Positions 1 to 64,000 of a DNA stretch of 64,000 nucleotides are shown piece by piece; position 1 is the stretch's first letter; each line of letters starts with the position of its first letter. Below the pieces are notes generated by a model. The model was not told the origin of the DNA and ran no database searches. It saw nothing but the letters and a program-made list of their open reading frames with translations. This DNA is from Jonesia quinghaiensis DSM 15701. GTDB taxonomy: Bacteria; Actinomycetota; Actinomycetes; Actinomycetales; Cellulomonadaceae. The position numbers and the translations under genes were made by a program. The DNA is taken from assembly GCF_000423205.1 (NCBI RefSeq), contig NZ_AUHN01000005.1, forward strand, positions 62,001 through 126,000, read 5' to 3'.

Positions 1-10
1 TGAGATCACC

Positions 11-1048
11 GTGGCAGACACGACTGACGCATTGCTCCGCGATGCTGGGTCCTCTGCGACAAACGGTTCAGTAACATCGTCTGCTGCGGCCCACCGTGCC
101 GCAGCAGACGGCCCTGAACCTCAACGTCGCACCTCACGACCAGATCGCCGTCAAGCGATCGAAGCGGCCATCTTTATTGCCCCCGCGTTGTTGCTCTTCG
201 GCTTCTTCGTGGTGTGGCCCATGGTCAAAGCAGTGCAATTTTCCCTCTACCGGTGGAAAGGCTTTGGGCCCCTCGTCGATTTTGTGGGGTTGAGAAACTA
301 CATCTCAGTCCTGACCAATGAGGTCTTCCAAGATGCTTTGGTCCACAACCTCATCATCATCGTCGCCTCAATCGCTATCCAACTGCCGTTGGGGCTCATG
401 ATTGCTCTTCTGCTGAACCGCAGAATGTGGGGCCGTGGGATCCTGCGCACCATCGTTTTTGTGCCCTACGTTCTGGCAGAAGTCATTGTCGGTGTGGTGT
501 GGTTCCAACTCCTGCAACCCAACTACGGTGCCATTGACGTCATGCTGGACGCCATAGGTTTACAAGGACCCGAACAAGGCTTCCTGGGAACACCGCAGTA
601 TGCACTAGCTACCGTGATGGTGGTACTGACCTGGAAATACCTCGGGTTCGCAGTGATTTTGTTCCTTGCTGGTTTGCAAGGTGTACCAGAAGAACTTAAC
701 GAAGCAGCACAAATTGACGGCGCATCATGGTGGCAAACACAACGCAAAATCACCATTCCTTTGCTGGGACCAACCCTACGCACGTGGGCGTTCCTGTCCA
801 TGGTGGGCTCACTGCAACTCTTTGACATGGTGTGGATATTGACCAAGGGCGGTCCGGCGAACTCAACGACCACCATGGTCACCTTCCTCATCACCGAAGG
901 TACCCGCCGCTCAAACTTCGGCATCGCATCGGCGGCGTCGGTGGTCTTGTTCATCATCGCCCTGGCGCTCGCTCTGACCTACCAGCGCATCGTGTTGCGC
1001 CGGGACAACCCAGACTTTGACACTCCTCGAAAGAAGGTGACTCGATGA
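11..1048 (+). CDS. ABC sugar importer permease, MalF/UgpA type
   Basis: This is an inner-membrane permease of a binding-protein-dependent sugar importer (CUT1 family). About 345 residues give six hydrophobic segments after a roughly 50-residue polar N-terminus. The first strong membrane helix is near residues 52-72. The EAA loop that docks the ATPase is seen near residues 227-250 (EELNEAAQIDGA, then IPLLGP). The start is a GTG, and the stop overlaps the next permease by four bases (ATGA), so the two are co-translated. A solute-binding protein gene probably lies just upstream, outside the window. The substrate is not readable from sequence; the GH3 enzyme downstream suggests an oligosaccharide. 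Confidence 0.93.
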   Translation: MADTTDALLRDAGSSATNGSVTSSAAAHRAAADGPEPQRRTSRPDRRQAIEAAIFIAPALLLFGFFVVWPMVKAVQFSLYRWKGFGPLVDFVGLRNYISVLTNEVFQDALVHNLIIIVASIAIQLPLGLMIALLLNRRMWGRGILRTIVFVPYVLAEVIVGVVWFQLLQPNYGAIDVMLDAIGLQGPEQGFLGTPQYALATVMVVLTWKYLGFAVILFLAGLQGVPEELNEAAQIDGASWWQTQRKITIPLLGPTLRTWAFLSMVGSLQLFDMVWILTKGGPANSTTTMVTFLITEGTRRSNFGIASAASVVLFIIALALALTYQRIVLRRDNPDFDTPRKKVTR

Positions 1049-1935
1049 CCGCCGTCACCACACCTCCTACTGCCCCTCCAACCGCAGTGCGTTCCCGACG
1101 TACTCGCGCGCAACGCGATGGGCACGCGGCTGGCCCCGGTGTGTACTTTGTTGCCTTCCTGCTGGTGTGTATCACTCTTGGCCCCGTGATGTTTGCGGTG
1201 CTTGGCGGGTTCCGCACCAACGCTCAGCTCGCTCAAACCCCAGCAGGGCTACCAGACCCGTGGGTGATGGATAACTACGTTCGGGTACTCACAGAATCAA
1301 ACTTCTGGGTTTACGCACTGAATTCCACCGCCATTGCGTTACTGACCACCGCCATGGTGGTGGTATTTGGCATGATGGCAGCCTACCCACTGGCTCGTTT
1401 CCGGTTCCGCCACCGTGAAGCGATCTTCACCGTTTTTGTAGCGGGTCTTCTTTTCCCCGCAACTGTGGCAATCATCCCGTTGTTCATCCTGATCAATAAG
1501 GACCTCTCGCTGGGGAATACGTGGATGGGTGTTGCGCTGCCTCAAGCGGCGTTCCAACTTCCCATCACCATCGTTATTTTGCGCCCATTCCTCCAAGCGA
1601 TCCCCAACGAGCTAGAAGAAGCCGCAAAACTCGACGGGGCTGGGCGCATTGGGTTCTTCTGGCGCATCATTCTGCCGCTCTCTGGGCCAGGGATGGTCAC
1701 TACCGGGGTATTAGCGTTCGTAGCGTCATGGAATGCTTACCTGTTGCCACTTCTGCTGCTGCAAGGAGACATGAAGACCCTCCCACTGGGTGTTGCAGAT
1801 TTCTCTTCGGAGTATTCCTCAGACATCGCGGGTGTCTTTGCTTTCACCACGTTGTCGATGATCCCGGCGCTGGTGTTCTTCCTTGCCCTGCAAAACCGGA
1901 TCGTCAGTGGATTGCAAGGCGCGGTGAAGGGCTGA
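1045..1935 (+). CDS. ABC sugar importer permease, MalG/UgpE type
   Basis: This is the second membrane subunit of the same CUT1 importer, about 296 residues with six predicted helices. The EAA loop is visible near residue 190 (EELEEAAKLDGAG followed by IILPLSGPG). It overlaps the upstream permease by four bases. No ATPase gene follows. The next gene, 43 bases on, is a glycosidase, so the pair most likely borrows a shared ATPase such as the UgpC-type protein at 8.3-9.4 kb. That sharing is known for MsmK/MsiK-type ATPases in actinobacteria and is inferred here. Confidence 0.93.
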   Translation: MTAVTTPPTAPPTAVRSRRTRAQRDGHAAGPGVYFVAFLLVCITLGPVMFAVLGGFRTNAQLAQTPAGLPDPWVMDNYVRVLTESNFWVYALNSTAIALLTTAMVVVFGMMAAYPLARFRFRHREAIFTVFVAGLLFPATVAIIPLFILINKDLSLGNTWMGVALPQAAFQLPITIVILRPFLQAIPNELEEAAKLDGAGRIGFFWRIILPLSGPGMVTTGVLAFVASWNAYLLPLLLLQGDMKTLPLGVADFSSEYSSDIAGVFAFTTLSMIPALVFFLALQNRIVSGLQGAVKG

Positions 1936-1978
1936 GTATCTTCAGCCCCGACCGCCATGCCGTGAATTTGGAGCAGAC

Positions 1979-4285
1979 ATGACAGACAACACTGCGCGCC
2001 ACGCGCAGAACCAGCGCGCACAACACCTTCTCAGCCAGATGACCCTTGACGAAAAGCTCGCGCAAATTGTGGGTTTTTGGGATAAAGGCGATGGCGAAGC
2101 GGTGGCGCCGCTACAAGGCGAATTTGAAGGCCCAACCACCTTCACCGCAGCCACCACACGCGGGTTAGGGCACCTGACCCGTGTGTACGGCACTCGCCCC
2201 GTGGACCCGGCTGAACGGGCCGCATGGTTGTGGAATGAGCAGCGGCGCATCGTGCGAGAAACCCGGTTAGGAATACCGATGCTAGTCCACGAGGAGTGCC
2301 TGACCGGGCTGTCTGCGTGGCAAGCAGCGACATTCCCCACCCCCTTGGCGTGGGGCGCATCGTTTAACGCCCCACTGGTGCAGCGCATGGGTGCACTCAT
2401 TGGTGAGTCGATGCGCCAATTGGGAATCCACCAGGGGCTCGCCCCGGTGCTGGACGTGGTTCGTGACCCCCGCTGGGGGCGCGTCGAAGAGTGCATCGCT
2501 GAGGACCCCTACACGGTGGGAACAATTGGCACCGCGTACGTTCAGGGACTGCAATCACAAGGTATTCACGCCACGTTGAAACACTTTGTGGGGTATTCCG
2601 CTTCGCAATCTGGGCGGAACTTCGGTCCCGTTCATGCGGGTCCTCGAGAAATCGCCGATGTTCTCCTCCCTCCGTTTGAGATGGCAATCCGTGACGGTGG
2701 TGTGCGCAGCGTCATGCATGCCTACACCGAAATTGACGGTATTCCTGTGGCCGCGAACCCGCACTACCTCACTGACCTGCTCCGTGACCAGTGGGGTTTT
2801 GATGGGGTGGTTGTTGCCGACTACTTTGGGGTGGCGTTCCTCAACCGGCTGCACCACACGGCCTCGTCTCTGGAAGATGCGGCACACCAGGCGCTCACCG
2901 CTGGGGTGGACATCGAACTACCTACCGGTGACGCCTACTTGGCGCCACTACGCCAGGGCATTGTAGAAGGGCGCATCGACGAAGCGCTGGTAGACCGTGC
3001 AGTTTTGCGTGCCCTGACCCAAAAAGCCGAACTTGGGTTGCTCGACGAAACTTTTGACGAGGAACCACCAACAAACATCACTCTCGACTCAGCGGAACAC
3101 CGGGCAGTGGCCCGCCAACTCGCTGAAGAGTCCGTCGTATTGCTGTCCAACTCCGGGGTGCTGCCACTGACCCACACCCCGCAGCGGCTCGCAGTAATAG
3201 GCCCCAACGCTGACCGCATCTCAGCGATGTTCGGATGCTACTCCTTTGTCAACCATGTGTTGTCCATCCAAGAGGGCTATGACACCGGCATCGAGGTACC
3301 AACCCTGCACGATGCGCTTGCTACAGAGTTCCCTGGGGCCACCATTTCCCACACCCCCGGGTGCGGCATCGAAGATGACGACACCAGCGGGTTCGCCGAG
3401 GCAACAGCATTAGCGGGGGACAGTGACCTCACCGTCTTGGTGTTGGGAGACCAAGCTGGACTCTTCGGGCGTGGAACGGTCGGAGAAGGGTGCGACCGCG
3501 ACAGTTTGGAACTACCTGGCGTACAACGCCAACTCGCTGAAGCGGTGCTTGCGACCGGTAAACCCGTCATCATTGTTCTACTCACCGGCCGACCCTATGT
3601 GGTGGGGTGGGCCCTGGAACAAGCCGGTGCTGTTGTGCAAGCGTTCTTCCCCGGTGAAGAAGGAGCAGCGGCAGTAACCGGCGTGCTTTCCGGGAGAATC
3701 AACCCCTCCGGACGCCTACCCGTATCACTGCCGCGATCCACCGGCGCCCAACCGTACACCTACCTCCACCCGCGCCTCGGCGGCGACTCCGACGTGACAA
3801 ACCTGTCCACCCAGCCCGTACGCCCCTTCGGGTTTGGGCTGTCCTACACCACGTTCGAGCACAGCACCCCCAACGTTGCCGGGACCACCCCCAAGGACGG
3901 TTTAACCGTCACCGTGGACGTCACCAACACGGGAGACAAAACTGGCCAAGAGGTTGTTCACCTCTACGCCCGCGATGTCATCGGCAGCGTAACCCGCCCC
4001 GTAGCGCAACTCATCGGGTTCACCCGGGTCGAACTGCACCCAGGTCAACAAGCGACCGTGACGTTCACCGTGCCACCAACCCTGCTGTCCTTTACCAACG
4101 CAGCGATGCAACGCATCGTGGAACCTGGCGAATTCCACCTGTGGACAGGCAACAGTGCACAACCCGCCAGGCAGCACACCAGCATCACCTTGGTGGGAGA
4201 GCCACACACCGTGCAATCCAGTGACGCACTCACCACCACCATCCACACCACCGTGCATGAGGCTGAACTCGCCTCCCAGTTATAA
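1979..4285 (+). CDS. glycoside hydrolase family 3 (beta-glucosidase/beta-xylosidase type)
   Basis: A retaining exo-acting GH3 enzyme of 768 residues with no signal peptide, so it is probably cytoplasmic and cleaves sugars brought in by the adjacent importer. The order is the N-terminal TIM barrel, with a KHF motif near 200 and the likely nucleophile Asp281 in VVADYFG. An alpha/beta sandwich follows (about 380-600) and a C-terminal fibronectin-III-like domain (about 645-745, VTNTGDKTGQEVVHLY). The start ATG has GGAG upstream. The exact substrate (beta-glucoside, xyloside or other) cannot be set from sequence alone. Confidence 0.9.
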   Translation: MTDNTARHAQNQRAQHLLSQMTLDEKLAQIVGFWDKGDGEAVAPLQGEFEGPTTFTAATTRGLGHLTRVYGTRPVDPAERAAWLWNEQRRIVRETRLGIPMLVHEECLTGLSAWQAATFPTPLAWGASFNAPLVQRMGALIGESMRQLGIHQGLAPVLDVVRDPRWGRVEECIAEDPYTVGTIGTAYVQGLQSQGIHATLKHFVGYSASQSGRNFGPVHAGPREIADVLLPPFEMAIRDGGVRSVMHAYTEIDGIPVAANPHYLTDLLRDQWGFDGVVVADYFGVAFLNRLHHTASSLEDAAHQALTAGVDIELPTGDAYLAPLRQGIVEGRIDEALVDRAVLRALTQKAELGLLDETFDEEPPTNITLDSAEHRAVARQLAEESVVLLSNSGVLPLTHTPQRLAVIGPNADRISAMFGCYSFVNHVLSIQEGYDTGIEVPTLHDALATEFPGATISHTPGCGIEDDDTSGFAEATALAGDSDLTVLVLGDQAGLFGRGTVGEGCDRDSLELPGVQRQLAEAVLATGKPVIIVLLTGRPYVVGWALEQAGAVVQAFFPGEEGAAAVTGVLSGRINPSGRLPVSLPRSTGAQPYTYLHPRLGGDSDVTNLSTQPVRPFGFGLSYTTFEHSTPNVAGTTPKDGLTVTVDVTNTGDKTGQEVVHLYARDVIGSVTRPVAQLIGFTRVELHPGQQATVTFTVPPTLLSFTNAAMQRIVEPGEFHLWTGNSAQPARQHTSITLVGEPHTVQSSDALTTTIHTTVHEAELASQL

Positions 4286-4307
4286 CGCCTATTGCACCCA
4301 CAACGCC

Positions 4308-4341
4308 GATGCCCGTGCCCACCCCTGCTGGCGCGGGCATC
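4308..4341 (+). terminator. hairpin terminator after the sugar operon
   Basis: Arms 4308-4319 and 4330-4341 pair over 12 bases with one G-U pair around a GATGCCCG core. There is only a short T-poor tail. It lies 23 bases after the GH3 stop and before cysS. Confidence 0.6.
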
Positions 4342-4461
4342 GTGCTTGCCACCAGCAAGATGACCAAGCGTGCCACCTGCTCACCACAAGCCCAACAATC
4401 GAACAATCAACCCGCAGGTGAGTGTGTCATCACCCATGCGGATGCTTACCAGACAAGCCGG

Positions 4462-4467
4462 TAGACT
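4462..4467 (+). promoter_or_regulatory. candidate -10 box of a leaderless cysS promoter
   Basis: TAGACT fits the actinobacterial TANNNT -10 pattern and lies seven bases before the GTG that begins the conserved CysS N-terminus. No Shine-Dalgarno is visible before that GTG. This points to transcription starting at or beside the start codon. The -35 region is weak. Confidence 0.45.
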
Positions 4468-4474
4468 GGCACAC

Positions 4475-5884
4475 GTGACTCTACGGCTCTATGACACCGC
4501 AACTCGAGACATCCGCGACTTCACACCCCGCCAGGCGGGCTGTGTTGGGGTGTACGTCTGTGGTGCCACCGTCCAGTCCGCGCCACACATCGGACACATG
4601 CGATCAGCTGTCGCCTTCGACGTACTGGTGCGCTGGCTCCGCCGCAGCAACTACAACGTGACCTACATTCGCAACGTCACAGACATTGACGACAAAATCC
4701 TCGCCAAGTCTGCTGACGCCGCAATGCCCTGGTGGGCCTGGGCCGCACACAACGAACGCCTCTTCACCCACGCCTACGACGTGTTAGGCAACCTACCCCC
4801 CACCTACGAACCCCGCGCCACCGGGCACATGATGGACATGATCGACCTCATGACCACCCTGATCGAGCGAGGCCACGCCTACGTCGCCTCCGAAGGCAAC
4901 GTCTACTTCGACACCCGATCCTGGCCCGACTACGGCGTCCTGACCAACCAACACATCGACGAAACCGTGCTGTCCGCCCAAGACCTCGCCGACAGCAACA
5001 AACGCGACCCCCGCGACTTCGCACTGTGGAAAGCGCCCAAACCCGGAGAGCCCGACACCGCCTCATGGAACACCCCATACGGCAGCGGACGCCCCGGCTG
5101 GCACCTCGAATGCTCAGCAATGGCCCGGCGATACCTCGGCGACGAGTTCGACATCCACGGCGGAGGACTCGACCTGCGATTCCCACACCACGAAAACGAA
5201 CAAGCCCAATCCCGAGCCGCCGGACACGGATTCGCCAACCACTGGATGCACTCAGCCTGGGTCACCCAAAGCGGCGCAAAAATGTCCAAATCATTGGGCA
5301 ACGGGCTGCTCGTCACCGAAGTGCTGACCACAGCACCAGCAGCCGTCCTGCGCTTCGCACTAGCCTCAGTGCACTACCGATCCATGCTGGAATGGACTGA
5401 CCAATCAGTCACCGACGCCCACGCCGCATGGGACAAATTCACCGGACTCTACACCCGAGCCGTTGAACTCCTCGGCGAAGCAGTCACCGGCGACATCCAC
5501 AACATCGAACTACCCGCACCATTCACCACCGCCCTCAACGACGACCTCAACGTCGCCCAAGGGCTCGCAGTGATCTACGAGCACGTCAAAGCAGCAAACA
5601 CCGCGCTCGCAGAACGCGACACAGACCATGCACTCAATGAAGTACTTGTCGTCCGAGCAATGCTCGACATACTGGGACTAGACCCAGCAAACTGGCAGCA
5701 AGACTGTGGAGACGCCCGTGAAACCACAGCCCTTGCCGCCCTTGTGCAAGGACAACTCGATCAGCGCGCCCAGGCGCGTGCTGACAAAAACTGGGCAACC
5801 TCCGATGCCATTCGCGACGCCCTCGCAGCAGCCGGAATTATCGTAGAAGACTCCCCACACGGGGCACGCTGGTCACTCAACTGA
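4475..5884 (+). CDS. cysS: cysteinyl-tRNA synthetase
   Basis: A class I aminoacyl-tRNA synthetase that charges tRNA-Cys in the cytoplasm. The start chosen is GTG 4475 (470 residues), because the conserved N-terminus TLRLYDTATR begins there. An in-frame start at 4370 would add 35 unlike residues. Visible motifs are the zinc-ligand Cys30 (VYVCG), HIGH at 38-41, the FPHHENE zinc/active-site region, and KMSKS at 269-273. The length is normal for the family. RlmB follows after about 30 bases; cysS-rlmB is a common pairing in actinobacteria. Confidence 0.96.
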   Translation: MTLRLYDTATRDIRDFTPRQAGCVGVYVCGATVQSAPHIGHMRSAVAFDVLVRWLRRSNYNVTYIRNVTDIDDKILAKSADAAMPWWAWAAHNERLFTHAYDVLGNLPPTYEPRATGHMMDMIDLMTTLIERGHAYVASEGNVYFDTRSWPDYGVLTNQHIDETVLSAQDLADSNKRDPRDFALWKAPKPGEPDTASWNTPYGSGRPGWHLECSAMARRYLGDEFDIHGGGLDLRFPHHENEQAQSRAAGHGFANHWMHSAWVTQSGAKMSKSLGNGLLVTEVLTTAPAAVLRFALASVHYRSMLEWTDQSVTDAHAAWDKFTGLYTRAVELLGEAVTGDIHNIELPAPFTTALNDDLNVAQGLAVIYEHVKAANTALAERDTDHALNEVLVVRAMLDILGLDPANWQQDCGDARETTALAALVQGQLDQRAQARADKNWATSDAIRDALAAAGIIVEDSPHGARWSLN

Positions 5885-5917
5885 CCGCGCCTCCAGACAC
5901 CACGAGAGAAGACACCC

Positions 5918-6925
5918 ATGGCAGGAAACTCCCAGCGTCGAGGCGCTATCCGTAAAGACACCACCAAAAAAGGCCAAGTAAAAGGCTCCGGTGGAAACCG
6001 CCGCCGCGGCCTAGAGGGACGTGGCGCAACACCAAAAGCCGATGAACGCACCTGGCACCCAGCAGGTAAACGCAAAGAAGCACACGACCGCCTAGAAGCA
6101 GCTCGTGCGCGCCGCGCAACCCGCGCACGCACAAACCGGGCCGGTTCGCGCGCCCACGAAATCGTGGCTGGACGTAACGCTGTCCTCGAAGCGTTGCGCA
6201 CAAACATGCCCGCAGAACGCCTCTACATCGCGAACCGAATCGACCACGATGATCGCACCCGCGAAATCATGGAAATCGCCGCAGAACGCGGCATCCCACT
6301 CGTTGAAGCAACACGCCCAGAACTCGACACCCTCACTGATGGTTCCGTTCACCAAGGCGTGGCGATGGGCGTCCCCGCATATGAGTACCGCGAAGTTGAT
6401 GACCTCCTTGACGAGGCCGCAGCGAAAGATCAAGCGCCACTACTGATCGCATTGGACTCTGTGACAGACCCACGAAACCTTGGCGCAATTCTACGAGCCG
6501 GAGGCGCTTTCGGTGCTCACGGTGTGATTGTTCCCGAACGCCGTGCTGCCGGTGTGACAGCCTCAGCGTGGAAAGTGTCAGCCGGTGCTGCCGCTCGGGT
6601 ACCCGTTGCCAAGGTGACGAACCTTGTGCGTGCACTAGAGAGCCTCAAAAAGTCTGGCTGCTTTGTGGTGGGACTCGACGGTGACGCTGAAGCCTCTGTG
6701 CGCGACTTACCTTTCGGCGCCGATCCTCTTGTCATTGTTGTGGGGTCAGAAGGTAAGGGACTTTCACGTCTCGTGCGGGACACCTGCGACGCCATTGTTT
6801 CCATCCCCATCACCGCGGCAGTTGAGTCCCTCAACGCATCAGTTGCTGCCGGCATCTCCCTGTACGAGATTGCTGGAATCCGCGCTGATGCCGCAGCAGA
6901 AGCCGCAGCATCAGCGACTGACTGA
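5918..6925 (+). CDS. rlmB: 23S rRNA (guanosine-2'-O-)-methyltransferase, RlmB/TrmH family
   Basis: A SPOUT-class methyltransferase using S-adenosylmethionine to 2'-O-methylate rRNA. About 90 basic N-terminal residues (Arg/Lys-rich, probably disordered and RNA-binding) precede the substrate-binding domain (about 85-165) and the SpoU domain. The three SpoU motifs are visible: NLGAILRAGGAFGAHG, IVVGSEGKGL and IPITAAVESLNASVAAGI. The long basic N-tail is typical of actinobacterial members. It ends two bases from the convergent DUF4032 gene. Confidence 0.93.
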   Translation: MAGNSQRRGAIRKDTTKKGQVKGSGGNRRRGLEGRGATPKADERTWHPAGKRKEAHDRLEAARARRATRARTNRAGSRAHEIVAGRNAVLEALRTNMPAERLYIANRIDHDDRTREIMEIAAERGIPLVEATRPELDTLTDGSVHQGVAMGVPAYEYREVDDLLDEAAAKDQAPLLIALDSVTDPRNLGAILRAGGAFGAHGVIVPERRAAGVTASAWKVSAGAAARVPVAKVTNLVRALESLKKSGCFVVGLDGDAEASVRDLPFGADPLVIVVGSEGKGLSRLVRDTCDAIVSIPITAAVESLNASVAAGISLYEIAGIRADAAAEAAASATD

Positions 6926-6927
6926 GA

Positions 6928-8169
6928 TCAGTCTTGCAAGTGGGCTTCCTCGGGCAGTAGCCCGAGGATAGCCTGCTCGTCAGGTCGGTTGCGCAACACA
7001 TTGTCCACGTAGGATTCCACCACTTCACTCATGGGAATATCGCGTTGCTGCTGCTCTGCGATGAACCACCGGTGGTCGAGGATTTCGTGGAACAGTTGCG
7101 CGGGTTCAAGCTTCTTTCGCAGTTCGCGGGGAACCGCCCGAATAGTTGGTTCAAAAACCCCTGCAAGCCAGTCGTGGGCAACAAACTCAATCTCATCGTT
7201 CTGACGTTCAGTTGCTGCTCGGTACGATTCGAGGTCATTGAGTAGACGGCGGGCCTGGTTTTCTTGAACATCCAACCCCGTCAGGTGCATCAGACGGCGT
7301 GAGTGGTGACCGGCATCCACAACTTTCGGTTGGATCATCACTGTTGTGCCGTCGATGTCCGTAGTCATTTCTAACTCGTCAATGTCGAAGCCTAGCGAGT
7401 TCAAATATTCGATGTGTGTTGCTACACGCCATGTTTCTTCAGCGTCAAAGGTTTCCACATCATGCAGGGCATCCCACAACTCGTGGTAGCGGCGAAGTAG
7501 TTGGTTACCAATCTCGATGACGTCTTCCTCTTCATCGAGGAACTCGCCAGCTTGCAGGTCCATCAACTCACCAATGATGTTGGTGCGCGCCAACTCAATG
7601 TCATAGTTGCGCTGACCGTTCGAGAGTTGGGGGTGGAGTTGCCCAGTTTCTGCGTCCACCAGCCATGCGGCGAAGGTTTCCGCGTCACGGCGAAACAGAG
7701 TGTTCGACAGTGACACGTCACCCCAATAAAACCCGATGAGGTGCAGGCGCACCATCAACACGGTGAGCGCGTCAATGAGGCGGGTTGCTGTGTCTGGTTG
7801 CAGGTTTTGACTGAACAGCGAACGGTAGGGGAGCGAAAAAGCGAGGTGTCTTGTGATGAGCACCGCTTCGAGGCGCTCTCCGTTTTTGTCTTTGCGCCCC
7901 GTGATGACGCCAACTGGTTCAACGGAAGGAACATCCGTTCGAGATAGTTGACGTAGTAGTTCGTACTCGGAAAAAGCGACTGTTTCTCCGATTTCTTTGA
8001 CCGCTATCACCTGATCGCCCAGTTTCACAAAGCGCACCACGTGGCGTGAAATACCACGAGGAAGAGCTGCGAGAACCTCAGTTGGCCAATCCTCCAACGG
8101 AATATCCCACGGCAGGCTTAGCAGCGCCGGGTCGGGTTTCGCGGCGGTGATTTGGAGGGTGTGTTGCAC
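6928..8169 (-). CDS. DUF4032 domain protein with a kinase-like fold
   Basis: A protein of 413 residues resembling the actinobacterial DUF4032 family annotated as lipopolysaccharide-kinase-like. An ATP-site-like Lys is in VIAVKEIGE. A phosphotransferase-like catalytic segment is seen as YWGDVSLSNTLF followed by LVDAETG, which has the Asp, Asn and second Asp of that fold. No membrane segment or signal peptide is visible. The true substrate is unknown. It stands alone, convergent with rlmB. Confidence 0.8.
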   Translation of the reverse strand: MQHTLQITAAKPDPALLSLPWDIPLEDWPTEVLAALPRGISRHVVRFVKLGDQVIAVKEIGETVAFSEYELLRQLSRTDVPSVEPVGVITGRKDKNGERLEAVLITRHLAFSLPYRSLFSQNLQPDTATRLIDALTVLMVRLHLIGFYWGDVSLSNTLFRRDAETFAAWLVDAETGQLHPQLSNGQRNYDIELARTNIIGELMDLQAGEFLDEEEDVIEIGNQLLRRYHELWDALHDVETFDAEETWRVATHIEYLNSLGFDIDELEMTTDIDGTTVMIQPKVVDAGHHSRRLMHLTGLDVQENQARRLLNDLESYRAATERQNDEIEFVAHDWLAGVFEPTIRAVPRELRKKLEPAQLFHEILDHRWFIAEQQQRDIPMSEVVESYVDNVLRNRPDEQAILGLLPEEAHLQD

Positions 8170-8231
8170 GGTGTCTCCCGGTCAGTTGAGGTCACGATCA
8201 TTCTACGGCGCTGATGCTCACCGACAAGAAA

Positions 8232-8264
8232 GGTGGGTAGGCCCGTTATTGGGGCCTACCCACC
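8232..8264 (-). terminator. intrinsic terminator of the sugar ATPase gene
   Basis: A perfect 13-bp stem (8232-8244 with 8252-8264) has a 7-base loop and is followed on the minus strand by a T-rich stretch. It lies 34 bases past the stop of the ugpC-like gene. Confidence 0.8.
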
Positions 8265-8297
8265 ACTCATCGTTCAGTGTTGCTGATTCTCAAGGAA

Positions 8298-9398
8298 TCA
8301 GATGGTTGCGAGACGCGCACCTGTGCTTGGGGAGAAGACGTGTTCGTGGCCTGGCTTGATGGCTACGTTGATGAATTCGCCCTTGTCTGGAGCGGAACGT
8401 GGGTTCACGCGGACGATAACGTCCTGCTCGCCTTCACCGGTCTTCAGGGTGCCGTACACGTATGCGTCTGAGCCAAGCTCTTCAACAATGTTGACCTGAA
8501 CTGCCAGTGCAGCAGGCTCAGCAGCTGAAACGATGTCCAAGGACTCAGGGCGGAAACCAATGGTGATTTGACCATTGTCAGCGTCAGTGAGGCCAGCAAC
8601 AGCATCGCGGGTGATGGGCAGGCGGGTTTCACCGATCTGCGCTACACCGTTGTCGATCTTGTAGGTTCCTAGGTTCATGGCAGGGGAGCCAATGAAGCCA
8701 GCAACGAAGACGTTGTTGGGGGTGTCGTACATTTCACGAGGGGTGCCAACCTGCTGGAGCAAACCATCCTTGAGGACCGCGATACGGTCACCCATGGTGA
8801 GAGCTTCGGTCTGGTCGTGGGTCACGTAGACGGTTGTCACACCGAGGCGGCGCTGCAGCGACGCGATCTGTGTACGGGTCTGAACGCGGAGCTTAGCGTC
8901 AAGGTTGGACAGTGGCTCATCCATGAGGAACACCTGTGGCTGACGAACGATCGCACGGCCCATAGCAACACGCTGACGCTGACCACCGGAAAGAGCCTTT
9001 GGCTTGCGGTCAAGGTACTGGCTGAGGTCGAGGATCTTTGCGGCCTCTTCGACGCGCTTGCGGATTTCTTCCTTAGGTGTGCCAGCAATCTTCAGGGCGA
9101 AGCCCATGTTGTCGGCAACCGTCATGTGTGGGTACAGCGCGTAGTTCTGGAAAACCATCGCGATGTCGCGGTCCTTGGGCTGAACATCGGTGACGTCACG
9201 GTCGCCGATCATAATGCGGCCCTGGTTGACGTCCTCAAGACCTGCGAGCATACGCAGGGAGGTGGACTTACCACAGCCTGATGGGCCCACGAGGACGAGG
9301 AATTCGCCGTCTTCGATGTGCAGGTTCAGCTGGTCGACAGCTGGACGCTCTGTGCCCGGGTAAATCCGGCTGGCGTGGTCATATGTGACAGTAGCCAT
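8298..9398 (-). CDS. sugar ABC importer ATP-binding protein, UgpC/MsmK/MsiK type
   Basis: The ATPase subunit powering CUT1 sugar importers, 366 residues. Motifs in order are Walker A (GPSGCGKST), Q-loop (VFQNYALYPHMTV), signature (LSGGQRQRVAMGRAI), Walker B (VFLMDEPLSNLD) and switch His (VTHDQTEA). A C-terminal regulatory TOBE/OB region (about 240-366) marks the MalK/UgpC class. It is monocistronic with its own terminator, as expected for a shared ATPase serving several permease pairs. Service to the permeases at the window start is an inference. Confidence 0.93.
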   Translation of the reverse strand: MATVTYDHASRIYPGTERPAVDQLNLHIEDGEFLVLVGPSGCGKSTSLRMLAGLEDVNQGRIMIGDRDVTDVQPKDRDIAMVFQNYALYPHMTVADNMGFALKIAGTPKEEIRKRVEEAAKILDLSQYLDRKPKALSGGQRQRVAMGRAIVRQPQVFLMDEPLSNLDAKLRVQTRTQIASLQRRLGVTTVYVTHDQTEALTMGDRIAVLKDGLLQQVGTPREMYDTPNNVFVAGFIGSPAMNLGTYKIDNGVAQIGETRLPITRDAVAGLTDADNGQITIGFRPESLDIVSAAEPAALAVQVNIVEELGSDAYVYGTLKTGEGEQDVIVRVNPRSAPDKGEFINVAIKPGHEHVFSPSTGARLATI

Positions 9399-9601
9399 GA
9401 TGTGCTACATCCCTTCACCGGCAGGTACGTGCCGGACGATCCGTTGTGATGGGTGCGCACGCGTCGCATCCGCAAGCTTCTGCGTGTGGACATGTCCGCG
9501 TTGACACTCGTGTTCAGTTGTTGATCCGTGGTGATGGTGAGTCCGGGTGACAAGTCACGGGACATCGTAGAGGCATGCAGCCTGTGCCGCATGCCACATC
9601 G

Positions 9602-10408
9602 TCAGCGGTTCGGGTTCACTCTATCAGCAATGTGCTGGAGGAGGAATGCTACGGCCTGGGGTGATTCCACTCGGTAGTCAGCAGCGGTATCGCCTGTGCC
9701 TACCTTTACAGAGACATCAGGAGCCGATTGGGTGGCAAATACTGTTTCGTCGGTGACATCGTCTCCGAGGTACAGCACCGCCGCCGCACTTAACTCGTTG
9801 CGCAATGCAACAACGGCCTCTCCCTTTGTCACTGACAGGACAGACACTTCAACGACGTTGTGGCCCTTCATGGCATGAAGGCGGGCGTCGCTGGCGTAGT
9901 TGCGCAGCGCATCATTGATGCGCTGCGCTTCATGGGCGTCAGCCAAGCGAGTGTGTAAGACGATGGCTGTTGGTTTGTGTTCAATCCATGCGCCACGTGT
10001 TGTCGCAGCAAGAGCTTCCGCGAAGTCTTCCAGTGCCTCAAGGCGAGCTTGAGCTTCAGGGGCGAGACTGGAATCGTCGTGTTCAAGTTCCCCTGCAGTG
10101 GTGACGTGGCCGCGTTGAGCCCCGTGCGTGCCGATCAGAGTGGTTCCAGCCCCGGGCTGCCCCAACCGGTACAGGTCAGCGATAGTTCGCCCTGACACAA
10201 GCGCCACTGTGATGTGTGGGGCAGCGCCGATGCGTGACAGTGCTTGGGCACTGGGTTCCAGCATGCGCGATGCTTCAGGGTCGTCAACCAGCGGTGCGAG
10301 GACCCCATCAAAGTCTGACGCGACAATGAGGGGGCCGTCGCTGGCAAGAAACGCATCGAGAGCCGATGCGAGGTCTGGGTGGAGTGCAGCGTCAGTACTT
10401 TGGGTCAT
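9602..10408 (-). CDS. otsB: trehalose-6-phosphate phosphatase
   Basis: Dephosphorylates trehalose-6-phosphate to trehalose. A HAD-superfamily enzyme of 268 residues: motif I is in VASDFDGVLAPL (nucleophile and acid Asp), motif II SGRTIADL, and motif IV LYLGDDVTDE. Its start overlaps the otsA stop by four bases, so it is the downstream gene of an otsAB operon for osmoprotectant synthesis. Confidence 0.93.
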   Translation of the reverse strand: MTQSTDAALHPDLASALDAFLASDGPLIVASDFDGVLAPLVDDPEASRMLEPSAQALSRIGAAPHITVALVSGRTIADLYRLGQPGAGTTLIGTHGAQRGHVTTAGELEHDDSSLAPEAQARLEALEDFAEALAATTRGAWIEHKPTAIVLHTRLADAHEAQRINDALRNYASDARLHAMKGHNVVEVSVLSVTKGEAVVALRNELSAAAVLYLGDDVTDETVFATQSAPDVSVKVGTGDTAADYRVESPQAVAFLLQHIADRVNPNR

Positions 10409-11907
10409 ACGGAGGCTCCAACTGGGCGTGCGACGGGTTCAACGGGTTCTGCAGCTGAGCTAATGGAGGGCGCATATGAGCCGTTTGTTTCGTTGCGTTG
10501 GCCCATCTCGTCAAGCGAAGCGATGAACGCTTGCGCCCACTTATTGACATCGTCTTGCATCACCTTGCGGCGTAGTCGACGCATGCGGCGGCGTGCTTCA
10601 GCAGCCGGCATGTTGGCAGCATCAACAATTGCTTGTTTTAAGCCGGCGATGTCGTGTGGATTCACCATGATTGCCCCGCCAAGTTCGTCAGCCGCACCGG
10701 TGAATTCGGACAGGACTAGTGCCCCACCGAGGTCGTAGCGTGCCGCAACGTACTCTTTTGCCACGAGGTTCATGCCATCACGCAGTGACGTGACGAGCAT
10801 GACGTCAGCGGCTAGGTACAGCGCAGCCATTTCCTCTTGAGGGTAGGAGTGGTGCAAATAGTGGATGGTGGAGTGGCCGATTTCGCCGTATTCACCGTTG
10901 ATACGACCCACCAGAATTTCAACTTGTTGGCGTAGATCCTGGTACGCAGTCACGTTTTCGCGGCTGGGGCTGGCCACTTGAATGAGGGTGGTGCTGGCGG
11001 CGTCAACCCGACCATCTTCCAGGAGTTCGCCGTAAGCCTTGATGCGGTGGCGGATGCCCTTGGTGTAGTCAAGACGATCGACGCCCAGCATGATGACGTC
11101 AGGATCACCGAGGTCAGCACGGATTTCTTCCGCGCGCTTTTTGACTTCTTCGCTGTGTGCCAGCCGACTGAACGATTGCGAGTCAATCGAAATAGGGAAA
11201 GCTGCGGCCTTGACGAGACGCCGGGTCCCGTTGTGGGCGTGAACGGAGAAAATATTGCTGCGTGGCTTCACAGCGGTGAGGCGGCGCACGCAGTTCATGA
11301 AGTTTGTTGCGTCAGAGCGGCGCTGGAATCCCACAACATCCGCGCCGAGGAGTCCATCAATGACCTGGCGGCGCCATGGCAGTTGTTGGAACAGCTCAAA
11401 CGGCGGGAATGGAATGTGATGAAAATAACCCACCTTGACGTCTGGTCGTAGTTGGCGAATCATCGCAGGCACAAGTTGCAGTTGGTAGTCGTGAATCCAG
11501 ATGGTTGCGCCTTCGGCGGCCTGCTCAACAGCAGCCTGTGCGAAGCGTTCGTTAACCGTCTCATACACGTCGAACCATGCACGATGATATGCCGGTGGAG
11601 TGATCACATCGTGGTACAGCGGCCAGAGGGTATCGTTCGAAAATCCCTCGTAGTATTCCGAGATTTCTTCAGCGCTTAACGGCACAGGAACAAGGAAAGT
11701 GCCATCTGCATCGAATGGTTCAGGGGCAAAATCGGGGGCTCCACTCCAGCCCACCCACGCGCCTTCGGCGCCTTTCATCACAGGGTCTAAAGCGGTGACC
11801 AAACCGCCGGGTGACCGTGTCCAAGAAATCTCGCCAGAGGCATCTTCTTGCATGTCCACGGGCAGGCGGTTCGAAACAACGACAAAGTCAAATCCAGCTT
11901 TACTCAT
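10405..11907 (-). CDS. otsA: alpha,alpha-trehalose-phosphate synthase (UDP-forming)
   Basis: A GT20 glycosyltransferase of 500 residues making trehalose-6-phosphate from a nucleotide-glucose and glucose-6-phosphate. Visible features are the N-terminal VSNRLPV segment, RSPGGLVTAL, IWIHDYQLQLVPAMIR, GYFHHIPFPP, the DRLDYTKGI loop, and DGMNLVAKEYVAAR near the C-terminus. The last 30 or so residues are a low-complexity tail. A GGAG about ten bases upstream supports the ATG. It is the first gene of otsAB and diverges from the kinase gene. Confidence 0.95.
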   Translation of the reverse strand: MSKAGFDFVVVSNRLPVDMQEDASGEISWTRSPGGLVTALDPVMKGAEGAWVGWSGAPDFAPEPFDADGTFLVPVPLSAEEISEYYEGFSNDTLWPLYHDVITPPAYHRAWFDVYETVNERFAQAAVEQAAEGATIWIHDYQLQLVPAMIRQLRPDVKVGYFHHIPFPPFELFQQLPWRRQVIDGLLGADVVGFQRRSDATNFMNCVRRLTAVKPRSNIFSVHAHNGTRRLVKAAAFPISIDSQSFSRLAHSEEVKKRAEEIRADLGDPDVIMLGVDRLDYTKGIRHRIKAYGELLEDGRVDAASTTLIQVASPSRENVTAYQDLRQQVEILVGRINGEYGEIGHSTIHYLHHSYPQEEMAALYLAADVMLVTSLRDGMNLVAKEYVAARYDLGGALVLSEFTGAADELGGAIMVNPHDIAGLKQAIVDAANMPAAEARRRMRRLRRKVMQDDVNKWAQAFIASLDEMGQRNETNGSYAPSISSAAEPVEPVARPVGASV

Positions 11908-11994
11908 GCTTTACCAACTCCTATATCCACATGTACTGTACCGAGATCGCAGTATTTTCGCTTGGTGAGCAGGGAAATTTCACACATGAGCGCA

Positions 11995-12000
11995 TAACGT
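11995..12000 (+). promoter_or_regulatory. candidate -10 box giving a leaderless kinase mRNA
   Basis: TAACGT matches TANNNT and ends six bases before the kinase ATG. No properly spaced Shine-Dalgarno is present (an AAGG is only one base from the ATG). The -35 is not convincing. Confidence 0.35.
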
Positions 12001-12006
12001 TAAGGC

Positions 12007-13980
12007 ATGGAGCGAATCGGACTGGAACCTGGCACCCAAATCGGTGGTTACACCATTGTGAACCCACTGGGGGCTGGTGCAATGGGCGTGGTGTACCGCG
12101 CAGTAGACGGAGGTGGGACGCCCGTAGCGTTCAAACTACTGCGGACAGACCAGCTTGCCAAGGACGAGTTACGGCAACGAGTAGCGCGAGAAGCTGCGTC
12201 TCTGCGAAAAGTAAAGCACCCAGCGGTTGCGGCGATGCTGGATGTCGAGATGGACGAAGATGAAATGTTCATCGTCTACGAGCTTATTGACGGGCCAACT
12301 CTCGATAGCTACGTCGCAGATCACGGCCCTCTTCGCTCCCAAGAACTCCACGAAACCGCAGAACGCCTTTACGATGCGCTCAATGCTGTGCACGAGGCTG
12401 GTGTCATTCACCGAGACATGAAACCCAACAACATCATCATGTCCCACGATGGCCCAGTACTTATCGACTTCGGACTGGCACACGGGCTTGAGGATCACCG
12501 ACTCACCCGCACAGGGCTCGTCATGGGAACCCCGGGATACCTTGCCCCTGAGTTGGTAAATGGCCATTCGCCCTCCGCCAACAGCGACCTGTGGGGATGG
12601 GGAGCGGTTCTCGCCTTCGCTGCTACAGGTCGCCTACCTTTTGGTGAAGGATCCTTTCAAAGTGTCATCGCTAGGGCAATGGCTGGCAAAGCAGACGTCA
12701 ACGGCCTGGATAAACGCATCGCGTGGGCACTGCGCGGGGCGCTTGCAGTGTCCCCCGAACATCGGTGGGCACCAGATGAAGTCCTTGACGAACTGGAAAG
12801 CGCAGCAACCACCCCACCAGACGAGTACTTCACAGAGCCTGACCCTGACGTCAACGCCACAGAGGTGCTAGATCAGCAGCAGTTGGCCGCATTTGCTGCG
12901 GGACCAACCGGCTTCACTCAACCTGCCCCGCGGCGAGGGAGCGCATCGTCAGCTACCTCCCCTATGGGTACTGATGAAACCCAAATAATTGGTCCAGGGG
13001 ACAACGGCGGTAACACTCAAATTCTGTCTCCCCAGGAATACGGCGAAGCCACCGAGGTGATGGACGCATACCAAACCAACGACGGTGGCACGCGAACTTT
13101 CACCACTCCGTTTCCTGTGCAAGAGACAGCTAACGAACCCCAGCATCCCTCCTACCCGCCTCCCTCACACCAGCCACAACCCTGGCCAGATGCGGGTCAA
13201 CGCACAGAGGTAATCCCGCAAACTCCTGCACCGCAGGCTGACCCATATGCTCCACCACCACCATCGTTTGCACCCAGTTCAGATTCGCCGCCTAGTGCAC
13301 CAGGCCAAGGGTTTCCGCAGGCATACGGCACCAATGACGCACCATTCGCGCCGCCTCCGCAACCAGAAATGTATAACCGCCCGCGCCTTGCGCCACGCCC
13401 TGGGGTGACCATCGCGATTTCACTGGCATTCTTAGCTTGGGGAGTAATCAACCCTGGTTGGACCGCAGTGATCTGGATTCTTGCCCTCATTGTGATGCGC
13501 ACTGCGGGCGTGTGTTGGGACTCATTCCACGCCCGACGAGAAGCGAGAGGCGCGACCCGTCACGAAAAAGCAGTACTGATTGGTAAATCTCCAATCCTCG
13601 TGCTGCGCTCATTACTGGGACTAATCCCAAACCTGGCTGTCGCGTTGAGCTGTGTGCTGGTGTTCGGTGGGGGACTGTGGTGGTTCATTGATACAGCAAT
13701 GATCGTTGTTGGGTCAGGCGGTGAACAACCACAGTGGGTGTACCAAGCCGTTATCGCAGTGGCTGTAGCAATTGCCCTCGCCATGAGTTGGTGGGGGCCG
13801 GTGTCTCGACTAACTCGCCAAGGCCAACGAGAGATCCTCAAAGCGCTCATTCCACAGCAGTTCGGTACCGTGGTTTTTGTTCTTATCGCCCTGACAATCA
13901 TTGGTTTCGCAGCCATAGTGATGGCTTCTGGAGCGGGTATTGACTGGGCGCCGTTACCCGAACCGCCAAGTTTTGGCTGA
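12007..13980 (+). CDS. membrane-bound Ser/Thr protein kinase (Hanks type)
   Basis: A eukaryotic-like kinase of 657 residues. The N-terminal kinase domain (about 14-275) keeps the Gly-rich loop GAGAMG, catalytic Lys43, HRD with Asp137, DFG with Asp154, and the GTPGYLAPE activation segment. A Pro/Gln-rich disordered linker (about 290-460) follows. The C-terminal part has about four membrane helices (466-500, 538-573, 578-597, 620-642). There are no PASTA repeats, so it is not a PknB-type cell-wall sensor. The domain order puts the kinase domain and linker in the cytoplasm. It is a single gene; substrates are unknown. Confidence 0.92.
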   Translation: MERIGLEPGTQIGGYTIVNPLGAGAMGVVYRAVDGGGTPVAFKLLRTDQLAKDELRQRVAREAASLRKVKHPAVAAMLDVEMDEDEMFIVYELIDGPTLDSYVADHGPLRSQELHETAERLYDALNAVHEAGVIHRDMKPNNIIMSHDGPVLIDFGLAHGLEDHRLTRTGLVMGTPGYLAPELVNGHSPSANSDLWGWGAVLAFAATGRLPFGEGSFQSVIARAMAGKADVNGLDKRIAWALRGALAVSPEHRWAPDEVLDELESAATTPPDEYFTEPDPDVNATEVLDQQQLAAFAAGPTGFTQPAPRRGSASSATSPMGTDETQIIGPGDNGGNTQILSPQEYGEATEVMDAYQTNDGGTRTFTTPFPVQETANEPQHPSYPPPSHQPQPWPDAGQRTEVIPQTPAPQADPYAPPPPSFAPSSDSPPSAPGQGFPQAYGTNDAPFAPPPQPEMYNRPRLAPRPGVTIAISLAFLAWGVINPGWTAVIWILALIVMRTAGVCWDSFHARREARGATRHEKAVLIGKSPILVLRSLLGLIPNLAVALSCVLVFGGGLWWFIDTAMIVVGSGGEQPQWVYQAVIAVAVAIALAMSWWGPVSRLTRQGQREILKALIPQQFGTVVFVLIALTIIGFAAIVMASGAGIDWAPLPEPPSFG

Positions 13981-14054
13981 CGTATTCAGTCAGATGTGGG
14001 TAGATCTTCAGTGAACCTCCAGAAAATCCCATTACGATTACCGGCATCTGCGGG

Positions 14055-14084
14055 TTGTCACTCACTACGCTCTGTGGGGACAAT
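14055..14084 (+). promoter_or_regulatory. possible promoter of the DsbA-like gene
   Basis: TTGTCA, an 18-base spacer and GACAAT lie about 60 bases before the ATG of the thioredoxin-fold gene. The boxes are reasonable but unsupported by anything else. Confidence 0.35.
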
Positions 14085-14145
14085 GGCCGCACACCACTCA
14101 GTCACACTGCATGCGCCGCGTAGTGTCCGAACCGAAAGCTGACCG

Positions 14146-14970
14146 ATGTCATCACCCAACCCACCAGCAAAAAGTACTGACCGCCGTGAAGAGGCACGTC
14201 AGCGTGCTATGAAAATCCAGCAAGAACAAGAAGCGAGAGAGCGCCGGTCCCGACTCATCGTTTTGATTTCGGTTATTTTGGGTGTTGGTCTTGTCGTCGG
14301 TATCGGCTACTGGATCCTCTCCCAACAACAAAGTGACGTTGCGAACGTGACCGAGTTCCCCGATGACGTTGCTGTGCCCAGCGTGGCAAGCCCAGAAGAC
14401 GGGGCAATCACCGTGTTCAACGGGGAACTCACCTCTGAAACCCCCGCGGGTGTGCCCGTCGTTGACGTCTACCTTGACTTCATGTGCACCCACTGTGCTG
14501 ATTTCGAAATGACCAACGGTGAATGGATGAAGGAAGCAGCAAACTCCGGCGAGTTCGCGATGCGCCTGCACCCCATTGCGATCCTCGGTTCGCAATATTC
14601 AGAGACTATTGGAAGCGCCTTCTTTTACATTGCGGAGAACTCCCCAGAGCACGCACTGGACTTTGCCTACCAAGCGTTCGCGAACTACTCCCAAACTGGT
14701 CAATCCGATGACCAACTCCGTGCACATGCAGAAACTGTAGGTGTTCCGCAGGAACACATCGACAAGATGCTTGATGGTGACTACGTCCGATTCATCAAGG
14801 CAGCGTCATCGATCACGTTGTCTGATGAATCATTGAGAAATGCTGATGGTGGCTTCGGCACGCCAGCAGTCTTCATCAACGACGAATACTCCACGGTGAA
14901 CTGGACTGACCCGAACCTGCTGCGTGAGGCTATTTCTTCCGCAGAACCCGTGGGTGGAGCGGCAGAATAA
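14146..14970 (+). CDS. DsbA-family thioredoxin-fold protein, membrane-anchored
   Basis: A probable extracytoplasmic thiol oxidoreductase of 274 residues. A charged cytoplasmic N-terminus (about 1-35) leads to one membrane helix (about 37-58) and a DsbA-like domain. The active site is CTHC at 114-117, and the cis-Pro region is in FGTPAVFIND. It resembles actinobacterial proteins that introduce or shuffle disulfides in exported proteins. It is a single gene with a terminator directly after it. Confidence 0.88.
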   Translation: MSSPNPPAKSTDRREEARQRAMKIQQEQEARERRSRLIVLISVILGVGLVVGIGYWILSQQQSDVANVTEFPDDVAVPSVASPEDGAITVFNGELTSETPAGVPVVDVYLDFMCTHCADFEMTNGEWMKEAANSGEFAMRLHPIAILGSQYSETIGSAFFYIAENSPEHALDFAYQAFANYSQTGQSDDQLRAHAETVGVPQEHIDKMLDGDYVRFIKAASSITLSDESLRNADGGFGTPAVFINDEYSTVNWTDPNLLREAISSAEPVGGAAE

Positions 14971-14984
14971 GTTGACCAGTGAAG

Positions 14985-15028
14985 CCTGCCTTGGCTTGTT
15001 GCTGTCAGGAACAAACCAAGGCAGGTTT
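14985..15028 (+). terminator. terminator after the DsbA-like gene
   Basis: CCTGCCTTGG at 14985-14994 pairs with its complement ending at 15025, extended by TTGTT/AACAA inside the arms. A short T-run follows. Confidence 0.7.
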
Positions 15029-15131
15029 CCGCGGAATCGGTGTGCAATACTCCAGTGAGAAGCAGCCGATTTTTCACGGCAGCGTTCTCTCGTGTACGAT
15101 GAATCTCGCGTTCTTCCACACGGAAACGCGT

Positions 15132-15203
15132 GCCGCTTTAGCTCAGTGGTAGAGCACTCGCCTTGTAAGCGAGCGGTCGTCGGTTCAAATCCGACAAGCG
15201 GCT
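15132..15203 (+). tRNA. tRNA-Thr (anticodon TGT)
   Basis: A complete cloverleaf can be drawn: acceptor stem GCCGCTT/AAGCGGC, D-arm GCTC/GAGC, anticodon stem CTCGC/GCGAG with loop CTTGTAA (anticodon at 15164-15166), five-base variable loop, T-arm GTCGG/CCGAC with loop TTCAAAT. The discriminator base is T and CCA is not encoded. It reads ACA Thr codons. A 24-base palindromic terminator follows at once. Confidence 0.96.
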
Positions 15204-15210
15204 CAGTAAA

Positions 15211-15239
15211 GGCCCCACAGCATGCTGTGGGGCCTTTTT
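15211..15239 (+). terminator. terminator of tRNA-Thr
   Basis: A perfect palindrome at 15211-15234 (10-bp stem, CATG loop) is followed by five T residues. It is a textbook intrinsic terminator. Confidence 0.92.
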
Positions 15240-15291
15240 GTTCTTCGTTGCGGTGGCTCCCCTGGCTGTGTGAGGGGAAGAGCCGCTTGTG

Positions 15292-16125
15292 CTACTCGAT
15301 TGTTTCTAACGTGGGGTACTTGGCTACACGTTGGTCACCTGTAGAGGTTCCGGTAAGGCGCCGTTTGATCCACGGCCCCACATGTTCGCGGGCCCACAGA
15401 ATATTTTCTCGTGCCCGGTCACGTGGCTGCACAGGGACACGTGGACCAAGAGGTTCAGCAAAACGAGGGTTTTCTGGTCGCAGTCCCAACCCAACTAACG
15501 CCATGTCAGCTACACGCTGGTGGCCTTGTGTTGTCAGGTGAATACGGTCTTCAGCCCAAAAACGGGGGTCTGAGATTGTGCGGTTGCCCCACATGTCCAT
15601 GACGTAGGCGCCGCGACGTTGAGCGATAGACCAAATGTGGGAGTTGAACACAGCAGTGCGAGAGCGCGTGAACGCTAAGGAGCCGCGGCCACCAAAATCT
15701 CCACCCGTGGCCAGAAGCACATCGGCTCCTGTGGCGCGAGCTCTAACGACTGCTTTGTCGAGGCGAGCGGCAATACGATCAACATCAACGGCAGGGCGCA
15801 AAATGTCGTTGCCTCCACCGATGATGGAGATGAGTTGAGGTTTCATGGACAGTGCTTCAGGCAGTTGCTCGTCAATGATGGGGCCAATGAGCCGCCCTCG
15901 GATAGCGAGGTTGGCATACGACATCGGTGTTTCGCCAGCAGCGATGCGCCGGGTGGACATCGTGAGTGCGAGGAGGTCAGCCCATCCTCGGCAGATGTCT
16001 GGGTTCTGTGGGGCGATGTCCCACAGGCCTTCACTAAAAGAGTCGCCGATGGCGACATACGATTCCCAACGAGGGAGTGGATCAGACGATGGTTTTGAGG
16101 TGTTCAGGGTCTCTGCGGCAGTCAC
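15292..16125 (-). CDS. SGNH/GDSL-family hydrolase
   Basis: A probable serine esterase or lipase-like hydrolase of 277 residues. SGNH blocks are visible: block I GDSFSEG with the nucleophile Ser, block III GGGNDIL, and block V DRIHLTTQGH with the catalytic Asp and His. No signal peptide is seen, so it is likely cytoplasmic. It starts with GTG. The substrate is unknown; this family is widespread in actinobacteria as a single gene. Confidence 0.9.
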   Translation of the reverse strand: MTAAETLNTSKPSSDPLPRWESYVAIGDSFSEGLWDIAPQNPDICRGWADLLALTMSTRRIAAGETPMSYANLAIRGRLIGPIIDEQLPEALSMKPQLISIIGGGNDILRPAVDVDRIAARLDKAVVRARATGADVLLATGGDFGGRGSLAFTRSRTAVFNSHIWSIAQRRGAYVMDMWGNRTISDPRFWAEDRIHLTTQGHQRVADMALVGLGLRPENPRFAEPLGPRVPVQPRDRARENILWAREHVGPWIKRRLTGTSTGDQRVAKYPTLETIE

Positions 16126-16247
16126 GTGCCCTATTCTTGCCCTTCTTGGTCAAGATATCCACCACCTTTGTCACAGAGCGCGAAGTGGCTTTGTGCCCGC
16201 GAGATAATGGAGGGCAAGGCTGGTAACCATGACAGAACAGGATCACA

Positions 16248-16481
16248 ATGCACGATGCCAATGACCGCCCTGGGCAGTTGAGTGAGCGTGAGATGCGCAT
16301 CCTCGACTTTGAAGCACGGCCGTGGCGCCGTGCTGCAGCAAAAGAAGAAGCAATCGCCCAGGAATTTGGTCTATCGGTCACTGCGTATTACCAAGTGCTG
16401 ACGCATTTACTGCGTAACCCGCAAGCAGCCCAGTATGCCCCAATGACGGTACGTCGACTGCTATCTATAGCGGGGGCGTAG
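16248..16481 (+). CDS. DUF3263 small helix-turn-helix-like protein
   Basis: A 77-residue protein matching the actinobacterial DUF3263 family (LSEREMRILDFE at the start, AIAQEFGLSVTAYYQVL in the middle). The central part reads like a sigma-factor region 4-type or HTH fold, so DNA binding is possible but not shown. AGGA precedes the ATG. It lies directly before the LytR_C gene; the two are commonly linked in actinobacteria. Confidence 0.85.
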   Translation: MHDANDRPGQLSEREMRILDFEARPWRRAAAKEEAIAQEFGLSVTAYYQVLTHLLRNPQAAQYAPMTVRRLLSIAGA

Positions 16482-16525
16482 TGATGGGGCGGGGTCCTTC
16501 TACACGCCGAACGGCTCACAATTAC

Positions 16526-16553
16526 TTGTCATCCGTGGCTGAACAGATAGTCT
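16526..16553 (+). promoter_or_regulatory. strong promoter, leaderless start of the LytR_C gene
   Basis: TTGTCA (16526-16531), a 16-base spacer and TAGTCT (16548-16553) stand six bases before the GTG at 16560. The predicted start of transcription therefore falls on or next to the start codon. No Shine-Dalgarno is needed or seen. Confidence 0.65.
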
Positions 16554-16559
16554 AGGCAG

Positions 16560-17183
16560 GTGAGTAAGCGAGGATCCAACTACCCCCGAGACGAATTCGA
16601 CCCCGTCCCCAACGGGGCCGTTCACCCGGGCGTACACCGCACCCCACGGTCGCCGTGGCAAAAACTGTGGCCGTTCCTTCTTACCGTGGTGCTGTGCGCC
16701 GCGCTGGGTGTAGGTGCGATTTATTTCTTCACTCAGAACCCAAACTCACGGGTAACTGAGGCTCTCTCTGAGGCTGCTAGTAGTAGTACAGCCGATGAAG
16801 AACCAGCAGAGGAAGAGCCGGCTGACGAAGAACCAGCAGAAGAAGAGCCGGCCGATGAGGAACCTGCTGACGAAGAACCAGCAGAAGAAGAGCCCGCCGA
16901 GGAGGAACCTGCTGCTGAAGTAGATCGTTCAGTTTCCATTCGCGTGCTTAATGCCGGCGCAGTTGCTGGGCAGGCAGGCGAATTTGCCAGCAAGTTGCAA
17001 AACGATGGTTTCACCAGTGTGGAAGCAGCCAACTTCGAAGGTGACCCACCCACCGGATCGTTGATCTACTACCTTGGTGCGGACAACCTTGCGAACGCTG
17101 AACGCGTTGGTGAAGTCCTTGGCATCACGAACTTGCAAGAGGTTGAAGCGCTACGCGCCGACATCTCGGTAGTGATTCGCTAG
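16560..17183 (+). CDS. LytR C-terminal domain (LytR_C) membrane protein with EP-rich linker
   Basis: A cell-surface protein of 207 residues: short cytoplasmic N-terminus, one membrane helix (about 38-58), then an acidic low-complexity stretch (about 78-123) built from repeats of EEPA/DEEPA. A LytR_C domain follows (about 125-207; starts VSIRVLNAGAVAGQAG). LytR_C domains occur at the end of cell-wall polymer ligases, but no ligase domain is present here, so its role is probably wall-associated and accessory. The start GTG is preceded by a leaderless-type promoter. Confidence 0.88.
   Translation: MSKRGSNYPRDEFDPVPNGAVHPGVHRTPRSPWQKLWPFLLTVVLCAALGVGAIYFFTQNPNSRVTEALSEAASSSTADEEPAEEEPADEEPAEEEPADEEPADEEPAEEEPAEEEPAAEVDRSVSIRVLNAGAVAGQAGEFASKLQNDGFTSVEAANFEGDPPTGSLIYYLGADNLANAERVGEVLGITNLQEVEALRADISVVIR
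16797..16920 (+). repeat. degenerate tandem repeat coding for EEPA units
   Basis: Roughly 15-base units of the form GAAGAACCAGCAGA / GAAGAGCCGGCTGAC recur about eight times in frame inside the LytR_C gene. The encoded linker is highly acidic and Pro-rich and could span the wall. Unit number may vary among strains. Confidence 0.85.
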
Positions 17184-17265
17184 CCTCTGTCATCAAACAG
17201 GTGCCACACGCAGGTTCCTGACATACTCGGGGTAAACCGCCCAAAGCTTCTAGAAGTGGTATGAC

Positions 17266-18762
17266 GTGACAGCTGAATTCGATGCAGTGATTGTTGGCAG
17301 TGGCCCAAACGGACTTGCCGCAGCGATTATCCTCGCCCGTGCCGGGCTACGAGTAGCAGTCCTTGAGGAACAGCCAACACTTGGTGGCGGGGCCCGAACA
17401 GCTGACCTCAACTTAGGCTTCGGGACCAAGCACGACATCTGCTCGGCAGTGCACCCGATGGCTGTGGCCTCACCATTTTTTGCCGAGTTCGATCTCGCTG
17501 CTCGCGGAGTGGACCTCCTTGAACCAGATGTGCAATACGCTCAGCCGCTCGATCATGGCCCCGCGGCAGTGGCCTACCGCAGCATCCAACGGACCGCCCA
17601 CGAGTTGGGCGATGACGGCCAAGCATGGTTGAACCTGCTGGGGCCGTTGGCTCGCCGGCCAGACGGTGTCATCGCTGCAGCGCTCAGCGACAAACGCAGT
17701 ATCACCCCAGCCATGCTCAAAAACATTGTGGGGGCAGGCGCTTTTGGAATCTCAGTTCTGGAACAAGGAACCCGTCTGTGGGGCGCACGATTCACCGGTG
17801 ACGCCGCACCAGCATTGCTGACCGGGGTCGCAGCACACGCAATATCCCCCTTGCCCTCCCTCGCAGGCGCAGGGACGGCACTTATGCTGGGCTCGCTAGC
17901 TCACTCACACGGGTGGCCAATCCCGCGCGGCGGCTCCCAAAGCATTATTGATGCAATGGTCGCCGACCTCATCGCTCACGGCGGCGTTGTCGTCCCCAAT
18001 ACGCCTGTGCGCACGCAACACGATCTTCCCCCCGCCCGCGCATACCTCTTTGACACCACCCCCCGTGCGGCGCTGACCATTTTGGGGCAACGCATCCCTG
18101 AGAAATTGCAACGAGCGCTCCAGAAATTCCGCTACGGCAACGCAGCCGCAAAAGTTGACTTTGTCATCAGCGACCCAGTGCCATGGCGTGACCCGCGGAT
18201 GCGTGGGGCAGGGACCATCCACGTCGGAGGGACGCGCGCGGATATGGTTGCCGCTGAACGCCTCGTCGCGAAGGGAGTCTTCTCTCAAGAACCAGCTACG
18301 CTGGTCAGCGACCCGACCGTCGTCGATGAGACGCGCATCGTGTCAGGGAAACGCCCCTTGTGGGCGTATGCTCACGTGCCCGCTGGGTCGCAGGAAGACC
18401 CCACTGAGGTGGTAACACGTCAGATTGAACGCTTTGCGCCAGGCTTCCGCGACACCATTGTTGCTTCCCAGGCGGTTCCTGCTCACCGGATGAGTGAGCA
18501 CAATGCGAACTACATTGATGGAGATATCGCCAGCGGCGCTGCCACCCTGTGGCAGATGTTTGCCCGGCCAACTCTAGCCGCTGACCCATACTCATTGGGT
18601 GTGCCCGGTGCATACCTGTGTTCAGCATCCACCCCACCCGGTCCAGGGGTGCACGGGCTCAGTGGTATGTATGCGGCTGAGCGAGTGTTAAAGAACGTGT
18701 TTGGTGTTAAACGCCGCCCTTCTCTTGCTCCTGACCACCGTGGAACCATTACCGGCGCATAA
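17266..18762 (+). CDS. FAD-dependent phytoene-desaturase-like oxidoreductase
   Basis: A flavoprotein of 498 residues of the NAD(P)/FAD amine-oxidase/phytoene dehydrogenase superfamily. The N-terminal Rossmann motif is GSGPNGLAAAI followed by an acidic residue in VAVLEEQ. A C-terminal FAD contact region reads GPGVHGLSGMYAAERVL. No other carotenoid genes (crtB, crtE) are nearby, so it is more likely one of the generic actinobacterial paralogues of unknown substrate. The GTG start has only a weak AGAAG upstream. Confidence 0.88.
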   Translation: MTAEFDAVIVGSGPNGLAAAIILARAGLRVAVLEEQPTLGGGARTADLNLGFGTKHDICSAVHPMAVASPFFAEFDLAARGVDLLEPDVQYAQPLDHGPAAVAYRSIQRTAHELGDDGQAWLNLLGPLARRPDGVIAAALSDKRSITPAMLKNIVGAGAFGISVLEQGTRLWGARFTGDAAPALLTGVAAHAISPLPSLAGAGTALMLGSLAHSHGWPIPRGGSQSIIDAMVADLIAHGGVVVPNTPVRTQHDLPPARAYLFDTTPRAALTILGQRIPEKLQRALQKFRYGNAAAKVDFVISDPVPWRDPRMRGAGTIHVGGTRADMVAAERLVAKGVFSQEPATLVSDPTVVDETRIVSGKRPLWAYAHVPAGSQEDPTEVVTRQIERFAPGFRDTIVASQAVPAHRMSEHNANYIDGDIASGAATLWQMFARPTLAADPYSLGVPGAYLCSASTPPGPGVHGLSGMYAAERVLKNVFGVKRRPSLAPDHRGTITGA

Positions 18763-18849
18763 GTTCAGCACCACTTAGTGCGACACAACACGACGCGGAT
18801 GAGAATTGAGAAAACTAGCGCTGTGGGGTGCGGAACTATCAGGCATATA

Positions 18850-18886
18850 GGTGTGGGGGGCTGCCCAGTAAGCAGCCCCCCACACC
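18850..18886. terminator. bidirectional terminator between convergent genes
   Basis: A perfect 15-bp G/C-rich stem (18850-18864 with 18872-18886) with a 7-base loop lies between the convergent oxidoreductase and HTTM genes. Confidence 0.8.
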
Positions 18887-18901
18887 GATGAATACGCCAT
18901 G

Positions 18902-19822
18902 CTATTTACCGGATTCAACCTCAACAGGTTCAACCGTAGGCGTATTTGGTGACACTGCGTTTGCGGTATTCCCGGTGCGGTGGCGAATCTTTCCCCAGAG
19001 CAATGCAACACCAGTGGCGATGCGTTCGAGGGGGAAGAACGCCAACCAACACACCACTGTGGGGAGGAAGTGAATACCAAGAGCGAGGTAGGTCGCTAAG
19101 TGGAAAACGAAGAACAAAGAGATGAATGCGTATTGCCATTTGCCACGCAACCAGAAGACAGCAATGGACAGAATCTCAATAATGTACAGCCCCCACTGCG
19201 CGGTCTTCAGCAACCACGGGTAGGCCAGTGTCCAGGTCACCAGTTCGCTACCACGGCGCATGAACGCCCAGGTAAATACTGAACTGTTCGGCCAGGCGAT
19301 AAAGGAGTACCCATTTGACGCGATTTTTGCGAACACTGAGCCAAAATAGGTCACCACTGTGGCGAATTGGGTGATCCGCAGCGCCCACCCCGCTGCTTCG
19401 GACACTCGAAGGTCACGGAAACCTGCTCGCCCAACTGTGGGCAATACCCAGGTGGTGACCATCAGGGCCATGTGGTCGTGGGAGACGTAGGAGAATCCTT
19501 GAGAGTTTTCCATCCAGGCAAGAAAGAGGATGGCCACGGCCCACCCAGAGGTGCGTGAAAAGAAACCGGATGCCGCAACGATGCAGCTCACCACGAGCGC
19601 CCATTGCATGATGATGGCGCCAAGAACAGTGGGTTCTGGGAAGGGGAGCCAGCGGCCTATCCACAGAGGGTCATAAAACTCGGGGGCGTATCCGTGTGGG
19701 ATGACGTCGTTGGTCAACGTAAAAATATCCCAGATGATGAAGCTGTAAATAATGACGCGGAAGACCGCAACGCGAGCCAACGGTACCGGAGCGAACGCCC
19801 ATCGGAGGAACTTTTTTATCAT
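18902..19822 (-). CDS. HTTM-domain multi-pass membrane protein
   Basis: A membrane protein of 306 residues with about six to seven hydrophobic segments and the HTTM signature start (ARVAVFRVIIYSFIIWDIF). HTTM is the membrane module of vitamin-K-dependent gamma-carboxylases, but the bacterial short forms lack the lumenal carboxylase half. This one ends shortly after the last helix, so carboxylase activity is not implied. Its start overlaps the stop of the next upstream gene by four bases, so the two form a translationally coupled pair. Confidence 0.85.
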   Translation of the reverse strand: MIKKFLRWAFAPVPLARVAVFRVIIYSFIIWDIFTLTNDVIPHGYAPEFYDPLWIGRWLPFPEPTVLGAIIMQWALVVSCIVAASGFFSRTSGWAVAILFLAWMENSQGFSYVSHDHMALMVTTWVLPTVGRAGFRDLRVSEAAGWALRITQFATVVTYFGSVFAKIASNGYSFIAWPNSSVFTWAFMRRGSELVTWTLAYPWLLKTAQWGLYIIEILSIAVFWLRGKWQYAFISLFFVFHLATYLALGIHFLPTVVCWLAFFPLERIATGVALLWGKIRHRTGNTANAVSPNTPTVEPVEVESGK

Positions 19823-20337
19823 GATGCGTCTCCTGAGCCTGATCCATATGTGCCCTGAACGGTCCAGGTTGTTAATTCTTCGACGTCGACTTGGCCAGTG
19901 GGTACGCCATTTTCGACATAACTTGTTGTGCGTTCAAGTCGTAGTTCGATAAAAGCTGGGCGGTGCGGGTGGAGCCCACCCCAGGCGCGTGCTATTCCTT
20001 CAAGCATGGAGGGGTCAGCGAGAATACGGTCGAGTTGACCTTCGATTTCAGCGCGCCCGATGCCCACACCTTGTTGGTTCAGAGGGACACGTATTTCGTC
20101 ACCTGTTTGTGTGGTGGCCATGATTCGTACCGCTCTTGTGGGAGAGTCCAAGGGGCGGCCGTAGGAGTATTGAGAGAGGGACCCTAATGGGAACCAGTCA
20201 TTTGTTGGATTGATTTGGGCGATAGTGAGGATAGTGAGTGCGATTGCGGTAGCAAGGAGCCTCGTGACCTTGTGATGTCGGGCCAGAGTTAGTGGCCTAT
20301 CAGGGTCCTGAGGTTGCGCGGGAATGTTCTCAGACAC
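19819..20337 (-). CDS. membrane-anchored partner of the HTTM protein
   Basis: An unrecognised protein of 172 residues with a short cytoplasmic N-terminus, one membrane helix (about 27-45, LATAIALTILTIAQI) and a predicted extracytoplasmic domain of about 125 residues. GTG start. It overlaps the HTTM gene by four bases. Pairing with HTTM genes suggests a joint membrane complex. No catalytic motif is seen. Confidence 0.8.
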   Translation of the reverse strand: MSENIPAQPQDPDRPLTLARHHKVTRLLATAIALTILTIAQINPTNDWFPLGSLSQYSYGRPLDSPTRAVRIMATTQTGDEIRVPLNQQGVGIGRAEIEGQLDRILADPSMLEGIARAWGGLHPHRPAFIELRLERTTSYVENGVPTGQVDVEELTTWTVQGTYGSGSGDAS

Positions 20338-20593
20338 CAGAACATGTTAATCACCTCATTGTTTTGATTCATCATCCTATGGGTGGATATTCTGAGGTGT
20401 GATAATTGACTCTTTGCAGGTCAGCGGCATGGTGATGTTATGGTTACGCGTTTTCCTGCCGAGAGATCTATCAGAGGAGTTCTCTTAGCCTTCAGTGCGC
20501 TCCGTGGCAACTATCAGCAGTGCCGTCTACAGTGCTTAACAAGAAGGTTCCAAACGCGGATTGCCGTGTCAACGCACGTGAGGAGAGGTGAAC

Positions 20594-21079
20594 ATGGCCG
20601 AGTACCGTATGGGCTCAGCCTTCAACGAACCACGTGTAGCGATGCGCCGCCCACAGCCGGTATCGCTCATTCGCGAAACGATGAACCCCGCCAATGTTCC
20701 TGCTTTTTATGCTGTGGCGTTCCCCGAGCTTGCTGCGTGGCTCAATGAACATCGCATTGCGGTCTCTGGTCCACCGCTGACTCTCTCGCATGTTGCGTCA
20801 CCTCAGTTAGTGGAGGCTGCCGTTGCCTACCCGGTCGCGCAGGTTGTCCCAACAAGCCGACGCATCACAAACGGCACGCTGCCGGGCGGGCCTATCGCGT
20901 CCATGACAGTAAGCGGTAGTCACGCGCTACTCCCCGAGGGGTTTCAGCGACTGCGTGCTTGGCTGGGGGAGAACGGGTACGCACCAGGGCTTATTACGTG
21001 GACAAATCTCGTGCGCCCACCAGACCCAACGGGCGATCAATCGGCGTGCATCACAGAGATCTGTTGGCCCATAGCGTAA
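20594..21079 (+). CDS. GyrI-like / effector-binding domain protein
   Basis: A protein of about 161 residues resembling the AraC effector-binding (GyrI-like) fold. It has an N-terminal RETMNPANVPAFYAVAFPEL segment and ends with TEICWPIA, close to the family's conserved TE-x-x-WP tail. No DNA-binding domain is present, so it may bind small molecules only. ATG 20594 is chosen over GTG 20588 because AGGAGAGG ends right at 20588, giving good spacing only for the ATG. Confidence 0.8.
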   Translation: MAEYRMGSAFNEPRVAMRRPQPVSLIRETMNPANVPAFYAVAFPELAAWLNEHRIAVSGPPLTLSHVASPQLVEAAVAYPVAQVVPTSRRITNGTLPGGPIASMTVSGSHALLPEGFQRLRAWLGENGYAPGLITWTNLVRPPDPTGDQSACITEICWPIA

Positions 21080-21087
21080 GTCTCGAT

Positions 21088-21114
21088 CTTGCACTCTCCC
21101 AGTGAGAGTGCCAA
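21088..21114 (+). promoter_or_regulatory. CIRCE operator 1 of groEL
   Basis: CTTGCACTC, nine bases, then GAGTGCCAA. This matches the HrcA operator consensus TTAGCACTC-N9-GAGTGCTAA at 16 of 18 arm positions. A TTGCAC / 17 bases / CAATAT promoter overlaps it (21089-21117), so bound HrcA would block RNA polymerase. Confidence 0.93.
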
Positions 21115-21121
21115 TATGGAA

Positions 21122-21148
21122 TTAGCACTCTCCCCGTGAGAGTGATAA
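21122..21148 (+). promoter_or_regulatory. CIRCE operator 2 of groEL
   Basis: TTAGCACTC, nine bases, then GAGTGATAA, differing from the HrcA consensus at one arm position. It starts eight bases after the first operator, so the two are on nearly the same helical phase family and could bind two HrcA dimers. Confidence 0.94.
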
Positions 21149-21200
21149 CAGACTTCGGCTGACCGATGAGGTCCGCAGGCGTGCCAGTGACGTGAACTGA

Positions 21201-22904
<1,704 letters not shown>

Positions 22905-22960
22905 TCTAGACCGTGACGCGTCACAGGTGATGATGCAGTTACCAGTGACACTGTGACACA

Positions 22961-23000
22961 TAAGGGCCGCTCCAGAGATTCCTCTCTGGGGCGGCCCTTA
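22961..23000. terminator. bidirectional terminator after groEL
   Basis: Arms 22961-22977 and 22984-23000 pair over 17 bases with a single mismatch and a short loop. It serves convergent groEL and the WXG100 gene. Confidence 0.85.
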
Positions 23001-23034
23001 ACTATGTTCACCGTGGCAACGTGGCCACGGTGAA

Positions 23035-23325
23035 TTACATGCGGAAAGTGTTCCGAATGTTCTGCTCGGCTTCGAGGTACACCTCAGCAGAACGGCCAAG
23101 CGAACTACCAATGGATTCCAGCACCACTTCAACCTGTTCCTGGGTGGAGTGCCACTGGGCGGAGGCTGCCTGGAACTCTGCAGAGGCTTCACCCTGCCAC
23201 GTAGCTCCAAGGTCTTGAAGGTGCACCATCATGGCACGAACCTCAGCACGGATTGATGAGATGGACCGCGTAACGTTGCTTGACGCGGTCGTGACGGCCT
23301 GGGTGTCGACGGAAAACGATGACAT
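23035..23325 (-). CDS. WXG100-family (ESAT-6-like) protein
   Basis: A 96-residue helical-hairpin protein with the WxG turn (Trp43-Gln-Gly45) in its middle. It resembles type VII secretion substrates of the EsxA/EsxB class. The start at 23325 is chosen: AGAGG precedes that ATG, and it gives the usual family length, while an in-frame start at 23361 would add 12 residues. It is a lone gene; no eccC, eccD or partner Esx gene is in the window. It may form a homodimer. Confidence 0.88.
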   Translation of the reverse strand: MSSFSVDTQAVTTASSNVTRSISSIRAEVRAMMVHLQDLGATWQGEASAEFQAASAQWHSTQEQVEVVLESIGSSLGRSAEVYLEAEQNIRNTFRM

Positions 23326-23436
23326 GCTGCCTCTTAACGTGAGAGTGACTGGTGACATCACTGACGTTAGATGGCATCTGTACTAGACCCACCTGACCCG
23401 ATGCGAGGGCTGTGAGTAGTTCCAGCGAATGAGCGA

Positions 23437-24168
23437 TTAAGAGGCGCTGTGGACAACCTGTTGCGACGCCTCATCAAGTTTTTTCAACTCTTTGTTAAGC
23501 CGAGCGCGTTCCGCAATGAGATTCTGGCGTGCTGCCTCTTCCCACCCTTGAGCACCAGCGGTGGTGAACAACTGGGAGCGGTCCAACAGTCGAGAAACGA
23601 TCCGCAACCGAGCCTTCACAAAATCAACGACTGGTATGTGGGAGTATTCCTCGCGAATCGCGGCAATGTATTGCTTGTAACGCTGTGGGTCGGACTTGAG
23701 AACAGCTAGGTCAGCATCGCACAGCACAGCACAATCAGAACCTGCACCGGCAGCCTTGTGGCGAACCAACGTGGTGATGAGGCGTGAAACTCGTTCAGCA
23801 TTTTCCGTCGGAATGCCCAGTGCGGTGAGTTGATTTCGCGCTAGAGCGCCGCTGGCAACTTCGTCTTCCCCAGCCTCATTGGCGTATGCCTTCAGGGTGT
23901 CAGAGGAGAAAACCGCTCCGTGATACCACGCGGCGAGGCGCACGAGGTCTGGTTCTTGGGCTTCGGAAGCAAGTTCGTCTACGTGGGACAGGACATCAAC
24001 CAGGTGTTTAACACCGTGGTAGCAACGATCTTCCTGATTCCACCGGTCAATAAGGTCCCGGCAGGTTGCGATCAGCTCGGCTTCGTTCGCGGTGGCGCCA
24101 GCTGCATGACAGCTGCGTAACCACGAGGAAAGGAGCCACTGAGGAACCTCAGTAGTCTCGGTAAACAT
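23437..24168 (-). CDS. HD-superfamily-like predicted phosphohydrolase (COG4339-like)
   Basis: A protein of about 243 residues resembling predicted metal-dependent HD-domain hydrolases: HGVKHLVDVL near the N-terminus, LAAWYHGAVF in the place of the HD pair, DADLAVLKSDPQRYKQY and IREEY later. The key Asp of the HD motif is read as Gly (HG), so metal binding or activity is uncertain. Start 24168 is preferred for its AGAGGG ribosome site. No substrate can be assigned. Confidence 0.75.
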   Translation of the reverse strand: MFTETTEVPQWLLSSWLRSCHAAGATANEAELIATCRDLIDRWNQEDRCYHGVKHLVDVLSHVDELASEAQEPDLVRLAAWYHGAVFSSDTLKAYANEAGEDEVASGALARNQLTALGIPTENAERVSRLITTLVRHKAAGAGSDCAVLCDADLAVLKSDPQRYKQYIAAIREEYSHIPVVDFVKARLRIVSRLLDRSQLFTTAGAQGWEEAARQNLIAERARLNKELKKLDEASQQVVHSAS

Positions 24169-24302
24169 GACTACCCTCTGCATTAGGTGAGACGCTATGG
24201 GGCCGCAACTGCCACGGGTGCGGCGGTTACGAGGTCAGTGGTGCGGGGAACCAGTGCTGCGCTACCGCAGCGGTATGATCCGGTGCATCAGCCTGACCTA
24301 AA

Positions 24303-24329
24303 GAGTCATAGTAGTCCTGTTCTATGACA
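24303..24329 (-). terminator. weak terminator of the two-component operon
   Basis: GTCATAG and CTATGAC arms (24305-24311, 24322-24328) with a ten-base loop are followed by CTCTTTAG on the minus strand, about 30 bases past the kinase stop. Confidence 0.45.
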
Positions 24330-24357
24330 AAAGGCAGGGCGTAGGGTGTACGAGCGA

Positions 24358-25974
24358 TCACAGTTCTGTTGCAGTCTCGTCACCCGGCGATGAGGTGTCT
24401 GGCGCGGCAGGAAGTTCGATGCGTACGGTGAGCCCACCACCCTCAGTGTCAGATACCTGCGTTGTGCCGCCATGAGCAGCCACAATGGCAGAGACAATCG
24501 CTAGTCCCAGCCCGGAACCTCCAAGATCACGGGTGCGAGAGGTGTCGACGCGATAGAAACGTTCAAAGATCCGCTCCTTGTGTTCTTCCCCGATACCGGG
24601 ACCGTGATCACGGAACTCAACGGTGACTGTGTCATTGTCAGGACCTGGTGTTCGGCCAAGGGCGATTTCTACCGCACTTCCCTCGGGGGTGTAGCGCACC
24701 GCGTTGCCCATGAGGTTAGCCAAGACTTGACGGAGTCGATCGTCATCCCCGATCACGAAAGCATTGTGGGGTACTCCAGTGTTTTTCGCTGTATCGAGGG
24801 CGACGAGACGAACGGGACGTTGAGGGTCAAGAGCGTGGAGGTCAGAGATAGCGTCCATCGCCAGTACCGCCATGTCAACGGGTTCTTTGCGGAGTTGGCG
24901 TCCTTCATCGAGGCGTGCTAAATGGAGCAGGTCTTCTACGAGTGAACCCATGCGTGTGGCTGAATCTTCGATTCTGCGCATGGTGTCATCCAAGGCATCA
25001 GGGCACGTCAAGGCGCCCATCCGGTACAGCTCGCCGTACCCACGGATTGTCGCTAGTGGTGTGCGCAACTCATGGGAAGCATCGGACACAAAGCGACGCA
25101 TTTTCGCTTCGGAGGCTTCTTGGACTGCGAACGCGCGTTCGATGGTGGCAAGCATTGTGTTGAGGGATTTTGCTAGTGAGCCAACCTCGGTTGTTGTTGG
25201 CCCCTGTCTGATACGGCGTGACAGGTCGCCTTCAGCGATAGCCGCGGCGGTACGTTCAATACCGGCAAGAGGACGCAACGATCTACGGACAGCTAACGAG
25301 CCAATGGCCCCACCTATGGCGATGATGGAAAACCCTGTCAGCATGAGGATTCGTTGAATCTGCCCAACCATTTCCTCGGTTTCGGTGAGGGGCAGAGCAA
25401 CGTAGATGTCGATCGGGCCAACATTGGAGTTAAACCGTTGAATGAGCACCCGCCAGTTGGTGGTGTTCATAACTGCATCCGTAGTGAATGCGTCGTCGTA
25501 GGGCAACTGTGATTCTGTGCTGTCTAGGGACAACTGCTGGCTGAGGTCGGGGTAACCTAACGCGGCTGCTGTTTCGGGCTGAATCCATTCCTTGAACAGC
25601 CCGGTGTCTGTACCCACTGCTAGGTAGTAGTCGCTTGGCAGGATTGATGTGCCTGACTGGTCGGAAATGATTTGGCTGGCAATGTTGGAATAGGTGGTTT
25701 TCAGATCATCATCGATCTCGCGAATGAGGTAGCTGCGCACGATCGTGGTGGTGAGGAACGTCGCAGAAAACAGCCCCGCAGCCAAAATGAGCATGACTAG
25801 CCCAGTGAGACGCGACGTCAACGAACGGCGTTCAAACCAGGCTCGAACGGCACCAACCTCAGCAGCGTCCACCTGCTGGGGTGCGCCTTGATTGCCATCA
25901 GCTGGTGCTGGGGTGTAGTCGCCGTGTGGAGGTGTGTTTGGGGGAGGTGGCACCGGAGGGAGAGGAGCTGACAT
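24358..25974 (-). CDS. sensor histidine kinase, two-component system
   Basis: A membrane sensor kinase of 538 residues. A Pro-rich cytoplasmic N-terminus precedes TM1 (about 55-80), an extracellular sensor region of about 125 residues, TM2 (about 207-229), HAMP (230-283) and the HisKA domain with phospho-His301 (SDASHELRTPL). The ATPase domain has an N-box (NLMGNAVRYTP) and G-boxes (DHGPGIG, GGSGLGLAIV). It lies 20 bases after its response regulator. The layout resembles TrcS/TcrY or MprB kinases; the signal is unknown. Confidence 0.94.
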   Translation of the reverse strand: MSAPLPPVPPPPNTPPHGDYTPAPADGNQGAPQQVDAAEVGAVRAWFERRSLTSRLTGLVMLILAAGLFSATFLTTTIVRSYLIREIDDDLKTTYSNIASQIISDQSGTSILPSDYYLAVGTDTGLFKEWIQPETAAALGYPDLSQQLSLDSTESQLPYDDAFTTDAVMNTTNWRVLIQRFNSNVGPIDIYVALPLTETEEMVGQIQRILMLTGFSIIAIGGAIGSLAVRRSLRPLAGIERTAAAIAEGDLSRRIRQGPTTTEVGSLAKSLNTMLATIERAFAVQEASEAKMRRFVSDASHELRTPLATIRGYGELYRMGALTCPDALDDTMRRIEDSATRMGSLVEDLLHLARLDEGRQLRKEPVDMAVLAMDAISDLHALDPQRPVRLVALDTAKNTGVPHNAFVIGDDDRLRQVLANLMGNAVRYTPEGSAVEIALGRTPGPDNDTVTVEFRDHGPGIGEEHKERIFERFYRVDTSRTRDLGGSGLGLAIVSAIVAAHGGTTQVSDTEGGGLTVRIELPAAPDTSSPGDETATEL

Positions 25975-25994
25975 GGGGGTGGGGCTCCTGATGT

Positions 25995-26702
25995 TTAGCG
26001 CGATTGCCGGAGCATGTACCCGACGCCGCGTTTGGTGTGGATCAAGGGTTGAACAGGGTTGCCATCAGGCAGGGTGACAGTGTCAATTTTGCGCCGCAAA
26101 TAGGAGATGTAGGACTCAACAATGTTGGCGTCCCCGCCCCAGTCGTAGTCCCACACGTGGTCGAGGATCTGGGTTTTGGATAGCACTCGTCCAGAGTTCA
26201 ACATCAGGTAACGAAGGAGTTTAAATTCTGTGGGGGAGAGGTCGACAACAACCCCAGCGCGCCGTACCTCGTGGGAGTCTTCATCCATTTCGAGGTCTGC
26301 GTAGGTAAGAACCGCCTCGTTCTCTTCGACGTGTTGGGTGCGGCGCAAGATCGCCCGAATGCGCGCCACCACTTCTTCGAGGCTAAATGGCTTGGTCACG
26401 TAGTCATCGCCGCCTACGGTTAAACCAGTAACTTTGTCCTGGGTGTCGTCTTTGGCGGTAAGGAAGAGTACGGGGGAGTGCACTCCCTTTTCTCGTAGCC
26501 GCCGCGTGACCTCGAACCCGTCAAGGTCAGGCATCATAACGTCAAGGACAACGAGGTCGGGGGAGGTGTCAGTAATGAGTTGGATGGCGCTGAGTCCATC
26601 CGCGGCAGCGAAAACCTCAAACCCCGCAAAGCGCAGCGAAGTCGCGAGGAGTTCACGGATGTTTGGCTCGTCATCGACAACTACCAGGCGCGCTTCAGTC
26701 AT
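25995..26702 (-). CDS. OmpR/PhoB-family response regulator
   Basis: A DNA-binding response regulator of 235 residues: receiver domain (about 5-118) with acidic pocket DDE, phospho-acceptor Asp54 and conserved Lys in LTAKDD, and a winged-helix output domain (about 135-232) with TPTEFKLLRYL-like core and a VWDYDWGGDANIVESYISYLR recognition region. It is the first gene of the pair with the histidine kinase. Targets are unknown. Confidence 0.95.
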   Translation of the reverse strand: MTEARLVVVDDEPNIRELLATSLRFAGFEVFAAADGLSAIQLITDTSPDLVVLDVMMPDLDGFEVTRRLREKGVHSPVLFLTAKDDTQDKVTGLTVGGDDYVTKPFSLEEVVARIRAILRRTQHVEENEAVLTYADLEMDEDSHEVRRAGVVVDLSPTEFKLLRYLMLNSGRVLSKTQILDHVWDYDWGGDANIVESYISYLRRKIDTVTLPDGNPVQPLIHTKRGVGYMLRQSR

Positions 26703-26793
26703 GACTCCAGCATGCTACGTCTTGCTGGATATCGCCTGAGAATGACCTGAGTGGCGTCTTGGTTGGGTGAGAAGCGGAGGTTAGGGTGACACT

Positions 26794-27324
26794 ATGAAAA
26801 GGCGCTTATCCACACCCTATGGCCGTGCTGCCATGGTGTTACTTATTCTCCTCATTGGGGTTTTAGGGTTTTATATTGGCCGTGCATTAATGGTCCCGGT
26901 GCCGGTCACAGATGCCGAAGCTCGCGCCAAGGTGACAGAAATCAGTGCCAGCACCTATTCCACCCCAGAGGAACTCTGTGAACATGCACTATTTGATCAA
27001 AAATGCGCCCAAGACTCTGAAAGAGAAAAAAATTTCCAGCCACCGACTGACATCACCATTGTCTGTACGTGGCCAATGGGAGGTGGGGGAGGGTCTCGCG
27101 TCGTAGAAGTGGAAAGCGTCACCGATGACGGCCAACCATACCGGTCAAGTGTCATCGTCAGCCGTGACTTCAACACCCTCTCCGTGTGGTCATTGCCGTA
27201 CTGGGATGACATGTCGATTCGCCCGGTACCGGACCACACCAAACAAGACCCACCCGAACAGTTCCCCGCCGAAGTCTCATCAAAAGTCGCCTATGACCCG
27301 TGTGACATCGACCCAACACCATAA
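26794..27324 (+). CDS. hypothetical membrane-anchored protein
   Basis: An unrecognised protein of 176 residues with a short basic N-terminus, one membrane helix (about 13-33) and a hydrophilic outer domain of about 140 residues. Two pairs of Cys (CEHALFDQKCAQ and later TIVC/DPCDID) might form disulfides outside the cell. It diverges from the response regulator gene, so it may be a target of that system (inference). Confidence 0.75.
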   Translation: MKRRLSTPYGRAAMVLLILLIGVLGFYIGRALMVPVPVTDAEARAKVTEISASTYSTPEELCEHALFDQKCAQDSEREKNFQPPTDITIVCTWPMGGGGGSRVVEVESVTDDGQPYRSSVIVSRDFNTLSVWSLPYWDDMSIRPVPDHTKQDPPEQFPAEVSSKVAYDPCDIDPTP

Positions 27325-27344
27325 AGCCTCCTTGCAGAAGCACG

Positions 27345-27379
27345 GAGGGCGGCCCTCCCACACGGGGAGAGCCGCCCTC
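27345..27379. terminator. hairpin between convergent genes
   Basis: GAGGGCGGC (27345-27353) pairs with GCCGCCCTC (27371-27379), with an inner CTCCC/GGGAG stem. There is no T-run, but it lies between convergent genes. Confidence 0.6.
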
Positions 27380-27415
27380 AGCACGCAATCGCTAACTGTG
27401 AAACAGTGCCACGCC

Positions 27416-27994
27416 TTAAATAAAACGCTCCGGTGTGAAGTCTTCGATCGGGATGATCCGCACACGTGGCAGTAGCGTATTAAACGCACCTACCGTGTCT
27501 TCGAGGTCGTAAAACGTCAGGCCCTTTTCCTCAAGGTGAGCCATTTGCCCGTTAACAAACTCACGGAAACACAACAACCCAACTTTGCGGGTGCCATCGA
27601 GTAGCGCTTCAATCTGGGGAATGAAGTCACCATCATGGCTCGCGAGAAGCACATCGCCATCACGCTCGCGGATCGCTTCCAAGGTGCGTTGGATACCAAT
27701 GTCCACAACCTTCTCGTGGCTGGCGCCAGCAAGAGGGATGGGGCGGTAGTCCATGGCCAGCAGTGCCTGCACAAACGGCATCGGCATTTGACCAGAGGAC
27801 GCATTAAGGAAGAACAACGAGGTGACAGGTTTGCCCCACAGTTCGCGGGCGAATTCATTGATACGGTCCCAGCGGGGACGTTCATCGGGATTAGGTCGGT
27901 GTCCTAGGACATTCATGCCTAGAGTGGCGTCGATGTTTTCTCCGTCAACGAGGAGATACGTCGGGCGCCCACCAGTATTCATTTCGCTTGACAT
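27416..27994 (-). CDS. NYN-domain (LabA/DUF88-like) putative ribonuclease
   Basis: A protein of 192 residues with a PIN-like NYN fold. Acidic metal-site residues are visible in LLVDGENID at the start and in LLASHDGDFIPQIEALL, with a further Asp in KVVDIGIQRTL. Such proteins are thought to be metal-dependent RNases. It lies 48 bases downstream of the XPB helicase gene on the same strand, so it may be the last gene of a three-gene operon with the helicase genes. Confidence 0.85.
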   Translation of the reverse strand: MSSEMNTGGRPTYLLVDGENIDATLGMNVLGHRPNPDERPRWDRINEFARELWGKPVTSLFFLNASSGQMPMPFVQALLAMDYRPIPLAGASHEKVVDIGIQRTLEAIRERDGDVLLASHDGDFIPQIEALLDGTRKVGLLCFREFVNGQMAHLEEKGLTFYDLEDTVGAFNTLLPRVRIIPIEDFTPERFI

Positions 27995-28042
27995 ACAACG
28001 AGTCTACGGTGAATTTCCCGCGTGTGGCCGCTGATACCAACG

Positions 28043-29695
28043 TTAGAGGTCTTCAGCGTCCACGATGGAGTACGCATACCCTTGCTCGGCAAGGAAACGC
28101 TGCCGATGCGCCGCGAACTCTTGATCCACCGTGTCCCGTGCCACGATGGTGTAGAAATGCGCGGACCGGGCATCACGCTTGGGGCGCATGACCCGCCCAA
28201 GGCGCTGCGCTTCTTCCTGGCGAGACCCAAAGGACCCGGACACCTGAATAGCGATGGTGGCCTCGGGCAAGTCGATGGAGAAGTTCGCGACCTTGGACAC
28301 CACGAGGGTGGATACCTCACCGCTACGGAACGCATCGAACAGGCGCTGCCGTTCTTTCACCGGCGTTTTGCCGGTGATCAGTGGTGCATCAACAGTGTTG
28401 GCGATTTCTTCAAGCTGTTCCAAGTACTGGCCAATAACCAACGTGGGTTCACCAGCGTGCCGGTCAAGCAACTGACGCACAATAGCTGTCTTCCGCGGCG
28501 CACTAGCCGCCAAACGGTACTTGTCTTCACGTTCCGCCACCGCATACACCAACCGGTCAGCGTCAGACAGCGTGAAACGGATCTCCGTGCAATCAGCTGG
28601 CGCAATATACCCTTGCGCTTCGATGTCTTTCCACGGGGCATCAAACCGTTTAGGGCCAATGAGCGAAAACACTTCATCTTCTCGGCCATCTTCACGCACC
28701 AGCGTTGCCGTTAAGCCCAACCTGCGGCGTGCTTGAAGGTTCGCGGTCATCCGGAAAATAGGGGCAGGCAACAGGTGGACTTCGTCATAAATGATGAGCC
28801 CCCAGTCGCGGGCGTCCAACAACTCCAAGTGCGTGTACGTGCCACCCCGGCGCGCTGTGAGCACCTGGTATGTGGCAATGGTGACTGGGCGGACATCCTT
28901 ACGGGTCCCTGAATATTCGCCAATCTCGTCGTCGCTCAGAGACGTTCGCCGCAGCAACTCATCACGCCACTGGCGGGCAGACACCGTATTCGTCACCAAA
29001 ATCAGTGTTGTCGCCGACACCTGGGCCATCGACGCGGCACCCACGATCGTTTTCCCCGCACCACACGGCAACACCACAACACCCGAACCGCCAGCAGTGA
29101 AACTATCCACCGCGTGAGACTGATAAGGGCGCAACGACCACGCAGTCCCAGCAGCCGGGTCAATCTCCCGCAACGCAATGGCGTGCGCTTCACCATCCAC
29201 ATAGCCTGCCCTGTCCTCAGCGGGCCACCCCAACTTCATCAACGCTTGTTTGAGGTTGCCCCGCTCAGAAGGGTGCACAATGACGGTGTCCTCATCCACA
29301 CGCGCCCCCACCAAACCTGCTGTGCGTTTTGACGCCAATACTTCCGCAAGAACCGCTGGGTCATGAGCAATCAACACCAGCCCATGCACAGGGTGTTGAG
29401 CCAAGGTGAGGCGCCCATACCGGGCCATCGTCTCCGCAATATCGACAAGTAACGTGTGCGGGACAGGGAAACGCGAATACTCAATAAGAACGTTCACCGC
29501 CGATTCCGCGTCCATGCCCGCAGCCCGGGCATTCCACAACCCCAACGGTGTTAACCGGTACGTGTGAACATGCTCAGGGGCACGCTCTAACTCAGCAAAC
29601 GGAGCAATAGCTCGCCGGGCATCCTCAGCCTGCGGATGACCCACCTCCAACAAGATGGACTTATCACTCTGGACGATCAACGGTCCGTTTGGCAT
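28043..29695 (-). CDS. DNA repair helicase, XPB/Ssl2 family (SF2)
   Basis: A 3'-5' SF2 DNA helicase of 550 residues, the bacterial XPB (ERCC3) type. An N-terminal damage-recognition-like region (about 1-170) precedes helicase domain 1, with Walker A (LPCGAGKTIVGA), motif II DEVH and motif III (LTATLVREDG). Domain 2 has motif VI QRLGRVMRPK. The likely RED motif is in LVREDGRED. It lies 35 bases after the helicase-associated gene, the same pairing as in mycobacteria. It probably acts in DNA repair or transcription-coupled remodelling. Confidence 0.94.
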   Translation of the reverse strand: MPNGPLIVQSDKSILLEVGHPQAEDARRAIAPFAELERAPEHVHTYRLTPLGLWNARAAGMDAESAVNVLIEYSRFPVPHTLLVDIAETMARYGRLTLAQHPVHGLVLIAHDPAVLAEVLASKRTAGLVGARVDEDTVIVHPSERGNLKQALMKLGWPAEDRAGYVDGEAHAIALREIDPAAGTAWSLRPYQSHAVDSFTAGGSGVVVLPCGAGKTIVGAASMAQVSATTLILVTNTVSARQWRDELLRRTSLSDDEIGEYSGTRKDVRPVTIATYQVLTARRGGTYTHLELLDARDWGLIIYDEVHLLPAPIFRMTANLQARRRLGLTATLVREDGREDEVFSLIGPKRFDAPWKDIEAQGYIAPADCTEIRFTLSDADRLVYAVAEREDKYRLAASAPRKTAIVRQLLDRHAGEPTLVIGQYLEQLEEIANTVDAPLITGKTPVKERQRLFDAFRSGEVSTLVVSKVANFSIDLPEATIAIQVSGSFGSRQEEAQRLGRVMRPKRDARSAHFYTIVARDTVDQEFAAHRQRFLAEQGYAYSIVDAEDL

Positions 29696-29730
29696 GGGCC
29701 TCTTTCTGGCGTGGGGGTGGTAAAAGGAAG

Positions 29731-32232
29731 TTACAGCGAAGCTGAAGGGGGTGCAGCAGGAAGCTCACCAGATTCCTGCACATGCACGATGCGGTGCACC
29801 GCAATCGTCAAGTCAACGTCGCGCCGGGTATCACGGCCACGAAGCCGCCCACCATCAAGGGTCAACGGCACAATCGTGCGAGTAGTTATGGTTCCGCGAG
29901 AATCCACGATATCGATATCCACAACAGCGTTGGCATCAATCGCCGCACGTAGCCGCACTAGATGCGCTGAACCAGCCTCATTCAGGCGGTGCGGTTGCGC
30001 TGACGTGCCACCGCTCCCCTCAACCTGCTCGCCACCCGGCCAGCGGGAACCTGGCACCACAGAACCGTCAACAACGACGTGGCCGTGCACACCATCACCA
30101 TTACCTGGATGGCCCTCACGGTCATCACCAACCGACGCGGCACGCACCACCCGAGCCAAATCCAACAAACCCTCCGAGGGGTGCAACGGCACAAAAGCAG
30201 CCTCTGGAACGTCCTGACACCGGCGCGGTTCAACCGCCATACCAGGAGTACCACCAGGCGAAGAAGCCCGCACCGGGCGCACCGGAATGAAACGCCGACG
30301 CCCAGCATCCTGCGCCAACACAATCGCACCCGTGGAATCCTCCACCACCACACCAAACCCGGCATCTTTCAACGTCTGAGTAACCTGAGATACCGAAGCA
30401 GAAGACGCCACCACCCGCGGCGCCAACTCAAACAACCCAAGCCCCCGCGTTGCAGAATGCGCCAAAGCCGCCGCAGCCGTCGCATCGTCAGCGAAACGCA
30501 CATAACTTGACGCCCCACCAACCCGCACCGCACCATGCGTGCGAGCAGTATCAGCAACCAAATACTTCAACGGCTGCGGGACACCAGTGATGCTCAACTG
30601 CTCCAACTCACCCAGCAATTCATCACTAGACATACCGCGATCAAAAGCACGAGCAACCGACGCCGCAGTGAAACGCCCCGTCACCGCACCCCCATGAGAC
30701 TCAATATCAGCGCTCGCAGCAAGCAAATCATCGAGGCGGGTACTAGGACGGCCCGGGACTAACACCGTGAGGTCACCTTGAATGATGCAGGTATCCACTG
30801 GTTCAGGTAGCGCAGCCTCAAGAGCTTCGCGTGGCCCCACTGTCAGCAAGCCTGGCAGCACAGTCTCCGCCGCGCACAACCCTAGTTGCGTTGCTTCCAT
30901 GACGATGCCTGCCACAGCTTCTGATGGGACGGTGCGGCGGGGAGAGCACCATGTCAGAGCCGCGGTGAGGTCATGGTGGCCGCCACGTTGTTCGAAGGGT
31001 GGGGCAAGAACGGCGAGGATCTGCTCTTTGAGGTGTGGGATCCACGGTTGGTGGTGCGCTGGGTCCAGGACACCACGCACACTGCCATCGTCGTTAAGGC
31101 AGGACCACGGGGTCCGGGAGGAGCCCAACCACCACTGCACTAAGTGTTCCCACCGTTGTGCTGGTGGCAGGTCAAGCCAGGTGCAGGCCATGAGGGTGGG
31201 GACAAAATCATGGGGGGCATCGTCGTCTTGACGGACTAATCGCGCTGCGACACTGAACTCGACAAGTAATGCCGCTGTTGATGCGGGGATGCTGAGTTCT
31301 TCGGTGATTCGACGCAGTTCGCGGGCCGCTAGTGTTCCGGCTCGTACTGCGGTGCCGGGGGTGGTAGCCCATAGGGAGAGGAGCTCTTCGGTGAGGCGCA
31401 GCGTGGACAGTGCTTGTGCGCTACACGCTGAGGCGATGGAGTGTGAATCCTGGGTCATCGTGTGCGCCGCGGATTCGGGAGAAAATGCTTGCTTCTGGTG
31501 GGTTGCGCTGGGGTAGTTGCTCAGACCGCGGTGGGTACGGTGCCCGCGCAGGGCAAACGCTAGCTCACGGTCAAGGACAACCCGGCCAGGTTCAGTCAAG
31601 GTGAGAATCCCAGAGGTGACCATGTCCTGCAATGCCTGATGGGTCACTGTTGATGCCCGGGTCATGAGGTCGTGGGGGACCTTTGCTAGGGGTGGTCCCC
31701 AAATAAGTTGCTCAAGTATCCGTTCGGCTACGAGGCGGCGTTCGGGTGTCAGCCCTTGAAGAATGTGGGCCACACCTTCGGGGCTCGGGGTGAAGGGAAG
31801 TGGGTTCTCCCTTGTGATGACTGGCCCAAAACCGGCTGGGAGGGGCCCTAAAGCATCGACCACGCCTGGGGAAAGGGTGAGTCCTTCGTGGCCCCAGTGG
31901 GCGAGGAACAGGGCGGTAAGTCGATCAGTGATCTCTTCGACGGTGATGCTTCGGTGGGGGCCTTGAACTGAGGTGCAGTCTACGGCGCGGGTGAGGGAAT
32001 CAATGTCCCGGGTGAGGTCAAGTGACTGTAGGACCGCTAAAGCGTCGAGGACTTCAAGTTCGGGGGTGGTTACGGTGGACAGAGCCCGGCGCACACTGAC
32101 GGGATTTGTGATGCGCGCGGCTAAGGACATGAGGTTCCCGGGGGAGGGGCTAGCAACATCTGGGCGGGCAGCAAAAAGGCGCGCGAGTGCAGACTCGTCT
32201 GACTCCCCAAGTACATCGACAAAACTCACCAT
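29731..32232 (-). CDS. helicase-associated domain protein (XPB partner)
   Basis: A large protein of 833 residues that matches the actinobacterial helicase-associated (helicase_C_3 type) protein found beside XPB genes, as with Rv0862c beside Rv0861c in M. tuberculosis. No Walker motifs are seen. The N-terminal half reads as tandem winged-helix-like segments. A conserved core with YLVADTARTHGAVRVG and GFGVVVEDSTGAIVLA is near 580-660. Oddly, base composition of the coding strand flips from A/C-rich to G/T-rich near 30,740. Confidence 0.85.
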   Translation of the reverse strand: MVSFVDVLGESDESALARLFAARPDVASPSPGNLMSLAARITNPVSVRRALSTVTTPELEVLDALAVLQSLDLTRDIDSLTRAVDCTSVQGPHRSITVEEITDRLTALFLAHWGHEGLTLSPGVVDALGPLPAGFGPVITRENPLPFTPSPEGVAHILQGLTPERRLVAERILEQLIWGPPLAKVPHDLMTRASTVTHQALQDMVTSGILTLTEPGRVVLDRELAFALRGHRTHRGLSNYPSATHQKQAFSPESAAHTMTQDSHSIASACSAQALSTLRLTEELLSLWATTPGTAVRAGTLAARELRRITEELSIPASTAALLVEFSVAARLVRQDDDAPHDFVPTLMACTWLDLPPAQRWEHLVQWWLGSSRTPWSCLNDDGSVRGVLDPAHHQPWIPHLKEQILAVLAPPFEQRGGHHDLTAALTWCSPRRTVPSEAVAGIVMEATQLGLCAAETVLPGLLTVGPREALEAALPEPVDTCIIQGDLTVLVPGRPSTRLDDLLAASADIESHGGAVTGRFTAASVARAFDRGMSSDELLGELEQLSITGVPQPLKYLVADTARTHGAVRVGGASSYVRFADDATAAAALAHSATRGLGLFELAPRVVASSASVSQVTQTLKDAGFGVVVEDSTGAIVLAQDAGRRRFIPVRPVRASSPGGTPGMAVEPRRCQDVPEAAFVPLHPSEGLLDLARVVRAASVGDDREGHPGNGDGVHGHVVVDGSVVPGSRWPGGEQVEGSGGTSAQPHRLNEAGSAHLVRLRAAIDANAVVDIDIVDSRGTITTRTIVPLTLDGGRLRGRDTRRDVDLTIAVHRIVHVQESGELPAAPPSASL

Positions 32233-32392
32233 CGCTTCTACTGTACATATGTGCTAGCGCGTTGCGCTGTGCCCACGCCCACAGGAGCGCACACCGTTGG
32301 GGATGCGCCGAGGCGCATAGCACGCGGTATCCTGTATTTTTGTAAGACTTGTGCGGAGAACCCCCTCCGCCGACGAACGTGTAGAGGTAGAC

Positions 32393-32776
32393 GTGCCAAC
32401 CGGTAAGGTCAAGTTCTTCGACGCAGAGCGTGGTTTCGGTTTCATTGCAGGCGATGACGGCAACCAGGTGTTCCTGCACTCCACAGCGCTGCCTGCGGAT
32501 GCCCCCGCCCCTAAACAAGGTGCCCGGGTTGAATACGGTGTTGCTGACGGCCGTAAAGGCCCCCAGGCACTGTCCGTGCGCTACCTCGACCCTTTGCCCT
32601 CAGTGGCCCGTGCACAGCGCCGGCCCGCCGATGAAATGGCTGTAGTCGTGGAGGACGTAATTAAGCTCCTTGACTCTGTGGGCAACCAGTTGCGTCGCGG
32701 CCGCTACCCGGACAAGGCCGCAGCTTCCCAGACAGCGCACGTGCTCCGTGCCATCGCAGACTCCCTTGAGGCATAA
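32393..32776 (+). CDS. cold-shock-domain protein, extended actinobacterial type
   Basis: A single-strand nucleic acid-binding protein of 127 residues. The OB-fold CSD occupies about 1-65 with both RNP-like motifs (GKVKFFDAERGFGFIAGDDG split as KGFGFI-type, then VFLHSTAL). A C-terminal extension of about 60 residues follows. GTG 32393 is chosen because VPTGKVKFF is the family start and GAGG precedes it. The gene after it (DUF3027) starts six bases beyond the stop, so they form one operon. Confidence 0.92.
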   Translation: MPTGKVKFFDAERGFGFIAGDDGNQVFLHSTALPADAPAPKQGARVEYGVADGRKGPQALSVRYLDPLPSVARAQRRPADEMAVVVEDVIKLLDSVGNQLRRGRYPDKAAASQTAHVLRAIADSLEA

Positions 32777-32782
32777 AACTCC

Positions 32783-33562
32783 ATGACTCCTTCCGCCACA
32801 CCGCGCAAATCTCGTTCCCCCCGCCCCGATGCAGTCCTTGCGGAGGCAATCGACATCGCACGGGAGGCGGCCGTTGACGCTGCTGAACACCGTCACGATG
32901 TTGGAGAATACATCGGCATGGTGATGGAAAGTGAGCGCCTTGCCGCCCACCAGTTTGCCTGCACGATGCGCGGATATGTTGGTTGGAACTGGACGGTCAC
33001 GGTTACTCGTGCCCCTCGGTCTAAGCACGTCACCCTGTGTGAAGTAGCTCTTTTGCCTGGTGCTGACTCATTGCTCGCCCCAGCGTGGTTACCGTGGTCG
33101 GAGCGCCTGCAACCAGGGGATGTTGGTCCCGGTGATGTTATGCCGTACGTGGACGATGATCCTCGTTTAGTGCCGGGCTACACCCCCACGGGTGATGAGG
33201 ATGAAGATCGGGTTGCTGTTGAAGAACTTGCCCTGGCTCGGGTACGGATTTTGTCTGAGGACGGCCGTAGTCAGGCTGCTGAGCGTTGGTATCGCAGCGA
33301 TCATGGTCCACGTTCAGCGGCGTCAATGCAGTCTGCTGCAGGGTGTGGCTCATGTGGTTTTGTTATTCCTTTACAAGGGGCGCTTGGCCAAGTCTTTGGG
33401 GTGTGCGCCAATGAATGGTCTCCAGATGACGGCAAAGTGGTTGCCTTAGGGCATGGGTGTGGGGCACACTCGGAAACAGATGTTCCCCACCGAGTCTCAG
33501 AATGGCCTGCGAACGCACCGTTGATCGACGAAGAGTCGATCGACCGGGTGGATGTGGGCTGA
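32783..33562 (+). CDS. DUF3027 domain protein
   Basis: A 259-residue actinobacterial DUF3027 protein of unknown function. A likely metal-binding site sits near the C-terminus: CGSCGF, then VCANEWSPDDG and HGCGAHSE, giving four Cys and a His. No membrane segment is seen. It is co-transcribed with the cold-shock gene, an arrangement common in actinobacteria, which hints at a link to RNA or stress biology (inference). Confidence 0.85.
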   Translation: MTPSATPRKSRSPRPDAVLAEAIDIAREAAVDAAEHRHDVGEYIGMVMESERLAAHQFACTMRGYVGWNWTVTVTRAPRSKHVTLCEVALLPGADSLLAPAWLPWSERLQPGDVGPGDVMPYVDDDPRLVPGYTPTGDEDEDRVAVEELALARVRILSEDGRSQAAERWYRSDHGPRSAASMQSAAGCGSCGFVIPLQGALGQVFGVCANEWSPDDGKVVALGHGCGAHSETDVPHRVSEWPANAPLIDEESIDRVDVG

Positions 33563-33660
33563 CTGACACGGGTGGTTGATCGGGTCACCTCACCTTTCTC
33601 GGTGCATTGCCGATAAGAGATGGTAGACCTTCATATCATCAGCGAGCTTGTGAGGCAGGA

Positions 33661-34734
33661 ATGGAATCCGCGTCTTCTCATGACCCCGCAACAACCCCAG
33701 CTGGCGGAGCCGGCCGGGTTGTTGTATCCGTCCCACGGTGGATAGAGGTCAAAGACCAGCGTGCTGGAGCAGAGCATGTCGACCCGTCGAGGACACGACA
33801 CTATGTGGTGAGCCCACATTTGTCAGCGTTCGACGCAAAGCAGCTTGCCCAGTCTTACGCGCAACGTGACCGGTTGGAGAAAACCTACCAGTCACTTGAT
33901 GTTGCCCAAACGCCGGTGACCATCGTGACAGCTGCGTTGCTCATTGTGATCGTTATTCAGCAGTACCCCTTGTGGCTTCTTGTGGTGCCCGCCATTTTGT
34001 TTGTGGGACACCAGTTTCTCTATAACGACTGCGCCCAAGACTTGCGTAAACCATTTGATGTTGCGGCCTTAGAGAACGACGCCACAGAGCGGATGTTTCA
34101 TAAGATCCCACCGTTAGAGTTCGCCCAAATTAACCGCTTGGCTGAGCGAGATCATCAGCGAGGTGTTGAAGCGCACCTAGCGATGTGGCGGGCCTATGAG
34201 CTTGCTTCGTTGTATCAACGTGCAGGTGAAGACCTCAAGCAACTGAACGCTAAAGGCGCTGACCCCTACGACATTCACGTGGTGCAACGGAAACTCACAG
34301 CGCTTCACGAACTCGTCATTACTGCTCACGCTGCAATGAGCGGCATGATTAACCCGCGTAAGCGCCATCTGACCATTGGTCGGGAAGGTCTTGCTGAACT
34401 GGTTCGTCAAATCGATGACGCCCTCAAATCAGGCCTCGATGGGCTGCGTGAAGAGCTCCGTAAGTCAGCGCATGAGGCTCGTGAACGCCAAGACCCGTTG
34501 CCAGACCCAGATGAGGTGGCTGACGCTGTGGTGGAACTTCCCCACCACCAAGATGCTCCTACCGAGCCTAATGATCACTTACCAAATGTCACCGCTCAAC
34601 TGACAGCACAATTGACGGCTGAACGTGAGCAGGGCAGCGACGAAGAGCTCAAACCGTTGCCGGTGACCATTGACGATCTCGTTGCGTGGCAAGGTCAGCA
34701 TCAGCCCGTTGTCAAAGCACCAGAAAACCGATAG
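33661..34734 (+). CDS. hypothetical protein with membrane hairpin and coiled coil
   Basis: An unrecognised protein of about 357 residues. A soluble N-terminus precedes two adjacent membrane helices (about 100-140; TIVTAALLIVIVIQQ then LWLLVVPAILFVGHQF). A long charged helical region (about 150-290) and an acidic disordered tail follow. ATG 33661 is preferred over a TTG at 33607 because AGGCAGGA precedes it. The stop codon lies inside the downstream terminator. No function can be assigned. Confidence 0.75.
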   Translation: MESASSHDPATTPAGGAGRVVVSVPRWIEVKDQRAGAEHVDPSRTRHYVVSPHLSAFDAKQLAQSYAQRDRLEKTYQSLDVAQTPVTIVTAALLIVIVIQQYPLWLLVVPAILFVGHQFLYNDCAQDLRKPFDVAALENDATERMFHKIPPLEFAQINRLAERDHQRGVEAHLAMWRAYELASLYQRAGEDLKQLNAKGADPYDIHVVQRKLTALHELVITAHAAMSGMINPRKRHLTIGREGLAELVRQIDDALKSGLDGLREELRKSAHEARERQDPLPDPDEVADAVVELPHHQDAPTEPNDHLPNVTAQLTAQLTAEREQGSDEELKPLPVTIDDLVAWQGQHQPVVKAPENR

Positions 34735-34771
34735 GTCAACTTCCCCTCACCCGGGGGAGTCGACCTATCGG
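34728..34771. terminator. bidirectional terminator overlapping a stop codon
   Basis: Arms 34728-34746 and 34753-34771 pair over 19 positions with one mismatch and one wobble. The TAG stop of the upstream gene is inside the left arm. It separates that gene from the convergent HDOD gene. Confidence 0.88.
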
Positions 34772-34811
34772 CATGCTTACCAAGGGCTTGTGGGGCACCT
34801 GGTGTGGCTGT

Positions 34812-36005
34812 TTAGTTGGTGTAAAGATCCTGCAGGGTGTTGAGCGCCCAGGGCAATGCCGTCAAGTATGCACCAGCAACCTCAGGGATGCTGTAGCCCG
34901 TCTCTCGGATGGCATCGTAGTTTCCAATTTCGTGGGCAACAACGGCCCGTAATGCTTGCCCTAACCGTCCTTCACCGTGCAGCACAGCTGCAGTGACCTC
35001 GGGAGAAACACGAGTTTTGCTGACCAGAGTCTCAGCATCAATCCCGGAGTCGTAGGCCAACGCTGAGATGAGGCCGGTGGTGTAGCCAGCATCGTCGCGC
35101 GATAGTTCGCGGCACGCTGCAGCACGGGTGAGCAAGAACCACAGGGCGTCCATGTTGTGCACTCGTGCGGAAATGAGTGAGGCCATCACCAACGGCCCAA
35201 TGCGGGCTGGTCCCAGCAGCACAGCCGCCCGGTGGATGGAGTCCACTCGTTGGGAGACGCCAGTGCTCGCAGAGTTCACCAGATGCAGAACCCGCAGCAT
35301 GATTTCTGGGTCAGTCGACAAAATATCCGCAACCTGATTGAGGTCTGGGGATTCTTCATTGAGCAGTCGAATAGCGGACAGGCACTGCAACTCACCAGGT
35401 GTCATGGGCTTGGTGGTGTTGGGTGAGGCCTTGTAGACCGTGCCAATGGCGAACTGTGCGCCAGACTGCCATGCCTCTTTGAGGCGGGCGCGGTTATACG
35501 TTTGTGAAGCGATGACAGCGACATTGGCGTTGGTTGCTCGTTCAGCAAGTTCCTCTGCATCGTCACGCCGGAAATTGATCGTCACGTAGTGCACAAAGGG
35601 CAGCAGCGCCACTTGCCCTGGCGTTCCGGTGAAGTCCGCAAGAATGCATGCTAGGTGGAGTTCGCGCATGCGCATGACTTGGTCTGAAGCGTCGGGGCGT
35701 TGTGCGAGCCAGGGGCTCAGCAGTAGACCAGCGAGATTGGGTACCTCGGTAAAAATTTCGGGGTCAGTGAACATGCGTTCAGTGGCCCACACAAAAGCTT
35801 TGGCGCGCGGACCCAAGATGCTCGACAGGGTCAAAGCCGAATAGGCAGCTTCTAAGCGAGCATTGGCATCTGGGGTGTTTTGGGTGCGTGCTGGGTCGCT
35901 GGGGACAGGAAGCAACACGTAACCCAACGTGGAACCATCCTGCGAGAAGATCCCTAAACGGTTGAGGGATGCCCGTTCTGCGGGCAGTGCGGTGGTTGGC
36001 TCCAC
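34812..36005 (-). CDS. HDOD-domain protein with degenerate EAL-like N-terminus
   Basis: A regulatory-type protein of 397 residues resembling the YuxH/EAL-HDOD class. The C-terminal HDOD domain (about 195-385) has LNEESPDLNQVADILSTDPE and VLHLVNSASTGVSQRVDSI. The N-terminal part (about 20-190) sits where an EAL c-di-GMP phosphodiesterase would be, but no EAL, DFG or DDFG-type catalytic motif is visible, so it is probably inactive. It lies directly after fliW and is separated from it by a terminator. Its location suggests a role in motility signalling (inference). Confidence 0.82.
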   Translation of the reverse strand: MEPTTALPAERASLNRLGIFSQDGSTLGYVLLPVPSDPARTQNTPDANARLEAAYSALTLSSILGPRAKAFVWATERMFTDPEIFTEVPNLAGLLLSPWLAQRPDASDQVMRMRELHLACILADFTGTPGQVALLPFVHYVTINFRRDDAEELAERATNANVAVIASQTYNRARLKEAWQSGAQFAIGTVYKASPNTTKPMTPGELQCLSAIRLLNEESPDLNQVADILSTDPEIMLRVLHLVNSASTGVSQRVDSIHRAAVLLGPARIGPLVMASLISARVHNMDALWFLLTRAAACRELSRDDAGYTTGLISALAYDSGIDAETLVSKTRVSPEVTAAVLHGEGRLGQALRAVVAHEIGNYDAIRETGYSIPEVAGAYLTALPWALNTLQDLYTN

Positions 36006-36031
36006 GATGTACTTTCCTTAGTGTCCGAATG

Positions 36032-36056
36032 GCGTGGGGCGATATCGGCCCCACGC
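36032..36056 (-). terminator. terminator of the flgN-flgK-flgL-fliW operon
   Basis: A perfect 9-bp G/C stem (36032-36040 with 36048-36056) with a seven-base loop, 12 bases past the fliW stop. There is no T-run. Confidence 0.6.
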
Positions 36057-36067
36057 ACTGGTTGCTA

Positions 36068-36433
36068 TCAGCTGAGAGGTGCCCTAACTGGCCATTCCTC
36101 ACCAAGAATGATCTGCAATGCTTGCCCATGAGCGGGGTTGACCGCAATCGGGGCGAGGAGATTCGCAGACGGTCCGTCGACGCCGCTCCCAGGGGTGACA
36201 ATGACATACAGATCGGGGCGTTGCGTACCAAGTTCGGTGAGCGATTCCCCAGGAATTTCGGGGGTGTAGTCCGCGAAGTATGGTGCTGGGTCGAGTAAGA
36301 AAAGACGACGGTCGTGGTCGTCACGGGCGGCAAACAGCATGCCTGACTCGTCCAGTGGTTCAACGGTTACGCCAGTCATTGGCCCAATTCCTGGCAGCGG
36401 TGCCAAGAAGTTCAGTGCTGTGGGTAGTGTCAT
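36068..36433 (-). CDS. fliW: flagellar assembly factor FliW
   Basis: A 121-residue FliW. In Bacillus FliW binds either flagellin or CsrA, and frees flagellin mRNA from CsrA when flagellin is low. Conserved features seen are the N-terminal LPTALNFLAPLPGIG region, the Asp/Glu-rich RRLFLLDPAPYF segment and the ending of the family. It overlaps flgL by four bases and closes the flgN-flgK-flgL-fliW operon. No csrA gene is in the window, although the flagellin leader has CsrA-like sites. Confidence 0.92.
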   Translation of the reverse strand: MTLPTALNFLAPLPGIGPMTGVTVEPLDESGMLFAARDDHDRRLFLLDPAPYFADYTPEIPGESLTELGTQRPDLYVIVTPGSGVDGPSANLLAPIAVNPAHGQALQIILGEEWPVRAPLS

Positions 36434-37344
36434 CGCAAGAAGTCCAAAAGGGTGGGCTGAAGGACGCGGGCGGCAGAGTTGAGTGAGCTTTGGTAGCCCA
36501 CTTCCTGCATTTTAAGGTCCATGATGGTTTGCGCGAGGTCGATGTCTTCGACACCGGAAATGTCGTTGCGCAGTGTTTCGGCTTTGTCTGCAGCCATGGT
36601 CATGCTGGATTCGATTTGGTTGGTGCGGGCACCGACCGAGGTGGCATTGGTGATCACAGCATTGAGACGGGTGTCCAGTTGGCCAAGAGCCGTGCTGGGG
36701 TCTCCGCCTGAACGCAGAGTGTTGGCGACGTCGTCAAGGAGCTGGAACACCGAGTAGTTAGCATTGTTGGCATCTGCGGGGTCTGTTGATGACCCGAAGA
36801 TTGCTGCACCGTCGCCGTCAACACGCACTGTCACATCGGCTGCGGTACGGCGTTCGACGCTACCCCCTGCGGAGCCTGTGAAGGCGTATGTGGTGGGGTC
36901 GAAGGCGTTTCCCGCATCAGAGGTGCCTGCGAACACGGAGCGGCCCATGTACTGGGTGTTTGCTTGCTCCATGAGAGCCGCTTTGATTCCCTCAAGTTCG
37001 GAAGCCAATGCTTCACGGGACTGCAGACTTGCAGCACCCAGGTTGGAGCCTTGGACAACAAGGTCACGGGCGCGGCGCAGAGATGATGACGTTTCCACCA
37101 GTGTGGAGTCAATGGTGTTGAGCCATGACAACCCGTCCTGGGCGTTACGTGCGTACTGCTGGGTGGCGGCTCGCTCTGACCGCAAGGACATGGCGTCTGA
37201 GGCCCGTGAAGGGTCGTCAGATGCTTTAGCGATCTTCTTGCCACTCGATGCCTGCTCTTGCAGGTTCGACATCGCTGCAAGGTTGCGCTGCATGTTCGCC
37301 AGCACATTGCGCTGGGTGGATTGCTGGGTAACTCTGGTGATCAT
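36430..37344 (-). CDS. flgL: flagellar hook-filament junction protein FlgL (HAP3)
   Basis: A 304-residue flagellin homologue that joins hook-filament junction to filament. The N-terminus (ITRVTQQSTQRNVLANMQRNLAAMSNLQEQASSGKKI) and C-terminal DLAQTIMDLKMQEVGYQSSLNSAARVLQPTLLDFLR-type helix are diagnostic of D0 segments. Overlaps flgK and fliW by four bases each. Confidence 0.95.
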   Translation of the reverse strand: MITRVTQQSTQRNVLANMQRNLAAMSNLQEQASSGKKIAKASDDPSRASDAMSLRSERAATQQYARNAQDGLSWLNTIDSTLVETSSSLRRARDLVVQGSNLGAASLQSREALASELEGIKAALMEQANTQYMGRSVFAGTSDAGNAFDPTTYAFTGSAGGSVERRTAADVTVRVDGDGAAIFGSSTDPADANNANYSVFQLLDDVANTLRSGGDPSTALGQLDTRLNAVITNATSVGARTNQIESSMTMAADKAETLRNDISGVEDIDLAQTIMDLKMQEVGYQSSLNSAARVLQPTLLDFLR

Positions 37345-38729
37345 CGTCCCACAACTCCGGTTCGGTTGATGAGTTGATCGAGCATCTCATCAATAGTGGT
37401 CATAACCCGTGACGCAGCTTGGTAGGCGCGCTGGTAGGTGAGGAGATTGACGGTTTCTTCGTCTGTGTCAACGGACGTTGCACCGAGTTGCAAACCTTCT
37501 GCAGTGGACTGTGCAGCTTGCGCCACGATCGCAGAGTTCGCGGTGGCTTTGCTGGTGACGCCAACGGAAATCACGAAGGTTTGCCACACTGCATCCGGGC
37601 TGTCTTGGGCAACACCAATTTGGGAGATCGCATCAGCGATAGAACCGTCGAAGGCGCCATTGGCCGCCACACCTGCGGTGATGTCATTGTGGTCAGTAAT
37701 TGCCACGGTCATCGTTGCAGCTGATGGCCCAGTTCCCAGGTCAAACACGGGTGTTGGGTGCAAGGCGTTGACTTGGGTCGCTAACGCTTCAGCGACACGG
37801 TCGTACTGAGCTGCTGCGGTAGTGAGGATACCGCCGTGGCTTTCTGGCGCGAGCGCGCTGAGTTTTCCGGAGATCGTTCCACCATCGAAGCTGGCTACTG
37901 GTTCGCCGGCACGGTTCCACACCACTTTGACTGCGGAGGCGTCATCAACGGCGCCGGTGAGGCTGGTTGCCCCGACAACTTTGAGTGATTGGGCGCGGTC
38001 TCCAGTGACCAGTGGGTTACCGGAGATGTAAACATCGACGGTGCCGTCTTCTTGGTAGCGGACCGTTGACCCCGTTTGTGAGCTGAGGTCCGTCAGGAGG
38101 TTGGACCGTTGGTCGATGAGTTCGTTGGCATTACCACCGGACACGACAGTCTGACGGATTTGGCCGTTGAGCTGCGCCACAGCTTGAGCGGTGGTGTTTA
38201 CCTCAGTGACGAGTGACTCTGTTTCGGTGCGCATCTGGTTCCACTGGGTGGAAACTGCAGCGTGACCAGAAGCGAGGGCCTGCTGTGCGCTGCGTGCGCT
38301 CTCTAAAACAACCTGCTTGGTTGCTTGGGTTTGTGGGTTGTTTGACAGGTCCTGCCATGATGCCCAGAAACCGTTGAGGTTCGCGGAGATGCCATTGTCT
38401 GATGGCTCATTGATTGTTGACTCGAGGCGAGTGTATGCCTCTGCCCGGGCTGTCTGGAAGCTTGCCGATGCAGTGGTGGAGCGCACCCGTGCATCGAGGA
38501 AGATATCTCCAAGCCGCGACACGTTGGTGATGTTCACACCATTTCCAATCTTGGATCCCTGTGAGAACAGGGAGGCCGTTTGGCCTCCAGAGATCGCCGC
38601 CATGTCAGCACGCTGCCGGGTGTATCCGGGGGTGTTCACGTTGGCGATGTTCTGTCCGGTGACCTCCATTGCCGCGCGCTGGGCGTTGAGGGAGGACAGG
38701 GCGTTTGACAGTCCCGAGAAGGTACTCAT
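37341..38729 (-). CDS. flgK: flagellar hook-associated protein FlgK (HAP1)
   Basis: A 462-residue junction protein between hook and filament. The N-terminus has the rod/hook motif (ALSSLNAQRAAMEVTGQNIANVNTPGYTRQ) and the C-terminus the NLLTYQRAYQAASRVMTTIDEMLDQLINRTG helix typical of axial proteins. It lies seven bases downstream of flgN and overlaps flgL. Confidence 0.96.
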   Translation of the reverse strand: MSTFSGLSNALSSLNAQRAAMEVTGQNIANVNTPGYTRQRADMAAISGGQTASLFSQGSKIGNGVNITNVSRLGDIFLDARVRSTTASASFQTARAEAYTRLESTINEPSDNGISANLNGFWASWQDLSNNPQTQATKQVVLESARSAQQALASGHAAVSTQWNQMRTETESLVTEVNTTAQAVAQLNGQIRQTVVSGGNANELIDQRSNLLTDLSSQTGSTVRYQEDGTVDVYISGNPLVTGDRAQSLKVVGATSLTGAVDDASAVKVVWNRAGEPVASFDGGTISGKLSALAPESHGGILTTAAAQYDRVAEALATQVNALHPTPVFDLGTGPSAATMTVAITDHNDITAGVAANGAFDGSIADAISQIGVAQDSPDAVWQTFVISVGVTSKATANSAIVAQAAQSTAEGLQLGATSVDTDEETVNLLTYQRAYQAASRVMTTIDEMLDQLINRTGVVGR

Positions 38730-38736
38730 GATTTCC

Positions 38737-39219
38737 TTACAGGCTTTGATCGAAAAGCTGGGCAGGTGCGTCTGAGGTGCGTGTTGCGCCAGTGTGGTCG
38801 TAAGTTTTCTCGTTGCGCTGGTAGTGGGCGATGGTTTCGCTAATTGCCCGTTGCGCAGTGGTGAGGAGTTCTTTGTTGCCAGTGGAAGTCGCGTCGATCT
38901 CAGAGACCAGTTTTAACAGCGCCTGGCGGTGACTGCTGAGCAGCTCGTTCCAGGGTTCTTCTGCTTTTTCACTGATGTCGAGAAGGGTTGCGTGGGTTTG
39001 GAGGCCCAGTTCCATAGCGATGTGTGAGGTTTCGACCTCGCGGGCTAGCTCTGCGCCACGGATCTGTTCGAGGACGTTCTCAACCTCGCGGGTCGCGTGG
39101 GAGAGCCAGCGCGATTTGCCGGCTGCAAGAAGCAACTGTTCTTCTTCAAGTTTGAACAGCAGCAACTCAAGAAGCTGCCGTTCATTCCACAGCAAACTGT
39201 TGAGTGTTGAGAGTTCCAT
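38737..39219 (-). CDS. flgN: FlgN-family flagellar export chaperone
   Basis: A helical chaperone of about 160 residues for FlgK and FlgL. Start 39219 (MELSTLNSLLWNERQLLELL) is chosen because AAGGGAAG precedes it; an upstream in-frame ATG would add 53 unlike residues. The sequence is mostly long amphipathic helices, as FlgN usually is. First gene of the leftward operon. A sigma-28-like promoter lies at 39284-39310. Confidence 0.85.
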   Translation of the reverse strand: MELSTLNSLLWNERQLLELLLFKLEEEQLLLAAGKSRWLSHATREVENVLEQIRGAELAREVETSHIAMELGLQTHATLLDISEKAEEPWNELLSSHRQALLKLVSEIDATSTGNKELLTTAQRAISETIAHYQRNEKTYDHTGATRTSDAPAQLFDQSL

Positions 39220-39283
39220 CGTGTTCACTTCCCTTGGTGCGGTGGGACGTCCAGCGCGCGGTTGCCTCCAGTGTCCCACTAAG

Positions 39284-39310
39284 CCCATCGGATGCCGATG
39301 CCATTCTTTA
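39284..39310 (-). promoter_or_regulatory. sigma-28-like promoter of flgN
   Basis: On the minus strand TAAA (39310-39307), 15 bases and CCGATGGG (39291-39284) resemble the sigma-28 consensus TAAA-N15-GCCGATAA. The predicted start is about 60 bases before flgN. Confidence 0.55.
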
Positions 39311-39501
39311 GGAAAACGGGGTGAGTCACGGGTGAGTTCATTGTTCTCTTCCTTGAGACGCTGATGGTGTCTGCCCATGTCATGTCGATTATGTGATGGG
39401 ACTGTGAAGGCTAGCCTAGCCTGCGGTTACGTTCTGTCCGTTATGTATCTTGGTGGGACCATGGTAATTCTTTTACTTCTCGTCAATACTTTCCACTTGG
39501 T

Positions 39502-39523
39502 AAGTGTGACGCGTATCACACTT
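39502..39523. promoter_or_regulatory. Crp/GlxR-type operator upstream of the flagellar sigma gene
   Basis: AAGTGTGA, six bases, TCACACTT: two perfectly symmetric 8-base arms carrying the TGTGA-N6-TCACA core of Crp-family proteins (GlxR in corynebacteria). It lies about 105-130 bases before the likely start of the sigma gene and overlaps the region where a -35 would be. Confidence 0.75.
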
Positions 39524-39560
39524 CAAGTCTTAAATCCATGAGAGCCGCGAGATTATGCGG

Positions 39561-39578
39561 ATGGGGAGTTGTCCCCAT
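39561..39578 (+). promoter_or_regulatory. leader hairpin of the sigma factor gene
   Basis: ATGGGGA and TCCCCAT pair around a GTTG loop. An in-frame TTG (39569) falls in this loop, which supports using the later ATG at 39629 as the start. Confidence 0.4.
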
Positions 39579-39628
39579 TGCTTAATCGAATCGACGGTGA
39601 AGTGGAATTCGTTGTGAAGGTCTTGGAA

Positions 39629-40564
39629 ATGTGTCCTGAAGCCTTCACACTGAAACGCATGAGCACAATGACCGGCGCGCAAGAACGCCTCATCACTGAC
39701 AACCTTCACTTGGTTGGTTACCACGTTAATGACATGCTGATGCGCTTGCCCAGCCATGTCACTCGCGATGAGCTCGCATCTGCCGGTCAATATGCACTCG
39801 TGCAGTCGGCCCGCAACTTCGACCCAACAAGCGGAGTGCCCTTCGCCCGCTTCGCGGCCATCCGTATTAAGGGAGCACTTGTTGACGAGCTGCGCTCAAT
39901 GGACTGGGTGTCACGGGGAGCACGCAAGAAGATCCGCGACCTGAACCAAGTACAGGACCGCCTCACCGCTAGTCTCGGTCGCACCCCCACCCGCGAAGAG
40001 CTCTCAAACGCTCTGGGTGTACCCATCAGTGAGATCGATGACGCTCGCGACCAGGCGGCCACGAAGGTGCTCAGCTTCGAAGGCTACGACGGTGCGCTTG
40101 CTGAAGTTCTCCCCACCCGCGAGGTAGGACCAGAAGCAGCGCTGCTCGCCTCCGAACAAATTGTTTACCTGCGCTCGGCAGTGTCAGCTTTGCCTGAACG
40201 CCTACGCAGCATTGTTGAACAAATCTTCTTTGAAGAACGTTCCGTCACAGAGATCGCCGAGAACCTGGGTGTCACCCAATCCCGCGTATCTCAACTGCGA
40301 GCAGAGGCCATGCTTCTCCTCCGCGATGGAATGAACTCTCACCTGAGCCCAGACCAGGTTCCAAACCCAGAGCGCGCCGGCGGGGTCGTTCACCGCCGCC
40401 GTGAGAAGTACTTCGCAGAAATCGGCGAGAAAGTGCATGCCACTATCGCCGCTTCTAAGGCAGTACAGAGTGTGCGCGCCGCTGAAGTAGCTGTTGTTGA
40501 CGCCGTCAAGGCCATGCAAAACGACAACAACAACGCGGAGTCCACCTTCGCAACCATCGCCTGA
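39629..40564 (+). CDS. fliA: flagellar-type RNA polymerase sigma factor (FliA/WhiG family)
   Basis: An alternative sigma factor of 311 residues. Region 2 is visible (LVGYHVNDMLMRLPSHVTRDELASAGQYALVQSARNFD with FARFAAIRIKGALVDELRSMDW). Region 3 has LGRTPTREELSNALGV. Region 4 HTH has SVTEIAENLGVTQSRVSQLRAEAMLLLRDGM. A C-terminal tail of about 70 residues goes beyond the usual FliA length. ATG 39629 with GAAGG eight bases upstream is preferred; a TTG at 39569 would add 20 residues. It is next to flagellin, so it probably drives the flagellar genes. Confidence 0.9.
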   Translation: MCPEAFTLKRMSTMTGAQERLITDNLHLVGYHVNDMLMRLPSHVTRDELASAGQYALVQSARNFDPTSGVPFARFAAIRIKGALVDELRSMDWVSRGARKKIRDLNQVQDRLTASLGRTPTREELSNALGVPISEIDDARDQAATKVLSFEGYDGALAEVLPTREVGPEAALLASEQIVYLRSAVSALPERLRSIVEQIFFEERSVTEIAENLGVTQSRVSQLRAEAMLLLRDGMNSHLSPDQVPNPERAGGVVHRRREKYFAEIGEKVHATIAASKAVQSVRAAEVAVVDAVKAMQNDNNNAESTFATIA

Positions 40565-40578
40565 CCTGCATTAACAGT

Positions 40579-40627
40579 AGTTTTCGGTAAGGCCTAAAAA
40601 TTTCTCAAAGAAATTCTGACGAAAACT
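40579..40627. repeat. nested inverted repeat between the sigma gene and flagellin
   Basis: Outer arms AGTTTTCG (40579-40586) and CGAAAACT (40620-40627) enclose inner arms AATTTCT (40599-40605) and AGAAATT (40609-40615). It could end sigma gene transcription (there is no T-run) or be an operator next to the flagellin promoter. Confidence 0.6.
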
Positions 40628-40629
40628 CT

Positions 40630-40656
40630 TCATAACCAACCCTGCCAGCCCGATAG
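40630..40656 (+). promoter_or_regulatory. sigma-28-like promoter of flagellin
   Basis: CCCGATAG (40649-40656) fits GCCGATAA at six of eight positions. At the standard 11-base spacing the -35 is TCATAACC, a poor match to TAAAGTTT. The predicted start, near 40663, lies just before the leader hairpin. Confidence 0.5.
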
Positions 40657-40662
40657 GTAGGG

Positions 40663-40718
40663 TAAGCGCCACGGATGGCGCGAACCACAACCGGACCTTT
40701 CAAATCACGGAGGATATC
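40663..40718 (+). promoter_or_regulatory. flagellin mRNA leader with two CsrA-like sites
   Basis: A hairpin GCGCC-ACGGAT-GGCGC (40666-40681) displays ACGGA in its loop. A second ACGGA (40707-40711) overlaps the GGAGGA ribosome site (40709-40714) just before the ATG. One GGA in a loop plus one over the Shine-Dalgarno is the arrangement by which CsrA represses hag in Bacillus. CsrA action here is inferred. Confidence 0.55.
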
Positions 40719-41879
40719 ATGGGTCTCTCGATCAACCAGAACATTGCGGCCACCAACGCGTACCGCAACCTGTCCGTCACTCAGAACGACCTCTCCAAGT
40801 CACTGGAGAAGCTCTCATCTGGGTTCCGCATCAACCGTGCAGCAGACGACGCTGCCGGCCTGGCGATCTCCGAGGGCCTGCGCTCACAGATTGGTGGCCT
40901 GAAGGTTGCAGTTCGCAACGCTCAGGACGGCATCTCCGTGGTGCAGACCGCTGAAGGCGCACTGACCGAGTCACACGCAATCCTGCAACGTATGCGTGAC
41001 CTCTCCGTGCAGTCCTCCAACACCGGTGGTTTGTCAACCGATGCTAAGGACAACATCCAGGCAGAAATGGGTCAGCTCAAGTCAGAGCTTACTCGTATCT
41101 CCGACACCACCCAGTTCAACGGTGCCAAGCTCCTCGACGGTTCCTACAACGGTAAATTCCAAGTAGGCGCCAACGTTGGTGAGTCGATCAACGTCGCCGT
41201 GGGTACTGCAATGAGCGCCAACGGCCTCGGCGTGGATGGTGTGGATGTCACTGCTGGCACCGCAACAACCGCAACAGTTGTTAACGCAGTTGCTGGTACC
41301 GCTGGTACCGTCACCACCTCAGGCACTGCTCTGACAACTGCGGCTGCTTTCGAAGAGCTCAACGGCACCATCACGGTCGGAAGCAAGTCCTTCGACCTCT
41401 CCAGCGTGAAGTACGACGCTGCTGACGATGTTGCTGCACGTACCACCAAGTTGACTGATGCTGTTACTGCTGCTTTTGGTACAGACATCGCCTCAGCAAC
41501 CGTGACCGGCGACCAGCTTGTTGTTACCGGTAACGCTCCTGCTGCTGCTGCAACAGCCAACGAGGTTAACGCTGCCTCAGTGAAGTTCACTGAAGCAACT
41601 GGTGCTGAAGGTGCAATCACCGCAATTGACGCTGCGATCAAGACCGTGTCAACTGTTCGTTCAGACCTCGGTGCGGTCCAGAACCGTTTCGACCACACCA
41701 TCAAGAACCTGAACGTGGCAGTGGAGAACCTCTCAGCTTCTGAGAGCCGTATCCGCGACACCGACATGGCTCAGGAAATGGTCAGCTTCACCCGTGCACA
41801 GATCTTGTCCCAGGCAGGCACCGCAATGCTCGCCCAGGCAAACCAGATCCCACAGGGTGTTCTTTCCCTCCTGCGCTAA
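40719..41879 (+). CDS. fliC: flagellin
   Basis: The filament subunit, 386 residues. The N-terminal D0/D1 (about 1-140: INQNIAATNAYRNL, SSGFRINRAADDAAGLAISEGLRSQIGGL) and C-terminal D1/D0 (about 300-386: ending LAQANQIPQGVLSLLR) are strongly conserved. The middle (about 150-295) is Ala/Thr/Val-rich and variable, and probably surface-exposed. The start has a strong GGAGGA. It is flanked by the sigma gene and fliD. Export depends on the FlhA/FlhB apparatus; FliS probably chaperones it. Confidence 0.98.
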   Translation: MGLSINQNIAATNAYRNLSVTQNDLSKSLEKLSSGFRINRAADDAAGLAISEGLRSQIGGLKVAVRNAQDGISVVQTAEGALTESHAILQRMRDLSVQSSNTGGLSTDAKDNIQAEMGQLKSELTRISDTTQFNGAKLLDGSYNGKFQVGANVGESINVAVGTAMSANGLGVDGVDVTAGTATTATVVNAVAGTAGTVTTSGTALTTAAAFEELNGTITVGSKSFDLSSVKYDAADDVAARTTKLTDAVTAAFGTDIASATVTGDQLVVTGNAPAAAATANEVNAASVKFTEATGAEGAITAIDAAIKTVSTVRSDLGAVQNRFDHTIKNLNVAVENLSASESRIRDTDMAQEMVSFTRAQILSQAGTAMLAQANQIPQGVLSLLR

Positions 41880-41919
41880 TCACTGATGGGGTAACCCCTC
41901 ACCAGAGAAAAGCATCACG

Positions 41920-41951
41920 CAATGGCGTGGCCTCACCGGGCCACGCCATTG
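41920..41951 (+). terminator. terminator of flagellin
   Basis: A perfect 13-bp stem (41920-41932 with 41939-41951) with a 6-base loop lies 40 bases after the stop. There is no T-run. Confidence 0.75.
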
Positions 41952-42002
41952 TGGCATTCACGGGGAGGTGAAGCACGATTGCGGTGATGTGGACGGAAAG
42001 GC

Positions 42003-42029
42003 TTATAGCGTAGCGTGAAGTGCCGATCA
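42003..42029 (+). promoter_or_regulatory. sigma-28-like promoter of fliD
   Basis: GCCGATCA (42022-42029) fits the -10 consensus GCCGATAA at seven of eight positions. Eleven bases upstream TTATAGCG stands for the -35. The start would be about 35 bases before the fliD ATG. Confidence 0.7.
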
Positions 42030-42070
42030 ATCAGACAGAACACTTCACAGACAGATGAGGATGAGTCAGT

Positions 42071-43420
42071 ATGAGCATGTCTATCGGCGGGTTAGCCTCC
42101 GGTCTCGACACCACGGGGATTATCGACAACCTCATGAAGATCGAGGCTATCCCCCAGACCCAGCTGCAATCCAAGCAAAAAACGACAAACTCCTTCATCA
42201 CTGCTCTTCAAGCGTTAAACACTAAAGTCGCTTCCCTGACAGAGAATGCTGCCAAAGCAATGAAAGCAGCAAGCTTCGATGTCTGGAAGGGCAACGCCAG
42301 CGCCGACAGCGTGACTGTTGCTACCGCAACAGGTGCAACGGCAGGGTCGATTGAGTTTCGGGTTGATGCCCTCGCACAGGGGCGCAGCTCACTTAGTGGT
42401 GTGCTCGCAGATGCATCGACGCTTCTGACTGACGGAAAATTCACCATCACTGACGGCAAAGGTGTCAGTCACGAGATCACGCCCTCCTCAACGTCACTGA
42501 CTGACCTGGCAAGTGCGATAAATGCCAAAAGTGACCTAGGAGTCAAGGCAACATTGGTCAACACTGCCGGCGGCTCCCGTTTGCAACTGTCCTCGACCGC
42601 CACGGGCGCCACTGAAGGTTCTTACACGGTGACATCAGGGTCAGCAGAGGGCGACTTCAGCCAAATCCGTGCCGCCCAGGATGCACAGATCACCCTGTGG
42701 CCAGACCTTGCGCTTCCCGGTAGCGCTGTTACCAGCGCATCGAACACGTTTGATGACCTGATGGCCGGTGTTGATGTCACTGTCACCAAGGTCAGCGCTC
42801 CGACCGACGCGGCCATCACGGTAGACGTCGTGAAAGATGACGACGCGATCACCAAGCTGGGGGAGAACCTCGTTGCCCAGCTCAACCTCATTCTTAGTGA
42901 GATCTCCTCACAGTCCAAGGTCACCACGTCGACGAGTTCTACCGGAACTGCCACGGCTAAAGGTGGCGTATTTACTGGTGACTCTGGGGTGCGGCAGCTC
43001 GCCTCACAAATTAGTGAGGCAGCTTCATTCCCGGTTGATGGGAAGTCACCAGCGAGCATCGGTATCACCCTCAACAGGGACGGCACATTTGCTTTTGATG
43101 CCGCAAAGTTTAAGACAGCCTTTACTGACGACCCTTCAGCTACACAAGCCATGCTGACCGGCGTTGCTACCCGCATTGAAGCGGCCGGCAAGGCAACATC
43201 ACACAAAGACGAAGGAACGCTCACCCGCCGTATTCAGGGACAGCAGTCACTTGCTGCCGATTACACCAAACAGATCGAACGCTGGGATGACCGTCTCGAG
43301 CAACGCCGCGCGAACCTCGTGCAGGTTTATACCGCGCTGGAAGTTGCCCTGTCGGGGATCCAATCGCAATCAACATGGCTGTCAGGACAACTTGCGTCCT
43401 TGCCATCCTGGGATAGCTGA
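42071..43420 (+). CDS. fliD: flagellar filament cap protein FliD (HAP2)
   Basis: A 449-residue filament-cap protein that helps flagellin polymerise at the tip. The conserved N-terminus is SIGGLASGLDTTGIIDNLMKIEAIPQTQL and the C-terminal end has the helix YTKQIERWDDRLEQRRANLVQVYTALEVALS. The central part is variable. First gene of the fliD-fliS-FliT-position operon; fliS follows after 17 bases. Confidence 0.96.
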   Translation: MSMSIGGLASGLDTTGIIDNLMKIEAIPQTQLQSKQKTTNSFITALQALNTKVASLTENAAKAMKAASFDVWKGNASADSVTVATATGATAGSIEFRVDALAQGRSSLSGVLADASTLLTDGKFTITDGKGVSHEITPSSTSLTDLASAINAKSDLGVKATLVNTAGGSRLQLSSTATGATEGSYTVTSGSAEGDFSQIRAAQDAQITLWPDLALPGSAVTSASNTFDDLMAGVDVTVTKVSAPTDAAITVDVVKDDDAITKLGENLVAQLNLILSEISSQSKVTTSTSSTGTATAKGGVFTGDSGVRQLASQISEAASFPVDGKSPASIGITLNRDGTFAFDAAKFKTAFTDDPSATQAMLTGVATRIEAAGKATSHKDEGTLTRRIQGQQSLAADYTKQIERWDDRLEQRRANLVQVYTALEVALSGIQSQSTWLSGQLASLPSWDS

Positions 43421-43437
43421 GACTGAGGACAGGGACA

Positions 43438-43896
43438 ATGAACTACACCATGAACAAAGACACCTACCTGCAAGACGCAGTGTATTCCGCAAGTCCGGCC
43501 CGCCTCCTCACGATGCTGTTCGATCGTCTTGTACTTGACCTTGAGCGGGCAGAAAAAGCAATTGAGGCACGCACTCCGCTGGAAGCGACACCCCACCTGA
43601 TCCACGCGCAGGACATTGTCACGGAGTTAACGAATACCCTCAACGTTGAGATGTGGGAGGGAGGCCGTCAATTGCAGGCACTCTACCTTCACTTGTACTC
43701 CGCTTTGGTGTCCGCGAACACGTCCAAGGAAGTCAGCGAAGTTCGTGACTGCCGCGAAATTATTGAACCTCTGCGCCAAACCTGGCATGAGGCAGCTCAG
43801 CAGGTTGCTGCGAAGTCAGCTCAAGCGGCTCCCGCTCCGCGCCGGCTTCCGGTGAGCACGGGTGCTAGCTCGTTTGGAGAATTGGGCGTTGGCTGA
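43438..43896 (+). CDS. fliS: flagellin export chaperone FliS
   Basis: A 152-residue four-helix chaperone that keeps flagellin unfolded before export. Family motifs are YLQDAVYSASPARLLTMLFDRL near the start and LNVEMWEGGRQLQALYLHLYSALVSAN in the middle. The last 30 residues are Ala-rich. It overlaps the next gene by eight bases. Confidence 0.95.
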   Translation: MNYTMNKDTYLQDAVYSASPARLLTMLFDRLVLDLERAEKAIEARTPLEATPHLIHAQDIVTELTNTLNVEMWEGGRQLQALYLHLYSALVSANTSKEVSEVRDCREIIEPLRQTWHEAAQQVAAKSAQAAPAPRRLPVSTGASSFGELGVG

Positions 43897-44245
43897 TCGT
43901 GATGAGTGGCAACGTTACTTGGTTGAGTTAGATACCGCGCTCGCCCGAGCCGAAGAGTTAGTTGCGGAAAACCCCAGCAATAATGGTGGTAGGCCAGCGA
44001 ACCGGGATGCGCGGGCTTCGGAGCGAGTTTTGAGCGATCCGGCACTAGGTGTTGGAGCCCCACCGGCGAACGTCACAATTCCTGAAGATCTCGTGGATTA
44101 CGCCAAAGATATTTCTGTCCGCCAGGGGCGGGTAACGCGGATGCTTTCCGAGGCGATGGACGATGTTGCTGGTCAGCTCGACGCAATGGCGCCCAGGCAT
44201 GCTCGCCCGGACAGTGGTCCGGTGTACTTGGACACGCAAGGCTAG
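43889..44245 (+). CDS. hypothetical protein in the FliT position
   Basis: A 118-residue protein with an N-terminal amphipathic helix (ADRDEWQRYLVELDTALARAEELV), a Gly/Asn/Pro-rich middle and a second helix (DYAKDISVRQGRVTRMLSEAMDDVAGQLDAM). No catalytic motif. TTG 43889 is chosen: GGAGAA precedes it by seven bases, and it overlaps the fliS stop by eight bases. Its place after fliS is where FliT-type chaperones lie, but the sequence alone does not prove that role. Confidence 0.7.
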   Translation: MADRDEWQRYLVELDTALARAEELVAENPSNNGGRPANRDARASERVLSDPALGVGAPPANVTIPEDLVDYAKDISVRQGRVTRMLSEAMDDVAGQLDAMAPRHARPDSGPVYLDTQG

Positions 44246-44298
44246 GTCGTTGGGGAGTCGAATACCCCCAGTGTTACGAGGTTTGACAAGAGTCATCG

Positions 44299-44330
44299 AA
44301 AAAAGTGGGGACTGGTCCCCACTTTTTTCT
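44299..44330 (+). terminator. strong intrinsic terminator before the flgB operon
   Basis: A perfect 14-bp inverted repeat (44299-44312 with 44315-44328) ends in six T residues. It ends the fliD-fliS transcript about 55 bases after the last stop. Confidence 0.93.
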
Positions 44331-44356
44331 TTATGTTGGTCAATGTCGACCGATGG
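44330..44356 (+). promoter_or_regulatory. sigma-28-like promoter of the flgB operon
   Basis: TTTATGTT (44330-44337), 11 bases and ACCGATGG (44349-44356) copy the spacing of the fliD promoter. The -10 core CCGAT is kept. It starts on the last T of the preceding terminator and would give a leader of about 65 bases before the GTG of flgB. Confidence 0.5.
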
Positions 44357-44425
44357 GTAGTGCGGAGCAAAGGAATGCCGCCACAGGCCACGGATAGGCC
44401 ACCCACGCCAACCACGAGGAAACCC

Positions 44426-44767
44426 GTGTTTGACTCAGTGACCTACGTCGCGCTAAACAGCGCGCTCGACAGCCTCTCACAGCGGCAACGCGTGATCGCG
44501 AACAATATCGCCAACATCAACACCCCGAACTATCATGCCCAGCGCGTGACATTCGAGGACGAACTCTCACGCCAAGTCCAACGCGGCAACGGTGCAGTCA
44601 CCTCCACCGTTAGCAGGTCACTGGAGCCAACACGGCTCGACGGAAACAACGTCAACCTCGACACCGAAACACTGCTCAACATCGACACAGTGTTGCGGTA
44701 CCAACTAGCTACCCAAGCGGTTGACGGCACCTTTTCATCCCTGCGAACCGCCATGAGGACTAACTGA
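44426..44767 (+). CDS. flgB: flagellar basal-body rod protein FlgB
   Basis: A proximal rod protein of 113 residues. The start GTG 44426 is used because VFDSVTYVALNSALDSLSQRQ is the family start and GAGG precedes it by six bases; other in-frame ATGs at 44333 and 44375 add unlike residues. The rod motif IANNIANINTPNYHA is visible. First gene of the long rightward operon. Its stop codon shares a base with the flgC start. Confidence 0.93.
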   Translation: MFDSVTYVALNSALDSLSQRQRVIANNIANINTPNYHAQRVTFEDELSRQVQRGNGAVTSTVSRSLEPTRLDGNNVNLDTETLLNIDTVLRYQLATQAVDGTFSSLRTAMRTN

Positions 44768-45171
44768 TGACCACCTTCGGAGCCATTGGCATCGCCAGCA
44801 CAGGACTCACCGTGAACCGCAAGTGGCTTGATGCCGTGAGCGACAACCTCTCCAACATCAACACCGTGCGCCCCACCGACGAAGCCGCTTTCCAAGCGAA
44901 ATACGTTGTGGCAACCGCAGGCGGCGGCCCCACTGAAACCGAAGGCACCCGTGTAGCGGGCATTGCCCTTGGTAGTGAAGAAGGCCGCATGGTGTTTGAA
45001 CCAGACCACCCCCTCGCTGATGAAGAAGGGTACGTGCGCTACCCCGACATCGACATGTCATCCCAGATGAGCCAACTCATCATGGCGCAGCGCGGATACC
45101 AGGCCAGCACCGCCGTCGTTGAACGTGCGCGGGCCACCTATGAGCAAGCTCTATCGATTGGACGCAACTAA
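44767..45171 (+). CDS. flgC: flagellar basal-body rod protein FlgC
   Basis: A 134-residue proximal rod protein. The N-terminus has [21 protein letters not shown] (variant of the ANNIANxxT rod motif) and the C-terminus ends [26 protein letters not shown]-like, as axial proteins do. Stop and start codons overlap with flgB before and fliE after. Confidence 0.94.
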
Positions 45172-45503
45172 TGTCAATCCCAGCTATCGGCGCTATCGGT
45201 GGAGCAACCCCCACAACGTCACTCGCCTCACTCATGCCCACCGGGCTGATCGAACCACAAGCACCAACCAATGATGTCTCAGGCTCTGCGTTCGGCAGCA
45301 TGCTGACAGACTCCATCGGTAACTTGCAGGGCCTACAGGACAAGTCACAAGCGCTCGCCGTTCAAGCAGTAACCGGCGACCTCGACGACATCCACGACTA
45401 CACCATTGCTTCCACCGAAGCCAAAGTCAGCCTCGAACTGACCGCCGCCGTCCGCAACAAGGCAGTTGACGCGTTCAACGAGATCATGAGGATGCAAGCC
45501 TGA
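45171..45503 (+). CDS. fliE: flagellar hook-basal body protein FliE
   Basis: A 110-residue linker between the MS-ring and the rod. The conserved C-terminal half is visible ([54 protein letters not shown]). The first 35 residues are a variable Pro/Thr region. Overlaps fliF by one base. Confidence 0.94.
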
Positions 45504-47101
45504 TGCCTCAGCAAATCACGAACGTTTTCGCGCGCTTGTTCGCAGCGATCCGTGAATTTACCGTCGCTCAGCGTACCCTCGCGTTGATCGGTATGGTCGG
45601 CGTGGTTATCGCCATCGTCGCCTTGGCAACCTGGGCGTCCAAACCCCAAATGCAACCTCTCTACACCGACCTGGCCCCAGCAGACGCCGCAGCAATTGTG
45701 GACCAACTCGCTGCAAACGGTGTCGAATACCAACTCACCAACGGAGGCTCAACCATCCTTGTCCCCAGCGGGCAAGTGTACGACCAGCGCCTCAAAGTTG
45801 CATCAAGCGGAATCACCCCCAGTGCAGAAGGCGGCTACTCGCTCCTGGACAACATGGGAATGACTTCCTCTGACTTCCAACAGAACGTCACATACAAGCG
45901 TGCACTTGAGGGTGAAATCGCAAAAACCATCAACGCAATGGACGGCATCGAACTCGCAACCGTCCAACTGGCAATGCCCGAAGACACCGTTTTTGTGTCT
46001 CAAGAGGCCGACCCCACCGCTTCCGTGTTCGTCAAACCACGAGCTGGCGTCACCCTGGGAGACGACCAGGTCCAAGCGATCTCGCAGTTTGTGAGCGCAT
46101 CTGTTGAAGGAATGAAAGTTGAAAACGTCGCCGTTATCGGCGCCGACGGCCGAGTACTCTCTGCCGTAGGTGCAGAAGGAACCAACGGCGCGAACCTCAA
46201 AGAAACTCAGCAGTACGAGCAGCGCATCGCCGACTCCCTGCAAGGCATGCTGGACCGCATCGTCGGCCCAGGTAAAGCCGTCGTCTCCGTCACCGCGGAA
46301 CTCGACTTTGATGCCACCGAGCGAGTCAGCGAAGCCTACGACTCCAACGAAGACGCCCTACCACTCACCGAACGCGAAACCAACGAAGAATTCACCGGCG
46401 GAGGCAACGCCGCCGGAGTTCTGGGACCAGACAACATCGCAGTCCCCAACGGCGACGCCGACAGCGAATACAACAACACCTCCATCGAACGCAACAACGC
46501 GGTCGATAAAACCACAGAACGCACCGTCACCGCACCAGGTACAGTACGGCGCCAGTCCGTATCAGTGGCAGTTGACGAACAAGCAGCAGCAACCATCAAC
46601 ATTAACGACCTCCAAGACATGGTCACCGCAGCAGCCGGCGTGGATGAAGAACGCGGCGACACCGTCACCGTCACCCGTATGGCCTTCGATAACGCAGGAG
46701 CCGATGCAGCAGCTGAAGCACTCGCAGCAGCTGAAGCCGAAGCCGCCGAAGCCGCCCAAATGGAGATGTACCGCAACATCGGGATCGCCGTTATCGCACT
46801 CCTGGCAATCATGGCACTCAGCATCGTGGCAGCACGCAAGCGCAAGAACAACCGCATCGACACCGCACCAGACCCAGCCCTGGACCTCGGCGAAGTTGAC
46901 CTCATGCCACAAGCACCCATGACCGTGGCACAAGAACTCGACCAAATCGAGTTCCCCGAAATGCCAGAACTACCAGCAGCACCCGACGAAAAAACCCTCC
47001 GCACCGAAAAGAAGCGTCAGGACGTCATCACCCTAGCCGACGAGGACCCAGGCCAAATGGCCGAGATCCTCCAAGAGTGGATCAACACGGGAGGCCGCTG
47101 A
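45503..47101 (+). CDS. fliF: flagellar MS-ring protein FliF
   Basis: A 532-residue membrane ring protein. TM1 (about 23-43) and TM2 (about 426-445) flank a large periplasm-side part with the ring-building motifs (LAANGVEYQLTNGGSTILVP, and KRALEGEIAKTINAMDGIELATVQLAMPE). The C-terminal tail ends with the FliG-binding helix (DPGQMAEILQEWI). An Ala/Glu-rich coiled stretch sits before TM2. Overlaps fliG by one base. Confidence 0.97.
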   Translation: MPQQITNVFARLFAAIREFTVAQRTLALIGMVGVVIAIVALATWASKPQMQPLYTDLAPADAAAIVDQLAANGVEYQLTNGGSTILVPSGQVYDQRLKVASSGITPSAEGGYSLLDNMGMTSSDFQQNVTYKRALEGEIAKTINAMDGIELATVQLAMPEDTVFVSQEADPTASVFVKPRAGVTLGDDQVQAISQFVSASVEGMKVENVAVIGADGRVLSAVGAEGTNGANLKETQQYEQRIADSLQGMLDRIVGPGKAVVSVTAELDFDATERVSEAYDSNEDALPLTERETNEEFTGGGNAAGVLGPDNIAVPNGDADSEYNNTSIERNNAVDKTTERTVTAPGTVRRQSVSVAVDEQAAATININDLQDMVTAAAGVDEERGDTVTVTRMAFDNAGADAAAEALAAAEAEAAEAAQMEMYRNIGIAVIALLAIMALSIVAARKRKNNRIDTAPDPALDLGEVDLMPQAPMTVAQELDQIEFPEMPELPAAPDEKTLRTEKKRQDVITLADEDPGQMAEILQEWINTGGR

Positions 47102-48126
47102 TGATTACCTCATTCAACGCCGACCAACTCACCGGCACCCAAAAAGCTGCACTCGTCCTCATGCAAATCGGTAAAGAACGAGCCTCACGCGTCATGTCCC
47201 GCCTCGACGAACCAGTCGTGGAAGCACTGACCGCTGAAATCGTCCGCCTCGAACGAGTCGACCGTGGCATCGCTGACCAAGTGATCGAACAATTCCACCA
47301 GGTCACCCTGGGTGGAGTGTCCCTGGTATCCAACGGTGGAATGAACGTCGCCCACCAACTCCTGGAAGCATCGTTCGGATCCGAAAAAGCCGACGAACTC
47401 ATGGAACGGCTCTCCGCGTCCATGGCCGGCCAAACCTTCGAGTTCCTGCAACAAGCCGACGCCCGCCAGGTCCTTGCCCTCCTGCACGGTGAACACCCAC
47501 AAACCATGGCCCTCGTCATGGCGCACCTGCGGCCAGAACACGCCTCAGCGATCATGGCTGGCCTGCAGCCAGCCACCCAAGCTGAAGTTGCCCACCGTAT
47601 CGCGATGATGGAACGTGCCGCCCCAGACGTCGTGCAAATCGTCGCCGATGCGCTAAACCGCAAAGCCTCAGCTGTGCTCACACCCCGAGAAACAGCCGCA
47701 ATCGGTGGTGTGGGGCCCCTGGTGGAAATCATCAACCGTGCCGACCCAGGCACCGAAAAGCTCATTCTCGAAGGTCTGGAAAGCCGCGACGCTGCCCTCG
47801 CTGAAGAAGTGCGCTCCCAAATGTTCGTCTTCGCCGACATCGTGCTCTTGGAAGACAAAGCCCTCCAGTTGGTGCTCCGCGGAATCGAAACCAACAACCT
47901 TGCACTCGCCCTCAAGGGTGCAGGAGTTGCAGAACGTGACGCCGTGCTCCGCAACCTCTCAGAGCGCGCCCGAGAAAACCTCACCGAAGAAATCGACTTG
48001 CTCGGTGCAGTACGCATGTCACAGGTCGAAGAAGCACGTTCAGCCATCGTCCAAATGATCCGCAAGCTGGAAGAATCCGGCCAGATCACCGTACGCCGTG
48101 AGGGTGAAGATGAGTACGTCTCCTGA
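47101..48126 (+). CDS. fliG: flagellar motor switch protein FliG
   Basis: A 341-residue rotor protein between FliF and FliM and the partner of MotA. The N-domain binds FliF; the middle has the EHPQ motif (GEHPQTMALVMAHL). The C-terminal domain has the charged torque helix (DAALAEEVRSQMFVFADI, DDREVQ-type). ATG 47101 is chosen since it overlaps the fliF stop; a GTG eight codons upstream is in frame. It overlaps fliH by 17 bases. Confidence 0.97.
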   Translation: MITSFNADQLTGTQKAALVLMQIGKERASRVMSRLDEPVVEALTAEIVRLERVDRGIADQVIEQFHQVTLGGVSLVSNGGMNVAHQLLEASFGSEKADELMERLSASMAGQTFEFLQQADARQVLALLHGEHPQTMALVMAHLRPEHASAIMAGLQPATQAEVAHRIAMMERAAPDVVQIVADALNRKASAVLTPRETAAIGGVGPLVEIINRADPGTEKLILEGLESRDAALAEEVRSQMFVFADIVLLEDKALQLVLRGIETNNLALALKGAGVAERDAVLRNLSERARENLTEEIDLLGAVRMSQVEEARSAIVQMIRKLEESGQITVRREGEDEYVS

Positions 48127-48817
48127 GGTACGCAGTGCGTCCTTCACACAGACGCGACTCGTTGCCCTCAACAACGACAGTGTGCAAGAAGCTGAACGCC
48201 AAGCACGGGCCCAAGGCTACGCAGCGGGCTACGCTGCTGGAGCCCGAGCAGCAGCCCAAGAAGGCGACCTGCTCCGTGAACAACTCCACGCCCAATCAGT
48301 GGCCGAACGCCGAGAACGCGACGACCGACTATCAGCCGCAGTGCTGGCACTGGACGCAGCCATCGCCGCAGCCGACGCCCGCATCACCCCAGTGCTCCAA
48401 GAAAGCCGCACCACGCTCTACGCACTGGCATTCGACCTCGCCAGCACCATCATCGGGGTAGAAATTTCCCAAACATCAACAGAAATACCGGTACGCAACG
48501 GCGCACTGTGGGCACTTGAACGAGTCCTCGCCGAACCCATCGACGCCCCAGAGTTCACCGTACGCATGCACCCCATGGACGTCGCCGCACTCCAAGCACA
48601 CTGGGACAAGGTCGTAGAACAACTCGGCGAAACAGCAATGAGAATGCACCTCATGGCGGACTACTCCCTCCAGAGCGGCGACGCCATCGCCGACCTCCCA
48701 CACGGATTCCTCGATGCCCGCCTCAGCAGCGCACTAGAGCGAGCCCGCACCACCCTGCGCGAATGCGGTATCCCCGCCGGTCAAGAAACAACTACCGCGC
48801 AAGAGGGCACCCCATGA
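48110..48817 (+). CDS. fliH: flagellar export stator-like protein FliH
   Basis: A 235-residue protein that holds the FliI ATPase at the export gate. It has an Ala/Arg/Glu-rich coiled coil with a GYAAGYAAGARAAAQ stretch (Gly/Ala-spaced repeat typical of FliH) near residues 40-55, then the C-terminal domain. ATG 48110 is preferred over GTG 48098 by its ribosome site in fliG. It overlaps fliI by four bases. Confidence 0.9.
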   Translation: MSTSPEVRSASFTQTRLVALNNDSVQEAERQARAQGYAAGYAAGARAAAQEGDLLREQLHAQSVAERRERDDRLSAAVLALDAAIAAADARITPVLQESRTTLYALAFDLASTIIGVEISQTSTEIPVRNGALWALERVLAEPIDAPEFTVRMHPMDVAALQAHWDKVVEQLGETAMRMHLMADYSLQSGDAIADLPHGFLDARLSSALERARTTLRECGIPAGQETTTAQEGTP

Positions 48818-50145
48818 CCTCCATGGCACTAGACCCCATGTGGGACAACGTGCGCGAAGCCGCACGCCCAGAAAAAGTAGGCAAAGTATCAGCCGCACTA
48901 GGACTATCCCTCGACGTACAAGGACTGACCTGCAGTGTCGGCGACGTCGTCGCAATCGGTGAAGCTGGCTCCGAAGCCCGAGCCGAAGTAGTTGCCGTCC
49001 ACTCCCGCCACGCCACCTGCATGCCACTGACCGCCATGCCATCGCTTTACGCTGGCGCTGAAGTACGCCACACCGGAGGAGGAATCCAAGTACCAGTTGG
49101 GCCAGGGCTCATCGGGCGAGTCATCGACCCACTCGGCAACCCCCTCGACGGGCGCGGCCCCATCACCGGCGTTGACTACGTATCTGTAGACGCCGCCGCA
49201 CCACACCCACTACTCCGTCAACGAGTCGACCAACCCCTAGGACTCGGGGTCAGAGTCGTCGACACACTCATGACAGTTGGACGCGGACAACGCATGGGCC
49301 TCTTCGCAGGCTCCGGTGTCGGAAAATCCACCCTCCTATCCATGATCGCCCGAGGCACAGACGCCCAACTCTCCGTCATCGCACTCATCGGAGAACGAGG
49401 CCGTGAAGTCCGCGAATTCCTCGAAGACGACCTCGGCCCAGAAGGCCTCGCCCGATCCGTCGTCGTCATCGCCACCTCAGACCAACCAGCACTCCTGCGC
49501 CAACGTGCCGCATTCACCGCAACACGCATCGCACAATGGCTGTCCAACGGCGGCAACGACGTTGTCCTCATGATGGACTCCCTCACCCGTGTCGCCATGG
49601 CACAACGCGAAATTGGGCTCTCCGCAGGCGAACCACCAGCAACCCGCGGCTACCCGCCCTCAACATTCGCTGTCCTCGCGAACCTCCTCGAACGCGCCGG
49701 AGCCAGCGAACACGGCACCATCACCGGTCTCTACACCGTCCTCGTCGATGGAGACGACCACAACGAACCCATCGCTGATGCCGCCCGATCCATCCTGGAC
49801 GGACACATCGTGCTCGACCGGCGCCTCGCAGTACGAGGCCACTACCCAAGCATCGACGCGCTCGCATCAATCTCCCGAGTTGCCGGCAAAGTCAATGACA
49901 CGGAACGTAAAACCATGGCCGAAACGCTGCGCCGCTTCATGGCGGCAAAAGCCGGAGTCCAAGACCTCATCGACATCGGTGCCTACGCCGCAGGGGCAAA
50001 CGCACAGGTCGATGCTGCGATCACCTACGAGGACGCTATCAACGCGTTCCTCCAACAGGGAGTTGGCGAACCTGCACCCGCAGAAGAATCGTGGAACCAA
50101 CTACGCCAACTGACCCAAGCACTGACAGGTGACGTACGCGGCTAA
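48814..50145 (+). CDS. fliI: flagellar export ATPase FliI
   Basis: A 443-residue F1-beta-like ATPase that primes protein export. Walker A is GLFAGSGVGKST, Walker B DVVLMMDSLTRVAMAQREIGL, and the E-containing ALIGERGREVREFLEDDLG is present. Start ATG 48814 overlaps the fliH stop (ATGA); an in-frame start at 48763 would add unlike residues. C-terminal helices are present. Works with FliH and FliJ. Confidence 0.97.
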   Translation: MTSMALDPMWDNVREAARPEKVGKVSAALGLSLDVQGLTCSVGDVVAIGEAGSEARAEVVAVHSRHATCMPLTAMPSLYAGAEVRHTGGGIQVPVGPGLIGRVIDPLGNPLDGRGPITGVDYVSVDAAAPHPLLRQRVDQPLGLGVRVVDTLMTVGRGQRMGLFAGSGVGKSTLLSMIARGTDAQLSVIALIGERGREVREFLEDDLGPEGLARSVVVIATSDQPALLRQRAAFTATRIAQWLSNGGNDVVLMMDSLTRVAMAQREIGLSAGEPPATRGYPPSTFAVLANLLERAGASEHGTITGLYTVLVDGDDHNEPIADAARSILDGHIVLDRRLAVRGHYPSIDALASISRVAGKVNDTERKTMAETLRRFMAAKAGVQDLIDIGAYAAGANAQVDAAITYEDAINAFLQQGVGEPAPAEESWNQLRQLTQALTGDVRG

Positions 50146-50173
50146 CAGCTGCGCACGCAGGGGAGGGGGAAAC

Positions 50174-50641
50174 ATGGCACGGAAATTTGGTCTGTCGTCA
50201 CTGTTACGCATCCGAGAAACTGCTGAACAACGGGCAGCGCAAGAACTAGCACGAGCCCGCGAAAAAGCAGAACGAGCCCGCAACCGTGAAGTACGAGCAA
50301 CACAAAGCCTTGGTGACCACGAATTTGACCTGCTACTCACCGAACACCAATGGCAAGCAGCCGTCGCAGCACGCGCCTCCATGCGAGTGCTACTCACCGA
50401 ATCTCAAGCGGTCAGCGCAACAGCAGAAAACGAAGCAACCGATGCCCAAAACCGGTGGGCCACCGCAAAACAACACGTTGCAGGCATCGAAAAGCTCAAA
50501 GAACGACACATAGAACGCGAACGCGAAGAAGAGGGTAGGCGCGAACAGGTGGAACTCGACGAAATCGCAAGCCAAGCCCACTACCGCGCCACACTACGCG
50601 CTCAAGAAACGACAGAGGAAGGCAACGACGATGCCAATTGA
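50174..50641 (+). CDS. fliJ: flagellar export protein FliJ
   Basis: A 155-residue coiled-coil central stalk of the export ATPase. The start MARKFGLSSLLRIRETAEQRAAQELARAREKAER is typical, and almost all the rest is charged helix. ATG 50174 has GGAGGGGGAA upstream. It overlaps the P60 gene by 11 bases. Confidence 0.88.
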   Translation: MARKFGLSSLLRIRETAEQRAAQELARAREKAERARNREVRATQSLGDHEFDLLLTEHQWQAAVAARASMRVLLTESQAVSATAENEATDAQNRWATAKQHVAGIEKLKERHIEREREEEGRREQVELDEIASQAHYRATLRAQETTEEGNDDAN

Positions 50642-51353
50642 AGCCGTTGCAACCAGAATAGGCGCCATAGAATCCCAGATCGCCTCACTGCCACGAGGGT
50701 ACGCATCAGGCGGAACAATGGGATCAGCTGTCACCACCGCCCCAGTAGCCGCTACCGCGACCACCACACAGGGGACATCCCTTGCGGTAGGGCAGCAAAG
50801 CGCCACCGCATCATCAACCGGTTTTGAGGCAGCACTCAACGCTGCCCGCAGCACCGAACCCACCACCCCACCACAAGCAACACCCGCACAAGGTGACACC
50901 GCACTGGGGACACGCATCGTCGACGCCGCCCGCGACTGGATCGGTGTGCCCTACAAATGGGGCGGAAACACCACCGCAGGGGTGGACTGCTCAGGACTAG
51001 TGAAAAACGTCCTCGCAGAGTTCGGCATCTCCATGCCGCGAGTCGCCCGACAACAAATGCACGAAGGACGCGCCGTAGGGTCCCTCAAAGACGCACAAGC
51101 CGGGGACCTCCTGGTGTTCAACAACGGCACACACATCGGCATTTATGTCGGTGACGGCAAAATGATCGACGCCCCATACGCAGGGCGCAACGTCACCTTG
51201 CGGGACGTCTACGAAAAACCAACAGCCATCCGCCGGGTGATTCCTGACGCCAGTGAGGTAGCAAACACTCAAGGAGTCGCGATGTCTGCCGATCAGAAGG
51301 CCAGCGTGGCAGCACAGCGCGCTGCCCTCGACTTAGCTGGAGTAAATGTATGA
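50631..51353 (+). CDS. NlpC/P60 peptidoglycan hydrolase within the flagellar operon
   Basis: A 240-residue protein. The N-terminal half (about 1-90) is a Thr/Ala-rich non-catalytic region with no signal peptide. The C-terminal NlpC/P60 (C40) domain (about 92-200) has the catalytic Cys120 (GVDCSGLV) and His168 (GTHIGIYVGDG). It overlaps both fliJ and fliK, so it is an integral operon member. It probably opens the wall for the growing rod, doing the job of FlgJ in Gram-negatives, and would have to be exported by the flagellar system itself. Confidence 0.9.
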   Translation: MPIEAVATRIGAIESQIASLPRGYASGGTMGSAVTTAPVAATATTTQGTSLAVGQQSATASSTGFEAALNAARSTEPTTPPQATPAQGDTALGTRIVDAARDWIGVPYKWGGNTTAGVDCSGLVKNVLAEFGISMPRVARQQMHEGRAVGSLKDAQAGDLLVFNNGTHIGIYVGDGKMIDAPYAGRNVTLRDVYEKPTAIRRVIPDASEVANTQGVAMSADQKASVAAQRAALDLAGVNV

Positions 51354-52702
51354 GCATGACTGTTGCAGCGCCAGCAGTGCCAGCGCCAGCGCGAACACAA
51401 CGTTCTTCTGGGCCACAACAGGCCGGGAGCGATGGCGGATTCGATCAACACCTCCAGCGTGCAGCTCGGGAACACAGCCACGCCGAATCCACCCAGAAGT
51501 CACGTTCCAAAGATGCTCACGCATCGGAAAATGCTTCCACACCGGCAACCACCGATGCGCCAACAGCCTCCCACGAAGCCTCAGGCACCGCTGGCACTCA
51601 GCGCGAAGTACCCGCTGACAACGCCACCGAAACAACCCCTGAAGTTCCCACAGGGACAGAACAACCTGCCAGTGAAACAACCACCCCAGCCACCCTGCCC
51701 ACAACAGGTGACGACCTCACTGCTGCGGTAACCCCACCACGTGACACTGCTCAGCCCCAAGCGCCGGAAACCGCCCCCACAACACCAGACGAAACCGGCG
51801 CTCTGTCCGCCGACGACAGTGTTGGCAGCGAGACCCCAGCCCCAACAGCCGGGACCACCGACGCAGAACCTGCACCCATCGACGGTGCACAACAAGCCCA
51901 CCAAACACCAGCGGCGCACACTGCGCTCGCCGGAGCTGCGAACACCACAAACGGTGTAGGTCAACCGGCCACACCCGCTGGTACCTCCGCGTCAACTTCA
52001 GGAGTTCCTGGAGCCCAACCAGTAACAACAGCCCCTGTTGCTGGGGCTGCACCGATTCCGGGTGCGGTGGCAGGGGGAGTTGCTGGTCAGATTGTTGGAC
52101 AAGGGGGGCAACCGCTTGTTAGCGACAACCCCACCGCCGCAGTCACCGCAACTGCGCAAATTGCCACTGCAGATACTCCGGTACGCGATGGCCAACCGCA
52201 ACTCACCGCACTGCCCGTCACGACGACCACCGCAACCACCTCAGCGGCTCCCGTGTCAGCAGCCCAAGCGGCACAAAGCACCTCGCCCGATGTTGGCCAG
52301 AACCTTGTCAACCAACTCAAAGGCCCTCTAGTTCACCTGAAGCAGGCCGCCAATGGCGACCACAGTTTCTCGGTCCGTGTCACCCCAGAAAATCTTGGCC
52401 CGATCTCCATTAGAGCTCACGTCACCAGTGACGGAGTCCGAATTGAGATCACCTGCGTGAACGACACGGCACGCGACGCCATCCGGCCACTGGTCACCGA
52501 CTTGAAGAAGGAACTTCAGGGATCAGGCCTCCAAGCAGACCTCAACCTCGGACATGGAAGTCAGAGCGGTCACAGCGACACACCGTCACGCAGTGACACA
52601 GGAAGCGGCCCGGCACCCGCTGCCAACCAACCGCAAACTGAGCCAGCCCTCACCGACCAGCCAGCCGCAGACTCGTCACGCGGCGTTGACGTCATCGCCT
52701 AG
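51350..52702 (+). CDS. fliK: flagellar hook-length control protein FliK
   Basis: A 450-residue molecular ruler. The first 310 residues are a low-complexity Thr/Pro/Ala-rich disordered part. The conserved C-terminal core (about 320-405) has LVHLKQAANGDHSFSVRVTPENLGPISIRAHV, with the FliK LxPxxLGxVxV pattern and RPLVTDLKKELQGSGL. A further Ser/Asp-rich tail follows. Overlaps the P60 gene; flgD starts 11 bases later. Confidence 0.92.
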   Translation: MSMTVAAPAVPAPARTQRSSGPQQAGSDGGFDQHLQRAAREHSHAESTQKSRSKDAHASENASTPATTDAPTASHEASGTAGTQREVPADNATETTPEVPTGTEQPASETTTPATLPTTGDDLTAAVTPPRDTAQPQAPETAPTTPDETGALSADDSVGSETPAPTAGTTDAEPAPIDGAQQAHQTPAAHTALAGAANTTNGVGQPATPAGTSASTSGVPGAQPVTTAPVAGAAPIPGAVAGGVAGQIVGQGGQPLVSDNPTAAVTATAQIATADTPVRDGQPQLTALPVTTTTATTSAAPVSAAQAAQSTSPDVGQNLVNQLKGPLVHLKQAANGDHSFSVRVTPENLGPISIRAHVTSDGVRIEITCVNDTARDAIRPLVTDLKKELQGSGLQADLNLGHGSQSGHSDTPSRSDTGSGPAPAANQPQTEPALTDQPAADSSRGVDVIA

Positions 52703-52712
52703 AAGGACCTCC

Positions 52713-53189
52713 ATGACCACGATTGACACCAGTCAGACACCAGTAATGCCCACAACCACACAGGCAGGGATGTACACCACCCCTACCGGTGTGCGGTCAC
52801 CTAAGCAAGACATGGACGGGGAAATGTTCCTCAACCTCTTGGTTACTCAACTGAAAAACCAAGACCCATCCAGCCCCATGGATACCACCGAGATGATGGC
52901 TCAGACCTCCCAACTGGCCTCCATGGAGCAACTGACCAAACTCACCACCATCTCCCAAGAGAACTTCGCCTTGCAGATGCGTGTCGCCTCCGCCGCATTG
53001 GTGGGGCAAACAGTGACATACACCGGCGAGGATGGGAAACCCGCATCAGGCGTTGTTGACTCCATTAGCTACGCCGGAGAAGTTCCTGTTGTGAAGATCG
53101 GTGACACCGAAATCTCACTTGATGCCGTTGCTGGCATCTCATCATCGACTGCAGCACAAACTCCCACCACCCCCACCCCGCAGGCCTGA
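52713..53189 (+). CDS. flgD: flagellar hook cap protein FlgD
   Basis: A 158-residue scaffold for hook assembly. The signature is DMDGEMFLNLLVTQLKNQDPSSPMDTTEMMAQTSQLASMEQL near residues 28-70. A short FlgD core follows (VGQTVTYTGEDGKPASGVVDSI). Start ATG 52713 has AAGGACC upstream. The FlgD Ig and Tudor C-domains of longer homologues are reduced here. Confidence 0.94.
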   Translation: MTTIDTSQTPVMPTTTQAGMYTTPTGVRSPKQDMDGEMFLNLLVTQLKNQDPSSPMDTTEMMAQTSQLASMEQLTKLTTISQENFALQMRVASAALVGQTVTYTGEDGKPASGVVDSISYAGEVPVVKIGDTEISLDAVAGISSSTAAQTPTTPTPQA

Positions 53190-53217
53190 CCAGGTCCCGT
53201 AACCGTTAGGGAAAACT

Positions 53218-54414
53218 ATGCTTCGCTCACTCTTTTCCGGGATCTCAGGTCTGCGATCCCACCAGACCATGCTTGACGTCACCGGTAACAACATCGCCAA
53301 CGTCAACACCACAGGCTTCAAAGCGTCTCAAACACAGTTCAAAGACACGTTGTCCCAGATCCTCACCAACGCCGGCGCCCCCCAAGGCGCACAGGGTGGA
53401 ACCAACCCCGCTCAGGTAGGTTTGGGTGTTCAAGTCGCTGGCATCACCACGAACTTCTCCCAAGGTGCTGCACAGGTCACCAACCGTTCCACAGACATGA
53501 TGATCTCGGGTGACGGATTCTTCGTGGTGCAAAAAGATGGCCAACAGTTCTACACTCGTGCTGGAGCCTTCGACTTCGACGCAGCCGGTAACCTCGTGTC
53601 CTCAGAGGGTGCCTATGTGATGGGTTGGGCTGCAGACAACGGAAACGTCAACGTCAACGCTCCGTTGGCACCGCTGCAACTCCCCATGAACGCACTTCTT
53701 GGATCAGAGCAAACCACTGACCTGTCCTTCGACGGCAACTTACCGTCCGACGCGGCAACAGGAACCAGCCTGACCCGTGACGTTGAGGTGTATGACAACC
53801 TCGGTAACGCCCGCATCGTGACCTTGACCTTCGAAAAAGTCACTGCACCAGGTTCAGGCAACATGGAATGGAACGTTACTGCTAACGACCCAACCACGGG
53901 TGCAACAGCAAACTCTGTCCTTGAGTTTGACCCCACAGGGGCAGCCATCGGAGGGACCGCGATTGCCCTCGGCGGCATCGACGTTGAACTCAACGCCGTC
54001 ACAGGCTACGCCAACCTCACCACAGTGCAATCTGCGGCCCGCAACGGACAACAGGCAGGTAGTTTGCAGTCCTTCCAGATCACAGCGGACGGCACCATCC
54101 TGGGGTCATTCTCCAACGGCCTCAAGCAGGCAGTTGGAAAGATTTCACTGGCCACTTTTGCTAACCCAGCTGGTTTGGAGAAGCAGGGTGGAAACCTCTA
54201 CGGGGTGTCCGTGAACTCCGGGAACGCTCAGATTGGTGAAGCCGGCGCTGGCGGACGCGGCGCACTCGTTGGTGGCGCACTCGAAATGTCGAACGTGGAC
54301 CTCTCCTCAGAGTTCACAAACCTCATTATTGCCCAGCGTGGTTTCCAAGCGAACTCTCGTGTCATCACCACAAGCGATGAGCTTCTCCAGGAACTCGTCA
54401 ACCTCAAGCGTTAA
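53218..54414 (+). CDS. flgE: flagellar hook protein FlgE
   Basis: A 398-residue hook subunit. N-terminus MLRSLFSGISGLRSHQTMLDVTGNNIANVNTTGFK, middle DGFFVVQKDGQQFYTRAGAFDFDAAGNLV, C-terminus SSEFTNLIIAQRGFQANSRVITTSDELLQELVNLKR. All match the FlgE/F/G family; the size and position after flgD identify it as the hook. It ends just before a strong terminator. Confidence 0.96.
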   Translation: MLRSLFSGISGLRSHQTMLDVTGNNIANVNTTGFKASQTQFKDTLSQILTNAGAPQGAQGGTNPAQVGLGVQVAGITTNFSQGAAQVTNRSTDMMISGDGFFVVQKDGQQFYTRAGAFDFDAAGNLVSSEGAYVMGWAADNGNVNVNAPLAPLQLPMNALLGSEQTTDLSFDGNLPSDAATGTSLTRDVEVYDNLGNARIVTLTFEKVTAPGSGNMEWNVTANDPTTGATANSVLEFDPTGAAIGGTAIALGGIDVELNAVTGYANLTTVQSAARNGQQAGSLQSFQITADGTILGSFSNGLKQAVGKISLATFANPAGLEKQGGNLYGVSVNSGNAQIGEAGAGGRGALVGGALEMSNVDLSSEFTNLIIAQRGFQANSRVITTSDELLQELVNLKR

Positions 54415-54442
54415 CCCCGGGGATTCGCAGATTTTTCCTCAC

Positions 54443-54498
54443 GTCCGTCCGTGTCCCGCCGATGAGTTTGGCGGAGGACACGGACGGACTCTCTTTTT
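54443..54498 (+). terminator. intrinsic terminator or attenuator inside the flagellar operon
   Basis: A 14-bp perfect stem (54443-54456 with 54476-54489), extended by CGCC/GGCG with a bulge, is followed by TCTCTTTTT. It sits between flgE and flbD, which starts only about 18 bases on, leaving no space for a normal promoter. Confidence 0.88.
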
Positions 54499-54515
54499 CC
54501 CAAGGACGGATTATT

Positions 54516-54779
54516 GTGGTCATCGTAACCAGACTTAACGGCGAGCGCTTTGCGCTCAACCCAGACCTTGTGCAGCGGATTGATTCCGTACCTGACACAA
54601 TCCTGACGCTGGTCGACGGAACCAAGTACATCGTCCGTGAGTCGATGGCTGAGGTTATCGAACTCATCAACGAGCAACGTGCTGGCATCATCGCTCGCGC
54701 CCAAAACCTGGTGCCAGACGTCGAGTATGTCCAACCTGACCTCACCCTCGTGACACCCATCGCTGAGGAGGACAAGTAA
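54516..54779 (+). CDS. flbD: flagellar protein FlbD/SwrD
   Basis: A small protein of 87 residues of the FlbD family, needed for motor power or swarming in Bacillus (SwrD). Start GTG 54516 is chosen: VVIVTRLNGERFALNPDLVQRID is the family start, and AAGGACGGA precedes it. The core motif LVDGTKYIVRES is also present. It overlaps motA by one base. Confidence 0.92.
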   Translation: MVIVTRLNGERFALNPDLVQRIDSVPDTILTLVDGTKYIVRESMAEVIELINEQRAGIIARAQNLVPDVEYVQPDLTLVTPIAEEDK

Positions 54780-55564
54780 TGGATCCCGCAACAATCATTG
54801 GGCTCAGCGTCGCGATGGGCGGCATTATTGTCGCCATCATCCTTGAAGGCGCCGACCCAATGTCAGTGTTCTTGCTCCCCCCTATGATTCTTGTGTTTGT
54901 TGGAACCTTTGGTGTGGCTATGGCAGGTGGCACGATGCGTGACCTCGTGCATGGGCTGAAGGCTCTTCCCCCTGCTTTTACCCGGAAACCGCGGAACTCT
55001 GCTGGTGCGGTAGACACTATTGTGTCTCTCGCTGAGCAGGCTCGCCGTGAGGGGTTGCTTGCGCTGGAAGATGCTGCCAAGGATATTGACAACGATTTTT
55101 TGCGGGACGGTTTACGTTCCGCTATTGATGGCACGGACCCAGAGGATCTTCGCGAGATTTTGGAAGACAAAATCGAAGCGAAACGTGCTTCTGACAAAGT
55201 GGGTTACAAGTTTTACGAGGACATGGGTGGTTATGCGCCAACCATTGGAATTGTGGGAACGGTTGTCTCCCTTGTTCACGTGCTTGAGAACCTTGCTGAA
55301 CCCGCTGAGCTAGGGCACAAGATCGCTGCTGCGTTCCTGGCTACGTTCTGGGGTATCTTCACCGCCAACGTGATGTGGCTTCCTATTGGTAACCGGCTTA
55401 AGCGGATTTCTAACCTTGAGTGCGATGAAATGGAAATCATTCTTGAAGGCCTTTTGGCTGTCCAGGCTGGGGCGAACCCTCGTGTGGTAGGTGAACGATT
55501 GCGGTCCTTGATTCCTGAGTCAACGGCACCTCCATCAAGTAAGCCCACGAAGGAAGCAGCATGA
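54779..55564 (+). CDS. motA: flagellar motor stator protein MotA
   Basis: A 261-residue proton-channel subunit with four membrane helices (about 1-22, 30-50, 150-175, 185-205). The cytoplasmic loop has charged residues near RREGLLALEDAAKDIDNDFLRDGL for FliG contact, and the conserved Pro is in the GGYAPTIGIVGTVVSL helix. It overlaps motB by four bases and probably couples to it. Confidence 0.96.
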   Translation: MDPATIIGLSVAMGGIIVAIILEGADPMSVFLLPPMILVFVGTFGVAMAGGTMRDLVHGLKALPPAFTRKPRNSAGAVDTIVSLAEQARREGLLALEDAAKDIDNDFLRDGLRSAIDGTDPEDLREILEDKIEAKRASDKVGYKFYEDMGGYAPTIGIVGTVVSLVHVLENLAEPAELGHKIAAAFLATFWGIFTANVMWLPIGNRLKRISNLECDEMEIILEGLLAVQAGANPRVVGERLRSLIPESTAPPSSKPTKEAA

Positions 55565-56472
55565 GTAGGCCAAAGCACCCTAAGAAGCGTGGTGGTGCCC
55601 ACGAAGAAGAACACGCTGATTCAGAGCGCTGGTTGGTGTCCTACGCTGACATGCTCACCGTTCTTGTGGGCCTCTTTATCGTGATGTATGCGATGTCTCA
55701 GGTTGATGAGTCCAAGTACGAACAGCTTGCTGCTTCGTTGGCAGTGAGCTTCGGTGGTTCGGGAGGAACGTCCATCCTCAGTGATGGGTCAAGCATTTTG
55801 GAGACGAACTCCTCGGTGATTCCCACAACCGTTGTGCCTCCTGAGGGTGAGTTGGCCACTGCGCTGCGTAACGATGGCAGCAGCGACAATGAAGGGGACT
55901 CAGATGAGGAAGCCATTAACCCGAAGGATATGGCTGCTGCGCGTGCAGAGTTTGAAAACCTTGAATCCTTGGCTGAGCGGATCGACAAAGCGTTAAAGAA
56001 ACGTGGGCTTGAAGGGTCTGTGGAGTACCGCATCAATGAGCGTGGATTGATTGTTGGTTTGGTTTCTGATGAGTTATTTTTCCTTCCTGACACCGCCACA
56101 TTGACGTCAAACACTCGTAAGGTCGTTGACACGACTGCGCCGATCATGCGTGAGCTGAACAACGAACTATCGATTGAAGGGCACGCGAATTCACTGAGGT
56201 CAGTGAATTACAAATCTAACTGGGAGCTTTCCTCAGATAGAGCGACCCAGGTTCTGCGGCGATATGTAGAAAAAGGCAAAATCTCCGGCGACCGTATTGC
56301 TGCTGTGGGATTTGGCGACACTCGTCCTTTGGCCAAAAACAACACAAAACGCGGCCTGACCGTGAACCGTCGTGTGGACATCGTTATTTTGTCCTCCGAG
56401 CCGGAACGGGTCCGCGACCTCCTCACCTTAGTAGCCACCGAGACAGACACTGGAGAGACCAATGCCGATTGA
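55561..56472 (+). CDS. motB: flagellar motor stator protein MotB
   Basis: A 303-residue stator anchor. One membrane helix (about 28-48) carries the proton-binding Asp30 in SYADMLTVLVGLF. A long linker is followed by the OmpA-like peptidoglycan-binding domain (about 180-290; SIEGHANSLRS, NWELSSDRATQVLR, GFGDTRPL, NRRVDIVIL). It overlaps motA and fliL. Confidence 0.96.
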   Translation: MSRPKHPKKRGGAHEEEHADSERWLVSYADMLTVLVGLFIVMYAMSQVDESKYEQLAASLAVSFGGSGGTSILSDGSSILETNSSVIPTTVVPPEGELATALRNDGSSDNEGDSDEEAINPKDMAAARAEFENLESLAERIDKALKKRGLEGSVEYRINERGLIVGLVSDELFFLPDTATLTSNTRKVVDTTAPIMRELNNELSIEGHANSLRSVNYKSNWELSSDRATQVLRRYVEKGKISGDRIAAVGFGDTRPLAKNNTKRGLTVNRRVDIVILSSEPERVRDLLTLVATETDTGETNAD

Positions 56473-56977
56473 GCAACGGGTGGTTAGCGGCGGACGCCCA
56501 CAGGCCACCCCTCAGCGCACATCTGCCCCCAAGGCGGATCAAACTGCTGCAGCACCGGAGAGCCCAAAGAAGTCGAAAAAGGGCTTGATGATTATTGTGG
56601 CTGTTGTTGTTCTTGCTGTTATTGGAGCAGCTGCCTACTTTTTCGTTCTGAAACCTGGAGGAGACACCTCTGAGGAAGAGTTGCCCCCAGAAGTAGGAGA
56701 GGTGTTCACCATTGAATCGATGAACATCAACCTCGCTGAAGGGCGCTACCTGCGTGCAGGGTTTGGTTTGCAAATGACCAAAGACGCTGACACCTATCAC
56801 TTTGACCCAGCGCAAGCCCGCAACAAGGCGATCGAAGTGTACTCGGGCCAAACTTTCGCTGATGTGATGGACCCGGTGACCCGTGAAGCGTTGCGCCAAC
56901 AGTTGGCTGCGGCTTTGGATGAGGTTTACCACGGCGATGTGATGGACGTGTATCTCACCGATTATGTGGCCCAATAA
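56462..56977 (+). CDS. fliL: flagellar basal body protein FliL
   Basis: A 171-residue stator-associated protein. A basic N-terminus precedes one membrane helix (about 41-62) and the FliL domain (about 77-165: FTIESMNINLAEGRYLRAGFGLQMT; DPVTREALRQQLAAAL). It overlaps motB by 11 bases. A hairpin follows before fliM. Confidence 0.92.
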   Translation: MPIEQRVVSGGRPQATPQRTSAPKADQTAAAPESPKKSKKGLMIIVAVVVLAVIGAAAYFFVLKPGGDTSEEELPPEVGEVFTIESMNINLAEGRYLRAGFGLQMTKDADTYHFDPAQARNKAIEVYSGQTFADVMDPVTREALRQQLAAALDEVYHGDVMDVYLTDYVAQ

Positions 56978-57004
56978 CGCGTAACCCACGCCACATCTGG
57001 GTGT

Positions 57005-57031
57005 CCTGAGGGGGAACATCACCCCCTCAGG
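57005..57031 (+). terminator. hairpin between fliL and fliM
   Basis: A perfect 10-bp G/C stem (57005-57014 with 57022-57031) around a 7-base loop, with no T-run. It lies just before the fliM GTG at 57039 and would cover its ribosome site, so it may act on translation rather than termination. Confidence 0.55.
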
Positions 57032-57038
57032 GCGAAGT

Positions 57039-58013
57039 GTGACACCCCAAACACTAAAGGCTCGATGGTTCGTGCCGATTGTGGGAGGCGTGACAGCACC
57101 AGATACAACAACTCGACGCCATCGCAATGGCCCGCCGGAGCCCTATGACTTCCGGCGGCCCATGACGATCGCTCGCGAGCATGCCCGCATCGTCGAAATG
57201 GCGTTCGAAACTTTTGCGCGCCAATGGGCGACCCAACTCACCTCACGTCTGCGAGTCATGGCGCAGATTGATCTCGACAAACTCGAGATGGTCACGTACG
57301 CCGAGTACATTGACACCCTTGACCCACACACCACATTGGTGTTGTTTACCGCTGATGAGACGCGGTCAACCTCGATTCTCCAAATTCCTAGCCCCACCAC
57401 CATGATTTGGATTGATTACATCCTCGGTGGACCAGGGCTTGAACGCGAAGAGAACCCGCGTGAGCTTACGGAGATCGAAACAGCACTGTTTAAGTCGTTG
57501 TTGGAATCATCTTTGGCGGACATGCGTTATGCATTTTCCTCCATTACCCCGATGACCCCCTCACTGCGTGGTATCCAATACAACCCGCAGTTTGTGCAGG
57601 CGGTCCCTGCCAATGAAGCGGTCCTCATCGCAACGTTCGCTCTCACGGTTGCTGAGCGCACCACCGCAGCCACCATGATGTTTGCTGCCGATGCCCTGCT
57701 GAACCCCCTCAAAGCTGGAGAAGCAGCAGCAGACCCTTCCGCCAGTCAGATGGAAGAAGCGCGCATCTCATTTGACCGACTGCGCCTGTCGATGAACGAT
57801 GTCCCGCTCGATGTTGGTGTGCAACTGAACTCCATCACCGTGCGCCCCCGGGATATTTACTCCATGGAAATTGGCGATGTCATCGAACTGCGCCACGGCG
57901 CAGCCCACCCTCTACGCATTGTTGTTGAAGGGCGCACCATTGGTCACGGCGTCCCAGGGAACAACGGGAAACAACTGGCCGTGAAGGTCACCGACACCAA
58001 ACGGGAGTCCTGA
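57039..58013 (+). CDS. fliM: flagellar motor switch protein FliM
   Basis: A C-ring protein of up to 324 residues. The first 30 residues are uncertain: starts at GTG 57039 or GTG 57090 (TAPDTTTRRH) are both possible. The core has the FliM PEPYDFRRPMT..EHARIVEMAFETFARQW start. The C-terminal SpoA domain (about 240-320: DVPLDVGVQLNSITVRPRDIYSMEIGDVIELRH) is visible. The usual CheY-binding LSQxEIDxLL peptide is not seen at the N-terminus. It overlaps fliN by one base. Confidence 0.94.
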   Translation: MTPQTLKARWFVPIVGGVTAPDTTTRRHRNGPPEPYDFRRPMTIAREHARIVEMAFETFARQWATQLTSRLRVMAQIDLDKLEMVTYAEYIDTLDPHTTLVLFTADETRSTSILQIPSPTTMIWIDYILGGPGLEREENPRELTEIETALFKSLLESSLADMRYAFSSITPMTPSLRGIQYNPQFVQAVPANEAVLIATFALTVAERTTAATMMFAADALLNPLKAGEAAADPSASQMEEARISFDRLRLSMNDVPLDVGVQLNSITVRPRDIYSMEIGDVIELRHGAAHPLRIVVEGRTIGHGVPGNNGKQLAVKVTDTKRES

Positions 58014-58819
58014 TGGTTACTTTGGCTACGTTCCAAGACAGTGCAAACGCCCTCGTGGAGTTCATTCCCCACGCCACGCCCTTGCGCGCTGCCCTGAGCC
58101 CCACTCCTCCTGTCGGCGATGCCATCGCAGGAATGGAATCTTTTGGATTCCAACTGGTTGGCTCCACCCAATACGCGTTTGGCCTCTACCTTGGCCCCAC
58201 AGTGTTTGAGGCCCTTGCCCAAGCAGAAGAACCCATTGATGCCCGCCTCGCAGTGCGCCCAGCGCTCGAAGCCGCCTCAGTGCACTTTGGTCAAGGAATC
58301 GTTGCGGATCTTGATGCCGCACCCTCGGTCACCCAAGGTGCCGCCCCCATTTCTTTCGCTTTGACCACTGGCGCGCAGGTCGTCGGTTGGCTCACCATCC
58401 ACAACCGTGAGGACATGACGTTGTCGAACTCCACCCCCGACCAGCCAAGCGAACAGACCTCAGCACCTGCAGCTACCGCTCCTGCGGCTCCCGCAACCAC
58501 GCCGAGCCCCGCAGAACCAGCTATTCGCCCGTTTTCCCCACCTGTTATGTCCACCGGTAATAGCGGTGAAGACAAGCTTCGCCTCCTGTACGACGTAGAA
58601 ATGACGTTGACTGTGGAAATTGGCCGGGCCAAACTTCCCGTGAAGCAAGTCCTTGACTTGACCCCAGGGTCCGTTGTGGAACTTGACCGTGCTGCAGGCA
58701 GCCCCGCAGACCTCCTCGTCAACGGTCACCTGGTGGCCCGCGGTGAAGTGGTTGTGGTGGACGAAGACTACGGTTTGCGCATCACCGAAATCATTGACAC
58801 CTCTGAGGTGTTCGCCTGA
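58013..58819 (+). CDS. fliN: flagellar motor switch protein FliN, extended
   Basis: A C-ring protein of 268 residues. The C-terminal SpoA domain (about 192-266) carries LRLLYDVEMTLTVEIGRAKLPVKQVLDLTPGSVVELD, the FliN signature. Before it lie about 135 residues of an alpha/beta domain that looks CheC-like in position and a Pro/Ala linker. The CheC phosphatase motif (ExxN) is not seen, so the extra domain may be structural. It overlaps fliM and fliO by one base. Confidence 0.93.
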   Translation: MVTLATFQDSANALVEFIPHATPLRAALSPTPPVGDAIAGMESFGFQLVGSTQYAFGLYLGPTVFEALAQAEEPIDARLAVRPALEAASVHFGQGIVADLDAAPSVTQGAAPISFALTTGAQVVGWLTIHNREDMTLSNSTPDQPSEQTSAPAATAPAAPATTPSPAEPAIRPFSPPVMSTGNSGEDKLRLLYDVEMTLTVEIGRAKLPVKQVLDLTPGSVVELDRAAGSPADLLVNGHLVARGEVVVVDEDYGLRITEIIDTSEVFA

Positions 58820-59400
58820 TGGACACCCTGCAGGTAGTACTGCGGGCGATCGCCTCACTCATTGTGGTGATCGGTTTGATCATGTGGCTATCACGCAAGT
58901 TTGCTGGCCCAGGTAATACGCCAGCTCGTGCCCCTGGGGCAGCTCGCGGATTCAAAGGGCTTTTGTCTGGCCTGACCAGCACACGGAACCCAGCATCGGG
59001 CAAGTTGGTGCAAGTCGCTGGGCGTCAGATGCTCAGCAACAAGGTGCAACTTGTTGTGGTGGACGTTGACGGTGAACGGCTGGTGTTGTCCGTTGCCGAA
59101 AGTGGAGCGCAAGTGCTCTCCAGCAAACCAGCGCCGATGCCCGCCACACAACCAGCAACGCAGGCTGTCCCAGCGCCAACAGCGGACACCACCCACATGC
59201 ATGGCACCGCAGAGGTACGGGACTTTGATAAAGAACTGTCCCGCCAGGTAGCGAATTCCACTACCCCCTCCGCCAAACAGTCATGGACAGAAGGATCTGT
59301 CCTGTCACCCAATACTTGGCTTCACGCCAAAGCAGCCATGAAGGCAGCTCGTGTTGGTCGTTCACGAAACCACACGCAGCTCACACCTTCCGGGCGGTAA
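58819..59400 (+). CDS. fliO: flagellar export protein FliO
   Basis: A 193-residue bitopic membrane protein. One N-terminal membrane helix (about 8-28) is followed by a FliO core (SGKLVQVAGRQMLSNKVQLVVVDVDGERLVLSV) and a Pro/Ala-rich tail. It helps FliP assemble. It lies between fliN (one-base overlap) and fliP. Confidence 0.88.
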   Translation: MDTLQVVLRAIASLIVVIGLIMWLSRKFAGPGNTPARAPGAARGFKGLLSGLTSTRNPASGKLVQVAGRQMLSNKVQLVVVDVDGERLVLSVAESGAQVLSSKPAPMPATQPATQAVPAPTADTTHMHGTAEVRDFDKELSRQVANSTTPSAKQSWTEGSVLSPNTWLHAKAAMKAARVGRSRNHTQLTPSGR

Positions 59401-59405
59401 ACCCC

Positions 59406-60236
59406 ATGCAGCTCACACACGACTCCGCGGCTCCCACCGCGCGTCGGTGGCTCGCTCGCGCCGCAGTGCTCCTCGCGATCACTGCAGCACTGAGCCTCTT
59501 GCACCTACTCCTGACAGCGCAAGGTGCACACGCAGACCTCGTTGATCCAGTTGACCCTGTGGCACCAGTTGAAGATGGGCTATCCATTCAAATCGGCGGC
59601 GCCGAGAATGGGCCGTCATCGTCAATTGTGGTGCTCCTCGGAATCACGTTGTTGTCTGTGGCGCCTTCGCTCCTGCTCCTCATGACGAGCTTCACCAAGA
59701 TTCTTGTGGTGCTCTCCATTACCCGTAACGCCATGGGGTTGCAGTCGGTTCCACCCAACCAGGTGATTGCCGGAATCGCATTATTCCTCTCGATCTTCAT
59801 CATGGGGCCGGTCCTGACAGCAATTAACGACATTGCTGTCCAACCGTTCTTAGCGGGGGACATCGATTTTGCGGCCGCGCTTGATGGCGGCTCGGGGCCG
59901 TTACGGGAATTTATGGTGGCCCACACCAGAGAGTCAGACATTGCTCTGATTACCCGTGCAGCGCAGGCAGATAACCCCACGGATCCGCAGACCGTGCCGA
60001 TGCTCACCTTGATCCCGGCGTTCCTCTTGTCGGAACTACGGGCAGCGTTCATCATTGGTTTTGTTATCTTCCTTCCGTTTTTGGTCATCGACCTCGTGAT
60101 CTCCGCGGCGCTGATGTCCCTCGGTATGATGATGCTCCCTCCGATCATCATCTCCTTGCCCTTCAAGTTGCTCCTCTTTGTGCTGGTTGATGGGTGGTCA
60201 CTTATTGTGACGGCCCTCATCGGTAGTTATCGGTAG
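59406..60236 (+). CDS. fliP: flagellar export gate protein FliP
   Basis: A 276-residue core export-gate protein. A signal-like N-terminus (about 15-42, ending AHA) is followed by TM2 (SSIVVLLGITLLSVAPSLLLLMTSFTKI) and the diagnostic RNAMGLQSVPPNQVIAGIALFLSIF. Two further helices are near the C-terminus (LSELRAAFIIGFVIFLPFLVIDLV). ATG 59406 is used; a start at 59283 would run through the fliO tail. Confidence 0.96.
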   Translation: MQLTHDSAAPTARRWLARAAVLLAITAALSLLHLLLTAQGAHADLVDPVDPVAPVEDGLSIQIGGAENGPSSSIVVLLGITLLSVAPSLLLLMTSFTKILVVLSITRNAMGLQSVPPNQVIAGIALFLSIFIMGPVLTAINDIAVQPFLAGDIDFAAALDGGSGPLREFMVAHTRESDIALITRAAQADNPTDPQTVPMLTLIPAFLLSELRAAFIIGFVIFLPFLVIDLVISAALMSLGMMMLPPIIISLPFKLLLFVLVDGWSLIVTALIGSYR

Positions 60237-60245
60237 GGGGCGTTC

Positions 60246-60518
60246 ATGGATACCACCGCAGTCCTGGACATTGGACTCCAAGCACTATGGCTCACCGCGA
60301 AACTGTGTGCGCCAATCCTCATCACGGCACTGGCTATTGGTTTTGCCGTGTCTTTGCTTCAATCAATTACCCAGATTCAAGAAGTCACACTTTCCTTCGT
60401 GCCTAAGGCGCTAGGGGTTGCAGTGGTGATCTACATTTCTGGGCACTGGATGATTGAAGAAACCGTTGCGTTCACGACGGCAATGTTTGAACGCATCCCT
60501 GCTCTCTTGGCAGGGTAA
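60246..60518 (+). CDS. fliQ: flagellar export gate protein FliQ
   Basis: A 90-residue two-helix membrane protein with the motif AIGFAVSLLQSITQIQEVTLSFVPK. It starts ten bases after fliP and lies three bases before fliR. Confidence 0.94.
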   Translation: MDTTAVLDIGLQALWLTAKLCAPILITALAIGFAVSLLQSITQIQEVTLSFVPKALGVAVVIYISGHWMIEETVAFTTAMFERIPALLAG

Positions 60519-60520
60519 TC

Positions 60521-61282
60521 ATGACTCTTACCCTGTCCGCAGCGGCACTGGAAACGGTGATGCTGGTATCGGTGCGGTTCATCGCTTTCTTTGTGATCGC
60601 GCCTCCATTTTCTTCCCGGTCGTTTCCAGCGACAGTGAAGATGATGCTGGCTTTAGGGCTTGCGTTGGCTGTGGCGCCAACCGTTGGTCCCGTGGAACCG
60701 GCGCAGAGCCTCGGGCTATACATGATGGACCTTGGCTTGCAGGTAGTCATCGGTGCCTCCTTGGGGTTTTTGGTGTACTTGGTGTTCGCCGCTGTGGAAA
60801 GCGCCGGTGGAATGATTGATATGACCGGTGGTTTCGCGATGGCCGCGGGCTTTGACCCGCTGAACCAGGTCAACGGAGCCCAAATGTATCGGCTGTTTCA
60901 AATGACGGCTTTGGTGTTGCTGTTCGCCTCAAACGGGCACCACCTCATCGTGGGTGGGTTAATCCGTTCGTTTGAATTCGCCCCGTTGGGTGAAGGTATT
61001 TCGATGGAGCGGGTGGGGTCAACCGTTGCTGGTGGTTTAACTGACCTTTTCTTGGCAGCAGTTCAAATAGCTGGGCCTCTGATTGTGGTGTTAGTCCTCG
61101 CTGATATTGGGATGGGGCTGCTGAGCCGTGTTGCACCAGCGTTGAACGTCTTCGTGTTGTCGTTCCCGCTGAAAATTTACTTAACGATTTCTTTGGTTTC
61201 GGTGGTGTATTTAACGCTGCCGCGCATGATTGAGGCGTTGACCAACGCGTCGCTGGAAAACATTTGGGGGGTGATCCGATGA
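60521..61282 (+). CDS. fliR: flagellar export gate protein FliR
   Basis: A 253-residue six-helix export-gate protein: RFIAFFVIAPPFSSRSFPATVKMMLALGLALAV near the start and ESAGGMIDMTGGFAMAAGFDPLNQ in the middle are typical. It overlaps flhB by four bases. Confidence 0.94.
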   Translation: MTLTLSAAALETVMLVSVRFIAFFVIAPPFSSRSFPATVKMMLALGLALAVAPTVGPVEPAQSLGLYMMDLGLQVVIGASLGFLVYLVFAAVESAGGMIDMTGGFAMAAGFDPLNQVNGAQMYRLFQMTALVLLFASNGHHLIVGGLIRSFEFAPLGEGISMERVGSTVAGGLTDLFLAAVQIAGPLIVVLVLADIGMGLLSRVAPALNVFVLSFPLKIYLTISLVSVVYLTLPRMIEALTNASLENIWGVIR

Positions 61283-62421
61283 GTGAGGACAAGTCACAAG
61301 AAAAAACAGAGGACGCCACCCCGAAGCGCATGAAAGAGGTGCGCCGTGATGGAAGTTTGCAAAAATCCCAGGACCTTTCCGCATGGGCAGGTATCGGGGC
61401 AGGCACTGCAGTATTGCCCTTGGTGTTTGGCAATGTTGAGGGGCACATCGAAGATCTTTTGATGAATGTGCGCGTCATCGCCGACAACCCGGACCCGCTT
61501 TTGGTGGTCCCCATGCTCGGGGAATCGCTGGCTGGGGTGTTGCCGGCACTTGCGCCGATGCTTGCCATCACCGTTGTCGCTGCGATCGCAGCGAACACGG
61601 TGGGCGGTATCACCATTGCGACAAAGAAACTTAAACCTACATTCAAACAGTTCAACCTCATCAAAGGGGTGAAGCAAAAGTTTGGTATGCAGGCCGTGTG
61701 GCAAGGCGTTAAGGCGTTGTTGAAAACAATCGTCATTGGGACCGTGCTGTACCTGCTCGTGCAAGGAATGATCCCCATCATTCAACAATCTGGTGCGTTG
61801 TCGATGCGCGCCGTGCTGGGTTTCGCCTCGGACAAATTTATGCAACTGATGTGGACCGCAGTCGCTGCAGGTGTTGTTCTTGCTGTCCTGGATGTTGTGG
61901 TGGTGCGCAAGCGAAACCGCAAAAAAACCAAAATGACCCGTAAAGAGGTCAAAGACGAAAACAAAAACACTGAAGGTGACCCGCTGCTTAAAGGCGCGAT
62001 CCGTTCCCGGCAGCTTGCTATGTCGCGGAACCGGATGATCTCTTCAGTTGCTGACGCAGATGTGGTGGTGGTTAACCCCACCCACGTTGCAGTTGCTCTA
62101 ACCTACGTGCCCGGAGAGGGCGCACCAAAACTTGTGGCTAAAGGGAAGAACCTGGTAGCCCAACGCATTCGTGATGCAGCTGAGGAGAATGGCGTCCCCC
62201 TCGTGCGTGACATCCCCCTTGCCCGCGCCTTGAATAGCCACTGCGAAATTGGGCACCCCGTACCGGGGGCCTTGTTTACCGCGGTTGCTCAAGTGTTGGC
62301 TTTTGTGATGCTGCTGAAGCAGCGTGGTGCCGCAATGGGTGCTGTCCGTGCGATGCCTGCCCCAACTGACGTCCCTGAAGACATGTATGACCCAAGGAGC
62401 TATGACGATGAAGATGAATAA
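61279..62421 (+). CDS. flhB: flagellar export switch protein FlhB
   Basis: A 380-residue protein with four membrane helices (about 33-55, 85-110, 145-165, 185-210) and a cytoplasmic C-domain. The self-cleavage motif NPTH is at 266-269. N-terminus DKSQEKTEDATPKRMKEVRRDGSLQKSQDL is typical. ATG 61279 is used; it overlaps fliR (four bases). The C-terminal end is acidic. It sets the switch from hook to filament export with FliK. Confidence 0.97.
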   Translation: MSEDKSQEKTEDATPKRMKEVRRDGSLQKSQDLSAWAGIGAGTAVLPLVFGNVEGHIEDLLMNVRVIADNPDPLLVVPMLGESLAGVLPALAPMLAITVVAAIAANTVGGITIATKKLKPTFKQFNLIKGVKQKFGMQAVWQGVKALLKTIVIGTVLYLLVQGMIPIIQQSGALSMRAVLGFASDKFMQLMWTAVAAGVVLAVLDVVVVRKRNRKKTKMTRKEVKDENKNTEGDPLLKGAIRSRQLAMSRNRMISSVADADVVVVNPTHVAVALTYVPGEGAPKLVAKGKNLVAQRIRDAAEENGVPLVRDIPLARALNSHCEIGHPVPGALFTAVAQVLAFVMLLKQRGAAMGAVRAMPAPTDVPEDMYDPRSYDDEDE

Positions 62422-64000
62422 CCTGTCGAAACTCATGCTGCCACTTGGGGTCGTTGGCATCATTATGCTGCTTGTGGTGCCTATTCCGGCGCCGCTCCTC
62501 GACTTCTTGATCGTCACAAACATCACCATGGGTATGGTCATTTTGTTGACGGCCATGTATGTGAAGAAGCCGCTTGACCTGTCAATTTTCCCCTCGCTCA
62601 TCCTTATTTTGACGCTGTTCCGTTTGGGATTGAACGTCGCGTCAACCCGGTTGGTGTTGCGTGATGGGTACGCCGGTGAAGTGATCGATGCGTTCGGCCA
62701 CTTTGTGGTGGGTAGTTCGCTGATCATCGGTATGGTCATCTTCATCATCTTGGTGGTGATCCAGTTTGTGGTGATCACCAATGGTTCAGGTCGTGTTTCT
62801 GAAGTTGCTGCACGCTTCACCCTTGATGCGATGCCCGGTAAGCAAATGGCTATTGATGCTGACCTGAACGCTGGCCTGATCACCGATGAGCAGGCACGAA
62901 ACAGGCGTGCAGCTATTTCCGCGGAAGCTGACTTTTACGGCGCGATGGATGGTGCCTCGAAGTTCGTCAAGGGTGATGCTATCGCCGGTATCATCATCAC
63001 CTTGGTGAACCTGGTTGGTGGTATCGCGATCGGCATGATCCAAAACGGCATGGTTATCGGCGACGCCGTGGAAACCTACTCGCTGCTGACCATCGGTGAT
63101 GGTCTGGTGAGCCAGATCCCAGCGCTGTTGATGTCGGTGTCGACCGGTATTATCGTCACCCGTTCCACTGCTGAAGGTGACCTGCCAGGTGCTACCTCTA
63201 AGCAGTTGTCACAGTCACGCAGTGCGCTGCTGATTACAGGAATGTCCTCCATCGCGCTGGGTATTTTGCCAGGAATGCCGAAGCTGCCCTTCTTTGTTAT
63301 CGGTGCGCTGCTGTTGATTGTGGCCCAGCAGGTCAGAACCAAAGAACGGAAAGAAGAAGAGGCTCGCCTCCTTGAGGAACTGCAGAGTGCCGCACCAGGG
63401 CCGTCGAACGACACCCCTGAGCGACTCATTGAGGACATGCGTGTTCCCACGCTGGAAATCCAGTTGTCCACAGACCTTGTTGACCTGGTGAATAGTTCAA
63501 GTGACGATGACTTGCTCGCTCGTATTCGGGGTCTACGCCGCAAAATTGCGTTCGATTTGGGGATTGTTGTTCCCCCGGTGCGTACCCGTGACTCTGTGGA
63601 ACTTCCTCCGTCAACATATGTGTTGAAGGTTTCTGGTGTTGAAGTTGCTCGCGGTGAGCTTCCTCAGGGGCGTGTTCTTGCCCTGGGTGATGATTTGGAT
63701 TCTTTGCCAGGTGACACGGTGGTGGAGCCGGTCTTTGGGTTGGCCGGTAAATGGGTGCCAGCTCAGATGCGCTTTGCTGCTGAAATGGCGGGGGCGACGG
63801 TTATTGACCGGGTTTCGGTGTTGATTACTCACTTGTCATCGTTGGTGAGCCAAAATGCTGGCCGTTTGTTGAGCCGGGAAGATGTGCGCCTGCTCACCGA
63901 AGGGTTGAAGGCAGTGAACCCGTCAGTTGTTGAGGAACTTGTGCCTTCAGTGTTGTCCCTCGGTGAGATTCAACGTGTGTTGCAGGGGCTATTGCGTGAG
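62408..64000 (+). CDS. flhA: flagellar export gate protein FlhA (3' end beyond window)
   Basis: The first 531 codons of FlhA, open to the window edge. Several N-terminal membrane helices, then the signature GRVSEVAARFTLDAMPGKQMAID (FHIPEP domain) and a long cytoplasmic part. The ATG at 62408 is chosen because AAGGAG lies eight bases upstream; in-frame ATGs are also at 62402 and 62414. It overlaps the flhB end by 14 bases. About 150-170 residues should follow outside the window. Confidence 0.96.
   Translation, partial: MKMNNLSKLMLPLGVVGIIMLLVVPIPAPLLDFLIVTNITMGMVILLTAMYVKKPLDLSIFPSLILILTLFRLGLNVASTRLVLRDGYAGEVIDAFGHFVVGSSLIIGMVIFIILVVIQFVVITNGSGRVSEVAARFTLDAMPGKQMAIDADLNAGLITDEQARNRRAAISAEADFYGAMDGASKFVKGDAIAGIIITLVNLVGGIAIGMIQNGMVIGDAVETYSLLTIGDGLVSQIPALLMSVSTGIIVTRSTAEGDLPGATSKQLSQSRSALLITGMSSIALGILPGMPKLPFFVIGALLLIVAQQVRTKERKEEEARLLEELQSAAPGPSNDTPERLIEDMRVPTLEIQLSTDLVDLVNSSSDDDLLARIRGLRRKIAFDLGIVVPPVRTRDSVELPPSTYVLKVSGVEVARGELPQGRVLALGDDLDSLPGDTVVEPVFGLAGKWVPAQMRFAAEMAGATVIDRVSVLITHLSSLVSQNAGRLLSREDVRLLTEGLKAVNPSVVEELVPSVLSLGEIQRVLQGLLRE

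Follow-up and report, generated by a model that had tools for sequence, protein, structure and literature searches.

A conserved CsrA-type hairpin in the flagellin leader of Jonesia quinghaiensis and other actinobacteria points to CsrA-FliW control of flagellin translation

Two short motifs of the kind bound by CsrA lie between the predicted transcription start and the start codon of a flagellin gene in Jonesia quinghaiensis DSM 15701, and they raise the question of whether flagellin translation in this actinobacterium is governed by CsrA and its antagonist FliW. Control of CsrA by FliW in Actinobacteria was proposed earlier from gene presence (PMC4682653), and a survey of actinobacterial flagella took CsrA and FliW as queries (PMC10746217). 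No title or abstract among the literature matches listed described a CsrA-bound actinobacterial flagellin leader, the subscription literature being largely outside the scope of that search. An earlier note on this DNA had proposed that a FliW-CsrA-flagellin feedback loop operates here. The comparative analysis described below, of the 64,000-nucleotide stretch (the window), the rest of the genome and related genomes, supports this proposal, and from it we infer that the loop operates in cells. The features concerned are collected in Table 1.

Table 1. Features of the flagellin leader and of the genes associated with it, in window coordinates
Feature	Position	Strand	Basis
Putative sigma-28-type -10 element (CCCGATAG)	40649..40656	+	CCGAT at 40650
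Hairpin with CsrA site 1 at predicted 5' end	40666..40681	+	sequence read, RNAfold, covariation
CsrA site 2 (ACGGA), predicted	40707..40711	+	within CACGGAGGA; sequence motif
Shine-Dalgarno GGAGGA, overlapped by site 2	40709..40714	+	sequence read
Flagellin gene, 386 aa	40719..41879	+	PF00669 + PF00700
Sigma-70-family factor just upstream, FliA/WhiG-like by place	39569..40564	+	PF04545, PF04539, PF04542
fliW, 121 aa, predicted CsrA antagonist	36068..36433	-	PF02623, 59.8 bits
csrA	G000:C2:127875 = window coordinate 65875, outside window		PF02599, 81.8 bits

Direct reading of the leader bore out the two motifs described in the earlier note. The leader opens with a hairpin of five pairs (GCGCC, 40666-40670, with GGCGC, 40677-40681) closing the six-base loop ACGGAT (40671-40676), and a second ACGGA overlaps the GGAGGA ribosome site, which ends four bases before the flagellin ATG. 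As sequence motifs, therefore, two CsrA-type sites are present, one of them covering the Shine-Dalgarno sequence, with 36 nt from the GGA of site 1 to that of site 2. The window leader also has the form that defines a high-affinity CsrA/RsmE site, an ANGGAN hexaloop on a stem (PMC7652899). Folding of the leader with RNAfold, which the earlier note had suggested, recovered the hairpin but paired the loop A with the loop U, narrowing the predicted loop to CGGA; the six-base loop is still the conserved form: 61 of the 111 family leaders end it with U and the remaining 50 with C, A or G. Taken alone, the fold was not significant (z = -1.54 for the 56-nt leader, 19 of 200 shuffles being equally stable; z = -0.54 for 98 nt), and the window shows no enrichment of ACGGA, with 123 copies against 131 expected. 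Single-sequence statistics are weak, and the signal for the leader element comes from conservation.

Upstream of the hairpin, CCCGATAG, a putative -10 element by the sigma-28 consensus, ends nine bases before the start of the stem. Its -35 counterpart is indistinct, and no sigma-70-type site was found in 40500-40760. A corresponding element (C/G/T-CGAT) is present in 92 of the 111 family leaders and ends 11-13 nt before the four-pair inner stem in 89 of these 92; in the other 19 leaders the -10 pattern was not found. Because this distance is nearly constant, the hairpin probably lies near the 5' end of the transcript, with a predicted start at ∼40663 and a leader of ∼55 nt. Two other readings of the leader were dropped: a terminator or attenuator, as there is no terminator-like site in 40500-40760, and a known riboregulator, as neither the window leader nor the loci of six relatives matched Rfam at gathering score.

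The earlier note had found fliW ∼4 kb from the leader and no csrA in the window, and both statements are correct: fliW is found there, and a search of the whole genome located csrA 1.9 kb past the window end, adjoining a cheA-like gene. The CsrA product has 111 aa, including a C-terminal extension. The 474-aa ORF that also adjoins csrA (locus L001, 48-1472) has no Pfam match. The FliW product of the window is short and divergent, yet it scores above the Pfam cut-off and distantly matches 5dmb_A, the FliW of the solved FliW-CsrA complex 5dmb (E = 0.00024). Its gene adjoins a flgL-like gene, in this genome between an HDOD gene and flgL. The distance between csrA and fliW is about 30 kb here and 28-39 kb in 22 family genomes selected for carrying both genes on one contig, and the two are often adjacent elsewhere in the class. 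The stoichiometry of the Bacillus system is fixed by genetic architecture and translational coupling (PMC6529632); with 28-39 kb between the two genes, such coupling cannot set the CsrA-FliW ratio in this family.

The three genes also keep company across genomes. Among 200 genomes of the family (Cellulomonadaceae), flagellin matches were found in 101, FliW in 100 and CsrA in 92, as nested sets; none of the 99 genomes without a flagellin match has FliW or CsrA, and the nine with a flagellin match and without CsrA are fragmented assemblies of 170 to 840 contigs. In 296 genomes of the class the numbers are 37 for CsrA, 36 for FliW and 37 for Flagellin_C. The class departures are few: CsrA with neither FliW nor a flagellin match (G304 and G440), FliW without CsrA (G268), FliW together with CsrA but no Flagellin_C match (G207 and G227, the flagellin of the latter being cut at a contig end) and Flagellin_C as the only match of the three (G202, where the match is weak, G222 and G231). 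The leader element is present in G222, an 80% complete genome in which CsrA and FliW were not detected.

Alignment of relatives' leaders, as the earlier note had advised, showed that the hairpin and its loop are conserved and that the stem changes in a compensatory manner. We read 111 leaders, drawn from 92 of the 101 flagellin-matching family genomes; no N-terminal match was listed for the other nine (G036, G052, G058, G105, G124, G142, G146, G156 and G194), in six of which the best match is weak (E 1e-10 to 1e-14) and may therefore be FlgL only. A hairpin with an NGGA hexaloop is present in 111 of 111 leaders, a count that demands three inner pairs (the fourth is unpaired in L093), and the loop carries ANGGA in 110. 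GGA at loop positions 3-5 is invariant, position 1 is A in 110, positions 2 and 6 are variable, and CC/GG forms the closing pairs. Every tandem flagellin copy read has the hairpin; the sole exception to the loop A, with T instead, belongs to the third flagellin of a tandem set of four in one genome (L122, G095) and is also the one leader without a hexaloop hairpin in the strict sense. Hairpins of this strict form were found in 110 of 111 leaders compared with 163 of 11,100 dinucleotide shuffles of the same leaders, and in none of 110 other mechanical ORF upstreams of this genome (ORFs of at least 150 aa; ∼94 kb). Stem pairs three and four vary on both sides (15 cells, 46 distinct family hairpins), giving a covariation score of 0.28 against 0.045 for shuffled alignments, a value reached by 0 of 500 shuffles; 99.5% of cells are paired, a percentage favored by the restriction of the set to distinct sequences with the three inner pairs.

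The second motif, which the earlier note had expected to be conserved with the first, is conserved less strictly. ANGGA stands at the Shine-Dalgarno sequence in 102 of 111 family leaders and is missing in nine, and the GGA-to-GGA spacing ranges from 23 to 42 nt. AAGGAGG complements the anti-Shine-Dalgarno sequence and is a good Shine-Dalgarno in its own right; ANGGA at site 2 is thus partly expected. In a control, GGA occurred in the zone for 41 of 111 mechanical ORFs and was preceded by A two bases earlier in eight of the 41, against the 102 of 111 flagellin leaders, a rough comparison given that the ORFs are uncurated, that the flagellin gene is among the 111 and that the flagellin leaders are mutually related.

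Beyond the family, the strict hairpin was found in 31 of the 33 class genomes in which a flagellin start was found (the 37 Flagellin_C genomes less G202, G231, G263, G268 and G437, which yielded no such start, with G227 added through an RNA-model match). The two without it are G278, which has CsrA and FliW, and G457, whose flagellin-like gene (L257, G457:C19) appears degenerate by eye and has a hairpin with an extra internal loop. At the position of site 2, several class leaders read CCAGGAAGG. Across 28 class hairpins the covariation score is 0.46 compared with 0.14 shuffled, again reached by 0 of 500 shuffles, with 88.6% of cells paired, a figure raised by part-selection for pairing (26 of the 28, all except G278 and G457, have the pairing asked for). 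With a covariance model built without this genus, the window leader was the best match in the genome (E = 0.018; next, 0.19), and a search within the window gave E = 0.00038. The covariance model matched 78 of 296 class genomes at E ≤0.1, mostly weakly. We inspected 30 of these loci, one per genome, judging the flagellin N-terminus by eye: all 20 with E <1e-3 precede flagellin genes, as do L169-L189 and L191 in all, and L190 and L192-L198 (E ≥0.001) do not. Three inspected loci from one family (L174, L179 and L191, from G254, G350 and G414) have an A-A or G-A mismatch at the third stem pair, so that in that family a single mismatch within the hairpin seems to be tolerated.

Among named genomes, the strict hairpin was found in 75 of 78 loci (the best 80 of 293, of which two have the leader cut), or 73 of 78 when L306 and L344, whose matches fall inside the Shine-Dalgarno zone, are discounted. 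It is lacking in L347, L356 and L362, two of which come from Acidimicrobiia or Acidimicrobiales, outside the class of the window. Genera with the leader element include Cellulomonas, Nocardioides, Blastococcus, Modestobacter, Actinoplanes, Planomonospora and Actinokineospora, among others. The predicted leader layout is one that recurs in most flagellated actinobacteria examined, and there is good support for regarding it as a class-wide actinobacterial counterpart of the known CsrA-FliW control of flagellin. The likely RNA target itself has now been found, with covariation, in many named actinobacterial genera, which opens the circuit to direct tests in an actinobacterium.

That the hairpin is merely a 5'-end stabiliser of the mRNA, with GGA in the loop and at the Shine-Dalgarno sequence by coincidence, is very unlikely. 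The near-constant distance to the -10 element in 89 of the 92 leaders with a recognised element, which probably puts the hairpin at the very 5' end, would suit such a role. A stabiliser, however, would need a stem and not a fixed loop, and what is fixed is GGA in the loop, in 111 of 111 leaders, while the stem covaries. In the class the stem is rewritten (e.g. GGGGC/GCCCC, GCAGC/GCAGC and GGCTC/GGGCC) and the ANGGA loop persists; the GCAGC/GCAGC stem with an ACGGAT loop is found in most Blastococcus and Modestobacter leaders read and also in Geodermatophilus and Trujillonella. An even slimmer chance attaches to CsrA binding the leader and activating or protecting the flagellin mRNA without repressing it. 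The position of site 1 near the predicted 5' end would fit, as would the precedent of E. coli flhDC, a CsrA-protected mRNA (by a reference title in PMC7652899), but site 2 overlaps the Shine-Dalgarno sequence in 102 of 111 leaders and the co-occurring FliW is, in Bacillus, an antagonist that relieves repression (PMC7652899). Least probable of all is that a transcription factor of the flagellar cascade uses the element as a DNA operator: in most family leaders the inverted repeat does lie at a near-constant distance downstream of the promoter element, but its half-sites vary in pairs around a fixed, non-palindromic GGA, the opposite of what a dimeric operator would show.

We favor, and consider very likely, a reading in which the leader serves as a translational switch worked by CsrA: a CsrA dimer would bridge the hairpin to the Shine-Dalgarno sequence, and FliW would relieve the repression of flagellin, as in Bacillus subtilis. 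One RNA-binding face of the dimer would grip the 5'-proximal ANGGAN hexaloop of the mRNA, and the other would reach the ANGGA over the Shine-Dalgarno sequence and bar ribosome entry. The invariant GGA, the A at position 1 and the variable positions 2 and 6 match the ANGGAN hexaloop of high-affinity RsmE sites, and the family spacing of 23-42 nt falls within the range over which a CsrA dimer bridges two sites, 10-63 nt apart (PMC7652899). Free FliW would bind CsrA near V51/N55, releasing the mRNA, and cytoplasmic flagellin would in turn bind FliW. With FliW sequestered by cytoplasmic flagellin, we propose, the export of flagellin would turn on its own translation. Given the recurrence of the leader layout among actinobacteria, the same kind of self-limitation as in Bacillus very probably governs flagellin in this bacterium.

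Similar arrangements are known from other bacteria. The Bacillus subtilis hag leader also has two CsrA sites, BS1 (A51-A55) and BS2 (C75-G82) (PMC8523840), one of them over the Shine-Dalgarno sequence (PMC7652899), and shares FliW and the flagellin target; unlike in hag, site 1 here lies close to the predicted 5' terminus, in a leader of ∼55 nt. The fliC leader of Clostridioides difficile likewise has two predicted CsrA sites and FliW control (PMC8523840) but differs in its longer predicted 5'-UTR (91 bp) and in its site sequences. In the glgC leader of E. coli, as in our proposal, a hairpin site tethers a CsrA dimer that bridges to the Shine-Dalgarno sequence; glgC differs in having four CsrA sites and a non-flagellar target (PMC7652899), and its antagonists are the CsrB/C small RNAs, compared with the predicted FliW here.

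The CsrA residues that contact FliW are retained along with FliW. In Campylobacter CsrA, a change of V51 or N55 weakens FliW binding (PMC7829508), and both residues are present in the CsrA of this genome. N55 was found in 75 of 75 CsrAs examined from FliW-bearing genomes (51 of 91 from the family and 24 of 34 others from the class, 30 being the best-scoring and the rest hand-picked), although the genomes are related and the counts hence do not represent independent events. At residue 51, 69 of those CsrAs, all parsed with an arginine required at the place of R44, carry V, I, L or M. N55 was found in none of three CsrAs from genomes without detected FliW, being D in G012, G in G440 and R in G304, and the second CsrA of G486 has R at residue 55. 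Of the CsrAs without N55 in G440, G304 and G486 (second copy; L246, L248 and L260), one has only 60 aa. Eight ORFs neighboring csrA in G440 and G304 were scanned; four have a Pfam match, in every case non-flagellar.

G012 is flagellated, with a flagellin gene and flagellar neighbors, and it has CsrA and a leader that retains both sites. No FliW was found there in a search at E up to 1, and at the place that fliW occupies in the window, between the HDOD gene and flgL, G012 has a 90-base gap (G012:C3, L158, 3624-3713). With D for N55 and no detected FliW, this genome offers a natural experiment on how CsrA contacts FliW. In a further reading, less likely than not, CsrA would be a dedicated, near single-target regulator of flagellin in flagellated actinobacteria, with the leader element and the FliW-contact residue co-evolving with FliW; loss of FliW, as in G012, would then have uncoupled CsrA while the leader was kept, as a FliW-free variant of the circuit.

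A wider CsrA regulon with CC/GG-closed hexaloops was considered and dropped: the pattern SCCANGGANGGS has 21 matches in the genome compared with 33 for a reversed control pattern and is therefore not enriched, other target shapes being outside the pattern. Two of the 21 matches have at least five pairs, the flagellin leader and L375 (G000:C5:131351-131362, minus strand), and of these only the flagellin leader is followed, 25-80 nt on, by a start with a Shine-Dalgarno-like match; no such start was found for L375 within the scanned stretch. L375, an ANGGAN hexaloop hairpin of eight pairs, precedes by ∼70-80 nt a GTG ORF of 401 aa with an FHA-like appearance on visual inspection.
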